Assembly (NCBI GenBank): GCA_947304355.1
Contig: CAMZAX010000022.1
Coordinates: 1-37,637, forward strand
Reading direction: 5' to 3'
DNA from: an uncultured Selenomonadales bacterium
GTDB lineage: Bacteria > Bacillota > Negativicutes > Selenomonadales > Selenomonadaceae
DNA length: 37,637 bases
Positions 1-37,637 of this stretch are shown here, one piece after another. A program made the position numbers and the translations under genes. Below the pieces are notes generated by a model. It saw only the letters and a program-made list of their open reading frames with translations. It did no database searches and was not told the DNA's origin. Positions within the stretch are counted from its first letter, which is position 1. Every line of letters starts with the position of its first letter.

Positions 1-107
1 TCGTCGCTGACGCACATGATGCGATTGCAACCGGTGACCTTCGACCAGACCGTCGCAACTTGACCGTGAATCAAGCGGTCGTCGATTCTGCAGAAAGCTA
101 TCTCCAT
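1..107 (-). CDS. PTS mannose/fructose/sorbose-family EIIB component (partial, 3' end outside window)
   Basis: Only the first 35 or so codons lie in the window. The N-terminus contains RIDDRLIHGQV, the signature of mannose-family PTS EIIB proteins; His14 in LIHGQ is the expected phosphorylation site that accepts phosphate from EIIA and passes it to the sugar during uptake. ATG at 105-107 is preceded by GGAGG (116-120, complement). The gene follows EIIA in the same direction with about 100 bases between them, filled by a heptanucleotide-repeat inverted repeat. EIIC and EIID membrane subunits would be expected beyond the left edge. The family is clear; the sugar specificity cannot be told. Confidence 0.93.
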   Translation of the reverse strand, partial: MEIAFCRIDDRLIHGQVATVWSKVTGCNRIMCVSD

Positions 108-133
108 AATACAGACCTCCTTTTATAAGGCGA

Positions 134-202
134 AATGCGTAATGCGTAATGCGCAATCAAAACCGAATTCATTACGCATTGCGCATTGCTCATTCCTAAT
201 TG
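134..202. repeat. Inverted pair of 7-bp tandem repeats (AATGCGT / ATTACGC type)
   Basis: Left arm 134-157 is three AATGCG(T/C) heptads; right arm 171-202 is ATTACGC, ATTGCGC, ATTGCTC, ATTCCTA. The arms 134-157 and 171-194 are complementary over about 24 bp with few mismatches, giving a long stem with a 13-base loop. It lies in the EIIA-EIIB intergenic space and would be transcribed within the operon mRNA. There is no T-tract, so it is not a typical terminator; it could stabilise the EIIA message or lower EIIB expression. Confidence 0.8.
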
Positions 203-206
203 CAGT

Positions 207-644
207 TCAAAGTTCGTCGTCGTCGGATTCGGCGTTCAAGCTCTCGTAAGACGAAATGGCGACGCCGTCTCTGCACGCCTCGAAAGCCTCGTTCATGATT
301 TGTTCGATAGGCGTCGTGCCGTCGTCGACATCCTGCGCGGCGGACATGGCGATAAGTCCGGGCAGGTTGACGCCCGCGACAATGCCGTAGTGTTCGTGAG
401 TGGCGACGAGCCTGCACGCCGCGTTGTAGGGGCTGCCGCCCATCAGGTCGTTGAAGAACAAAATCCTGTCGGGGTTGCCGAGCTCCTCAATCGCCTTTTC
501 GTACTTGGCAACGACATCGTCGGGACCTTCGCCCGGCATGAGCGTCACCGCTTTGAGATTGTCGCGCTTGCCGAAAATCATTTCGCACGACTGAACGATA
601 CCCACAGCGAATTGACCGTGGGTGCCGACAATTATACCAAACAT
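207..644 (-). CDS. PTS mannose-family EIIA component
   Basis: A 145-residue cytoplasmic phosphocarrier of the mannose-family phosphotransferase system. It starts MFGIIVGTHGQFA; His9 in GTHG is the expected phospho-acceptor that takes phosphate from HPr. FNDLMGGSPYNAA and the VAGVNLPGL segment are typical of EIIA-Man. I start at the ATG at 642-644, preceded by GGGAGG (655-660), rather than at the in-frame start 29 codons upstream, which has no ribosome binding site and adds a non-homologous leader. The last residues are acidic (ESDDDEL). EIIB follows downstream. A promoter at 688-716 serves the pair separately from the transferase gene ending at 728. Confidence 0.94.
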   Translation of the reverse strand: MFGIIVGTHGQFAVGIVQSCEMIFGKRDNLKAVTLMPGEGPDDVVAKYEKAIEELGNPDRILFFNDLMGGSPYNAACRLVATHEHYGIVAGVNLPGLIAMSAAQDVDDGTTPIEQIMNEAFEACRDGVAISSYESLNAESDDDEL

Positions 645-687
645 GTAAACCACGCCTCCCCAAAATGAAACTTTTACCACGAAAAAC

Positions 688-716
688 ATTTTAGCCGCGC
701 AAAAAACTTTTATCAA
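688..716 (-). promoter_or_regulatory. Sigma-70-type promoter for the PTS operon
   Basis: On the minus strand, TTGATA (711-716) is separated by exactly 17 bases from TAAAAT (688-693). Transcription would begin about 35 bases before the EIIA ATG. No catabolite-response or LevR-type operator was recognised. Confidence 0.7.
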
Positions 717-727
717 GCTGAAAGTCG

Positions 728-3700
728 TCATTGAAATTTTTTGGCGGCTTGTGACATTTGTAATGTGTTCGCGTCGATGATTTGATTCAGCGCGTCGAAG
801 AACAAAGCCTCGCCGTCGATTTTAACGTCCGGATTCAGCTCGGCGAAAACAGCCGCGTCGTCGAAGGCAAGATTTATGAAAGTCTCAACGGCGTCCCAAT
901 TGGTGTCTTCGGCGCAGAAAACGGATGGGAAATTTTCAAACCACTTGACGCCCGAAGAAATTTTCGTGTCCAAAGACTTGAACGCAAGGACGGGCGTTCG
1001 TGTGATAAACGCGAAAATCACGCCGTGAAGGCTGTCCGTGACGACAAGCTTGCTTTTGCGAATCTTCATCAGCGCGGCGCGAATTTTTTCGTCGCGATTG
1101 TTCGCCGTGACCGTTTCGTCAATGACGGTGTCGACGAACGCGAACGGGATATTCGCGTCGGCAAAAGACTCCCGCAGGACTTGAATCTTGGCGTCGTCAC
1201 GAACTTTGTCGCCGCGCAGGACGAACAGCACGCCCTCACGCGCAACGTCGACGTCGTCCAACATGCCGTGCAAGGCGATTGCGGCGTCGGGCAAAAGGTA
1301 GTTGTTCACTCGCGGGAAAAATTCTTGTGCGAAGTCGAAGCTCACTTCGTCGCGCGTCATAAGGTGCAAATCGTCATGCGCGTTGTAAATCTGTTGACTG
1401 CGTGCCAATTCCCTGCGCCCGGCGTCGTCGTCGGTGAAGTCAATGCTTTGCGGGAAGAGGACAATTTTGTTGTCGGGAAATGTTTCAATCAGCGCGCGAC
1501 GAAGTTTCTCTTCATTGAGCCGCCTGTTGCCGAGAGTGCCGCCGTGCATGAAAATCAAATCGTCGCGGCGAACGTTCTTTGCAAAGTCGAGTCTGCCTGT
1601 CAAATCGTCGTAAGGAACTTCGATAACTTCACGGTCGGGGAAATAATCTTTCAAGACGCGCAATTCACCCGCAACGGTCGCCAGGTCGCCGTGCGTCGGC
1701 GTGCCGAGCAAAAAAATTCGTTTGTCGGCGCGTTGTTCGCCTTTAAGCCGTTGAATTTCCTCACGAAGACTTTGCACCTGTTGTTCAAGGATTTTGCCTT
1801 GACAAAAGAAAATGTGATAGCCGTTGAACAGATTGCTGACGAAGGGCGCGTATTCGCCGAAAAGTTTTTCAAAGGCAACGTTGGCGGCGGCGGACGCTTC
1901 CGGGCTCAAAGTCAAATCCGCGTAATACCCCAGCGTCTGCGCGGACACGAATCGCCCGATATACGCGTTCACGATTTCAGCGCACCATTGTTCGTAACGT
2001 TCAAAGTGCGGAATGCTGTCGAGCAAAATTTTTATGTAAGCCGCGCCGCGTGCAACGGACGGAATGCATTTTGCAAGATGTTCGGCGTTGCGCGTAAACA
2101 TGACCGAATCTTTGTGCCTGCGATAGACGTAGAGCGTCGCGGGCAGGACGTAATAACGGCGGGCGCAAAAAAGCAACGCGAAATGAAAAATATCGTCCTC
2201 CGTAACGATCGGCAGGAATTCGATACCGTTTTCTTGCAGGAAGTCGCGGCGACAAAAGCACATCCACACCATTGAATAAGTCCGATATTTCGTCCAATGC
2301 TCGTCCAATCTGTAAAGCAAATCCGTCGACAGAAAACCTTCGCGGGTGTAGTCGTCGCCGCCCGCCTCCAAATCTTCCGGACGAACGGGCGCGGGCTCGT
2401 CTTGATACAACGCATACCAGCCCGTCGCGTGAACGACATCGGCACCGGTTTTTTCGGCGGTGTTGAAAAATTTTTCAAGCGCGTCGGGCAAAAGCAAATC
2501 GTCGCTGTCGACGAAGTAAATGTATTTGCCGCGCGCATGTTTCATGCCGGTGTTGCGTGCAGCTCCTTGGCAAAGATTTTTTTCGTGGCGAAGGATTTTG
2601 ATTTTGTCGTTGTCGCCGTAGAGTTTTCGACAAAGCGCGAAACTGTCGTCGGGCGACGCGTCGTCCACCAAAATGATTTCAAAGTCTTGGAAGGTCTGCG
2701 CCAAAATGCTGTCGACGCATTGCTTTATGTAACGCTCTGCCTTGTAGACGGGCACGATAATTGAAACGCTCGGATTGCTCACGATATCGCCTCCAAAAAT
2801 TTTTTCTGAACTAATGAACTTCAATTCGTCGGCGATGCTTTTGAAAACGAATTCGCTCGCCGTCATGCCGTTGCGCTTGTAATAGTTCAGGTATTCGTCG
2901 AAAATTTTACGTCGGGCGTCTTTCAGCGGGTCGTTGCCTTCGATAAATATTTTTTGTATCGCGGCGGAGATTGCGCTCAAGTTGCGCCCGTCGACGCGAT
3001 AAGACGCGGACAGAATTTTTTCGCCAAGCTCGTTAAATTTTTGCGTGTCGCGCGTCAAATAAATCATGGGCTTGTCGACGTATTGATACTCGGCGGTAAA
3101 GGAGCCGCTGTCGTGAATCATGCCGTCGCTCGTGGCGAACAACGCTTGATAGTAAGCACCGGTGTAAACCTGCGCGTTGGGCAAATCGTTCCACGCCTTC
3201 AAATACGCCTCGAAAGCCGCCGCCGAAGGGAAGACTCCGGCTTTTACCGCCGAAAACAGCAGATTCGGGTGCGGCTTGACGACCCAAGACGTTTCGGGGT
3301 GCGCCCGCGCGAATTCGTACATGAATTGATAATTCCATTGGAAGGTTGAAAATCTTATGCCGTCGCCTATTGACCAATGCGGAGCCCAAATAATTTTCTT
3401 CGCATCGGGGCGCGTCATCTTCCAATCGAAATGAAAATCATGATTCGCGTCAAAGAATACGTCCAATCGCGGATAACCGCTGTACAACCCGCGCGGCATT
3501 CCTGTACGACATTTTATTTTAAAAAGTTCCAGTTGCGGAATCGACTCGAAAAATATTTTCCAAGGTACGCGCATAATTTTACTTTCGGAAATATCATATT
3601 TTGTTATGACAAAGCCATACATTATGAATGCCAAAAGCGTCCGTGCAGTCAGTTGCGACAACTGAAAAGCGTCGGGCATGACTTCAAAGTAAGGCGTCAA

Positions 3701-5224
3701 GAAAAGCAACACGTCCTGCGCTGGGACGGCGGCATTTATTTCCGCGACGGGTACGACGTTTAAACCGCGCGACTTGAATTGCTCGACGCCGTGCAGAAAA
3801 TCTTGCTTGACGTTTTCCTTGTCTCCTTGGTCGGTGCGCAGGCAGAGAAAAACCGTCGGCTCAAATTTTTCGTCGCGGGCAAAATAATTGTACAGCTCGT
3901 CGCCGCACCACATGGACGAATCATACAAAACGAAACCGACTTTGATTTTGTCTTTGCCGCGAATCATCTGCGCAGACATATCGAAGACGCGTGCCATCAG
4001 CGCGTTGTATTTGTCCTTCGGCAACAAAATCGACAGCAGGTTAAAATATTCATAGTTCATATCGCAGAAAGTTTCTTTTGGCAAAAGTTTTTGTTCGTGC
4101 AAGTGCAAACTCAGGAGAGTGCTCGCCGCCGCCGCGCCGCGCAAATTCAAATGTGCCGTGTTGTAAAAACAATCGTAACCCAGCTTGAGGTCGAACAAGT
4201 CCGCGCAGGTGAAGTCATAACTTTCCTGCAACCGGCGAATCGCCGAACGGAAACTCGTCAAAAGATTTTCGTCGAAGTTTTTGCGAATGATGGGCGCAAA
4301 CGGGAAAATCACGCCGACGGGTTTCGCGCCGTGTTGCAGGCATAGCTTGATGTAATCTTCAAGTATGCTTAAATTTTTTTCAATGACTTGCGGGCGCAGT
4401 TTCTTGGTCACGTTGTCCAATTCGGCTTCCCAATCAATCAAAGTCTTCGCGGGAATGTCGCCGTTAAGAAAGTTTTTTGTCCGGTTGAAGTTTAAATCCG
4501 CATTCTCCGCCTTCACGTCAGTGAAAAGATTTTTAACGTTATCGCCGACCAAATTTTTCAGCAGGCGATCATGAACAGTCTCTTCCTTGACGTTGAGAGC
4601 AAGCATGTATTGCAAGTTCCGCGAGCAGACGGAAAAAGATTCGGCGTTGCTGTAGCGCAGGGAATAGGGCGTCAGTCCGATTAGGACGAATTTAATCGTG
4701 CCGGGCTTGACGTGTTCAAAGACGTATTTCGCCGTAAGATAACCCTGCCGCAAATCCTGATTGGAGCCGGCAAGATTGACGCCTCGACCGAAACTGTGGG
4801 GAATGTAGCGCAAATCCAGCCCGACTTCGGTATAGGAAATGCCCGTCGCGAAAAAGTCCGCGCCGTGTTCTTCGACGTAACGCAGATTCGCAATCCACTC
4901 GACACTTACCATCAATTCAAAGTTGACGATATTGTCTTGAGGCACGCCGCTTTTCGTCAAAAATTTTTTGAACTTCCACAGGTCGCCGAAGTTGCCCGCG
5001 TGACCGCTTATCAGCCAGAGAAAATTTTTGTCGGCGTCAATGAGCCTGTGCACGTACGCAAAAGAAACGAGCGGAATCGAACGTTCGCCGATATTTAAAA
5101 CTTGACCGTTGCCGCCTTCGACAACTATCGCGACGAGATTTGCGACGGCGAAGTTCAAACTCCGAACAGATATTTCAAGAGCCGCTTTGTTCAAGACGAC
5201 AAGCACAACGTTTGCTTTTTCCAA
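728..5224 (-). CDS. Giant multi-domain polysaccharide transferase (unknown N-domain + CDP-glycerol transferase-like + GT2 + pyruvyl transferase)
   Basis: This 1498-residue protein has four parts. Residues ~1-410 have no function I recognise. Residues ~425-790 resemble CDP-glycerol:poly-glycerophosphate transferases (KVGFVLYDSSMWCGDELYN, VVKPHPNLL, IHDSGSFTAEYQY). Residues ~815-1130 are a GT2 glycosyltransferase (VSIIVPVYKAERYI, ILVDDASPDDS, DxD-type YFVDSDDLL). A short coiled coil near 1140-1165 leads to a polysaccharide pyruvyl transferase-like domain at ~1168-1498 (FMHGGTLGN, VTDSLHGVIFA). Together they suggest building and decorating a surface polymer at the cytoplasmic face of the membrane; this is inference. 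The start is TTG at 5222-5224 with GGAGG and a 7-base gap; an ATG 5 bases upstream is out of frame. Codon 815 is a GTG with its own GGAGG in the same frame, suggesting fusion of two genes or internal initiation. Confidence 0.85.
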   Translation of the reverse strand: MEKANVVLVVLNKAALEISVRSLNFAVANLVAIVVEGGNGQVLNIGERSIPLVSFAYVHRLIDADKNFLWLISGHAGNFGDLWKFKKFLTKSGVPQDNIVNFELMVSVEWIANLRYVEEHGADFFATGISYTEVGLDLRYIPHSFGRGVNLAGSNQDLRQGYLTAKYVFEHVKPGTIKFVLIGLTPYSLRYSNAESFSVCSRNLQYMLALNVKEETVHDRLLKNLVGDNVKNLFTDVKAENADLNFNRTKNFLNGDIPAKTLIDWEAELDNVTKKLRPQVIEKNLSILEDYIKLCLQHGAKPVGVIFPFAPIIRKNFDENLLTSFRSAIRRLQESYDFTCADLFDLKLGYDCFYNTAHLNLRGAAAASTLLSLHLHEQKLLPKETFCDMNYEYFNLLSILLPKDKYNALMARVFDMSAQMIRGKDKIKVGFVLYDSSMWCGDELYNYFARDEKFEPTVFLCLRTDQGDKENVKQDFLHGVEQFKSRGLNVVPVAEINAAVPAQDVLLFLTPYFEVMPDAFQLSQLTARTLLAFIMYGFVITKYDISESKIMRVPWKIFFESIPQLELFKIKCRTGMPRGLYSGYPRLDVFFDANHDFHFDWKMTRPDAKKIIWAPHWSIGDGIRFSTFQWNYQFMYEFARAHPETSWVVKPHPNLLFSAVKAGVFPSAAAFEAYLKAWNDLPNAQVYTGAYYQALFATSDGMIHDSGSFTAEYQYVDKPMIYLTRDTQKFNELGEKILSASYRVDGRNLSAISAAIQKIFIEGNDPLKDARRKIFDEYLNYYKRNGMTASEFVFKSIADELKFISSEKIFGGDIVSNPSVSIIVPVYKAERYIKQCVDSILAQTFQDFEIILVDDASPDDSFALCRKLYGDNDKIKILRHEKNLCQGAARNTGMKHARGKYIYFVDSDDLLLPDALEKFFNTAEKTGADVVHATGWYALYQDEPAPVRPEDLEAGGDDYTREGFLSTDLLYRLDEHWTKYRTYSMVWMCFCRRDFLQENGIEFLPIVTEDDIFHFALLFCARRYYVLPATLYVYRRHKDSVMFTRNAEHLAKCIPSVARGAAYIKILLDSIPHFERYEQWCAEIVNAYIGRFVSAQTLGYYADLTLSPEASAAANVAFEKLFGEYAPFVSNLFNGYHIFFCQGKILEQQVQSLREEIQRLKGEQRADKRIFLLGTPTHGDLATVAGELRVLKDYFPDREVIEVPYDDLTGRLDFAKNVRRDDLIFMHGGTLGNRRLNEEKLRRALIETFPDNKIVLFPQSIDFTDDDAGRRELARSQQIYNAHDDLHLMTRDEVSFDFAQEFFPRVNNYLLPDAAIALHGMLDDVDVAREGVLFVLRGDKVRDDAKIQVLRESFADANIPFAFVDTVIDETVTANNRDEKIRAALMKIRKSKLVVTDSLHGVIFAFITRTPVLAFKSLDTKISSGVKWFENFPSVFCAEDTNWDAVETFINLAFDDAAVFAELNPDVKIDGEALFFDALNQIIDANTLQMSQAAKKFQ
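2780..2794 (-). promoter_or_regulatory. Internal ribosome binding site and in-frame GTG before the GT2 domain
   Basis: Within the giant gene, GGAGG (2790-2794, complement) is followed after 7 bases by GTG (2780-2782) and then codons for SNPSVSIIVPVYK, the usual N-terminus of a GT2 enzyme. The spacing equals that of the gene's own start. The GTG is in frame (codon 815), so a separate GT2-pyruvyltransferase polypeptide could be made. Confidence 0.6.
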
Positions 5225-5252
5225 ATCATCGCCTCCAAAAAGAAACGTGACG

Positions 5253-5408
5253 TCAATCGATTTCCCTGACCGGCTTGAGTGCGTGGCTTATGACGGTGGA
5301 GCTGACACACTTGCTGTAGGGGAAGTAAATGACTTTGACGCCGACGCGCCGAAATAAACCAATCGTTTGTTTAAAAAATTTGGCACGCGCCCGAACCTGT
5401 TGCGGCAA
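5253..5408 (-). pseudogene. Fragment resembling the C-terminus of a TagD-type cytidylyltransferase
   Basis: A 51-codon frame opens with TTG directly after the stop of the HAD gene and ends at TGA 5253-5255. Its second half reads VKVIYFPYSKCVSSTVISHAL. This matches the C-terminal pattern of glycerol-3-phosphate cytidylyltransferases as I recall it for Bacillus TagD (VVYLPRTEGISTTKIKEEI), where the (I/V)S(T/S)T motif is conserved. The nucleotide-binding GTFDLxHxGH portion is absent, so the piece cannot be an active enzyme. It lies just upstream of a gene with a CDP-glycerol transferase-like domain, which fits a lost partner. It could instead be a small expressed peptide; there is no clear ribosome binding site. 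Confidence 0.55.
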
Positions 5409-6035
5409 TCACAACATTTTTAACAGTTTGCACAGTGCACCTGCGTTATAAACGACGTAATTGGAAACGGAAATTGCCGCACTCACGGGCTTGTGGATGC
5501 CGCCGTAAGCTATGGAAATGTTAGCCTCCTCAAACATCGGCACATCGTTAAAGCTTTCGCCGACCGCAATGACTTTGTTGTAAGTTTTTTTCAACGCGCG
5601 AATCGCCGCGCCTTTGTCGAGGATTTCCTTCAGAACGGGAACATTTTTTTCGTCGGGTCGGCTTGTCGAGGAAAAACTTTCGCAACCGAGCTTGGCGATA
5701 ATCGGCTCAATCCAACAGTCCAAATTGCCCGTGACAATCGCGCAGTGCTTTTTGTTTTCGCGAATAAACGCAACAAGTTCTTCGTCGAGTTCGACGCTGT
5801 CCATTACGTCTTGAATTTTTTTCAGCGGGATGTTGCGCAAGATCAGATAACGCATAAGGAACGATTTCTTAAACGAAATTTTCCCGCTCAAAGTCAAGTC
5901 CGTCAAAAGTTTCATTTCGTCGGCAAGGTCAAGTTCCTCGGCAAGCAACGGGAGCGTCTCAACTTTGGTCAAGGTGCCGTCCAAATCAAAAGCGAATTTT
6001 TTCATTTCATCATCCGGCAGATTTTTTGGATTCAA
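5409..6035 (-). CDS. HAD-superfamily phosphatase, phosphoserine phosphatase-like (HAD-IB)
   Basis: A 208-residue soluble enzyme with the HAD motifs in order: motif I FDLDGTLT (Asp17 nucleophile, Asp19 acid/base), motif II IVTGN, a Lys-bearing segment near DKGAAIRALKK, and motif IV VGESFNDVPMF for Mg2+. The helical cap after motif I and the GNSxNDxxM-like motif IV place it near SerB/HAD-IB enzymes, but substrate specificity is open; the setting suggests a sugar-phosphate or glycerol-phosphate intermediate of polymer synthesis (inference). The start is TTG at 6033-6035 with AAGGAGG just upstream; ATG at codon 11 is an alternative. The start overlaps the stop of a decayed upstream fragment, so translation could be coupled. 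Confidence 0.85.
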   Translation of the reverse strand: MNPKNLPDDEMKKFAFDLDGTLTKVETLPLLAEELDLADEMKLLTDLTLSGKISFKKSFLMRYLILRNIPLKKIQDVMDSVELDEELVAFIRENKKHCAIVTGNLDCWIEPIIAKLGCESFSSTSRPDEKNVPVLKEILDKGAAIRALKKTYNKVIAVGESFNDVPMFEEANISIAYGGIHKPVSAAISVSNYVVYNAGALCKLLKML

Positions 6036-6154
6036 GATGCCTCCTTCAATGGGGACGCCGATAAAATTATTTCGCCCAACGCATTGAATTTCCCGCCTTC
6101 ATGCGTCAAAAAAATTCTGTTAAGCACGATAAGCACGACGTTAATTTTTTCAAG
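6032..6154 (-). pseudogene. Decayed 5' end of a paralogue of the giant transferase
   Basis: After a GGAGG on the minus strand (6161-6165), the frame reads LEKINVVLIVLNRIF, closely matching the giant protein's N-terminus MEKANVVLVVLNKAA. The DNA is also similar from the ribosome binding site onward, but one G after the TTG start is missing, so the original TTG now leads into a 14-codon dead end. After about 15 codons the similarity stops, and the frame ends at the TGA overlapping the HAD start. I read it as the remnant of a second transferase gene, frameshifted and truncated. It may be kept because it carries the leader and ribosome binding site for the HAD gene. Confidence 0.55.
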
Positions 6155-6174
6155 CCGATGCCTCCGAATGCCAT

Positions 6175-6202
6175 AAAAAAATTCGCCTGAAATCGGGCGA
6201 AT
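6175..6202 (-). terminator. Intrinsic terminator after the trmD-side operon
   Basis: On the minus strand a 7-bp stem (ATTCGCC / GGCGAAT, 6181-6187 with 6196-6202) is followed by six Ts (6175-6180). It lies about 33 bases after the stop of the membrane-protein gene ending at 6235. Its 5' arm abuts the -10 box of the next promoter. Confidence 0.75.
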
Positions 6203-6229
6203 TATATTACACGCGTAAAACTTTTTCAA
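6201..6229 (-). promoter_or_regulatory. Promoter of the polysaccharide unit, overlapping the terminator
   Basis: TTGAAA (6224-6229), a 17-base spacer and TATAAT (6201-6206) on the minus strand form a near-consensus sigma-70 promoter. The expected start site falls inside the terminator hairpin immediately downstream, so full-length hairpins would form only on read-through RNA and not on transcripts starting here. Confidence 0.75.
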
Positions 6230-6234
6230 CGCGG

Positions 6235-7329
6235 TCAGTCGGGCAGTTCGTCGAGCAGTTTGAGATTTGTGCCGTCCGCGAAGATTATTTCGGCGATTTC
6301 GATATGAATGTCGCGTTTGCGGAGCCCGTGCTTCATTGCGTCCGAATCCGTCTTCACGAAGGGATTGAGCGTCTTTATCACATTGAAAGTCTGCAAGCCC
6401 TGCGCCACGCCCGTCATATCGATTTCAAACGGCGCAACGCTTGTGGATTCGCCCTTGCCGATGTTGATTCTGCCGACGACCTTCAACAGCGGCTTGTCGG
6501 ATTTGACATCAGCTTTAATCGAGACGTTCAAGTTTTTGGAGAAGCCGTATTCGTCGCCGCCCGCGCCTTCCACGCGGAAACTCTTCACGAGAAAAATATC
6601 GTCCATCTGATGAGCGATCGGCGCGTTGAGCGCGGCAAGTCTTTTGTTCAGCGCGCGAAGGTAGCCGGCGAAATAATTTTCAAAGCCCTTCGCGCTTGAG
6701 ATTCGCCAACCGCCGTCCGCGTCTTCCCGAATTTCAAGCTCCAGTTCAAAGCCGAATTTCATTTGCGGGTTGTAAAACATGACCGTCGAATATTGCGTGT
6801 GCCCTTCCAAATGCGGCTTGGTTAAGCTTTTGATTTCGCAGGACGCCGCACCCGATTGCTTAAGGAATTTTTGCGCTTCGGTGAGCGTGGCGGGGTAAGT
6901 GACTTTGCCCGTCGTTATGTACTCGTCGAGAGCCGCCCGCGCAGATTGCACGAAGTCGGGCTTCATTTGATTTTCGTAGCGCGTTTTGATTTCGTCGACG
7001 GAGTAAGTTGCGGGCGTCATAGATGAATTTATTTGCGCCGTCAAGATTTGCGTCGCCGCCTGTTCGATAAGCGCGTCCGTGTCGACATATTGATTGAACT
7101 TCGCGAGGTCGTGCGCTTCGATTGCCTTGCGAGCCTCCTGCGTGGCGGTGCCGGGGCGATTCATCAGCTTTTGAACGTTGTCGTAAATGCCGACGCCCAG
7201 CGCGACCATGACAATCAAAAAGACGGCGACTGCCGCAAAAATTTTGAACGCCTTGGACGTGACGACGCTGCGGGCGCGTCCCAACAGTCGGGCGGCCGAG
7301 TCTTTTGCTGCGTCAGGATTTATTGCCAA
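6235..7329 (-). CDS. Single-pass membrane protein with DUF2939-like region
   Basis: A 364-residue protein with a short cytoplasmic N-terminus, one transmembrane helix at about residues 28-50 (KIFAAVAVFLIVMVALGVG) and a large probably extracytoplasmic part. The segment EARKAIEAHDLAKFNQYVDTDAL resembles DUF2939 proteins, where a small helical region precedes a YVD motif; this link is from memory and moderate. No catalytic motif was seen. The TTG at 7327-7329 is chosen because GAGGAG at the end of trmD sits 7 bases ahead of it; a GTG 5 codons upstream would overlap trmD and lacks a site. It is the last gene of the rimM-trmD group and is followed by a strong terminator. Confidence 0.75.
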   Translation of the reverse strand: MAINPDAAKDSAARLLGRARSVVTSKAFKIFAAVAVFLIVMVALGVGIYDNVQKLMNRPGTATQEARKAIEAHDLAKFNQYVDTDALIEQAATQILTAQINSSMTPATYSVDEIKTRYENQMKPDFVQSARAALDEYITTGKVTYPATLTEAQKFLKQSGAASCEIKSLTKPHLEGHTQYSTVMFYNPQMKFGFELELEIREDADGGWRISSAKGFENYFAGYLRALNKRLAALNAPIAHQMDDIFLVKSFRVEGAGGDEYGFSKNLNVSIKADVKSDKPLLKVVGRINIGKGESTSVAPFEIDMTGVAQGLQTFNVIKTLNPFVKTDSDAMKHGLRKRDIHIEIAEIIFADGTNLKLLDELPD

Positions 7330-7333
7330 CTCA

Positions 7334-8020
7334 TCACTCCTCACAGATTAAGTCAGGTCTTCTGCTACGTGTCAACGTCAACGCTTGAGCGGCGCGCCAC
7401 TTTTTAATTTCGGCGTGGTTGCCCGAAAGCAAAACTTCGGGGACGAGCTTGCCTTCAAATTCGCGCGGGCGAGTGTACTGCGGAAAGCCCAACATGCCGT
7501 CGAAAAACGAGTCGGTCTCCGCAGATTCCGCCGAGCCCAAAACGTCGGGCAACATGCGCGCCACCGCGTCGACGATAACCATTGCGGGCAATTCGCCGCC
7601 CGTCAACACGTAGTCGCCGATTGAAATCAATTCGTCGGCAAGGTCGTAAATTCTTGCATCGAAGCCCTCGTAATGTCCGCAGACGAAAACGATTTGATCA
7701 AGCACGGCGAGTTCCTTAGCCTTGCTCTGCGTGAAGACCGCGCCGCCGGGGTCGGTGATTATTATCTTGCGCGAAGAATTTTCGTCGGACTTGGCGAGCA
7801 CGTCGCGAACGGCACGATAAACGGGTTCGGGCTTGAGCACCATGCCCGCGCCGCCGCCGAAGGGCGAATCGTCAACCTGCCTGTGCTTGTCGAAGGCGAA
7901 GTCGCGCAGTTGCGTGAAACGAATCGTCAAAATATTTTTCTCGACGGCGCGCTTGATAATGCTTTCGCCGAAGACGCCCGCAAACATTTCGGGAAACAGC
8001 GTTATGATGTCAATAAGCAT
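7334..8020 (-). CDS. trmD: tRNA (guanine-37-N1)-methyltransferase TrmD
   Basis: A 228-residue SPOUT-fold enzyme that methylates G37 of tRNAs reading CNN codons, using S-adenosylmethionine, and so prevents +1 frameshifting. Diagnostic segments are MLIDIITLFPEMF at the start, DDSPFGGGAGMVLKPEP, CGHYEGFDARI and SIGDYVLTGGELPAM, which form the trefoil-knot cofactor site. The ATG at 8018-8020 gives the usual family N-terminus; the longer frame adds 12 unrelated residues. It overlaps the end of rimM by 11 bases, as is common for this pair, and its own end supplies the ribosome binding site for the next gene. Confidence 0.97.
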   Translation of the reverse strand: MLIDIITLFPEMFAGVFGESIIKRAVEKNILTIRFTQLRDFAFDKHRQVDDSPFGGGAGMVLKPEPVYRAVRDVLAKSDENSSRKIIITDPGGAVFTQSKAKELAVLDQIVFVCGHYEGFDARIYDLADELISIGDYVLTGGELPAMVIVDAVARMLPDVLGSAESAETDSFFDGMLGFPQYTRPREFEGKLVPEVLLSGNHAEIKKWRAAQALTLTRSRRPDLICEE

Positions 8021-8501
8021 TGGCGTCAACCAGAATTTTTTTTGCGGCGATGTCAATGGAACGGACGACGGATTTGAGCGCGGGAATCAAAAGCTTGCCG
8101 TCGATCTCGAACACGTCATTGCTGCCGGTCTTCAGGACGTTGGTGACGGTGCCGAGCCTTTTATCGTCGGCGAAGACTTCGCAACCGATTATGTCGAAGG
8201 TGTAAAATTCCCCGTCGGCGAGCGGCGCGGCGTCCTGCCTGTCGACCGTCAAGAATTGATTCGTCAGAGCCCGCGCGTCTTCGCGACTGTCGACGCCCGC
8301 GAACTTCATGAACAGTTGCCCGCCGATGTGCTTGACCGCCTCGACGCCGAAAATTTTTCCGCCGACAGAAATTTTTTCCAACGCGTCAAAGCGTCCGTCG
8401 AAGTCCGTCAACGGGATTATGCGAACGGTGCCGTCAAGCCCGCGAGCCGCGCCGACCTTCCCGATGATTACGTCAGCTGCGGATTGCAATGATTTTGTCA
8501 T
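8010..8501 (-). CDS. rimM: Ribosome maturation factor RimM
   Basis: A 163-residue 30S assembly factor that acts on the head domain around S19 during 16S rRNA maturation. The N-terminal beta-barrel shows IGKVGAARGLDGTVRIIP, equivalent to the family's GKIxxxHGxKGEVRV, followed by LTDFDGRF; the C-terminal PRC-barrel-like half contains FYTFDIIGCEVF and the VLKTGSNDVFEI / LLIPAL segments. The ATG at 8499-8501 or TTG two codons upstream may be the start; both lie inside the 3' end of ylqD, so the genes overlap by about 30 bases and are probably translationally coupled. It sits directly before trmD as usual. Confidence 0.93.
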   Translation of the reverse strand: MTKSLQSAADVIIGKVGAARGLDGTVRIIPLTDFDGRFDALEKISVGGKIFGVEAVKHIGGQLFMKFAGVDSREDARALTNQFLTVDRQDAAPLADGEFYTFDIIGCEVFADDKRLGTVTNVLKTGSNDVFEIDGKLLIPALKSVVRSIDIAAKKILVDANAY

Positions 8502-8868
8502 CTTCAACCAAAATTTCGACGTTCATGGCGTCGCGCAGGTTGTCGCCCACGCGCAATTCGACTTGGCGTTCGGTGGTGCCCTGAACGATTTCCGCGCCGA
8601 GAGCGAGCTTTTCAATCGTCTCTTTGCGGTGAAGGGCGTCGTCGCGTCTGCCTTGGCGGGGAGCCATTTCGTTGCTGAAGAAGTTGCGGATTTGCCGTTC
8701 GTGTTCCGGCGAGCGTTCCAGTTCGCGTTGCATGTCGATGTCGATTTGCTTAAGCTCAAGCGTCATCTGGTCGATAACCTTGGTCAAGTCGTCGACGATA
8801 CGCGCGCGCAATTTCTCGGTAAGTTTGGCTTTTACGGTAACGGGCACCGTCATTAAAATGCTGTTCAT
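8473..8868 (-). CDS. ylqD: YlqD family protein
   Basis: A 131-residue cytoplasmic protein with a long amphipathic helical middle part (ELKQIDIDMQRELERSPEHERQ) and a C-terminal beta-rich portion (VELRVGDNLRDAMNVEILVEDDKI). Length, helix-then-strand pattern and position between khpA (ylqC) and rimM match the Firmicute YlqD family, whose function is unknown to me. ATG at 8866-8868 has GGAGG 7 bases upstream. A hairpin with a T-run separates it from khpA, so its expression is probably lower than that of the upstream genes. Confidence 0.85.
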   Translation of the reverse strand: MNSILMTVPVTVKAKLTEKLRARIVDDLTKVIDQMTLELKQIDIDMQRELERSPEHERQIRNFFSNEMAPRQGRRDDALHRKETIEKLALGAEIVQGTTERQVELRVGDNLRDAMNVEILVEDDKIIAIRS

Positions 8869-8897
8869 GCTGTTGCCTCCAAAAAAATAATACGCAT

Positions 8898-8929
8898 AAA
8901 AAAAGCGGCAAGCCGTGTCTGCTCACCGC
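8898..8929 (-). terminator. Terminator-like hairpin between khpA and ylqD
   Basis: On the minus strand a 9-bp stem (8921-8929 with 8905-8913, two G-U pairs) with a 7-base loop is followed by seven Ts (8898-8904). It begins about 11 bases after the khpA stop. With no convincing promoter between it and ylqD, it would act as a partial terminator setting expression of ylqD-rimM-trmD. Confidence 0.65.
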
Positions 8930-8939
8930 GCCAACTGTG

Positions 8940-9167
8940 TCATTCGATGTCAACTGAAACTTTTTTCTTTTCGCGTGTTGCGGCGGATTTGACTATAGTA
9001 CGAATCGCTTTGGCAATTCGCCCTTGTTTGCCAATGACCCTGCCCATATCTTCCTGCGCGACGTGCAGTTTCAAAACCGTGCGCTCTTCTTCTTCGACCG
9101 CCTCGACCTGCACCTCGTCGGGTTTTTCGACTAGTGCCTTTGCCAGCACCGTAACAAGTTCTTGCAT
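8940..9167 (-). CDS. khpA: RNA-binding KH-domain protein KhpA (YlqC)
   Basis: A 75-residue protein consisting almost entirely of one KH domain. The RNA-binding GXXG loop is GRVIGKQGRIAKAIR (IGKQG). The family pairs with KhpB/Jag and binds small and messenger RNAs; in several Firmicutes it affects cell elongation. The acidic EAVEEEERTVLKL stretch before the loop is typical. ATG at 9165-9167 has AGAGGA just upstream. It sits directly behind rpsP, the standard place for this gene, and is followed by a terminator-like hairpin. Confidence 0.95.
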   Translation of the reverse strand: MQELVTVLAKALVEKPDEVQVEAVEEEERTVLKLHVAQEDMGRVIGKQGRIAKAIRTIVKSAATREKKKVSVDIE

Positions 9168-9198
9168 TGTCCTCTACCTCAATTAAAGTGTTCGATGG

Positions 9199-9480
9199 TT
9201 ACTTTGCAGCCTTGGCCGCCTTGCGTTCGTCGTGGATTTTTTTCATGATACCTTTCTTGCTGAGGAGCGAACGAACGGTATCAGTCGGCTGTGCGCCGTT
9301 TTGAATCCAGCCGATTACTTTGTCTTCGTCGACGTTGACAACAGCAGGGTTTTTGGTGGGGTCGTAGTTGCCGACGATTTCGATGAATCGACCGTCGCGC
9401 GGGGAACGACTGTCCGCGACGACGATGCGATAGAAGGGTTGTTTCTTCGCGCCCATTCGATTGAGCCTGATTTTTACCAC
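9199..9480 (-). CDS. rpsP: 30S ribosomal protein S16
   Basis: A 93-residue basic ribosomal protein that binds 16S rRNA early in 30S assembly. It begins [30 protein letters not shown], then [10 protein letters not shown], all family-defining (listed in two pieces). The C-terminal tail is Lys/Ala rich ([10 protein letters not shown]). The start is GTG at 9478-9480 with GGTGGTGATAAG upstream. It follows ffh by about 40 bases and leads into khpA, so signal recognition particle and translation genes share an operon. Confidence 0.98.
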
Positions 9481-9519
9481 CTTATCACCACCTTTCGTTT
9501 ATGGTGTAAAAATTTTTAG

Positions 9520-10968
9520 CTACTTCATGAAAGGGAACTTGCCGCCGAGCTGACCCAAAATTCCTCCGAGATTCGGGAGCGTCGGCATTTTAGGTTTAGT
9601 ATTCTTCCCCTTTTTAACTTTTCCTTTTTTGCCTTTAATTTTTTTTAACGCCTGTTGTTGTTGGGTTTGACTTGTTTTGAACCGGCGCATCATCTTGCGC
9701 ATTTCGTCGAACTGTTTGAGGAGTTTGTTGACATCGGCGACTTTGGTGCCGGAGCCGAGCGCGATACGCTTGCGGCGTTTGGCGTCGATAATGCTTGTGT
9801 CGGCGCGTTCTTTGGGCGTCATTGACAGGATAATCGCTTCCATGTGCTTGACTTCCTTGCCGTCAAGGTCAAGGTCGACGCCCGTCAACTTTTTGCGGAG
9901 CCCGCCGAGCCCCGGCACCATGCCGAGCAAATCGTTGAGCGAGCCGAGCTTTTTGACTTGCTGAAGTTGTTCAAGGAAGTCTTGCAAGGTGAATTCGTCG
10001 GACTTGATTTTCTTGACCATCTTTTCGGCGGTCTTGGCGTCGATAGTCGATTGCGCCTTTTCAATCAAGCTGAGCACGTCGCCCATGCCGAGGATTCGGG
10101 ACGCCATGCGGTCGGGGTGGAAAATTTCCAACGCTTCGAGCTTTTCGCCCATGCCGACGAATTTAATCGGGCAACCCGTGGCGGCTTTGATTGACAGAGC
10201 AGCACCGCCGCGAGCGTCGCCGTCGAGTTTGGTAAGTACAATGCCGTCGACACCGAGCGCATTGTGGAAAGTCTCCGCGACGTTGACGGCCTCTTGACCG
10301 ATCATTGCGTCGACAACCAGTAAAATTTCGTGCGGCTTGACGGTTGCCTTGATGTCCTTGAGCTCCTGCATAAGGCGTTCGTCGATTTGCAAGCGACCGG
10401 CGGTGTCGATAATCAACACGTCGCGGGCGTGCTTGTTCGCGAAGGCAATCGAGTCGCGGGCGATTTGCACGGCGTCTTTAATATCTTCGGTGAAAACGGG
10501 CACGTCCGCCTGTTCGCCGACAACCTGCAACTGCTTAATGGCGGCGGGGCGATAAATATCGGCTGCGACGAGCGCGGGACGTTTGCCCTGCCGTTTCATT
10601 TGCAACGCGAGCTTGCCTGCCGAAGTCGTCTTGCCGGAACCTTGCAGACCAACCATAAGGATAATCGTCGGCGGGCGCGAGGAAATGTTTAACTTCGCCG
10701 CTTTGCCGCCCATTAGCTTGGCAAGTTCTTCGTCGACGATTTTGATGACGGACTGCGCGGGCGTCAAGTTGCTGAGGACTTCGGTGCCGATTGCACGTGC
10801 TTTGACGGCTTTCTCGAAGTCGCGAACGATTTTGTAATTCACGTCCGCCGAAAGCAGAGCCATGCGCACGTCTTTTAACGCCTTGGTGATGTCCTCGTCG
10901 TTGAGTTTGCCGCGCCCGCGCAGTTTTCGGAACGCCTCTTGGATGTTTTGGGAGAGGTCTTCAAACAT
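9520..10968 (-). CDS. ffh: Signal recognition particle protein Ffh (SRP54)
   Basis: A 482-residue GTPase that binds signal sequences of nascent chains together with 4.5S/6S RNA and delivers ribosomes to FtsY at the membrane. The N domain (residues ~1-90) is followed by the G domain with Walker A GLQGSGKTTSAGKLA, DTAGRLQ, and TKLDGDARGG (G4). The C-terminal M domain is Met-rich (MRKMMRRFKT), and its tail is very basic (KKIKGKKGKVKKGKN) before a short LGGILGQLGGKFPF end. ATG has AGGGG 7 bases upstream. No ylxM lies before it; instead tRNA-Cys does. It leads the operon with rpsP and khpA. Confidence 0.98.
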   Translation of the reverse strand: MFEDLSQNIQEAFRKLRGRGKLNDEDITKALKDVRMALLSADVNYKIVRDFEKAVKARAIGTEVLSNLTPAQSVIKIVDEELAKLMGGKAAKLNISSRPPTIILMVGLQGSGKTTSAGKLALQMKRQGKRPALVAADIYRPAAIKQLQVVGEQADVPVFTEDIKDAVQIARDSIAFANKHARDVLIIDTAGRLQIDERLMQELKDIKATVKPHEILLVVDAMIGQEAVNVAETFHNALGVDGIVLTKLDGDARGGAALSIKAATGCPIKFVGMGEKLEALEIFHPDRMASRILGMGDVLSLIEKAQSTIDAKTAEKMVKKIKSDEFTLQDFLEQLQQVKKLGSLNDLLGMVPGLGGLRKKLTGVDLDLDGKEVKHMEAIILSMTPKERADTSIIDAKRRKRIALGSGTKVADVNKLLKQFDEMRKMMRRFKTSQTQQQQALKKIKGKKGKVKKGKNTKPKMPTLPNLGGILGQLGGKFPFMK

Positions 10969-10992
10969 GATTTTGCCCCTGTCAAAATAATA

Positions 10993-11016
10993 GGCACTCC
11001 CCGAATCGGCAGTGCC
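10993..11016 (-). other. Small hairpin between tRNA-Cys and ffh
   Basis: GGCACT (10993-10998) pairs with AGTGCC (11011-11016), with an inner CCG/CGG pairing. It is followed on the minus strand only by a mixed A/T stretch, so it is a weak terminator at best; the tRNA promoter could also drive ffh by read-through. Confidence 0.4.
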
Positions 11017-11030
11017 GGATTTTACTAAGC

Positions 11031-11104
11031 TGGAGGCGACACCCGGAATCGGACCGGGGATAGAGGTTTTGCAGACCTCGGCCTTACCACTTGGCTATGT
11101 CGCC
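11031..11104 (-). tRNA. tRNA-Cys (GCA)
   Basis: Read on the minus strand, the acceptor stem GGCGACA (5' at 11104) pairs with TGTCGCC (11035-11041). The anticodon loop TCTGCAAAA gives anticodon GCA for Cys. The T arm has GGTCCGATTCCGG. The discriminator is U, the normal identity base for tRNA-Cys, and CCA is encoded (11031-11033). It has a strong promoter just upstream. Confidence 0.97.
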
Positions 11105-11135
11105 GTGTCAACGGTTTAAGCCGTCAACGCGGTTG

Positions 11136-11164
11136 ATTATAAACGTTGGTTGTTGACAAGTCAA
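11136..11164 (-). promoter_or_regulatory. Promoter of tRNA-Cys (and possibly ffh)
   Basis: TTGACT (11159-11164), a 17-base spacer and TATAAT (11136-11141) on the minus strand, about 32 bases before the mature tRNA 5' end. It is very close to consensus, as expected for a stable RNA gene. Confidence 0.85.
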
Positions 11165-11204
11165 GTATTTTCTTCAAAAGCCGCTGTCACGAACGGCGGG
11201 CGCG

Positions 11205-12326
11205 CTAAAAAATAAATTTCTGTCGATGCATGTGAATGTTCAGCAGAATCGCTATCGCCAAAATGTTTGTCGTCAAAGAGCTGATGCCGTAACTCATGAG
11301 CGGCAACGGAATGCCCGTAACCGGCATAATTCCCGTCGTCATGCCGACGTTAACCAGCACGTGGAACGCAAGCATTGACGTTATCCCGACGGCAAGCAGA
11401 CGCCCGAAAACGTCGCTTGCGTCCTTGGCGATTTGAAGTCCGCGCCACAAGACGATTAAATACAACAGCAACAGCACAACCGCGCCGACGAAGCCGAGTT
11501 CCTCGCCGACGACCGCGAAGATAAAATCCGTGTGATTTTCGGGCAGGAAGTTCAGCTGACTTTGCGTGCCCTCGAAAAGCCCCTTGCCGAACAACATGCC
11601 GGAGCCGATTGCGATTTTCGATTGGATGATGTGATAGCCGCTGCCCAACGGGTCAACGTTCGGGTCAAGGAACACCATGATTCGCATTTTCTGATAGTCC
11701 TTGAGGAACTGCCAAAGCACCGGCATTGACGCTATACCCACGACAGTTATCAGGGCGAGAATCCGCCACGGCATACCGCACGCTATCACCATGCCGAAGA
11801 ATATCGCCATGAAGACCAGCGACGTGCCCAAGTCCGGTTGCTTTAAAACCAAGATGAACGGCAAGCCGACGTAAAGCGCGATCGGCAACAAATCTTGAAT
11901 GTAGTTGAGTTTGCCCATGCGCTCTTCCAAAACCGACGCAAGGCAGATTATCATGATGAGCTTTGAAAACTCCGACGGCTGAATGCTTATCGGACCGATT
12001 TGAATCCAGCGTTGCGCGCCAAGTGCCGCGTGCCCGAACAGCATGACCGCCAACAGCATTATAAGGTTGAAGATGTAAAGTTTCTTGCCGTGTTGCGACA
12101 GCCCGCGATAATCGAAGTTCATGAACAGAATCGCGAGCACCGCGTTGACGAGCGCGAACAGCCCTTGCCTTTGCACGAACCAAAAACGCTCTTCGCCCGG
12201 CGTGTTGATGTGCGTCGCGCTTGAGATTATGACGAGCCCGTATATGACAATCGCCGCCGCCGCCAAAAGCAGCGCGAAGTCGATTCGGCGGAGGAGACGT
12301 TTGCTTTCCATAGAAAATAATGCCAA
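11205..12326 (-). CDS. rodA: Rod-shape SEDS peptidoglycan glycosyltransferase RodA
   Basis: An integral membrane protein of about 373 residues with roughly ten transmembrane helices. SEDS proteins polymerise lipid II into glycan strands with a partner class B PBP; RodA works in the elongasome. Signature parts are PSEFSKLIMIICLA, KQPDLGTSLVF, GSGMLFGKGLFEGTQSQLNFLPE and HTDFIFAVVGEELGFVG. The C-terminal PLPLMSYGISSL is also typical. The GTQSQLNFLPE form favours RodA over FtsW. I prefer TTG at 12324-12326, which has AGAGGTG 7-8 bases upstream; a TTG seven codons earlier would place the ribosome binding site inside the gene. No mreBCD or pbp2 is adjacent. Confidence 0.93.
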   Translation of the reverse strand: MALFSMESKRLLRRIDFALLLAAAAIVIYGLVIISSATHINTPGEERFWFVQRQGLFALVNAVLAILFMNFDYRGLSQHGKKLYIFNLIMLLAVMLFGHAALGAQRWIQIGPISIQPSEFSKLIMIICLASVLEERMGKLNYIQDLLPIALYVGLPFILVLKQPDLGTSLVFMAIFFGMVIACGMPWRILALITVVGIASMPVLWQFLKDYQKMRIMVFLDPNVDPLGSGYHIIQSKIAIGSGMLFGKGLFEGTQSQLNFLPENHTDFIFAVVGEELGFVGAVVLLLLYLIVLWRGLQIAKDASDVFGRLLAVGITSMLAFHVLVNVGMTTGIMPVTGIPLPLMSYGISSLTTNILAIAILLNIHMHRQKFIF

Positions 12327-12403
12327 GTCGTTCACCTCTTGTTTCAAGATACGAATTGCCTTTTCTGTCGACGCGAAAATTTTCCTGCCCGACGATTATT
12401 TTT

Positions 12404-12432
12404 TTGCAACGGCAAATGATACCTGTTATAAT
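12404..12432 (+). promoter_or_regulatory. Promoter of tyrS
   Basis: TTGCAA (12404-12409), a 17-base spacer and TATAAT (12427-12432). The leader before the tyrS start is only about 40 bases, too short for a T-box. Confidence 0.8.
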
Positions 12433-12476
12433 CGGCGCGTCAACACTTTAAAAATTTTTTCATGGAGGCGAGTTTG

Positions 12477-13685
12477 TTGACGGAAAACGTATTCGACACA
12501 CTCACGGAGCGCGGCTTTATCGCGCAGTGCACCGACGCCGACGAAGTAAAAAAATTGCTCGGTGAAAAAAAAGTCACGTTCTATATAGGCTTCGACCCGA
12601 CGGCGGACAGCTTGCACGCGGGACACTTTATCGCGCTCATGGCAATGGCTCATATGCAACGCGCGGGACACCGCCCGATTTGCCTTGTCGGCGGCGGCAC
12701 CGGCACTATCGGCGACCCCTCCGGACGCAGCGACTTGCGCAAGGTCATGACGGACGAAGTTATTCACCACAACTGCGAATGTTTCAAAAAGCAGATGGCG
12801 CGCTTTATCGACTTCAGCGACGGCAAGGCTTTAATGGTCAACAACGGTGACTGGCTCCGCAAGCTCGGCTACATAGACCTGCTCCGCGAAGTCGGCGCGC
12901 ATTTCACGGTTAATCGAATGCTCGCCGCCGAATGTTACAAGCAACGCTGGGACAAAGGCTTGACGTTTCTTGAATTCAACTACATGGTCATGCAGGCTTA
13001 CGACTTTTACAAGCTCAACGGCGATTACGATTGCGTCTTGCAAATGGGCGGCGACGATCAGTGGTCGAATATCATTGCGGGCGTCGAACTCACGCGGCGC
13101 AAGACCGGACGCGCGGCTTACGGCTTGACGAACAAACTTTTGCTCAAGTCCGACGGCTCCAAGATGGGCAAGACTGCCAGCGGCGCGCTCTGGCTCGACG
13201 AAAATAAAGTTTCGCCCTACGACTTCTATCAGTATTGGCGCAACGTCGACGACGCGGACGTTAAGACTTGCCTGAGCTTGCTGACGTTCGTGCCAATGGA
13301 CGAAGTCAACCGCCTGTCGAACTTGAAAGACGCCGCCATTAACGAGGCGAAAAAAGTTTTGGCTTACGAAGTCACGAAACTCGTCCACGGCGAAGCTGCC
13401 GCCAAGCAGGCGCAACAATCCGCCGCAGAAATTTTTGCGGGACAAGGCTCCGACAACATGCCGACCGTCGAAGTCACCGACGCTGTTGGCAAGAAACTGC
13501 TTGACGTGCTCGCCGCCGCGCAGATTATCGATTCCAAATCGGAAGGACGCAGACTTATCGCGCAGAGCGGCTTGACACTCAACGACGCCAAGGTTTCCGA
13601 CGCCGATTACGTCTTGCAAGCCGACGACTTCCCTGCCGTCATTCGCAAGGGCAAAAAGAAATTCTTCAAGGTTGTGAACGCATGA
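12477..13685 (+). CDS. tyrS: Tyrosyl-tRNA synthetase
   Basis: About 402 residues, the usual size. This class I synthetase charges tRNA-Tyr. The HIGH-type motif appears as [11 protein letters not shown] (HAGH), and the KMSKS-type motif as [11 protein letters not shown], the KMGKT variant seen in one TyrRS branch. DQWSNIIAG binds tyrosine. The C-terminal ~70 residues form an S4-like RNA-binding domain ([15 protein letters not shown]). GGAGG at 12464-12468 overlaps an in-frame ATG at 12462, so the real start is the TTG at 12477 (8-base gap) or 12474. The stop overlaps the next start (ATGA), implying coupled translation of the hydrolase gene. Confidence 0.96.
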
Positions 13686-14332
13686 CTAAGGGACAAGGGA
13701 CACGGGACAAGGGACAAGTTCATTGCGCATTACGCATTGCGCATTACGTATTATTTTCAGCGGCGGTGATTGTTATGACTTTGATGACGACGCCCGCGCA
13801 GGCGACCGATTCGCGCGTCGAGGCGGCTGTTCAATGGGCGATTGAAATTGCCAACGACCCGATTCACGGCTACTCGCAGGGCGCGGAAAACGCCACGCCG
13901 TCACGCCCCTATACCGGCTCGCGCGAAGGTCCCGACTACGATTGCGCGTCGCTGGTCTATCACGCCTTCCAACAGGCGGGCTTCGACATAATCGGCGCGT
14001 GGCACAAAAATCCCCAATACACGGCGCGCTACAACGGCAGACAATATTCGGGCGACGCCGACACCATTTGGGACGACTTGCAGACTCTCGGCGGTTGGCA
14101 AAAATTTTCATGGGCTGAAGTCGCCGATAACCTTCAGCGCGGCGACATTCTTTGCCGCCCGCAATTTCACGTTGCGATTTATAAGGGCGACGGCTTGACG
14201 GTGGAGGCTCGCGGCGTCAACAATCCGACGGGGCTCGGACGCTACGAGACGGGCGATCAGGGCGGCGAAATTGATTTCTATGACGCTTACGGGCGCGGCT
14301 GGACGGAAGTTTATCGCTATGTCGGAAATTAA
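13682..14332 (+). CDS. Secreted NlpC/P60-like peptidoglycan hydrolase (Amidase_5-like)
   Basis: A 216-residue protein with an N-terminal signal peptide: hydrophobic [14 protein letters not shown] then TTPAQA before the mature TDSRVEAAV. The mature part resembles phage-type peptidoglycan hydrolases: [18 protein letters not shown], the Cys nucleophile in [18 protein letters not shown], and a downstream His in [11 protein letters not shown]. It likely cleaves peptide bonds in the wall outside the membrane. The ATG overlaps the tyrS stop. The first ~22 codons are made of two heptanucleotide tandem repeats, so the n-region of the signal peptide is repeat-encoded. An alternative ATG (13774-13776) after a GGCGGTGAT site would remove most of the signal peptide. 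Confidence 0.85.
13690..13753 (+). repeat. Two adjacent 7-bp tandem arrays (GGGACAA and ATTGCGC/ATTACGC)
   Basis: Four GGGACA(A/C) units at 13690-13717 are followed by four ATT(G/A)CG(C/T) units at 13722-13749. They lie inside the start of the hydrolase coding region directly after tyrS. Both families occur elsewhere in the window between genes. Confidence 0.9.
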
Positions 14333-14783
14333 AATCGTCGACGGCACGGAGCATTTGGACGCGGTCAAGCGGCTTGTCATTGAGTACACGAAATTTTTGG
14401 GGCGCGACTTGTCGTTTCAACACTTCGACGACGAGATTAAGGATTTGTCGGCAAAGTACGCGCCGCCCGAAGGTCGATTGCTCTGCGCGGCTGTCGACGG
14501 CGAAATTATCGGTTGCGTCGCTTATCACAAGCACACCGCCGCCCGTTGCGAAATGAAACGGCTTTTTGTGCGCGAAGGCTATCGCGAACACCACGCGGGC
14601 AGTCGGCTTGTCGAGGCGATTATCGAATCTGCGCGGGCGGACGGTTTCAGCGAAATGGTTTTGGACACGATAACGCCGTTCAAAAGCGCGATTCGCCTTT
14701 ACAAAAAATTCGGCTTCGTCGAGTGTAAGCCTTACTATCCGAATCCGATGAGCGACGTAATTTACATGAAAAAATTTTTATGA
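14319..14783 (+). CDS. GNAT-family N-acetyltransferase
   Basis: A 154-residue acetyl-CoA-dependent transferase. The fold elements are visible: an N-terminal helix after IKIVDG, central strands GRLLCAAVDGEIIGCVAYHK, then EMKRLFVREGYREHHAGSRL, where motif A (R-x-x-G-x-G/A-like REHHAGSRL) contacts the CoA pyrophosphate, and the C-terminal AIRLYKKFGFVE. The acceptor is unknown. ATG at 14319-14321 lies inside the end of the hydrolase gene (14-base overlap), so the two are likely co-translated; the longer upstream frame adds residues without homology. It is in an operon with yebC and ruvC downstream. Confidence 0.92.
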   Translation: MSEIKIVDGTEHLDAVKRLVIEYTKFLGRDLSFQHFDDEIKDLSAKYAPPEGRLLCAAVDGEIIGCVAYHKHTAARCEMKRLFVREGYREHHAGSRLVEAIIESARADGFSEMVLDTITPFKSAIRLYKKFGFVECKPYYPNPMSDVIYMKKFL

Positions 14784-14801
14784 CGGAGGAGCGAAATTTT
14801 T

Positions 14802-15530
14802 ATGTCAGGACATTCTAAATGGGCGACGATTAAACGCAAGAAAGGTGCCAACGACGCGATTCGCGGAGCCATGACGACCAAAATCAGCCGCGAAATCACA
14901 ATCGCCGTCAAAATGGGCGGCGCCGACCCGACGGGCAACATGCGCCTCAAGCTCGCGTTGTCGAAGGCAAAATCCAACAACGTCACCAAGGACAACATCA
15001 ACCGCGCGATTCAAAAGGGGCTCGGCGCGTCCGACACTTCCAACTACGAAGAAATTACCTACGAAGGCTACGGACCCGGCGGCGCGGCTTTGATGCTCGA
15101 CATCCTCACCGACAACCGCAATCGCACGGCTGCGAACATTCGTCACATTTTCAGCAAGCACGGCGGCAATCTCGGCGAAAACGGCTGCGTCGCGTGGATG
15201 TTCAAAAAGAAAGCCGTCTTCGTCGTCGACAAAGAAACTTTTGACGATGAAGACGCGCTCATGGAAATCGCAATGGACGCCGGCGCCGAAGATTTCGCGG
15301 CGGAAGACGACAGCTTTGAGATAACCGCCGCGCCCGAAGACTTCAACGCCATTGAGTCCGCGCTCGCCGAAAAGGGAATCGAAACCGCCTCAGCCGAAAT
15401 CACGCAGGTGCCCGATACAACTGTCGCGCTCGCCGACAAGGACGCCGAAAAAATGCAGAAACTCCTTGACGCGCTCGACGAGGACGACGACGTTCAGAAC
15501 GTCTACGGCAATTACGAGTTCGCCGATTAA
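14802..15530 (+). CDS. yebC: YebC/PmpR family protein
   Basis: A 242-residue protein of the universal YebC family, described as a transcriptional regulator in some bacteria and more recently as a ribosome-associated factor that helps translate difficult proline stretches. Defining pieces are MSGHSKWATIKRKKGAND, KMGGADPTGNMRLK, YEGYGPGG and FSKHGGNLGENGCVAWMF. The C-terminus is acidic (DALDEDDDVQNVYGNYE). The start ATG has GGAGG about 12 bases upstream. It abuts ruvC, whose ATG follows directly after the TAA, a pairing common in many bacteria. Confidence 0.96.
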   Translation: MSGHSKWATIKRKKGANDAIRGAMTTKISREITIAVKMGGADPTGNMRLKLALSKAKSNNVTKDNINRAIQKGLGASDTSNYEEITYEGYGPGGAALMLDILTDNRNRTAANIRHIFSKHGGNLGENGCVAWMFKKKAVFVVDKETFDDEDALMEIAMDAGAEDFAAEDDSFEITAAPEDFNAIESALAEKGIETASAEITQVPDTTVALADKDAEKMQKLLDALDEDDDVQNVYGNYEFAD

Positions 15531-16025
15531 ATGATCGCTTTAGGGATTGACCCCGGCTCGGCGATTTGCGGCTACGGTTTTGTTGAGCTGAACGGCGGAC
15601 AAGTCGTCGCGAAAAATTTTGGCGTCATAACCACAAGCCCCAAAGCCCGTATGCAAGACCGCCTGCTTAAGATTCACACGGAGCTTGACGCGCTGATTAA
15701 AACTTTCCGCCCGCAAATCATGGGTATCGAAAAACTTTTCTTCGGCAAGAACGCGACGACCGCCATACCCGTCGGGCAAGCGCGGGGCGTCGTGCTGTTG
15801 TGCGCCGCGCAAAACAATCTTGACGTGCTGGAGATAACGCCCAACGAAGTCAAGCAATCGATAACGGGTTACGGCGGCGCGGACAAGGCGCAAGTCATTT
15901 ACATGGTGACAAAGCTTTTACGACTTGCCGAACCGCCCAAGCCCGACGATGCGGCTGACGCGTTGGCAATCGCAATCGCGGCGGGTTATGAGGCAAACTC
16001 TTTTGCGCGACGCAACTCGTTATAA
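15531..16025 (+). CDS. ruvC: Holliday junction resolvase RuvC
   Basis: A 164-residue RNase H-fold endonuclease that cuts four-way junctions during homologous recombination, normally working with RuvAB. Catalytic acidic residues are visible at LGIDPGSAICGYG (Asp7), GIEKLFFGKN (Glu) and the C-terminal DDAADALAIAI (Asp pair). TPNEVKQSITGYGGADKAQV is also diagnostic. The ATG immediately follows the yebC stop, so translation is probably coupled. ruvA and ruvB, often next in line, are absent here; a terminator follows instead. Confidence 0.96.
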   Translation: MIALGIDPGSAICGYGFVELNGGQVVAKNFGVITTSPKARMQDRLLKIHTELDALIKTFRPQIMGIEKLFFGKNATTAIPVGQARGVVLLCAAQNNLDVLEITPNEVKQSITGYGGADKAQVIYMVTKLLRLAEPPKPDDAADALAIAIAAGYEANSFARRNSL

Positions 16026-16057
16026 AAAAAGACCGCTCTTATGTGAGCGGCTTTTTA
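16026..16057. terminator. Bidirectional terminator between ruvC and the radical SAM gene
   Basis: CCGCTC (16033-16038) pairs with GAGCGG (16045-16050) around a 6-base loop. An A-run precedes the stem and a T-run follows it, so it can stop transcription from both converging genes. Confidence 0.85.
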
Positions 16058-16813
16058 ATTTGTCGTGCCGAGCTTGATGTGATAATCAATGCCATAGCTT
16101 TCGCAGAATGCGATAACCGTTGCGACGCAGTCGTTGTAAAAATTTTTGAGCCCGTGGTAATGGCTGACTTCCGTGTTGTAGTTGGTGCGCCCGAAGATAA
16201 TCTTGTCGACGAATGAGACCGCCTCCAGCAACGCCGGCAAGTCCTGTTCAATCAGATTCGGCGTCGGGTAGGGCTCCATGCTTATCCAAGTGTGACAACC
16301 CGCCTGGTGCAAAGCCTTCAACGACGCCAATCGCTCGGCGTAGGGTGCCGCCCCCGGCTCGTAACGAGCGCGGAAGTTTTCGGCGAGTGATACCAGCGTT
16401 ATGCCGTATTCATTTTCGGGCGACAGCTCGGCAAGTTCAATCGGCAACAAACCTTTGGTCAGCACCGTGCACTTAATGCCCGCGTCGTTTAATTTGCGAA
16501 CAGCTGCCAAGCTCAGAGCAACGATTTCTTCGACGCCGTACATAAACGGATCCGTCGTGAAACAAAGTTGCACCGATTTAATTTTGTCCTTGAGGCGTGG
16601 AATTTCCTTATCCAAAAGTTCAAGCGTATTGCCGACGAGTTTAGGGCGGCACCACTCCTCGTAAGACTTGACTTGACCGAAGCGTTTTTTTTGCAGGAAG
16701 GCATAGCAAGGAAATTTGCAACCGTGACTGCAACCGAGCGCGTGATTCATCGTGTAGTCGCCGTATTCCACACCCGTCTTGTACAGCAGTGATTTGCGCG
16801 TTATATACTCCAA
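16055..16813 (-). CDS. Radical SAM protein, SPL-like, with three-Cys motif
   Basis: A 252-residue protein with the cluster-binding motif GCSHGCKFPCYAF (Cys28, Cys32, Cys36; spacing CX3CX3C). The rest resembles spore photoproduct lyase-related radical SAM proteins: CFTTDPFMYG, VLTKG, GITLVSL and a C-terminal FGRTNYN. A 4Fe-4S cluster would cleave S-adenosylmethionine to a 5'-deoxyadenosyl radical; the substrate is unknown. The TTG at 16811-16813 is taken as start because AGAGGT lies 7 bases upstream; the longer frame would begin inside tcmP. Its site overlaps the stop of the upstream TcmP-like gene, showing tight pairing. CX3CX3C departs by one residue from the commonest CX3CX2C. Confidence 0.85.
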   Translation of the reverse strand: MEYITRKSLLYKTGVEYGDYTMNHALGCSHGCKFPCYAFLQKKRFGQVKSYEEWCRPKLVGNTLELLDKEIPRLKDKIKSVQLCFTTDPFMYGVEEIVALSLAAVRKLNDAGIKCTVLTKGLLPIELAELSPENEYGITLVSLAENFRARYEPGAAPYAERLASLKALHQAGCHTWISMEPYPTPNLIEQDLPALLEAVSFVDKIIFGRTNYNTEVSHYHGLKNFYNDCVATVIAFCESYGIDYHIKLGTTN

Positions 16814-16824
16814 GCGTTTCACCT

Positions 16825-17898
16825 CTAAGCAAAATCTGCAGTGCTCTTGCCAATTCTGCAACGCCCCGTCAATGTCAACTTGCCTTTTATTTCATTCTTG
16901 TAACCTTCCGTCGGGAAGATAGGATGTTCGTCAACAAAATTCCAAATTTCTGCAAACGACACAGTTTTCCGCTCCTTGAAGTTGTCGACGATATAATCGG
17001 CAATGTCACTGACGGTGTAACACTGTTTGTCTTCGGGCGGCGTCGGGAAAAGAGTTTGCTGAATTTCCGCGCCGTGCGTGTTTTGATTGGAAGACTTGCC
17101 GCCGAAAGTTTTCCACGCGGCGGTTTTAAATTTTTTGAAGCCTTTAATGTGTTTCGTAAAAAAGACAAGGTCATAAATCAACGCGTTGGTTTTTATGAAA
17201 AAAGGAATAGTTACCACGTAATACTTTTTACTTAACTTTTGACATAAGTTTTCAATTATATGTACCAACCGTTGCTCGTATTCTTTTCTGTCGCCAACAG
17301 AGTTCATTAAGCTTTCAAAAGGTGTCAAATATGTTTGTTCATACTTATGCTTTACTTCGGGACGCTTGGCTTGTTTGAGAGCCCTTACAGAATCGGAAAG
17401 CATGTGGTTGAGTATAAATTCGCCCCAGCCGAAAAAATATGGCGCGAGGACTTCCCAATTAATTGACGCCGTGTAAGGGTCGTAGAAAAGAAGATAGTGC
17501 ACGCCGTCCTTTTTCAACAGTGCCGGTTTCAATTTCTTCAGCAAATCGTTGCCGTCGCCGATGCTTGTTTCAATGCGAAAGTTATCCGTCGCGGCGGGCA
17601 AATGCCGTTCAAGCTCCGCGATTTTCTCGGCGTCACTGTCGTTGAAATAAAGCACGGCTTTTTTGTCGGAGTACTTCGTCATTGCGTCCGCGATAACTTG
17701 TGCGACGCGAATCGGCGTGCCCTCAACTCGATTGCCGCCGTCGTCCTCGTAAATTCCACTGTTGCACATGCAGTCGATAAACACAAGTTCTTTGCAATCT
17801 TTTGTGTTCAATAATGTATGCGCCCAAGTTTCGACGTAATGAGCTATCAGCTCAAATTTTTTCACGGTATGTTCGGATATTTTGTTTTCATTATACAT
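16825..17898 (-). CDS. tcmP: Three-Cys-motif partner protein (TcmP-like)
   Basis: A 357-residue cytoplasmic protein beginning MYNENKISEHTVKKFELIAHY with VETWAHTLL, then ELVFIDCMCNSGIYEDDGGNRVEGTPIRV. This N-terminal pattern (a helix ending in a W-x-x-x-L type segment, then FIDxxxxxG-Y with a G-S/T-P-x-x) matches the family I know as TcmP, named for occurring beside proteins with a three-Cys motif, exactly as here. The family's biochemical role is not established. A downstream LLFYDPYTASINW segment may be part of an active site. ATG at 17896-17898 has GGAGG 8 bases away. Parts of the gene are clearly more AT-rich than the neighbours, hinting at transfer. Confidence 0.8.
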   Translation of the reverse strand: MYNENKISEHTVKKFELIAHYVETWAHTLLNTKDCKELVFIDCMCNSGIYEDDGGNRVEGTPIRVAQVIADAMTKYSDKKAVLYFNDSDAEKIAELERHLPAATDNFRIETSIGDGNDLLKKLKPALLKKDGVHYLLFYDPYTASINWEVLAPYFFGWGEFILNHMLSDSVRALKQAKRPEVKHKYEQTYLTPFESLMNSVGDRKEYEQRLVHIIENLCQKLSKKYYVVTIPFFIKTNALIYDLVFFTKHIKGFKKFKTAAWKTFGGKSSNQNTHGAEIQQTLFPTPPEDKQCYTVSDIADYIVDNFKERKTVSFAEIWNFVDEHPIFPTEGYKNEIKGKLTLTGRCRIGKSTADFA

Positions 17899-17918
17899 TA
17901 TCGCAACCTCCGTACACT

Positions 17919-18545
17919 TTAAGCGGGCGGGATAAAAATTTTGTTAATGGGCATATCGGCGGGCTCAAGCTCGGCGTCCTGCGCGCTCAACCTGCCTCGC
18001 GAACGTTCGATTATCTCGGCATTGTGCTTGCGCGCCCACTCCAATATCGTGCGGTAAAAATTGTAGCGAATGTCTTTGCTCGGAATATTTTTCAATTCAA
18101 GCGGCTCGCCCGAAGCGTCTCTGTCAAGCGGTGCCCAAGTGTCGTCCAAATCGACGCGTTCGACGACCTGCACCGTTCCGTTGGGCAAATCGAATTTCAG
18201 ATAATCTGCGCGGCCGGCAAGTCTGTCGTAACCCGCCGTGGAGAGTTTGCGCCAACGCCGCTTTTGAATTACGTCTTCGATTTGAATGTTGTCGTACATG
18301 CAGACCGTCGGCACCATCAGCGTATTCAAGTCAAGTGTGCCGTCGTCGTTTACGCGATAGCCCATGTGCAGATGATTGAACCAATAATCGGCGCGCGGCG
18401 TCGACTGCACCCATGTATAAATGTCCGTCGGAACTTCCTTTATGATTTCGCCGTCGTCTTCGGGCGCGGCGGTCGTCGTCAAGGAAAAGAGCATTGCCGC
18501 CGATATTATCCCCGCGAAAAGTTTCTTGCGTCGAAAAAATTTCAT
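17919..18545 (-). CDS. Secreted protein of unknown function
   Basis: A 208-residue protein with a signal peptide (KFFRRKKLFAGIISAAMLF then SLTTTAAP). The mature part has no family I recognise; it is rich in aromatic residues and has TDIYTWVQSTPRADYWFNHL, a pattern of short strands and a C-terminal helix YNFYRTILEWARKHNAEII. No lipobox Cys is present, so it should be released or periplasmic. The ATG at 18543-18545 is chosen because AGGA lies 8 bases before it; the ATG three codons earlier overlaps that site. It has its own promoter and lies just before tcmP in the same direction. Confidence 0.75.
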   Translation of the reverse strand: MKFFRRKKLFAGIISAAMLFSLTTTAAPEDDGEIIKEVPTDIYTWVQSTPRADYWFNHLHMGYRVNDDGTLDLNTLMVPTVCMYDNIQIEDVIQKRRWRKLSTAGYDRLAGRADYLKFDLPNGTVQVVERVDLDDTWAPLDRDASGEPLELKNIPSKDIRYNFYRTILEWARKHNAEIIERSRGRLSAQDAELEPADMPINKIFIPPA

Positions 18546-18567
18546 GTCGCTCATCCTTTCCGCGAAG

Positions 18568-18597
18568 ATTATATCAAAAGTTATTTTGCCTTTGCAA
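18568..18597 (-). promoter_or_regulatory. Promoter of the secreted-protein/tcmP/radical SAM unit
   Basis: On the minus strand TTGCAA (18592-18597) is followed after 18 bases by TATAAT (18568-18573), in the short gap after the YbaK-like gene. Confidence 0.7.
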
Positions 18598-18599
18598 CG

Positions 18600-19067
18600 T
18601 CACTTAAGGCGACCAACGTCGACGCGACCCGCGCTTTTGACGTAGCGGGGCAGCTCGTCGAGAGTGAAACGCGCGCAACTTTTGTCGTTGCCGGCGGCGG
18701 GATAAATAACGTCGAAACGTTCAAGCGACGCGTCAAGATAAATCGGCACACCCGCGTTGACGGCGAACGGACACACTCCGCCGACCGCGTGACCGATTAA
18801 AGCCTCCACCTCGTCGACGGGAATCATGTTCGGGCGGCAGTGGAATTGCGCCTTGAATTTTTTGTTGTCGATTTTCATATCGCCCGACATCAGAATCAGC
18901 ACGGGCTTTTTGTCGACGAAAACCGAAATCGTCTTGGCAATACGCCCGACTTCGCAACCGAGAGCCTGCGCGGCAAGTTCACTGGTAAAAGTCGATTGCT
19001 CAAACTCAATGACGCGTTCGGGCTCGCCAATCGCCGCGAAGTAAGCTTTAACCTTTTCAATAGACAA
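18600..19067 (-). CDS. YbaK/EbsC-type aminoacyl-tRNA deacylase
   Basis: A 155-residue single-domain protein of the YbaK/ProX editing family, which hydrolyses mischarged aminoacyl-tRNAs such as Cys- or Ala-tRNA-Pro in trans. Family marks are ELAAQALGCEVGRIAKTISVF, with the conserved Lys in the IAKT segment, VLILMSGDMKID, and VGGVCPFAV in the C-terminal third followed by VPIYLDASL. Which tRNA it edits cannot be told. The start is TTG at 19065-19067 with GGAGG 8 bases upstream. It follows the GIY-YIG gene with almost no gap, so the two are likely co-transcribed. Confidence 0.9.
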   Translation of the reverse strand: MSIEKVKAYFAAIGEPERVIEFEQSTFTSELAAQALGCEVGRIAKTISVFVDKKPVLILMSGDMKIDNKKFKAQFHCRPNMIPVDEVEALIGHAVGGVCPFAVNAGVPIYLDASLERFDVIYPAAGNDKSCARFTLDELPRYVKSAGRVDVGRLK

Positions 19068-19068
19068 A

Positions 19069-19938
19069 TTAATTTCCTCCCAAAAAATTTTTCAGCGGCA
19101 CACCGTCGCGCGTTCGCCACTCCTGGTGACCGTTCGCGTTATTTCCGATAACAAATTCTGCGGCAGTTGACGACGAATTAAACTCCACATCTTCAAGTAA
19201 ATGCCCGTCAGCTACTTTGTCCGAGTTACGAAGTTTTTTCAGCGTCGCGGATAAGTTCGGATTTTCATGCTTGGAAACGTCACTGCCCGCCAAAACTTTG
19301 TAACCCGTCGGCGTGCGTTTCATTTGCGCGTTGATTGTCCTGCCGAGTGCTTTTATTCGGCGCGACAGATAGAAAATTTCTTCGTCGGACTGCACGGGCG
19401 GAGGCGGAGAAATTTTTTGTTGCGGCTCAAAAATTTTGTAACCGATCGCGCTCAAAACCAGTTGCGCAAATTCGGCGTGGTCTTCAAGGTCGCTTTGCTT
19501 TTCCTCGGTGATGTTGCCGGGCGAAGGGTCGTTGCCGTTAAGGACTTCGTAACGCGCCGCCTTAATCGCCATGTTGCAAAATTTGTGTTCGAGCCAACTT
19601 ATCTCCGTCGCGCCGAAAGAATTATTCGACGTGGTGAGGATAATCGCTTCCGTCCAAAAATTTTTGTCGGCGTTGCGGTCGTGTTCGTTCAGGCGGGCGA
19701 GAATGCCTTTGCCGTTCTTGCGACTGCCCGCTTGCCCGACGTAAATTTTCTGCCGCCCGTCCTCTTCACCGAGCAGGAAATAAACGCCGTCGTTGTCCAA
19801 GCCGTCAAGCTTTTTGCTGTCCGCCAAGTCTTTGCGCGGAATGCGGAATATAACGCCCGTCCTGCTGTTGATTGAACATTTGATTCGTCCGTTCGCCGTG
19901 CCGTCAAGCAAAAGCAAATTTATTGTAGTTCGTGCCAT
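19069..19938 (-). CDS. GIY-YIG nuclease-family protein with DUF4357 domain
   Basis: A 289-residue protein. The N-terminal half contains a GIY-YIG-type core, DGVYFLLGEEDG followed by QKIYVGQAGSR, with ARLNEHDRN downstream and Glu in ATEISWLEHKF as the likely metal ligand. The C-terminal ~90 residues fit DUF4357: GYKVLAGSDV, a mid segment with LEDVEFNSSSTAAEFVIG and NGHQEWRTRDGVPL, the last being diagnostic. Proteins of this architecture are predicted nucleases, widespread on mobile or defence-associated DNA, but their targets are not known to me. ATG has GGGAG 7 bases upstream. It lies between secF and the ybaK-like gene, an unusual place, supporting insertion. Confidence 0.87.
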   Translation of the reverse strand: MARTTINLLLLDGTANGRIKCSINSRTGVIFRIPRKDLADSKKLDGLDNDGVYFLLGEEDGRQKIYVGQAGSRKNGKGILARLNEHDRNADKNFWTEAIILTTSNNSFGATEISWLEHKFCNMAIKAARYEVLNGNDPSPGNITEEKQSDLEDHAEFAQLVLSAIGYKIFEPQQKISPPPPVQSDEEIFYLSRRIKALGRTINAQMKRTPTGYKVLAGSDVSKHENPNLSATLKKLRNSDKVADGHLLEDVEFNSSSTAAEFVIGNNANGHQEWRTRDGVPLKNFLGGN

Positions 19939-19953
19939 GTCGTGTCTCCCGAA

Positions 19954-20841
19954 TTATTTCTTGCCGCCGAATTTCCGAAGCTCAAGCCACAACGGACCCG
20001 CGATAAAGATTGACGAATAACAACCGCTCATGAAGCCGACGATAAGCGCGAATGCAAAATCTTTGGTCGTCTCGCCGCCGAAGAAGAACAGCGCGAACGT
20101 CGTGAACAAGCACGTAAACACCGTGTACAGCGAACGAGTCAGCGTCTGATACACGGAGCGGTTGACCAATTCGACGACGTTGCCGCCGCGCCGGAAGTGC
20201 AATTTCAAATTCTCGCGTATCCTGTCGAAGATAACGATCGTGTCGTTGATTGAGTAGCCGACGACCGTCAGCAACGCCGCCACGAACGACGAATCGACTT
20301 GCCGCTGCGTGAACGAGAAGAACGCCAACACGATTAAAATATCGTGAACGAGAGCCGCGACCGCCGCGATGCCGAAGCGGAACTCGAAACGGTAAGCGAC
20401 GTACAAAATTATTAGCACCCAAGAAACTACAAGCGCAAGCACCGCGTTCATAATCAGTTCGCCGCCGATAGTCGCGCCGACTTTTTCTTCGCGCATGACT
20501 TCGTAGCCGCCGACGTGTTCGCGAATCGCCGCCATGACTTCTTTGCGCTGAACTTCTTCCAAGTCAATCGTGCGGATCATAACGTCCGTCGAAGTGGCAA
20601 CGTCCGAAGTCTCGCCCGAAAGCTGAATCGTCGCGCCGTCAAGCCCGAACGGTTTCAAGCTCTCGCGGACTTGCGCAATCGCCACGGGCTCGGCGAATTT
20701 CAAATCGATAATCGTGCCGCCCGTGAAGTCAATCCCGAAGTTGAAGCCGCGCACGACCATCGAAATCAAGCCGGGGACGATAATCAGCAGCGAAATGACA
20801 AACCACATCTTGCCGCGCCCGGCAATGTCAAAGCTCGGCAT
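19954..20841 (-). CDS. secF: Protein translocase subunit SecF
   Basis: A 295-residue membrane protein with six expected transmembrane helices. With SecD it uses the proton gradient to help complete export through SecYEG. The N-terminal helix is followed by GFNFGIDFTGGTIIDLKF, the family signature, then a periplasmic domain, VAYRFEFRFGIAAVAALVHD, and GYSINDTIVIFDRIRENLK. The start is the ATG at 20839-20841, two bases after the secD stop, with GGCGGTGAA ahead; a GTG two codons upstream that overlaps secD is also possible. GIY-YIG follows. Confidence 0.95.
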   Translation of the reverse strand: MPSFDIAGRGKMWFVISLLIIVPGLISMVVRGFNFGIDFTGGTIIDLKFAEPVAIAQVRESLKPFGLDGATIQLSGETSDVATSTDVMIRTIDLEEVQRKEVMAAIREHVGGYEVMREEKVGATIGGELIMNAVLALVVSWVLIILYVAYRFEFRFGIAAVAALVHDILIVLAFFSFTQRQVDSSFVAALLTVVGYSINDTIVIFDRIRENLKLHFRRGGNVVELVNRSVYQTLTRSLYTVFTCLFTTFALFFFGGETTKDFAFALIVGFMSGCYSSIFIAGPLWLELRKFGGKK

Positions 20842-20843
20842 AA

Positions 20844-22100
20844 TCACTTCACCGCCTTTCCGTCAGCCGCCGCGTCGAAGAGTACGAAGCAGTTCGCGCC
20901 GTATGCCGACGGGCTCTCGACAATCTTCGCGTTGACCAAAAGTTTCAACATGAATTGCGTCAGCGATACCGCCGTCAACATGCTCAGCAACACGCCAAGC
21001 CCCAACGTTATCGCGAAGCCGCGAATGGTGCCCGTGCCGAACAGGAACAGCACGCCCGCCGCGATTATCGTCGTGATGTTGGAGTCGAAAATCGTCGTGA
21101 ATGCCCGCTTGAAGCCCGCGTCCATTGACAGCCGAATCGATTTGCCCAAGCGATATTCTTCCTTAAAGTGCTCGAAAATCAAAACGTTGGCGTCGACAGC
21201 CATGCCGATTGACAAAATGATTCCCGCCACGCCCGGCAATGTCAGCGTCGCGTCCAAACCTTTCAGCACGCCTAAAAGCATGAGCGTATACGCCATTAAG
21301 CTGATGTCCGCGATAAAGCCCGGCAGGCGATAGAATAACAGCATGAAGACAAGCACCGCCGCGATACCGACGACGAACGCGAATTCCGATTTGTCTTTGG
21401 AGTCTTGACCGAGCGAAGGTCCGACGGTGCGCGTTTCGATTATGTTGACTTTGACGGGCAGCGCGCCGCTCCTCAACAACACGGCAAGATGTTGCGCCTC
21501 TTCAAGGTCGCGTTGACCGGAGATTTCGGCTTTGCCGCCGAGGATCGGTTCGCGCACGACTGGGTTGGTTAAAATTTCGCCGTCAAGCAGAATCGCGATT
21601 TGCCGCCCGACGTTTTCAAGCGTGGCGTCCGCAAATTTCTGCGCGCCCTCGTCGCTGAATTCAAGGTTGACGACGCATTGACCGTTCTGCTGATTCATTG
21701 CGGCTTGCGCGTCCTTCAGGTCGGTGCCCGTCAAAAGGGTGTTGCCCTCTTCGTCTTTGAACTCAAGCATTGCGGTCTTGCCGATGGTTTCAATCGCCTT
21801 GTCGGGGTCTTTTATGCCCGGCAGTTCGATTATGACGCGGCGTTCGCCTTCGCGCTGAATTATCGGCTCCGTCAAGCCCAATTCGTTTATGCGCCGCTCC
21901 ATGATTGATACGACGCGTTGCATTGCGTCTTCGTTGACCTGCGCGATTTCGGTATCTTCGGCTTGAAGTACGACGTGGGTGCCGCCCTGCAAGTCGAGCC
22001 CCTGCCGAATCGAGTGCGCCAGCGGCCGAATGAAAATCACGAACAACGCAACAATCGCGCCGAGGCATATCAGCAACTTGATTAAACTGTTCGTCCTCAC
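20844..22100 (-). CDS. secD: Protein translocase subunit SecD
   Basis: A 418-residue membrane protein with one N-terminal helix, a large periplasmic part and five C-terminal helices. Key segments are RQGLDLQGGTHVVLQ in P1, a beta-rich region with VIIELPGIKDPDKAI, SGQRDLEEAQHLAVLLRSGALP, and IILSIGMAVDANVLIFEHFKEE in the helix bundle, where the Asp is linked to proton movement. GTG at 22098-22100 is preferred, with GGGAG 10 bases upstream; a TTG seven codons earlier lies on that site. It has its own promoter and is directly followed by secF. yajC is not adjacent. Confidence 0.95.
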   Translation of the reverse strand: MRTNSLIKLLICLGAIVALFVIFIRPLAHSIRQGLDLQGGTHVVLQAEDTEIAQVNEDAMQRVVSIMERRINELGLTEPIIQREGERRVIIELPGIKDPDKAIETIGKTAMLEFKDEEGNTLLTGTDLKDAQAAMNQQNGQCVVNLEFSDEGAQKFADATLENVGRQIAILLDGEILTNPVVREPILGGKAEISGQRDLEEAQHLAVLLRSGALPVKVNIIETRTVGPSLGQDSKDKSEFAFVVGIAAVLVFMLLFYRLPGFIADISLMAYTLMLLGVLKGLDATLTLPGVAGIILSIGMAVDANVLIFEHFKEEYRLGKSIRLSMDAGFKRAFTTIFDSNITTIIAAGVLFLFGTGTIRGFAITLGLGVLLSMLTAVSLTQFMLKLLVNAKIVESPSAYGANCFVLFDAAADGKAVK

Positions 22101-22139
22101 AAAAAGTGTTCTCCCTTCCAATTTTCATGTTCGCCCGCC

Positions 22140-22168
22140 AATATACTACAACGCCGCGACAAATTCAA
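22140..22168 (-). promoter_or_regulatory. Promoter of secDF
   Basis: TTGAAT (22163-22168), a 17-base spacer and TATATT (22140-22145) on the minus strand, roughly 40 bases before the secD start. Confidence 0.7.
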
Positions 22169-22182
22169 TTAGGAATTAAGAG

Positions 22183-22211
22183 TTGAACACTTGTTCCTTG
22201 TTCCTTATAAA
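22183..22211 (+). promoter_or_regulatory. Promoter of pheST-zapA with a heptad-repeat spacer
   Basis: TTGAAC (22183-22188), exactly 17 bases, then TATAAA (22206-22211). The spacer is ACTTGTTCCTTGTTCCT, that is, two TTGTTCC heptads. No T-box is visible in the roughly 60-base leader. Confidence 0.6.
22191..22207 (+). repeat. Short TTGTTCC heptad array
   Basis: TTGTTCC TTGTTCC TTA at 22191-22207, a variant of the TTGTCCC family found at 33785. It lies in the secD-pheS divergent region. Confidence 0.6.
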
Positions 22212-22278
22212 AAAATCTGCGAGTCTTGAAATATTTTTCGGCGTATGTTAGCTTTAACACTGCAAAGGAGGCTTATTG

Positions 22279-23304
22279 ATGAAACAACAAATAAAGGAAC
22301 TGCGCTTACGTGCGGGCACGGCGATCGGCTCGGCGACGACGCTCAAAGAGCTTGACGACGTGCGCGTCCGTTTTTTGGGCAAGAAAGGCGAACTGACTGC
22401 CTTACTGCGCGGCATGAGCAAACTTTCAGCCGAAGAACGTCCGCTTGTCGGCAAAATCGTCAACGAGGCGCGCGCCGAACTTGAACAACTTATCGCGGAA
22501 AAAAATTCGCAACTCAAAGCGTCGGAGCTTCAATCAAAGCTTGCGTCGGAGCGAATCGACGTGACGTTACCGGGTCGGCGCGTCCACGCAGGACACCTGC
22601 ATCCGCTGACATTGACGCTCAATCGCGTGAAAGAAATTTTCGTGAGCATGGGTTACAGCGTCGAGGAAGGTCCCGAAGTCGAAACCGATTATTACAACTT
22701 CGAGGCGTTGAACTTGCCCAAAGACCACCCCGCCCGCGACATGCAGGATTCGTTTTACATAACCGAAGAAATTTTGCTTCGGACGCAAACTTCGCCCGTG
22801 CAGGCGCGCACGATGGAACGCCACAAGGACAACGAGCCGATTCGCATGATTGCGCCCGGCAGAGTCTATCGCCGCGACGATTACGACGCGTCGCATTCGC
22901 CGATGTTCACGCAGGTTGAAGGGCTTGTTATCGACAAGGGCATAAGCTTCGCCGACTTGAAAGGCACGCTTGAAGACTTCAGCAAAAAAATTTTCGGCGA
23001 GAAAACCAAAATCCGTCTGCGTCCGAGTTTCTTCCCGTTCACCGAGCCGAGCGCGGAAGTCGACGTGTCGTGCGTCATGTGTCACGGCGCGGGCTGCAAA
23101 GTCTGTCAAGGCACCGGTTGGCTTGAAATTTTGGGCGCGGGCATGGTTCACCCCGACGTACTCAAAATGAGCGGCTACGACCCCGCCAAGGTCAGCGGCT
23201 TCGCGTTCGGCATGGGCATTGAACGCATTGCCATGTTGACTTACGGGCTTGACGACATGCGTTTGCTTTACGATAACGACGTAAGATTTCTTAAGCAATT
23301 TTGA
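22279..23304 (+). CDS. pheS: Phenylalanyl-tRNA synthetase alpha subunit
   Basis: A 341-residue class II catalytic subunit of the (alpha-beta)2 enzyme that charges tRNA-Phe. An N-terminal coiled coil ([15 protein letters not shown] onward) is followed by the catalytic domain, with [41 protein letters not shown], and motif 3 [16 protein letters not shown]. The Cys-rich [19 protein letters not shown] segment is a normal variant in Firmicutes. ATG at 22279-22281 has GGAGG 7 bases upstream; a TTG one codon earlier is unlikely. pheT follows 12 bases after the stop. Confidence 0.98.
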
Positions 23305-23316
23305 GGCGGTGATTTT

Positions 23317-26028
23317 GTGCAAGTTTCTACCAAGTGGCTGAAAGATTACATTGACATAGATTTGACGGCGGACGAATTGGCGGAACGATTCACGTTGGCG
23401 GGCATTCCCGTCGAAAACGTGATTCACGCCGGCGAAGGTCTCGAAAAAGTCGTGACGGGTCGTATTGACGAACTCAAGCCGCATCCCGATTCCGATCACC
23501 TTTTGGTTTGTCAAATGGACGTCGGCGAAGAAAATCCGTTGCAAATCGTGACGGGCGCGCCCAACGTCAAGCAGGGGCAAATCGTTCCCGTCGCGCTTGT
23601 CGGAGCCAACCTGCCTTGCGGCAAAAAAATTTCCAAGGGCAAAATGCGCGGCGTCGCCTCCAACGGCATGTTGTGTTCAGCTGACGAATTGCGCCTTGAC
23701 GTGGAGGACGCGGTTGACGGCATTTACATCTTGCCCGAAGACACGCCCGTCGGTGTGCCCGCCGCCGAAGTGTTGGGGCTTGACGACGACATTCTTGAAT
23801 TTGAACTCACGGCGAATCGCGGCGATTGTTTCAGCGTCGTCGGGCTTGTGCGCGAGCTTGCCGTCCTTACCAAAAAATCTGCGCGGCTGCCCGAAATCAA
23901 AGTCGACGAAGACGACGCGGCTTCGGCTGACGCTCTGGTTAAAATCGGTATCGACGCGCCCGATTTGTGTTCAAGATTCTCCGCGCGGGTGCTGACCAAC
24001 GTCAAGCTTGCGCCGTCGCCCGATTGGATGGTTAAGCGGCTTGAGGGAGCGGGTATGCGTGCCATTAACAACGTCGTCGACGTAACCAACTTCGTCATGC
24101 TGGAGCTTGGGCAACCGCTTCACGCTTACGACTTCGATAAAGTTGTCGGCCATCAATTGACTGCGCGGCGTGCCGTTGAGGGCGAACCCCTTCACACGCT
24201 GGACGACACCAACCGTCTTGCGAAAGGCGGCGAACTCGTCATTGCGGACGCCGAAAACGCTGCGGGTCTTGCGGGCATCATGGGCGGTTTTGAAAGCGAA
24301 ATCACCGAGTCAACCAAAACCGTTATCCTTGAGGCGGCGTGTTTCAATTCCGCGTCGATTCGTCGCACAAGTCGCGCAGTCGGCATTCACACCGAGGCAA
24401 GCGGACGATTCGAGCGCGGCACCAACGTCAACGGCACCGTCGCCGCTCTTGACCGCGTCGCGCAACTCCTGCAGGATATGGGCGCGTGCAAAGTCTGCAA
24501 GGGCGTCGTCGACGTTTACCCGAACCCGAAACCCGTCACTAAAATTAAATTCACCGCCGCGCAGATTAATTCACGGCTTGGCACGTCCTACAGCGACAAG
24601 GAAATCGTCGACGTGCTTGAGGCTCTCGGCTTCGAGATTGACCCCATCAACAAGGTCGAAGAGATGAGCGATGAGGTCGTCGACAAAATCGCCTCCGCCA
24701 CGAAAAATTTCAGCAAGGCGGCGCGCGAAATCGGCAAGAAATCCAACGTCGAAAACTTTATCGGCAATATCGGCGCGACGTTCGGCAACCTGTTCAAGAA
24801 CGCCGGCGCGAAGGCTGACGATATGGCACAAAAGGCGGGCGCAAAAGCCAACGATATGGCGCAAAAAGCGGGCGTCGACGATTTTGTTCAGAATATCAGC
24901 GCGGCGGTCGGCGACATGGTCAAGACCGTCGACATAAAACTTTCTTCGGCTTACGAGGCAACCGTCCCCGATTGGCGCAACGATGTCACTTTGCCCGACG
25001 ATTTGTCCGAGGAAGTCGCGCGCATTTACGGCTTCGATAAAATTCCGTCGACGCTCCCGAAAGGCAATCAGCAAGGTCGGCAATCGGCGACGCAGACGTT
25101 CATTGACCGAATCAAAGCGATTCTGTCGAGCCTTGGGCTTTGCGAAGAATTGTCGTTCGCTTTCACGAGCGAGGCGATGTTTGACAAGATGCGCGTGCCC
25201 GCCGATTCGGAACTGCGTCGCGCCGTGCCGATAATGAATCCGTTGACGGACGTGGCTCCGTTGCTCCGCACGACGCTGTTGGCTTCGATATTCGAGAACG
25301 CCGCCCGCAACTTCAGCCGCAAAAATGAAGACGTGCGCTTATTCGAGGTCGCGCCCGTGTTCCTGCCCAAAGCCCTGCCCGTGACCGAACAGCCGCTTGA
25401 ACGTCAACAGGTTGTCGGCTTGATGATGGGTCGCCGCGAGCCCAAAGGTTGGTCGCAGGACGCCGCGCAGATTGACTTTTACGACGCAAAGGGCGTTGTC
25501 GAGGAACTGTTGGCGGGCTTGTCGATTGGCAATTACATCGTCGAGGCGGGCGAGCATTACGCTTTGCACCCCGGCAAAACCGCCGTCTTCAAGAAAGGCC
25601 GCGACGTGTTGGTTACGGTCGGCGAAGTGCACCCCGCCGTTGCCGAGGCGTTGGGCATTCGCAAAAAAATTTGCGTCTTCGAGGCGGACGTCGAGACTTT
25701 GCACCGCTTTGCCGCCAAAAAGTTCAGCCTTGAGAGTCTGCCGAAATATCCGTCGATAAGCCGCGACTTGGCGATTCTGGTTAGTCACGACACGGCGGCG
25801 GGCGACGTTGAAAAAATTATCGCCAAAAACGGCGGGCAGTTCTTCAAGGGCGTGACGCTGTTCGACGTTTACACCGGCGAGCGCATTTCCGCCGACAAAA
25901 AATCTTTGGCGTTCGCGATTGAATTCCGGTCGAACGAACGGACGCTCAAAGACGAGGAGGCTGACTATGCCTTTGCGAACATTTTGGCGGCGGTTGAAAA
26001 GGACTTCGGCGCGACGTTGAGGAGTTGA
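23317..26028 (+). CDS. pheT: Phenylalanyl-tRNA synthetase beta subunit, with an inserted ~90-residue segment
   Basis: A 903-residue beta subunit; the usual length is about 790-820. Domains in order: tRNA-binding EMAP-like domain (~40-150, VTGRIDELKPHPDSDHLLVC), B3/B4 editing region (~210-390), B5 (~395-590), class II-like core (~600-795), and the FDX-ACB anticodon-binding domain (~810-903, PKYPSISRDLAILV). Within B5, between VLEALGFEIDPINK and ATVPDWRNDVT, there is an extra ~90-residue stretch, about residues 447-538. It is Ala/Lys/Asp rich, predicted helical, and has the 11-residue repeat AGAKA(D/N)DMAQK twice. The reading frame is intact and flanking motifs are normal, so this is a true insertion. 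The start is GTG with GAGGCGGTGA upstream. Confidence 0.96.
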   Translation: MQVSTKWLKDYIDIDLTADELAERFTLAGIPVENVIHAGEGLEKVVTGRIDELKPHPDSDHLLVCQMDVGEENPLQIVTGAPNVKQGQIVPVALVGANLPCGKKISKGKMRGVASNGMLCSADELRLDVEDAVDGIYILPEDTPVGVPAAEVLGLDDDILEFELTANRGDCFSVVGLVRELAVLTKKSARLPEIKVDEDDAASADALVKIGIDAPDLCSRFSARVLTNVKLAPSPDWMVKRLEGAGMRAINNVVDVTNFVMLELGQPLHAYDFDKVVGHQLTARRAVEGEPLHTLDDTNRLAKGGELVIADAENAAGLAGIMGGFESEITESTKTVILEAACFNSASIRRTSRAVGIHTEASGRFERGTNVNGTVAALDRVAQLLQDMGACKVCKGVVDVYPNPKPVTKIKFTAAQINSRLGTSYSDKEIVDVLEALGFEIDPINKVEEMSDEVVDKIASATKNFSKAAREIGKKSNVENFIGNIGATFGNLFKNAGAKADDMAQKAGAKANDMAQKAGVDDFVQNISAAVGDMVKTVDIKLSSAYEATVPDWRNDVTLPDDLSEEVARIYGFDKIPSTLPKGNQQGRQSATQTFIDRIKAILSSLGLCEELSFAFTSEAMFDKMRVPADSELRRAVPIMNPLTDVAPLLRTTLLASIFENAARNFSRKNEDVRLFEVAPVFLPKALPVTEQPLERQQVVGLMMGRREPKGWSQDAAQIDFYDAKGVVEELLAGLSIGNYIVEAGEHYALHPGKTAVFKKGRDVLVTVGEVHPAVAEALGIRKKICVFEADVETLHRFAAKKFSLESLPKYPSISRDLAILVSHDTAAGDVEKIIAKNGGQFFKGVTLFDVYTGERISADKKSLAFAIEFRSNERTLKDEEADYAFANILAAVEKDFGATLRS

Positions 26029-26032
26029 TTTT

Positions 26033-26305
26033 ATGGCGTTGAAGGACAGCAAACCTGCCGGCGATATGAAACGCGTCGAGGTTGAAATTTTCGGCGAAGT
26101 TTACCGCCTGCGCACCGAAGATCCCGACGGCTTGGCAAAACTCGTGCGCATGGTCGATTCGACGATGAAATCCATTTCGCAGAGCACGCGGACTTTCGCG
26201 GGCAGTCGCATTGCGGTTTTGGCGGCACTCAAAATCGCCGAAGACTATCAGCAGCTCAAGAAAGATTACGACGAACTTTTACAACTGCTTGACGAAAACA
26301 AATGA
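26033..26305 (+). CDS. zapA: Cell division protein ZapA
   Basis: A 90-residue protein that binds and bundles FtsZ filaments and promotes Z-ring assembly. It shows the ZapA pattern: an N-terminal strand KRVEVEIFGEVYRL, then DPDGLAKLVRMVDSTM, and a coiled-coil C-terminus (IAVLAALKIAEDYQQLKKDYDEL). It starts four bases after the pheT stop with GAGGAG ahead of the ATG; pheST-zapA is a common Firmicute order. A terminator follows. Confidence 0.93.
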   Translation: MALKDSKPAGDMKRVEVEIFGEVYRLRTEDPDGLAKLVRMVDSTMKSISQSTRTFAGSRIAVLAALKIAEDYQQLKKDYDELLQLLDENK

Positions 26306-26313
26306 CTGCTTGC

Positions 26314-26353
26314 AAAAAAAATTAAAGGGGCTCAAATTCATGAGCTCCTTTTT
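26314..26353. terminator. Bidirectional terminator between zapA and argB
   Basis: The 7-bp stem 26327-26333 / 26342-26348 (GGGGCTC with GAGCTCC, one G-T pair) extends by further A-T pairs, with a long A-run before it and a T-run after. It serves the converging zapA and argB transcripts. Confidence 0.85.
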
Positions 26354-26385
26354 GTTTGCGGAATTATTTTTGGACGCCGCGCAGA

Positions 26386-27849
26386 TCATTCGACTTCCGT
26401 GCCGATACCCGAATTCGTGAACAGCTCCAGGATAATCGAATGCTCCAGTCGTCCGTCGATGATGTAAGCCTTGTTCGTGCCGCGTTCAATCGCCCGCAAG
26501 CACGCTTCGACTTTGGGAATCATGCCGCCCGAAATTACGCCGCTCTTGATGAATTCGCGCGCCTCGACAGATTTGAGCGTCGAAATGAAACTTTGCTTGT
26601 CGGCGAAATTTTTGTAGACGCCTTCCGTATCGGTGAGCAGCAAAAGTTTTTCAGCCTTAAGCGCGCCCGCAATGTCCGCCGCAACGTAATCGGCGTTGAT
26701 GTTGTAGCTCGCGCCGTCTTCGCCCACGCCAATCGGCGCAATGACGGGGACGTAGCCCTTGCCGATTAAATCGTTGACGATTTGGATGTTGACTTGCTTC
26801 GCCTTGCCGACGTAGCCGATGTCGACTTTGGTTTTCTCGCCGCCGTCGTAGACCGTCGCCAATTTTTTTTCGGCGCGAATCAAATCGGCGTCCTTGCCGC
26901 TCAAGCCGACAGCCCGCAACCCGCGACGATTCAACAGCGTGACGATTTCCGAATTGATTTTGCCGTCAAGCACCATCTCCGCGATTTCAACGGTTTCTTC
27001 GTCCGTGACGCGCAGGCCGCTGACGAACGAACTTTCCTTGCCGAGTTTCTTGAGGAAACCGGTAATTTCGGGGCCGCCGCCGTGCACGATTACGACGTTG
27101 ATGCCGACGTACTTCATGAGCGCAACATCCTGCATGACGGACGCCTTGAGCGCGTCGTTGACCATTGCGTTGCCGCCGTACTTTATGACAATCGTCTTGC
27201 CGTGGAACTCTTGAATGTAGGGCAACGCCTCGACGAGGACAGCCGCCCTGTCGCTTGCGGTGAAGTCTTTGGTTTCGACAATCTGCGCGGCAAGGCGTGA
27301 AGTCGTCGAAGTCAAGCTTGCGTCGCCCGAAATGTTCAACGCGCCGGCGTCGGCAGTCTTGCTTAAGTCGTCCTTGAGCACGGTTAAAACTTCGGCTTGC
27401 GGCGCGGCGGAGTAGCGTGACGCGTCCGGATTTGCAACGTCGTTTGAAATGTTGAGCTTGCCGGCGTCATCAGCAACCTTGCCGTCTTTAAGCGGTGTAA
27501 GAACGTCGTCGCGCATTTCGGCGGCGGGCGTCGCGTCGCTTGAAATGTTCAAGTTGCCCGCGTCGGCAGTCTTGCTTAAATCGTCTTTTAGCACGGTTAA
27601 AATTTCTTCGTGCGGCTCGGCGGCGTAGCGTGAGGCGTCCAAGCTTGCAACGTCGTTTGAAATGTTGAGCTTGCCGGCGTCGTCGGTAACCTTGCCGTCT
27701 TTGAGCGGCGTCAAAATTTCTTCGCGGCGTTGATGTTGCTTGTCGAGTTCGGCTTTGAGTTCCGCCAAAATATTTTCGTGCGATTCGGCGGGCAGAAACT
27801 TTTTGAGAATCTGCGCCGCCAAGTCCAGTTGTAAAGTTTCGTCAATCAT
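26386..27849 (-). CDS. argB: Acetylglutamate kinase ArgB with a repeated N-terminal extension
   Basis: A 487-residue protein whose C-terminal ~300 residues are a complete N-acetylglutamate kinase (second step of arginine synthesis): ALPYIQEFHGKTIVIKYGGNAM, VIVHGGGPEI, YNINADYVAADIA, SGGMIPKVEAC. Normal ArgB proteins are about 290-300 residues. Residues ~1-43 are a helical, charged segment. Residues 44-181 (27307-27720) consist of four related units, A-B-A-B, with motif LT(P/V)LKD...DAGxLNIS; the A+B pair repeats with a 71-residue period and near-identical DNA. I recognise no function for this part. ATG at 27847-27849 has GGAGG 6 bases upstream, and there is no internal ribosome binding site before the kinase. 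It overlaps the end of recT by 8 bases. Confidence 0.92.
   Translation of the reverse strand: MIDETLQLDLAAQILKKFLPAESHENILAELKAELDKQHQRREEILTPLKDGKVTDDAGKLNISNDVASLDASRYAAEPHEEILTVLKDDLSKTADAGNLNISSDATPAAEMRDDVLTPLKDGKVADDAGKLNISNDVANPDASRYSAAPQAEVLTVLKDDLSKTADAGALNISGDASLTSTTSRLAAQIVETKDFTASDRAAVLVEALPYIQEFHGKTIVIKYGGNAMVNDALKASVMQDVALMKYVGINVVIVHGGGPEITGFLKKLGKESSFVSGLRVTDEETVEIAEMVLDGKINSEIVTLLNRRGLRAVGLSGKDADLIRAEKKLATVYDGGEKTKVDIGYVGKAKQVNIQIVNDLIGKGYVPVIAPIGVGEDGASYNINADYVAADIAGALKAEKLLLLTDTEGVYKNFADKQSFISTLKSVEAREFIKSGVISGGMIPKVEACLRAIERGTNKAYIIDGRLEHSIILELFTNSGIGTEVE
27307..27720 (-). repeat. Coding tandem repeat, 213-bp period (two copies), inside argB
   Basis: Codons 44-114 and 115-181 of argB are direct copies of a 71-codon unit, each made of a 38-residue and a 33-residue related half. 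DNA identity between copies is high, including long perfect stretches around the GKLNISNDV segment, suggesting recent duplication. Confidence 0.9.
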
Positions 27850-28678
27850 GTTGTTCCTCCGAATCGTTTTGGTCAGGCTCGTCGGGCGCGTCGGGCTCGT
27901 CAAGTGCTTCAATGTCGGGCATGTCAATCACTTCGTTGAAGGGCACGATTTTTTCTTCGCCGTGTTCGTTGTCGACGTAACGGAAGCCGTCCTCGGTGAC
28001 GACCGCCTGATCGGCCTGCAACGCCGTCGCCAACGCCGCACTTTGCTGGTCAATGCTTATGACGCCGAAATTGCTCAGCAGTTTCTTGAGGACGGTTTTC
28101 TTAGCCATCGCGTCGAAATTCGTCGACCAGACCGAAGACTTTCTGCCCGAACGAATGTCGTAAGCGTAGGACTGCGAATATTTTTCGGCGTGCGCCTGCA
28201 GTTCCTCGACCGTCATGTAAAGCGACTTGTAAAAGCCGTTGACGAGCTCCATGTAGGCGACGTAGCCGACAATCGTATCGGAAATTTTTTCGCCGCGAAT
28301 AATTTCGCCCGTCACGAAGTCAATATCGGCGATTTGTCCTTCGCGAATCGCGCCCGAATTCAGCGTGCGATATTGTCCGCTGCGCATTGCAAGCTGAACG
28401 TAACCGCGCCAACCCATTTGGAATTGGGCAGTTCCTTTGTAAGGCACAATGTGCGCGAAACTCAGGCTTGGGTTAATCGGCAACTTGAGCGCGGCGGCGA
28501 TTCCTGCGGCGGCAAGTATCGAATGCGGGTCACACTCGCGGAGCTTTTTGTTGCTGTTGAAGATTGCAAGTATCGACGAGATGAATGACGGCGCGGCTTT
28601 GTCAAGGAGTTCCTCGAAACGCCGCTTGATGCCCGCCGAATTCAAAAGCTGTTGCAATGTCGGATTAGGTTGGCTCAC
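27842..28678 (-). CDS. recT: RecT-family single-strand annealing protein
   Basis: A 278-residue phage-type recombinase that anneals complementary single strands. Family marks are LAAAGIAAALKLPINPSLSFAHIVPY, FQMGWRGYVQLAMRSGQYRTL, the VGYVAYMELVNGF segment and VWSTNFDAMAKKTVLKKLL. The C-terminal tail is very acidic (EALDEPDAPDEPDQNDSEE), as in other RecT proteins where it may bind partners. The start is GTG at 28676-28678 with AGGA upstream. No exonuclease (RecE/YqaJ), single-strand binding protein or other phage gene is adjacent. It is followed by argB with an 8-base overlap, so translation is probably coupled. Confidence 0.93.
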   Translation of the reverse strand: MSQPNPTLQQLLNSAGIKRRFEELLDKAAPSFISSILAIFNSNKKLRECDPHSILAAAGIAAALKLPINPSLSFAHIVPYKGTAQFQMGWRGYVQLAMRSGQYRTLNSGAIREGQIADIDFVTGEIIRGEKISDTIVGYVAYMELVNGFYKSLYMTVEELQAHAEKYSQSYAYDIRSGRKSSVWSTNFDAMAKKTVLKKLLSNFGVISIDQQSAALATALQADQAVVTEDGFRYVDNEHGEEKIVPFNEVIDMPDIEALDEPDAPDEPDQNDSEEQHD

Positions 28679-28692
28679 GTTGATTCATCCTT

Positions 28693-29970
28693 TCAAGCTG
28701 CTTGACGTTCGTCGGTGTATTCGTAGTAAGCCGCAATCGCCTCGGCGAAACGACCTTGCACGTCGCGCAACAGATACAAACCGTCGGCGTTCGCCCGCAA
28801 GCCCTTCAAGCGCAACGAATACACGCGCGGCGGATTTTCAAGCGTCATGGGCGTCAGGCTCCGAATCTGCGCGGTGTCGGGGTAAACGAGATTCAACGCG
28901 GCATAATCTTCGCCATCGGTGCCGTGCCATTTTTCGATAACGAACTTGACGCCAATGGGTGTCTTCGCGTCGATAACGCCGGGCAACGAATAATTTTCGG
29001 CGCGCAACGCTCCCAACAGACCGATGATGTTCGTGTCGTGCCCGCACAGGAAGGTAAAGCGGCGGCTGTCGTTATTAAGCTCGGAACTCATGCACTCAAG
29101 CAACGGGTGCGCCTCGACGGCGGAAATCGAAGGCATACCGGCAATCCCGATAAAATACGAATTCATCTCGCCGATTTGCTGCCACTGCTTGTCGGTAAGC
29201 TTTTTCCCGAAGGCTGCCTTCGCGTTCGTCGGCTCCTCGTAGAACTGCATGATAAGTGCGTCGTTGGCAGTGTGCGCCGCCCGAATCGTGCCGCTGAACG
29301 TCGGTTCCTTGCCAACCTCAAGGACAAGTTTCGTGTCGCCGCTGCGCAAAGTCGTTATGCCGTGTTCGCGGGCGTAGGGCGAATCTTTGAAGTCAAGAAC
29401 TTTTTCCAACAGGGTAAGACCGTCCGCGAAACGTTTTTCCATGTCGCGCACATTTTTGATGTTCAAGTACTCGTTGACTTCCTTTTCGGCGGCGGTGCGG
29501 AATTTTTCGTTGACGAACTTCAACTTCATGTCAAAGACCGGGTCGAAGGTGCCGAGCTTGTATTTGCGCACGACTTTGACGTTGGCAATGGGCAACATGC
29601 CGCTTGAAAAGTATTGCGCCGTCGCGATTGTGCGCTGATACGAATTGGCGTAGAACAAGAACTCTCCTTCGGCGGGCACGTAATTTTCCGGCATGAAACC
29701 TTCGTCGATTAAGTACTTGCGGAAATATTGACCGAGCTCCGTTTCAAGCGCGCCGCCGCGCAGAGACAGTTCACGTGACGGCGAAGTCCACTTGAACCAC
29801 TTGTGCGGCGTCAACGGGTTGGCTTGGTCGGCGTGCGGCGAACGGATGTTGTGGCGGCTGAAAATTAAAACCTTTTCCAGTTTGTAATCGTCGCCGTACT
29901 TTTTCGCCTCCGCCGTCGTCAGCGACAAAACCATTGCCGCCAAGACCAGCAACGTCAAAAATTTTTTCAT
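28693..29970 (-). CDS. Secreted histidine acid phosphatase (glucose-1-phosphatase-like)
   Basis: A 425-residue protein with a signal peptide (MKKFLTLLVLAAMVLSL then TTAEA). The histidine acid phosphatase motif is FSRHNIRSPHAD, the RHNxRxP form seen in Agp-type enzymes, with His as the phospho-nucleophile; the C-terminal catalytic pair is in FLCGHDTNIIG (HD motif). It should act outside the cytoplasmic membrane and release phosphate from sugar phosphates or phytate-like compounds. ATG at 29968-29970 has GGAGG 7 bases upstream; the longer frame starts within ktrA. Located between ktrA and recT, it appears to be in their operon. Confidence 0.9.
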   Translation of the reverse strand: MKKFLTLLVLAAMVLSLTTAEAKKYGDDYKLEKVLIFSRHNIRSPHADQANPLTPHKWFKWTSPSRELSLRGGALETELGQYFRKYLIDEGFMPENYVPAEGEFLFYANSYQRTIATAQYFSSGMLPIANVKVVRKYKLGTFDPVFDMKLKFVNEKFRTAAEKEVNEYLNIKNVRDMEKRFADGLTLLEKVLDFKDSPYAREHGITTLRSGDTKLVLEVGKEPTFSGTIRAAHTANDALIMQFYEEPTNAKAAFGKKLTDKQWQQIGEMNSYFIGIAGMPSISAVEAHPLLECMSSELNNDSRRFTFLCGHDTNIIGLLGALRAENYSLPGVIDAKTPIGVKFVIEKWHGTDGEDYAALNLVYPDTAQIRSLTPMTLENPPRVYSLRLKGLRANADGLYLLRDVQGRFAEAIAAYYEYTDERQAA

Positions 29971-29984
29971 GATACGACCTCCAA

Positions 29985-30641
29985 TCAAACGATACTGCGT
30001 TCAAACTTCGCAAGCGCGGCGGGCGTCCCGATAACAAAAATCGTATCGCCCTCGGCAAAGACGTGCGCGGGCGGCGGCGTGACTTTCGTTTTGCCGTCGC
30101 TGATTATCGCGATTATATTCACGTCGAAGGCGGCGCGCAAGTTTGCTTGAATCAAATTCTTGCCGATAAGATTTTTCGGCGCGGGCAAGCTCAAAACTTT
30201 TATGTTCGCGTCAATGGTCATGAAGTCGACGGCGTAATCGGAGACCAACTGCAACGCCACACGCCGCGCCATGTCGCGTTCGGAGAAAACAATTTTCGTC
30301 GCGCCGAGCCGCTTTGCCATTTCGGCATGTCGTTCGTCAATCGCCTTCACGACGACTTCGGGCACCCCGGCTTCCTTGCAAAGCATTGTTGCCATCAAAC
30401 TCGCCTCAAGATTTTTCGACGCGATAATCACGGCGTCAAAGTCTTCAATGCCCGCCTCGTGCAGGGCTTTCGCGTCGCGCACGTCGAAGCTCACGACACG
30501 CGTCAAACTGTCCGTCAAACTCGCCGCAACTGTTTCGTCCCGGTCGACGCCCAGAACGTTGTAACCCATTTGCTCCAGCGTCAGCGCGACACTTCTGCCG
30601 AAGCGTCCCAAGCCGAATACTGCAAAATTTTTGTTCGCCAT
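29985..30641 (-). CDS. ktrA: Potassium uptake regulatory subunit KtrA (TrkA-type RCK)
   Basis: A 218-residue cytoplasmic ring-forming protein. The N-terminal RCK_N domain has the Rossmann glycine motif FAVFGLGRFGRSVA and an acidic residue at the end of the second strand (VLGVDRDE), fitting nucleotide binding (ATP/ADP or NAD). The C-terminal RCK_C half (from about residue 135) may bind c-di-AMP in this group; this is family knowledge, not visible. It gates KtrB. ATG at 30639-30641 has GGATGAT ahead. It begins 9 bases after the ktrB stop region. Confidence 0.95.
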   Translation of the reverse strand: MANKNFAVFGLGRFGRSVALTLEQMGYNVLGVDRDETVAASLTDSLTRVVSFDVRDAKALHEAGIEDFDAVIIASKNLEASLMATMLCKEAGVPEVVVKAIDERHAEMAKRLGATKIVFSERDMARRVALQLVSDYAVDFMTIDANIKVLSLPAPKNLIGKNLIQANLRAAFDVNIIAIISDGKTKVTPPPAHVFAEGDTIFVIGTPAALAKFERSIV

Positions 30642-30649
30642 GTTTAACA

Positions 30650-31990
30650 TCATCCAATCATAATATCTTCCGGCGGGTATTTAATCCGCGATTCTTTTTG
30701 CGTGATAAGCGACAGCATGAACGTCATTATGCCGACCCTGCCGACCAACATCGTCAACGCCAAAACCAACTTGCCGCAAACGTCCCACTCCGACGTTATT
30801 CCGATTCCCATGCCGACCGTCCCGAAGCCCGACACCGTCTCGAAAATAACCGTTTCCAAGTTGTGGACTTCGCCGTCCAGTGCCGACAAAATTATTCCCG
30901 CCGTCACGACCCATATCGTGCCCATGGTGAATATCGCGAACGCCTGGTTGCGCAGTTCGTGACTTATGCGCCGCCCGAACACAACGATTTCCTGCCTGCC
31001 GCGAAAGACCGACCACATCGACAGCAAGATTATAAAAAACGTCGTGCTCTTTATGCCGCCGCCCGTCGACAGCGGACTCGCGCCAATGAACATCAAGATT
31101 ATCATTACAAGTTGCGTAATTTGTTCAGCCGCCGCCAAGTCGAACGAGTTGAAGCCCGCAGTCCTGCACGACACCGACGTAAAACACGCGTTGGCAAGCT
31201 GCGCGGGCACGCTCAAGTTGCCGACCGTATCGGGATTGTAATATTCCACACCGAAAATCAGCAACGTCCCGACGATTATCAGCGCGGCGTTCATTACGAT
31301 AACAATCTTAGTGTGCAGGGAAAATTTTCGCCAGCGGCGGCGGGTAATCACGTCAGACATCACCGTAAAGCCGATGCCGCCCAAAATTATCAGCAAGCCG
31401 ATACACGCCATCAAAAAATAATCGTCGTTGCGCTTGCAAAGGCTGTCGTAGTTCCCGAACAAATCGAAGCCCGCGTTGCAGAACGCCGACACCGAATGAA
31501 ATATCCCGTAGCCGACAGCGTTCAAGCCGAATTCGGGCGCAAAGTGAATCGCCAACACCACGGCGAAGAAGCCCTCGATTGCAAGCGTGTACTTTATCAT
31601 GCGGCGAATCAGCTCGACGACGCCGGCGCGCCCGCCTTGATTCAGCGACTCTTGTATCGTCAAGCTCTCCTTGAGCCGAAAACGATAGCCCAGCTCGTGC
31701 ACGACCAGCGTCGCCAACGTCATTATCCCAAGCCCGCCGACTTGTATCAACATCAACATGACGAGCGTCCCGAAAATCGTCAAGTCGTTGTGCACGTCCA
31801 CGACCGTCAAGCCCGTCACGCAAGAAGCTGAAGTCGACACAAACAGCGCGTCAATCCAACGCAAGCCCGCGCCGTTCGTCGTGCTTATCGGCAACATCAA
31901 AAGCAATGTTCCCAACGCTATCATAAACATGAAGCTCAAGATTATGACGCGCGTCGGCTTTAATCGAAACAGCTCGTGTAATCGGTTCAC
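30650..31990 (-). CDS. ktrB: Potassium uptake channel subunit KtrB (TrkH family)
   Basis: A 446-residue membrane protein with the four M1-P-M2 repeats typical of Trk/Ktr transporters. Selectivity-filter-like segments are SASCVTGLTVVDV, FHSVSAFCNAGFDLFG, SVSCRTAGFNSFD and ETVSGFGTVGMGIG, each with the conserved Gly. It takes up K+ with Na+ or H+ help, under KtrA control. GTG at 31988-31990 has GGAGG 7 bases upstream, overlapping the coaE stop. Gene order coaE-ktrB-ktrA in one direction suggests one transcript. Confidence 0.96.
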   Translation of the reverse strand: MNRLHELFRLKPTRVIILSFMFMIALGTLLLMLPISTTNGAGLRWIDALFVSTSASCVTGLTVVDVHNDLTIFGTLVMLMLIQVGGLGIMTLATLVVHELGYRFRLKESLTIQESLNQGGRAGVVELIRRMIKYTLAIEGFFAVVLAIHFAPEFGLNAVGYGIFHSVSAFCNAGFDLFGNYDSLCKRNDDYFLMACIGLLIILGGIGFTVMSDVITRRRWRKFSLHTKIVIVMNAALIIVGTLLIFGVEYYNPDTVGNLSVPAQLANACFTSVSCRTAGFNSFDLAAAEQITQLVMIILMFIGASPLSTGGGIKSTTFFIILLSMWSVFRGRQEIVVFGRRISHELRNQAFAIFTMGTIWVVTAGIILSALDGEVHNLETVIFETVSGFGTVGMGIGITSEWDVCGKLVLALTMLVGRVGIMTFMLSLITQKESRIKYPPEDIMIG

Positions 31991-31993
31991 TTT

Positions 31994-32599
31994 TTAGCCT
32001 CCGCTGAATTTTCTGCCGCGCAGAGCCGCGAGGACTTTTCGACGAACAACACTGTAGCCGCCGAGATTTTTGATTTTCACGTCGGCACGTTTGCAAATTT
32101 CTTGAACGGGCATTTGCGCGTTGATTCGGGACATGGCTTGTTGCTTGGTCAAGTTGTCGCGCATCATCAGCCGCCAAATTTGAGTTTGCCGATTGGTGTA
32201 GACCGCCCAAATTTCGTCGAACAAAAATTCCCAGCCCGCCTCGAACAAAAGCGGCACTTCCAAAACGACGAGCCCCGCGCCGACTTCCGAACAGTTGACG
32301 AGAAAATCACGCGCCTTGTTGAGCAGGACGGGATGCGCCACGGAATTAATCCACGCGCGTTCGTCGGGGTGGTTGAAGATGATTTCGCCGATAAGCCGCC
32401 GATTGAGGACGCCTTCGCGCGTGACGACGTAGCCGCCGAAATGCCGAACGTAAACGTCGAACAGCGCGCCGCCGGGTTCCAAAAGCCAGCGCGTGATTTG
32501 GTCGATGTCAAGGGTGACCGCGCCGCAGTAACGTCGCAAAGTCTCCGCGACGGCGGACTTTCCGCAGGCGATGCCTCCCGTCAAGCCGATTATGTACAA
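31994..32599 (-). CDS. coaE: Dephospho-CoA kinase
   Basis: A 201-residue P-loop kinase that phosphorylates dephospho-CoA at the 3' position, the last step of coenzyme A synthesis. Walker A is GLTGGIACGKSAVA; LEVPLLFEAGWEFLFDEIW forms the lid/substrate part and DNLTKQQAMSRINAQMP is also typical. The start is TTG at 32597-32599, giving YIIGLTGG at the N-terminus; a GGTGAG precedes it. It lies between ybeY and ktrB with gaps of a few bases. Confidence 0.95.
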   Translation of the reverse strand: MYIIGLTGGIACGKSAVAETLRRYCGAVTLDIDQITRWLLEPGGALFDVYVRHFGGYVVTREGVLNRRLIGEIIFNHPDERAWINSVAHPVLLNKARDFLVNCSEVGAGLVVLEVPLLFEAGWEFLFDEIWAVYTNRQTQIWRLMMRDNLTKQQAMSRINAQMPVQEICKRADVKIKNLGGYSVVRRKVLAALRGRKFSGG

Positions 32600-32605
32600 A
32601 GTTGC

Positions 32606-33064
32606 TCACCGTCCAATTCCGAGTCGTGTCATGATAAATTTTTGTTCGGTCTCCATTTCGCGGCGTTCGTCGTCGTCAATGTGGTCGTAGCCGAGCAAAT
32701 GTAAAAGCCCGTGCACTTCCAGGAAGATGACTTCGCGCAGGAACGAATGCCCGAACTCTTGCGCCTGCGCGGCAGCACGCTCCAATGAAATAATCACGTC
32801 GCCCAAGATTTCAAAATCCGCGCCGATGACTTCGGGCTCGTCGCTTTCGCGGAAGGCAAACGACAGCACGTCCGTCGCTCTGTCGACGCCGCGAAATTTT
32901 TTGTTCAGCGCGTGAATGTGTTCGTCGTCGGTCAAAGTTACGCTGAATTCGGCACTTTCGACGCCGTAGACTTCGCCGACGACATCAGCCGCCCGCAAAA
33001 TCTCTGCAAGCAAATTTTCTTCCGCCGACAACGTTTCGGGTTCAAAGCTTATTGTCGTGTTCAC
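32606..33064 (-). CDS. ybeY: Endoribonuclease YbeY
   Basis: A 152-residue metal-dependent RNase involved in 16S rRNA 3'-end maturation and ribosome quality control. The zinc motif H-x3-H-x5-H appears as VHGLLHLLGYDHIDD, with upstream NKKFRGVDRATDVLSF and LGDVIISL. The start is GTG at 33062-33064, inside the end of phoH (23-base overlap), consistent with the usual phoH-ybeY coupling. Confidence 0.96.
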   Translation of the reverse strand: MNTTISFEPETLSAEENLLAEILRAADVVGEVYGVESAEFSVTLTDDEHIHALNKKFRGVDRATDVLSFAFRESDEPEVIGADFEILGDVIISLERAAAQAQEFGHSFLREVIFLEVHGLLHLLGYDHIDDDERREMETEQKFIMTRLGIGR

Positions 33065-33761
33065 GTTGCACCTCGTATCTTTCGTAAGCCTCGACGATTC
33101 GGGAAACGACTTCGTGCCTTACAACGTCCGTGGAAGAGAGCTCGGCAATGCCGACACCTTTGACGCCGTGCAAAATTTCAACCGCCTCTGCAAGACCCGA
33201 CTGCACGCCGCGCGGCAAATCGATTTGCGACAAGTCGCCCGTTATGACCATGCGTGAGCCGAAGCCCAAACGCGTAAGGAACATTTTCATTTGCTTGGAC
33301 GTGGTGTTTTGCGCCTCGTCAAGGATAATGAACGCGTCGCTCAACGTCCGCCCGCGCATGTACGCCAGCGGCGCGATTTCTATCACGTTGCGGTTGAAAA
33401 ACTTTTGGTAAAGGTCGAAGCCCAAAATTTCTTTCAGCGCGTCATAAAGCGGGCGCAGATACGGATCAACTTTTTCCTGCACGTCGCCCGGCAAAAAGCC
33501 CAGTCGTTCGCCCGCCTCGACAGCCGGTCGCGTCAAGATGATTTTGCGCACTTCTTTGACGCGCAGATAATACGACGCCAACGCCACAGCCAAAAAAGTT
33601 TTTCCGGTGCCCGCCGCGCCGATTCCGAAGGTGACGACGTGTCGACGCATCGTCTCGATATAATTTTGCTGACCCGCGCTTTTGGCTTGAATGTGGACGC
33701 CGTTCGCCGTGACGATAACCGTTTCGCCGAAAATTTTCTGCTCGTTGATTCTGTTCGTCAA
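33042..33761 (-). CDS. phoH: PhoH-family ATPase lacking the usual N-terminal domain
   Basis: A 239-residue protein; the family is usually about 310-330 residues. The ATPase part is intact: Walker A GIGAAGTGKTFLAVA, ILTRPAVEAGE, LPGDVQEKVDPYLRPLYDAL, PLAYMRGRTL, Walker B IILDEAQNTT and TGDLSQIDLP. The ~80-100 residues that normally precede this (a KH-like domain) are missing; only about 24 residues lie before IQAKSAGQQNYI. The TTG start at 33759-33761 has GGAGG 7 bases away and an in-frame stop just upstream, so the short form is genuine in this sequence. A heptad-repeat array lies immediately upstream. PhoH proteins are linked to RNA metabolism. Confidence 0.93.
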   Translation of the reverse strand: MTNRINEQKIFGETVIVTANGVHIQAKSAGQQNYIETMRRHVVTFGIGAAGTGKTFLAVALASYYLRVKEVRKIILTRPAVEAGERLGFLPGDVQEKVDPYLRPLYDALKEILGFDLYQKFFNRNVIEIAPLAYMRGRTLSDAFIILDEAQNTTSKQMKMFLTRLGFGSRMVITGDLSQIDLPRGVQSGLAEAVEILHGVKGVGIAELSSTDVVRHEVVSRIVEAYERYEVQREHDNKL

Positions 33762-33784
33762 GGATTCGCCTCCTTTTTAGGAAC

Positions 33785-33833
33785 TTGTCCCTTGTCCCTT
33801 GTCCCTTGTCCCTTGTCCCTTGTCCCTTATTCC
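33785..33833. repeat. TTGTCCC heptad array, six units plus one degenerate
   Basis: Six perfect TTGTCCC units (33785-33826) and one TTATTCC (33827-33833). Relative to phoH the sense strand reads GGGACAA, an SD-like purine-rich sequence, placed between the predicted phoH promoter and its ribosome binding site. The same unit occurs near 13690. Confidence 0.95.
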
Positions 33834-33834
33834 T

Positions 33835-33864
33835 ATCTTAAAAGCAATTCGCCGCGCCCGTCAA
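33835..33864 (-). promoter_or_regulatory. Candidate promoter of the phoH-ybeY-coaE-ktr operon
   Basis: TTGACG (33859-33864), 18 bases, TAAGAT (33835-33840) on the minus strand. The heptad array begins directly downstream, so it would form the 5' leader of the mRNA. Confidence 0.5.
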
Positions 33865-33886
33865 GATTTTTCTGTCGCGCTGTTCC

Positions 33887-33915
33887 TTTACTTTCCGCGC
33901 CGCTTTTGTTAAACT
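33887..33915 (+). promoter_or_regulatory. Candidate promoter of carD
   Basis: TTTACT (33887-33892), 17 bases, TAAACT (33910-33915). It is a weaker match to consensus, about 38 bases before the carD start and divergent from the phoH promoter. Confidence 0.45.
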
Positions 33916-33952
33916 GTGCGCGTAAGAAAATTTTCGCAGGAGGTGGCATGAG

Positions 33953-34453
33953 TTGAATATCGGCGATAAGGTTGTTTACCCGATGCACGGTGCCGGCGAG
34001 ATTACGGGCATTGAAGAAAACGAGGTCGGAGGCGTCACAGATTCTTATTACGTCTTTCGCTTGCCGGTGGGTGATATGAAGCTCATGTTGCCGGTCGACA
34101 AGGTTGCGGAAGCGGGCTTGCGTCCTCTTATCGACGCCGCGCAGGTTGACGAAGTTGTAAAGGTCTTGCAGGCCGAGAGCGAACAGTTGCAGGGCTCGTG
34201 GAACAAACGCTTTCACATGAACTTGGAGCGGCTAAAGACGGGCAATATTTTGGACGCGGCGGCAATAGCGCGGAATTTGTCGCGCCAAAACGCCAAGAAA
34301 AAAATTTCCAGCGGCGAACGCAGATTGTTGGACTTGTCCCGGCAAATTTTAATCACGGAGCTTGTCTACGTCTGCGGCAAGACGCCCGACGAGATCACGG
34401 CTTGGGTTGACGAGCTGATTGGCGTGGCGACGCCCGAAGCGGACGCAACGTGA
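33953..34453 (+). CDS. carD: CarD-family transcriptional regulator
   Basis: A 166-residue protein of the CarD/CdnL family, which binds the RNA polymerase beta subunit and stabilises open promoter complexes. The Tudor-like N-terminal domain reads IGDKVVYPMHGAGEITGIEE and YYVFRLPVGDMKLMLPVDK; the C-terminal part is helical (NAKKKISSGERRLLDLSRQIL), with a TELVYVCG segment. The start is TTG at 33953-33955 after GGAGG. It is alone in its unit, divergent from phoH; a terminator-like hairpin lies between it and the symporter. Confidence 0.92.
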   Translation: MNIGDKVVYPMHGAGEITGIEENEVGGVTDSYYVFRLPVGDMKLMLPVDKVAEAGLRPLIDAAQVDEVVKVLQAESEQLQGSWNKRFHMNLERLKTGNILDAAAIARNLSRQNAKKKISSGERRLLDLSRQILITELVYVCGKTPDEITAWVDELIGVATPEADAT

Positions 34454-34524
34454 AAAACCGCAAATTTGTTTGAGCGCGGTGACTGACTCTAAGTTACCAA
34501 AACGTAGCGGCGCGACCGTTGGAT

Positions 34525-34547
34525 GCAACGTCACGTTGCTTTTTTTT
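34525..34547 (+). terminator. Terminator/attenuator hairpin just before the symporter gene
   Basis: GCAACG (34525-34530), loop TCA, CGTTGC (34534-34539), then eight Ts. It ends only about 14 bases before the symporter start, and its T-run abuts the GGAGG. Upstream, GGTGACT can pair with AGTTACC (~34479-34499). This could simply end carD, or regulate the symporter by attenuation. Confidence 0.7.
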
Positions 34548-34561
34548 GAGGAGGGTGCAAG

Positions 34562-35815
34562 TTGTTATCAAAGGTCACAAAAGTTTACGGCGAGACGGCT
34601 CTGATAAAGTTAATCGCCGTGGGTCTGGTAATCGGCATTGCGTTGGCGTTGTTCGTGCCCGTCATTGTGCCGGTTATCGCGGTCTTCGGCAAGCTGTTCG
34701 TCAGCGCATTGAAGGCAGTCGCGCCGATTTTGGTTTTCGTGCTTGTCATGAACGCCATGAGCCAACGTTCCGAATCCAACGCGACAATGAAGCCGATAAT
34801 TCAGCTTTACGTTATCGGAACATTTTTGGCGTCGCTTGTCGCAGTCACGGCATCATTTTTATTCCCGACGACGTTGAAGTTGCAGATTGACCCCGACACG
34901 TCAATTTCGCCGCCGGGCGGCATAATCGAAGTCTTGCAGAACGTCATAATGAACGTCGTCGACAATCCGATTCACGCGCTTACGACGGCGAATTACATCG
35001 GCATATTGGCTTGGGGCGTCATCATGGGCTTGGCGTTCCGTCACGCGGGCGACGAACTTCACAACGTGCTTGCCGACTTGGCGAAGGCAGTGACGAAGGT
35101 CGTGCAATGGGTGATTCGATTCGCGCCGTTCGGCATCATGGGTTTGGTCGCCGACGCGATAGCAACCAGCGGCGTCGACGCGCTTTTGGGTTACGCGAAA
35201 CTTTTGGCGGTACTTTTGGGCGCGTTCTTCAGTGTTGCACTTATCATGAATCCGCTGATTGTCTTTTTCAAAATCGGCATGAATCCTTACCCGTTGGTCT
35301 TTGCGACGTTGCGCGAGAGCGGCATTTACGCATTCTTTACGCGTTCGAGCGCGGCGAACATCCCCGTCAACATGAGCCTTTGCAAACGCTTGGGGCTTAA
35401 TGAGGACTTGTATTCGATTTCGATTCCGCTCGGCGCGACGATAAACATGGCGGGCGCGTCGATTACGATTGCGGTGTTGAGCTTGGCGGCGGCGCACACG
35501 CTTGGCATTTCGGTCGACATGCCAACGGCGTTGTTGCTGTGTATCATTTCGACGGTCGGCGCGTGCGGAGCTTCGGGCGTGGCGGGCGGCTCGTTGCTTT
35601 TGATTCCCGTCGCCTGTTCGAGTTTCGGCATAACCAACGATATCGCAATGCAGGTCGTTGGCGTGGGCTTCATTATCGGCGTGTTGCAAGACTCGTGCGA
35701 AACGGCCTTGAATTCGTCGAGCGACGCGCTGTTTACGGCAACGGCAGAGTTCGCCGAACGCAAGAAACAGGGCAAGCTTAAAGCCTCCGACTTGGTTCCG
35801 AAGACTGAAGATTAA
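34562..35815 (+). CDS. Dicarboxylate/amino acid:cation symporter, SstT-like
   Basis: A 417-residue membrane transporter of the DAACS family, with eight expected helices and two re-entrant hairpins. The closest pattern is SstT, the sodium/serine-threonine symporter: [22 protein letters not shown] for HP1, [20 protein letters not shown] in TM7, and [21 protein letters not shown] for HP2, then [19 protein letters not shown] in TM8. Substrate is thus likely serine/threonine, Na+-coupled, but not proven. The start is TTG at 34562-34564 with GGAGG 7 bases before it. A hairpin with a T-run lies immediately upstream. Confidence 0.92.
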
Positions 35816-35846
35816 ATTCTTTTAGCATTGACTGCAGGTGATTGAC

Positions 35847-37526
35847 ATGAAAAAATTTTTTGTCGCGGTGTTGGTAATTTTGTTGAGTACCTTTGCCGTC
35901 AATGCTGCCGTCGAGACTTACGAGGGCGTCGACGAATATTACGTTTTGGGCGCAGTGGAAAACATCAACGTCGCCCGCGAACGAGCCCGCGAACGCGCAA
36001 TCCGCGACGCACGCGAAAAAGCCGGCGTTTACATTCACACCGTGTCAAAGGTCGTCAACATGAAGCTTGTCGACGACGAAATCATTTCCGTGGCGAGCGG
36101 CGTCCTGCGTGTCGTCGACACCGCTTACGAAGTTATTCAGCTTACCGACATGGACGGCTACCTGATTCGCGCCACCGTCAAGGCAGACATCGACACCGGC
36201 GACCTTGACAGATTCTTGGAAAAAGACGCCGAGGAACTTGCCAACATCGTCGCCAAAGATAAAGTCATTCGTCAGCAAGAGCACCGGCAAGACCAACGTA
36301 TCGAGACGCTCAAGCAGGAGTACCGTCAAGCCGAGACGCCTGAACAAAAGGAAATCATCGCCGCGCAGATTGTCGTCGAGGACAAAATTTTTCTGTCGAA
36401 CGTGAAACTGCGCGAGGGCAATCGGTATCGCGACGAGGGCGACCATAAGCAGGCGGAGAAACTTTTCACCGAGGCGATTGAACTCAACCCCGACAACGCG
36501 TTGGCTTGGCACAACCGCGCTTGGGCTTACATCGACCTGAAACGTTATCAGCAGGCAATTAACGACTTCAACAAGGCGTCCGCGCTCAACCCGAATTGGG
36601 ATCTGCCGTACTTCGGGCGCGGCTGGATTTACAATCTGCGCAAGGAATATGCGTCGGCGATTGCCGAATATGACAAGGCGATTGCACTCAATCCGAAATA
36701 TCCCAACAGCTGGAACAATCGCGGCGCGGCGAAGTCTTGGCTCAATCAAATGCGCGAGGCGATTGCCGATTACGACAAAGCCATTGAACTCAAGCCCAAT
36801 TACGTCAAGGCTTACGAGAATCGCGGCAAGGCTTACGGTGCTTTGGGCGACAACGCGCACGCCGCCGAAGATTTGAATCGTGCCGCCAAAATCGACAGCT
36901 CGAACAAGGGTGCCGACAAAATCATCGAAGAGTCCGAAGCTCTCGTCAAGCGCGGCAACTACACCGAGGCGTTGAATCTTTTGAATAAAGCCGCCGAACT
37001 TTTCCCCGACAATCAATTCGTCTTCGTCAATCGCGGCAACCTTTACAACGACAACTTCCGCGACTTCGACAAGGCGATTGCCGACTACAACAAGACGATT
37101 GCGCTTAACGACAAGTTCTCGTGGCCGTATCACAACCGCGCTATTGCTTTGGGGCGGCTCAAGCGTTGGGACGAAGCCATTGCCGATTACGGGCGCGCCA
37201 TTGAACTCAATCCGACTTTCGCCGCCGCTTACAACGGACGCGCTTGGGCTTACTGTCAAATCGGAAATTTCGAGGCGGCACTCGTCGACGCCGACAAAGC
37301 CTTGGAACTCATGCCCAATGAAGCGAATTACTTCGACACCCGCGCCACCGCTTACGCCAGCTTGGGGCGTTTCGACGACGCGCTTGCCGACATGAACAAG
37401 GCGATTAAACTTTCGCCCGAAGGTTGGCTGTACCACGGGCGCGGCAAAATTTACAAGCTCATGGGCGACGAAGCTAAAGCCAAATCCGATTTCGACAAAG
37501 CAAAGCAACTGGGCTACACCGAATAA
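35847..37526 (+). CDS. Secreted TPR protein with an LPP20/FlgT-like N-terminal domain
   Basis: A 559-residue protein with a signal peptide (MKKFFVAVLVILLSTFAVNA). Residues ~25-130 resemble the LPP20/FlgT N-terminal fold: NVARERARERAIRDAREKAG, then VVNMKLVDDEIISVASGVL and GYLIRATVKADID. A charged helical linker with HRQDQRIETLKQEYRQAE follows. From about residue 190 to the end there are about ten tetratricopeptide repeats (AEKLFTEAIELNPDNALAWHN-type), in two blocks separated near residue 355 by a KGADKIIEESEALVK segment. TPRs mediate protein contacts, so an exported scaffold is likely. The ATG at 35847-35849 has AGGTG upstream; an ATG three codons earlier is less likely. Confidence 0.85.
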   Translation: MKKFFVAVLVILLSTFAVNAAVETYEGVDEYYVLGAVENINVARERARERAIRDAREKAGVYIHTVSKVVNMKLVDDEIISVASGVLRVVDTAYEVIQLTDMDGYLIRATVKADIDTGDLDRFLEKDAEELANIVAKDKVIRQQEHRQDQRIETLKQEYRQAETPEQKEIIAAQIVVEDKIFLSNVKLREGNRYRDEGDHKQAEKLFTEAIELNPDNALAWHNRAWAYIDLKRYQQAINDFNKASALNPNWDLPYFGRGWIYNLRKEYASAIAEYDKAIALNPKYPNSWNNRGAAKSWLNQMREAIADYDKAIELKPNYVKAYENRGKAYGALGDNAHAAEDLNRAAKIDSSNKGADKIIEESEALVKRGNYTEALNLLNKAAELFPDNQFVFVNRGNLYNDNFRDFDKAIADYNKTIALNDKFSWPYHNRAIALGRLKRWDEAIADYGRAIELNPTFAAAYNGRAWAYCQIGNFEAALVDADKALELMPNEANYFDTRATAYASLGRFDDALADMNKAIKLSPEGWLYHGRGKIYKLMGDEAKAKSDFDKAKQLGYTE

Positions 37527-37570
37527 AAAAAATCCCCGTCACTCACGAAGAGCGGCGGGGATTTGTAATT
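37527..37570. terminator. Terminator after the TPR gene
   Basis: A 9-bp stem, AAATCCCCG (37530-37538) with CGGGGATTT (37556-37564), starts directly after the TAA. The uninterrupted T-tract is on the minus strand, so it is strongest for a converging gene beyond the right edge, but it may act in both directions. Confidence 0.75.
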
Positions 37571-37572
37571 TC

Positions 37573-37588
37573 TACTTCCTACTTCCTA
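37573..37588. repeat. TACTTCC heptad array
   Basis: TACTTCC TACTTCC TA at 37573-37588, a further 7-bp repeat family, directly after the terminator. The remaining ~50 bases to the window end hold nothing I can identify. Confidence 0.7.
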
Positions 37589-37637
37589 GGGGTTGTTGGT
37601 AAACTCAAGTAAAAGAAAAACATAAGCAGTTCTCTGA

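Follow-up and report, generated by a model that had tools for sequence, protein, structure and literature searches.

An N-acetylglutamate kinase with a helical N-terminal module and tandem repeats in one genus of Selenomonadaceae

Introduction

What is a core enzyme of arginine synthesis doing with a long, repeat-bearing segment in front of its catalytic domain? N-acetylglutamate kinase (NAGK), the product of argB, is generally the controlling step in arginine synthesis (PMC3329491, excerpt). The question arises from a single argB gene in a stretch of 37,637 nucleotides (the window, meaning the whole of the DNA that was analysed) from an uncultured Selenomonadales bacterium, whose genome amounts to 2.4 Mb in 66 contigs and is 88% complete. 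The protein is a known enzyme in a newly described variant with an N-terminal extension. Among the titles and abstract openings returned by a literature search, none concerned an extended or repeat-bearing NAGK of this kind, and a term search of the main text of the Quinella genome paper (PMC9585023) found neither arginine nor acetylglutamate.

The kinase and its extension

The kinase part of the window ArgB matches the NCBIfam argB profile TIGR00761 over its whole length (positions 1-231 of 231) with 258.1 bits against a cut-off of 151.3, and Pfam AA_kinase (PF00696) with 174 bits. The motifs KYGG, HGGGP, NINAD and GGMIPK are all present, invariant in 32 aligned sequences and nearly so in 34. 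By these signatures the protein is an ordinary, typical NAGK with predicted activity; argC and argJ both occur in the same genome, on a contig other than that of argB. A first-pass annotation, made from the sequence alone, had described an intact kinase domain with a helical segment and a duplicated unit in frame ahead of it, and the single frame of 487 residues, the TIGR00761 match and an AlphaFold2 model all agree with this description (Table 1).

The same annotation put the extension at about 180 residues. An extra segment does exist, but it is longer: the canonical NAGK N-helix, which marks the start of the part conserved in short relatives, aligns at residues 196-218, so that 195 residues of the window protein are additional. 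Of the in-frame starts 5′ of the kinase core, only the ATG at 27849 has a Shine-Dalgarno (SD) match of at least five bases. GGAGG precedes the start in 30 of the 32 genus rows listed, in long and short forms alike, and is often missing in the deeper clade.

Residues 1-181 gave nothing at E ≤ 1 in Pfam. The best match in NCBIfam, an OmpA-family lipoprotein, reached E 0.0019 with 17.8 bits against a cut-off of 300, the best in PHROGs had E 0.025, and a PDB search gave at best E 0.35 for the repeats and 0.08 for the module. In none of these four collections did a match to the extension pass a cut-off or attain clear significance, in line with the earlier remark that no ArgB with such a domain is known. 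The extension also had no match at E ≤ 1 among plasmids and phages. A mobile or viral origin was rejected: the phage and plasmid searches returned no relative of the extension, and viral contigs yielded none either, as none of the 7 stretches there that fitted a pattern was confirmed.

Table 1. Features of argB and its upstream neighbour, in positions of the window.
Feature	Position	Strand	Basis
argB coding sequence, 487 aa with N-terminal extension	26386..27849	-	single open frame, SD-preceded ATG, TIGR00761, Pfam AA_kinase
Shine-Dalgarno GGAGG before the long start	27856..27860	-	SD match
N-terminal helical module, residues 1-41, genus-specific	27727..27849	-	profile match and predicted helices
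71-residue unit 1, residues 42-112, two mini-repeats	27514..27726	-	repeat finding, TRF
71-residue unit 2, residues 113-183, two mini-repeats	27301..27513	-	repeat finding, TRF
Junction between repeats and kinase, residues 184-195, SRLAAQIVETKD	27265..27300	-	alignment
Canonical NAGK N-helix, residues 196-218, FTASDRAAVLVEALPYIQEFHGK	27196..27264	-	alignment, predicted helix 198-215
Amino acid kinase domain, residues 218-465	26455..27198	-	Pfam PF00696, E 4e-51
RecT gene directly upstream of argB	27842..28678	-	Pfam PF03837

The 71-residue repeat

Two direct copies at a spacing of 213 nt are 85% identical over 194 nt, and TRF reports positions 27320-27708 with a period of 213, 86% matches and a score of 610, the best of ten rows in the window (the next scores 90). 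A comparison of 69 codons gives 81% nucleotide identity between the copies. The motif LT(P/V)LKD...DAG(K/N/A)LNIS, previously noted as fourfold, does occur four times in the protein, with two mini-repeats in each 71-residue unit. At 81-85% identity, the 213-bp copies had been called near-identical too generously, and the duplication can hardly be termed recent, as a second species has the same two-unit layout.

This second species, genome G010 (locus L032, CAMJMR010000004.1), is the nearest lineage with repeats, and its extension is 76% identical in amino acids to that of the window over residues 1-181, with the same module and two units. Within a genome the repeat copies are 91% (G010) or 81% (window) identical in nucleotides; between these species the figure is 71-79%. 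A layout common to both species, with copies alike within each genome, suggests that the repeats have been homogenised, or duplicated repeatedly at one place. Because another species encodes the identical layout, the frameshift or assembly error that the first-pass annotation had considered is unlikely.

The repeats resemble part of the segment that precedes them. Mini-repeat 2, HEEILTVLKDDLSK, shares 8 of 14 residues with helix 2 of the N-terminal module, HENILAELKAELDK (shuffle p 0.0002), with a score of 37 against 5 for the next best stretch of the module. Mini-repeat 4 shares 5 of 14 (p 0.0014), and mini-repeats 1 and 3, of the A type, share 5 and 3 of 14 (p 0.013 and 0.020); in G010, both B-type repeats are identical to helix 2 at 7 of 14 positions and both A-type repeats at 4. 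The registers in these comparisons, and in those of the L058 helix below, were set by eye, so the p values are somewhat optimistic. What the first-pass annotation lacked is that the window repeats elaborate, locally, an N-terminal module found across the genus. The 71-residue repeat is one outcome of a wider process rather than a separate domain.

A module found across one genus

A kinase search found ArgB in 61 of the 66 genomes of the genus. Profile A2, built on the first 39 residues, matches 22 of the 66 at E < 1e-11, and a wider profile that includes the deeper clade (A6) matches 34 at E < 1e-6, with the next match at E 0.017. Compared with the kinase search, all 34 places adjoin an ArgB kinase on the same contig. 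As many of the A6 matches are rows from which the profile was built, the informative part is that nothing else falls below E 0.01 in the 66 genomes. The narrower A2 placed two matches at E 0.004 outside ArgB (G040:C10, a different protein, and G104:C105), neither of which was repeated with A6. The first 20 or so residues of the module are recognisable across both main clades, several lineages of the genus are without it, and the divergent ArgB N-termini of G035, G013, G019, G032 and G038 form helix-like extensions with weak or no profile match.

Among 119 genomes of the class outside the genus, A6 gave no match below E 0.025, and its four weaker matches, in three of these genomes, are none of them at ArgB. 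An ArgB match is present in 109 of the 119, with open frames of 217-344 aa except one of 866 aa. This frame, in G156 (L190), was set aside as an alternative-frame artefact, the long frame crossing argC-argJ into argB. The longest of the other frames could hold one short module by their length, yet the profile finds none.

Among the public contigs of the same genus that were found by sequence, some bear the record names Quinella sp. and Selenomonadaceae bacterium, and many come from rumens and other ruminant gut compartments. From these record names we infer that the genus is Quinella-type Selenomonadaceae.

Gain, loss and multiplication

KYGG is preceded by 60 or more residues in 37 of 61 distinct kinase rows and by fewer in 16, the other 8 having no assigned start; two of the 16 come from outside the genus, which leaves 14 genus rows with an assigned start and no tail. 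Starts were set by SD match and overridden by hand at 22 loci; 16 of these loci belong to the 61 rows, and two of the 16 (L147 and L155) were set to no start assigned. From 28 to 221 residues precede KYGG among the genus rows. The protein tree needs nine changes of gain or loss, four of them forced by well-supported branches, and a DNA tree of 34 rows needs four, two of them forced. In the protein tree, weakly supported branches separate G010 from the window; the DNA tree joins them at 91/84, under the tool's own mark for a branch to count as shown. Some short forms keep the first residues of the module, such as L039, which starts MIDEKLQ-AFSASDRA against MIDETLQ- in long forms, and this looks like an in-frame deletion.

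Tandem duplications were found in 7 of the 37 extensions (8,751 nt) as against none of the 61 kinase domains (52,671 nt), and when each of the 37 extensions was codon-shuffled 20 times, the same detector found none in the 740 resulting sequences. Of the seven periods, six (213, 210, 132, 132, 36 and 33) are divisible by three; the seventh, in L009, is 7. The tandems of 213 and 210 probably go back to one shared event, as probably do the two of 132. A further, weaker duplication of 108 nt in L019 is under the length rule of the detector. The whole module is duplicated in L010/L016 and in L019, a helix-1-like segment occurs three times in L058 (p 0.0004-0.0006 among copies and 0.005-0.022 against the module), and L013 and L018 have duplicated the linker rather than a helix. 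Repeated loss (or gain) of the module and its multiplication on several occasions are thus supported.

Heptanucleotide arrays occur both in another argB of the genus and in the window. The ArgB linker of L009 (genome G049) contains an array of the AATGCG type, read as NAKCEMRN, so short repeats have entered the argB coding region in another species. The window has such arrays at 33784-33828, 13688-13753 and 126-157 (GGGACAA/CTTGTCC, CATTACG, TAATGCG). The pair at 13688-13753 lies within the first codons of an open reading frame (13682-14332) with a weak NlpC/P60-like match, and slippage there would shift the frame.

Selection on the extension

Between the window and G010, the extension has a dN of 0.153 and a dS of 0.686 (dN/dS 0.22 over 192 codons), with differences by codon position of 33/21/67. 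The kinase has a dN of 0.042 and a dS of 0.519 (dN/dS 0.08 over 293 codons), and the first 44 codons a dN of 0.097 and a dS of 0.288. The extension is coding and under purifying selection, less constrained than the kinase, and the selection for the frame proposed earlier is evident in its ratio of 0.22. Over the first 36 codons, nine of the 14 closest of 171 pairs have a dN/dS below 0.4, four have 0.43, 0.43, 0.55 and 0.64, and one has no synonymous change. Differences by codon position summed over all 171 pairs, which are not independent, are 1946/1241/2591, a weaker bias in which saturation is likely.

These figures bear on two rival explanations. An error of annotation or assembly, with the true start at the N-helix or with a misassembled repeat, is very improbable; the named relatives are nearly all metagenome assemblies, which speaks for it, but the SD match stands at the long start only, the tandem periods are mostly in frame, the architecture is identical in G010 and the divergence is biased towards synonymous changes. 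That the extension is real and protein-coding is well supported. A tail without a specific role, a tolerated and slippage-prone N-terminus growing and shrinking under weak constraint, has more in its favour but is unlikely. Its length is very variable, duplications and losses recur, the linkers are of low complexity (including the heptanucleotide-repeat stretch of L009), disorder-promoting residues make up 76% of the window linker against 62% of its kinase, and the module reaches a dN/dS as high as 0.64 between close pairs. This explanation fits poorly with the ratio of 0.22 and its codon-position pattern, with the first 20 or so residues that both main clades retain, and with the multiplication of helix-like sequence in four lineages, even if it was the linker in L013 and L018.

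Predicted structure

The AlphaFold2 output was used for single-chain secondary structure and confidence. For the window ArgB (34 rows), helices are predicted at residues 4-18 and 21-50, with pLDDT block means of 62-81. Residues 59-192 are mostly below a pLDDT of 50, with short helices at 80-92 in unit 1, at 110-121 across the boundary of units 1 and 2, and at 151-163 in unit 2; the N-helix follows at 198-215, and the kinase is modelled with high confidence. For L143, from the deep clade (33 rows), helices at 4-19, 26-32 and 37-52 (pLDDT about 58-68) precede a low-confidence stretch at 52-74, the N-helix and the kinase. The low-confidence linker is probably flexible, and its low values may also be an effect of a shallow alignment. 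Membrane targeting by an amphipathic helix found no support, the hydrophobic moment of the window sequence being 0.35 against a shuffle mean of 0.39.

A short N-terminal helix plus a linker is a usual layout of peptides that direct enzymes into bacterial microcompartments. The tail shares this layout, yet there is next to no likelihood that it is an encapsulation peptide, as the shell family PF00936 is, within the completeness of the assemblies, over the cut-off in none of the 66 genus genomes, the match in G038 remaining below it (20.4 of 24.5 bits). Among 14 control genomes, two (E. coli and Synechococcus) were over the cut-off.

Genomic context

The RecT gene upstream of argB overlaps its start by 8 nt in another frame, and is the sole phage-type recombination gene among the 23 window open reading frames scanned against Pfam. 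RecT lies 5′ of argB in at least 17 of the 55 kinase groups of the genus (rows lumped by 120 kinase residues, which merges some loci of unequal extension length, such as L017 with L019, and shows an extension of 0 where the start is unassigned, as in L074 and L157). An origin of the extension by fusion with RecT was rejected, because the module-bearing argB genes of L054, L044, L045 and L057 have no RecT in the 3,000 nt upstream and because RecT is read in another frame. The order argJ-RecT-argB in L135 is consistent with an insertion of RecT between argJ and argB. G010 has RecT and a phosphatase gene upstream of argB, as in the window; on the 3′ side it has an argD-like gene, identified by eye, whereas the window has a converging pheT.

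In other genera of the class, argJ lies directly 5′ of argB in 30 of 30 loci (L161-L189, the best-scoring 29 of 109 matched genomes, with L190 added). In the genus, argJ is within 20 nt of argB in 5 of the 55 kinase groups, and four of these five (L136, L141, L150 and L155) have no extension. A docking tail could have replaced an assembly based on the operon once argB had left the order argC-argJ-argB, and the argC-argJ of the window genome do lie on another contig. This is an improbable explanation, however, given that L149 has an extension of 106 residues with argJ 18 nt upstream and that several displaced argB genes have no extension. Three of the four extensionless, argJ-adjacent rows moreover share one clade, so that the association is not independent, and for some groups the upstream sequence amounts to only 48-150 nt.

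Other features of the locus and its genome may be recorded here. In the window's genome, an open reading frame containing GIYKITCKKNGKFYIGQSTDIKRRFSQH (L194, 3923-4987), GIY-YIG nuclease-like by eye, follows argJ and stands where other genera have argB. Within the window, positions 728-5224 encode a 1498-aa open reading frame with glycerophosphotransferase-like, glycosyltransferase 2 and polysaccharide pyruvyl transferase domains, and the protein of 562 aa encoded at 35838-37526 is rich in TPR repeats.

Possible roles of the module

The first-pass annotation had suggested protein binding, oligomerisation or arginine response as candidate roles. The account that we prefer, with about even confidence, is that of an arginine-type NAGK bearing a genus-specific docking module on a flexible linker, multivalent in the window lineage. 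One genus has added a helical N-terminal module to an ordinary NAGK, joined to it by a probably flexible linker. The module would dock onto either a partner protein or ArgB itself outside the normal ring. In the window lineage, four mini-repeats like helix 2 of the module are strung along the linker, and multiplying the module in this way might raise avidity and reach. Several findings count against docking: selection holds the tail less tightly than the kinase, the module itself reaches a dN/dS of 0.43-0.64 in four of those 13 among the closest pairs that have synonymous changes, its amphipathicity is no higher than that of shuffles, and its pLDDT is moderate, with low confidence in the repeats. 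The tail is absent from 14 genus rows with an assigned start, and is thus dispensable at least in those lineages.

A bolder version of the docking account is more tentative. Helix 2, the whole module (in two lineages) and the helix-1-like segment were multiplied independently, which prompts the idea that the tail acts as a multivalent, evolvable array of docking sites whose copy number might tune the assembly of ArgB with itself or with other arginine enzymes. If true, a core biosynthetic enzyme of one genus would carry a rapidly evolving valency dial. A tail lost and multiplied while the enzyme changes little offers a natural series for study (no tail, one module, two modules, and a module with four mini-repeats), by which one could test how short helical appendages originate and whether their copy number tunes assembly or feedback.

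The module might instead act on the oligomer or on arginine feedback, as an extra interlacing helix that binds the ring by the N-helix and lines the arginine site, a reading that is possible but doubtful. In arginine-sensitive NAGKs, the helix of the N-terminal extension interlaces dimers, and arginine binds beside that helix (PMC3329491, excerpt); the module is attached upstream of it. Both the module and the canonical N-helix contain an AxILxxxLP-like stretch, the module may have arisen by duplication of the N-helix, and the junction SRLAAQIVETKD of the window protein resembles the module by eye. The similarity of module and N-helix is marginal (column-shuffle p 0.044 in the genus and 0.064 in other genera), however, and a linker of about 140 residues separates the module from the ring in the window.

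In cyanobacteria and plants, the nitrogen regulator PII lifts the arginine inhibition of NAGK. That the tail is a docking site for PII, whose binding relieves NAGK of this inhibition (PMC3329491, excerpt), is most unlikely. PII genes are present in 39 of the 66 genus genomes, but in 20 of the 34 with the module and 19 of the 32 others, which is no association, and G010, with a full repeat extension, has no PII match, the genomes being incomplete.

Comparison with known N-acetylglutamate kinases

The kinases of other Selenomonadaceae and Negativicutes are 76-78% identical to that of the window in the best-matching genera, but are without the module by profile search, and the open frames of ArgB measure 296-315 aa in the 19 genomes of the same family, from other genera, that have a match. 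Since relatives that have no extension keep an otherwise normal enzyme sequence, the extension is probably not needed for kinase catalysis.

The PDB entries closest to the window kinase are 2buf (E 4e-87), 2bty (1e-86) and 2jj4 (1e-83). The hexameric, arginine-sensitive NAGKs 2BUF, 2BTY and 2JJ4/2V5H, from Pseudomonas aeruginosa, Thermotoga maritima and a cyanobacterium, respectively, have the kinase domain and the canonical N-helix in common with the window ArgB, but none of the three matches extends into its residues 1-185. Like the arginine-sensitive hexameric enzymes, the window protein has an N-terminal helix before the kinase core, both by alignment and by prediction. The N-terminal extensions described for arginine-sensitive NAGKs measure 19-38 residues (PMC3329491, excerpt), whereas the window ArgB has a further 195.

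In yeast, NAGK takes part in a metabolon of NAGS and NAGK (PMC3329491, excerpt). The yeast enzyme with its DUF619 domain is likewise a NAGK bearing an added segment. In the window ArgB, AA_kinase is the only Pfam family over its cut-off, and no acetyltransferase-like domain is found at the C-terminus. The DUF619 addition is C-terminal and has an acetyltransferase fold, whereas that of the window ArgB is N-terminal, helical and repeat-bearing.
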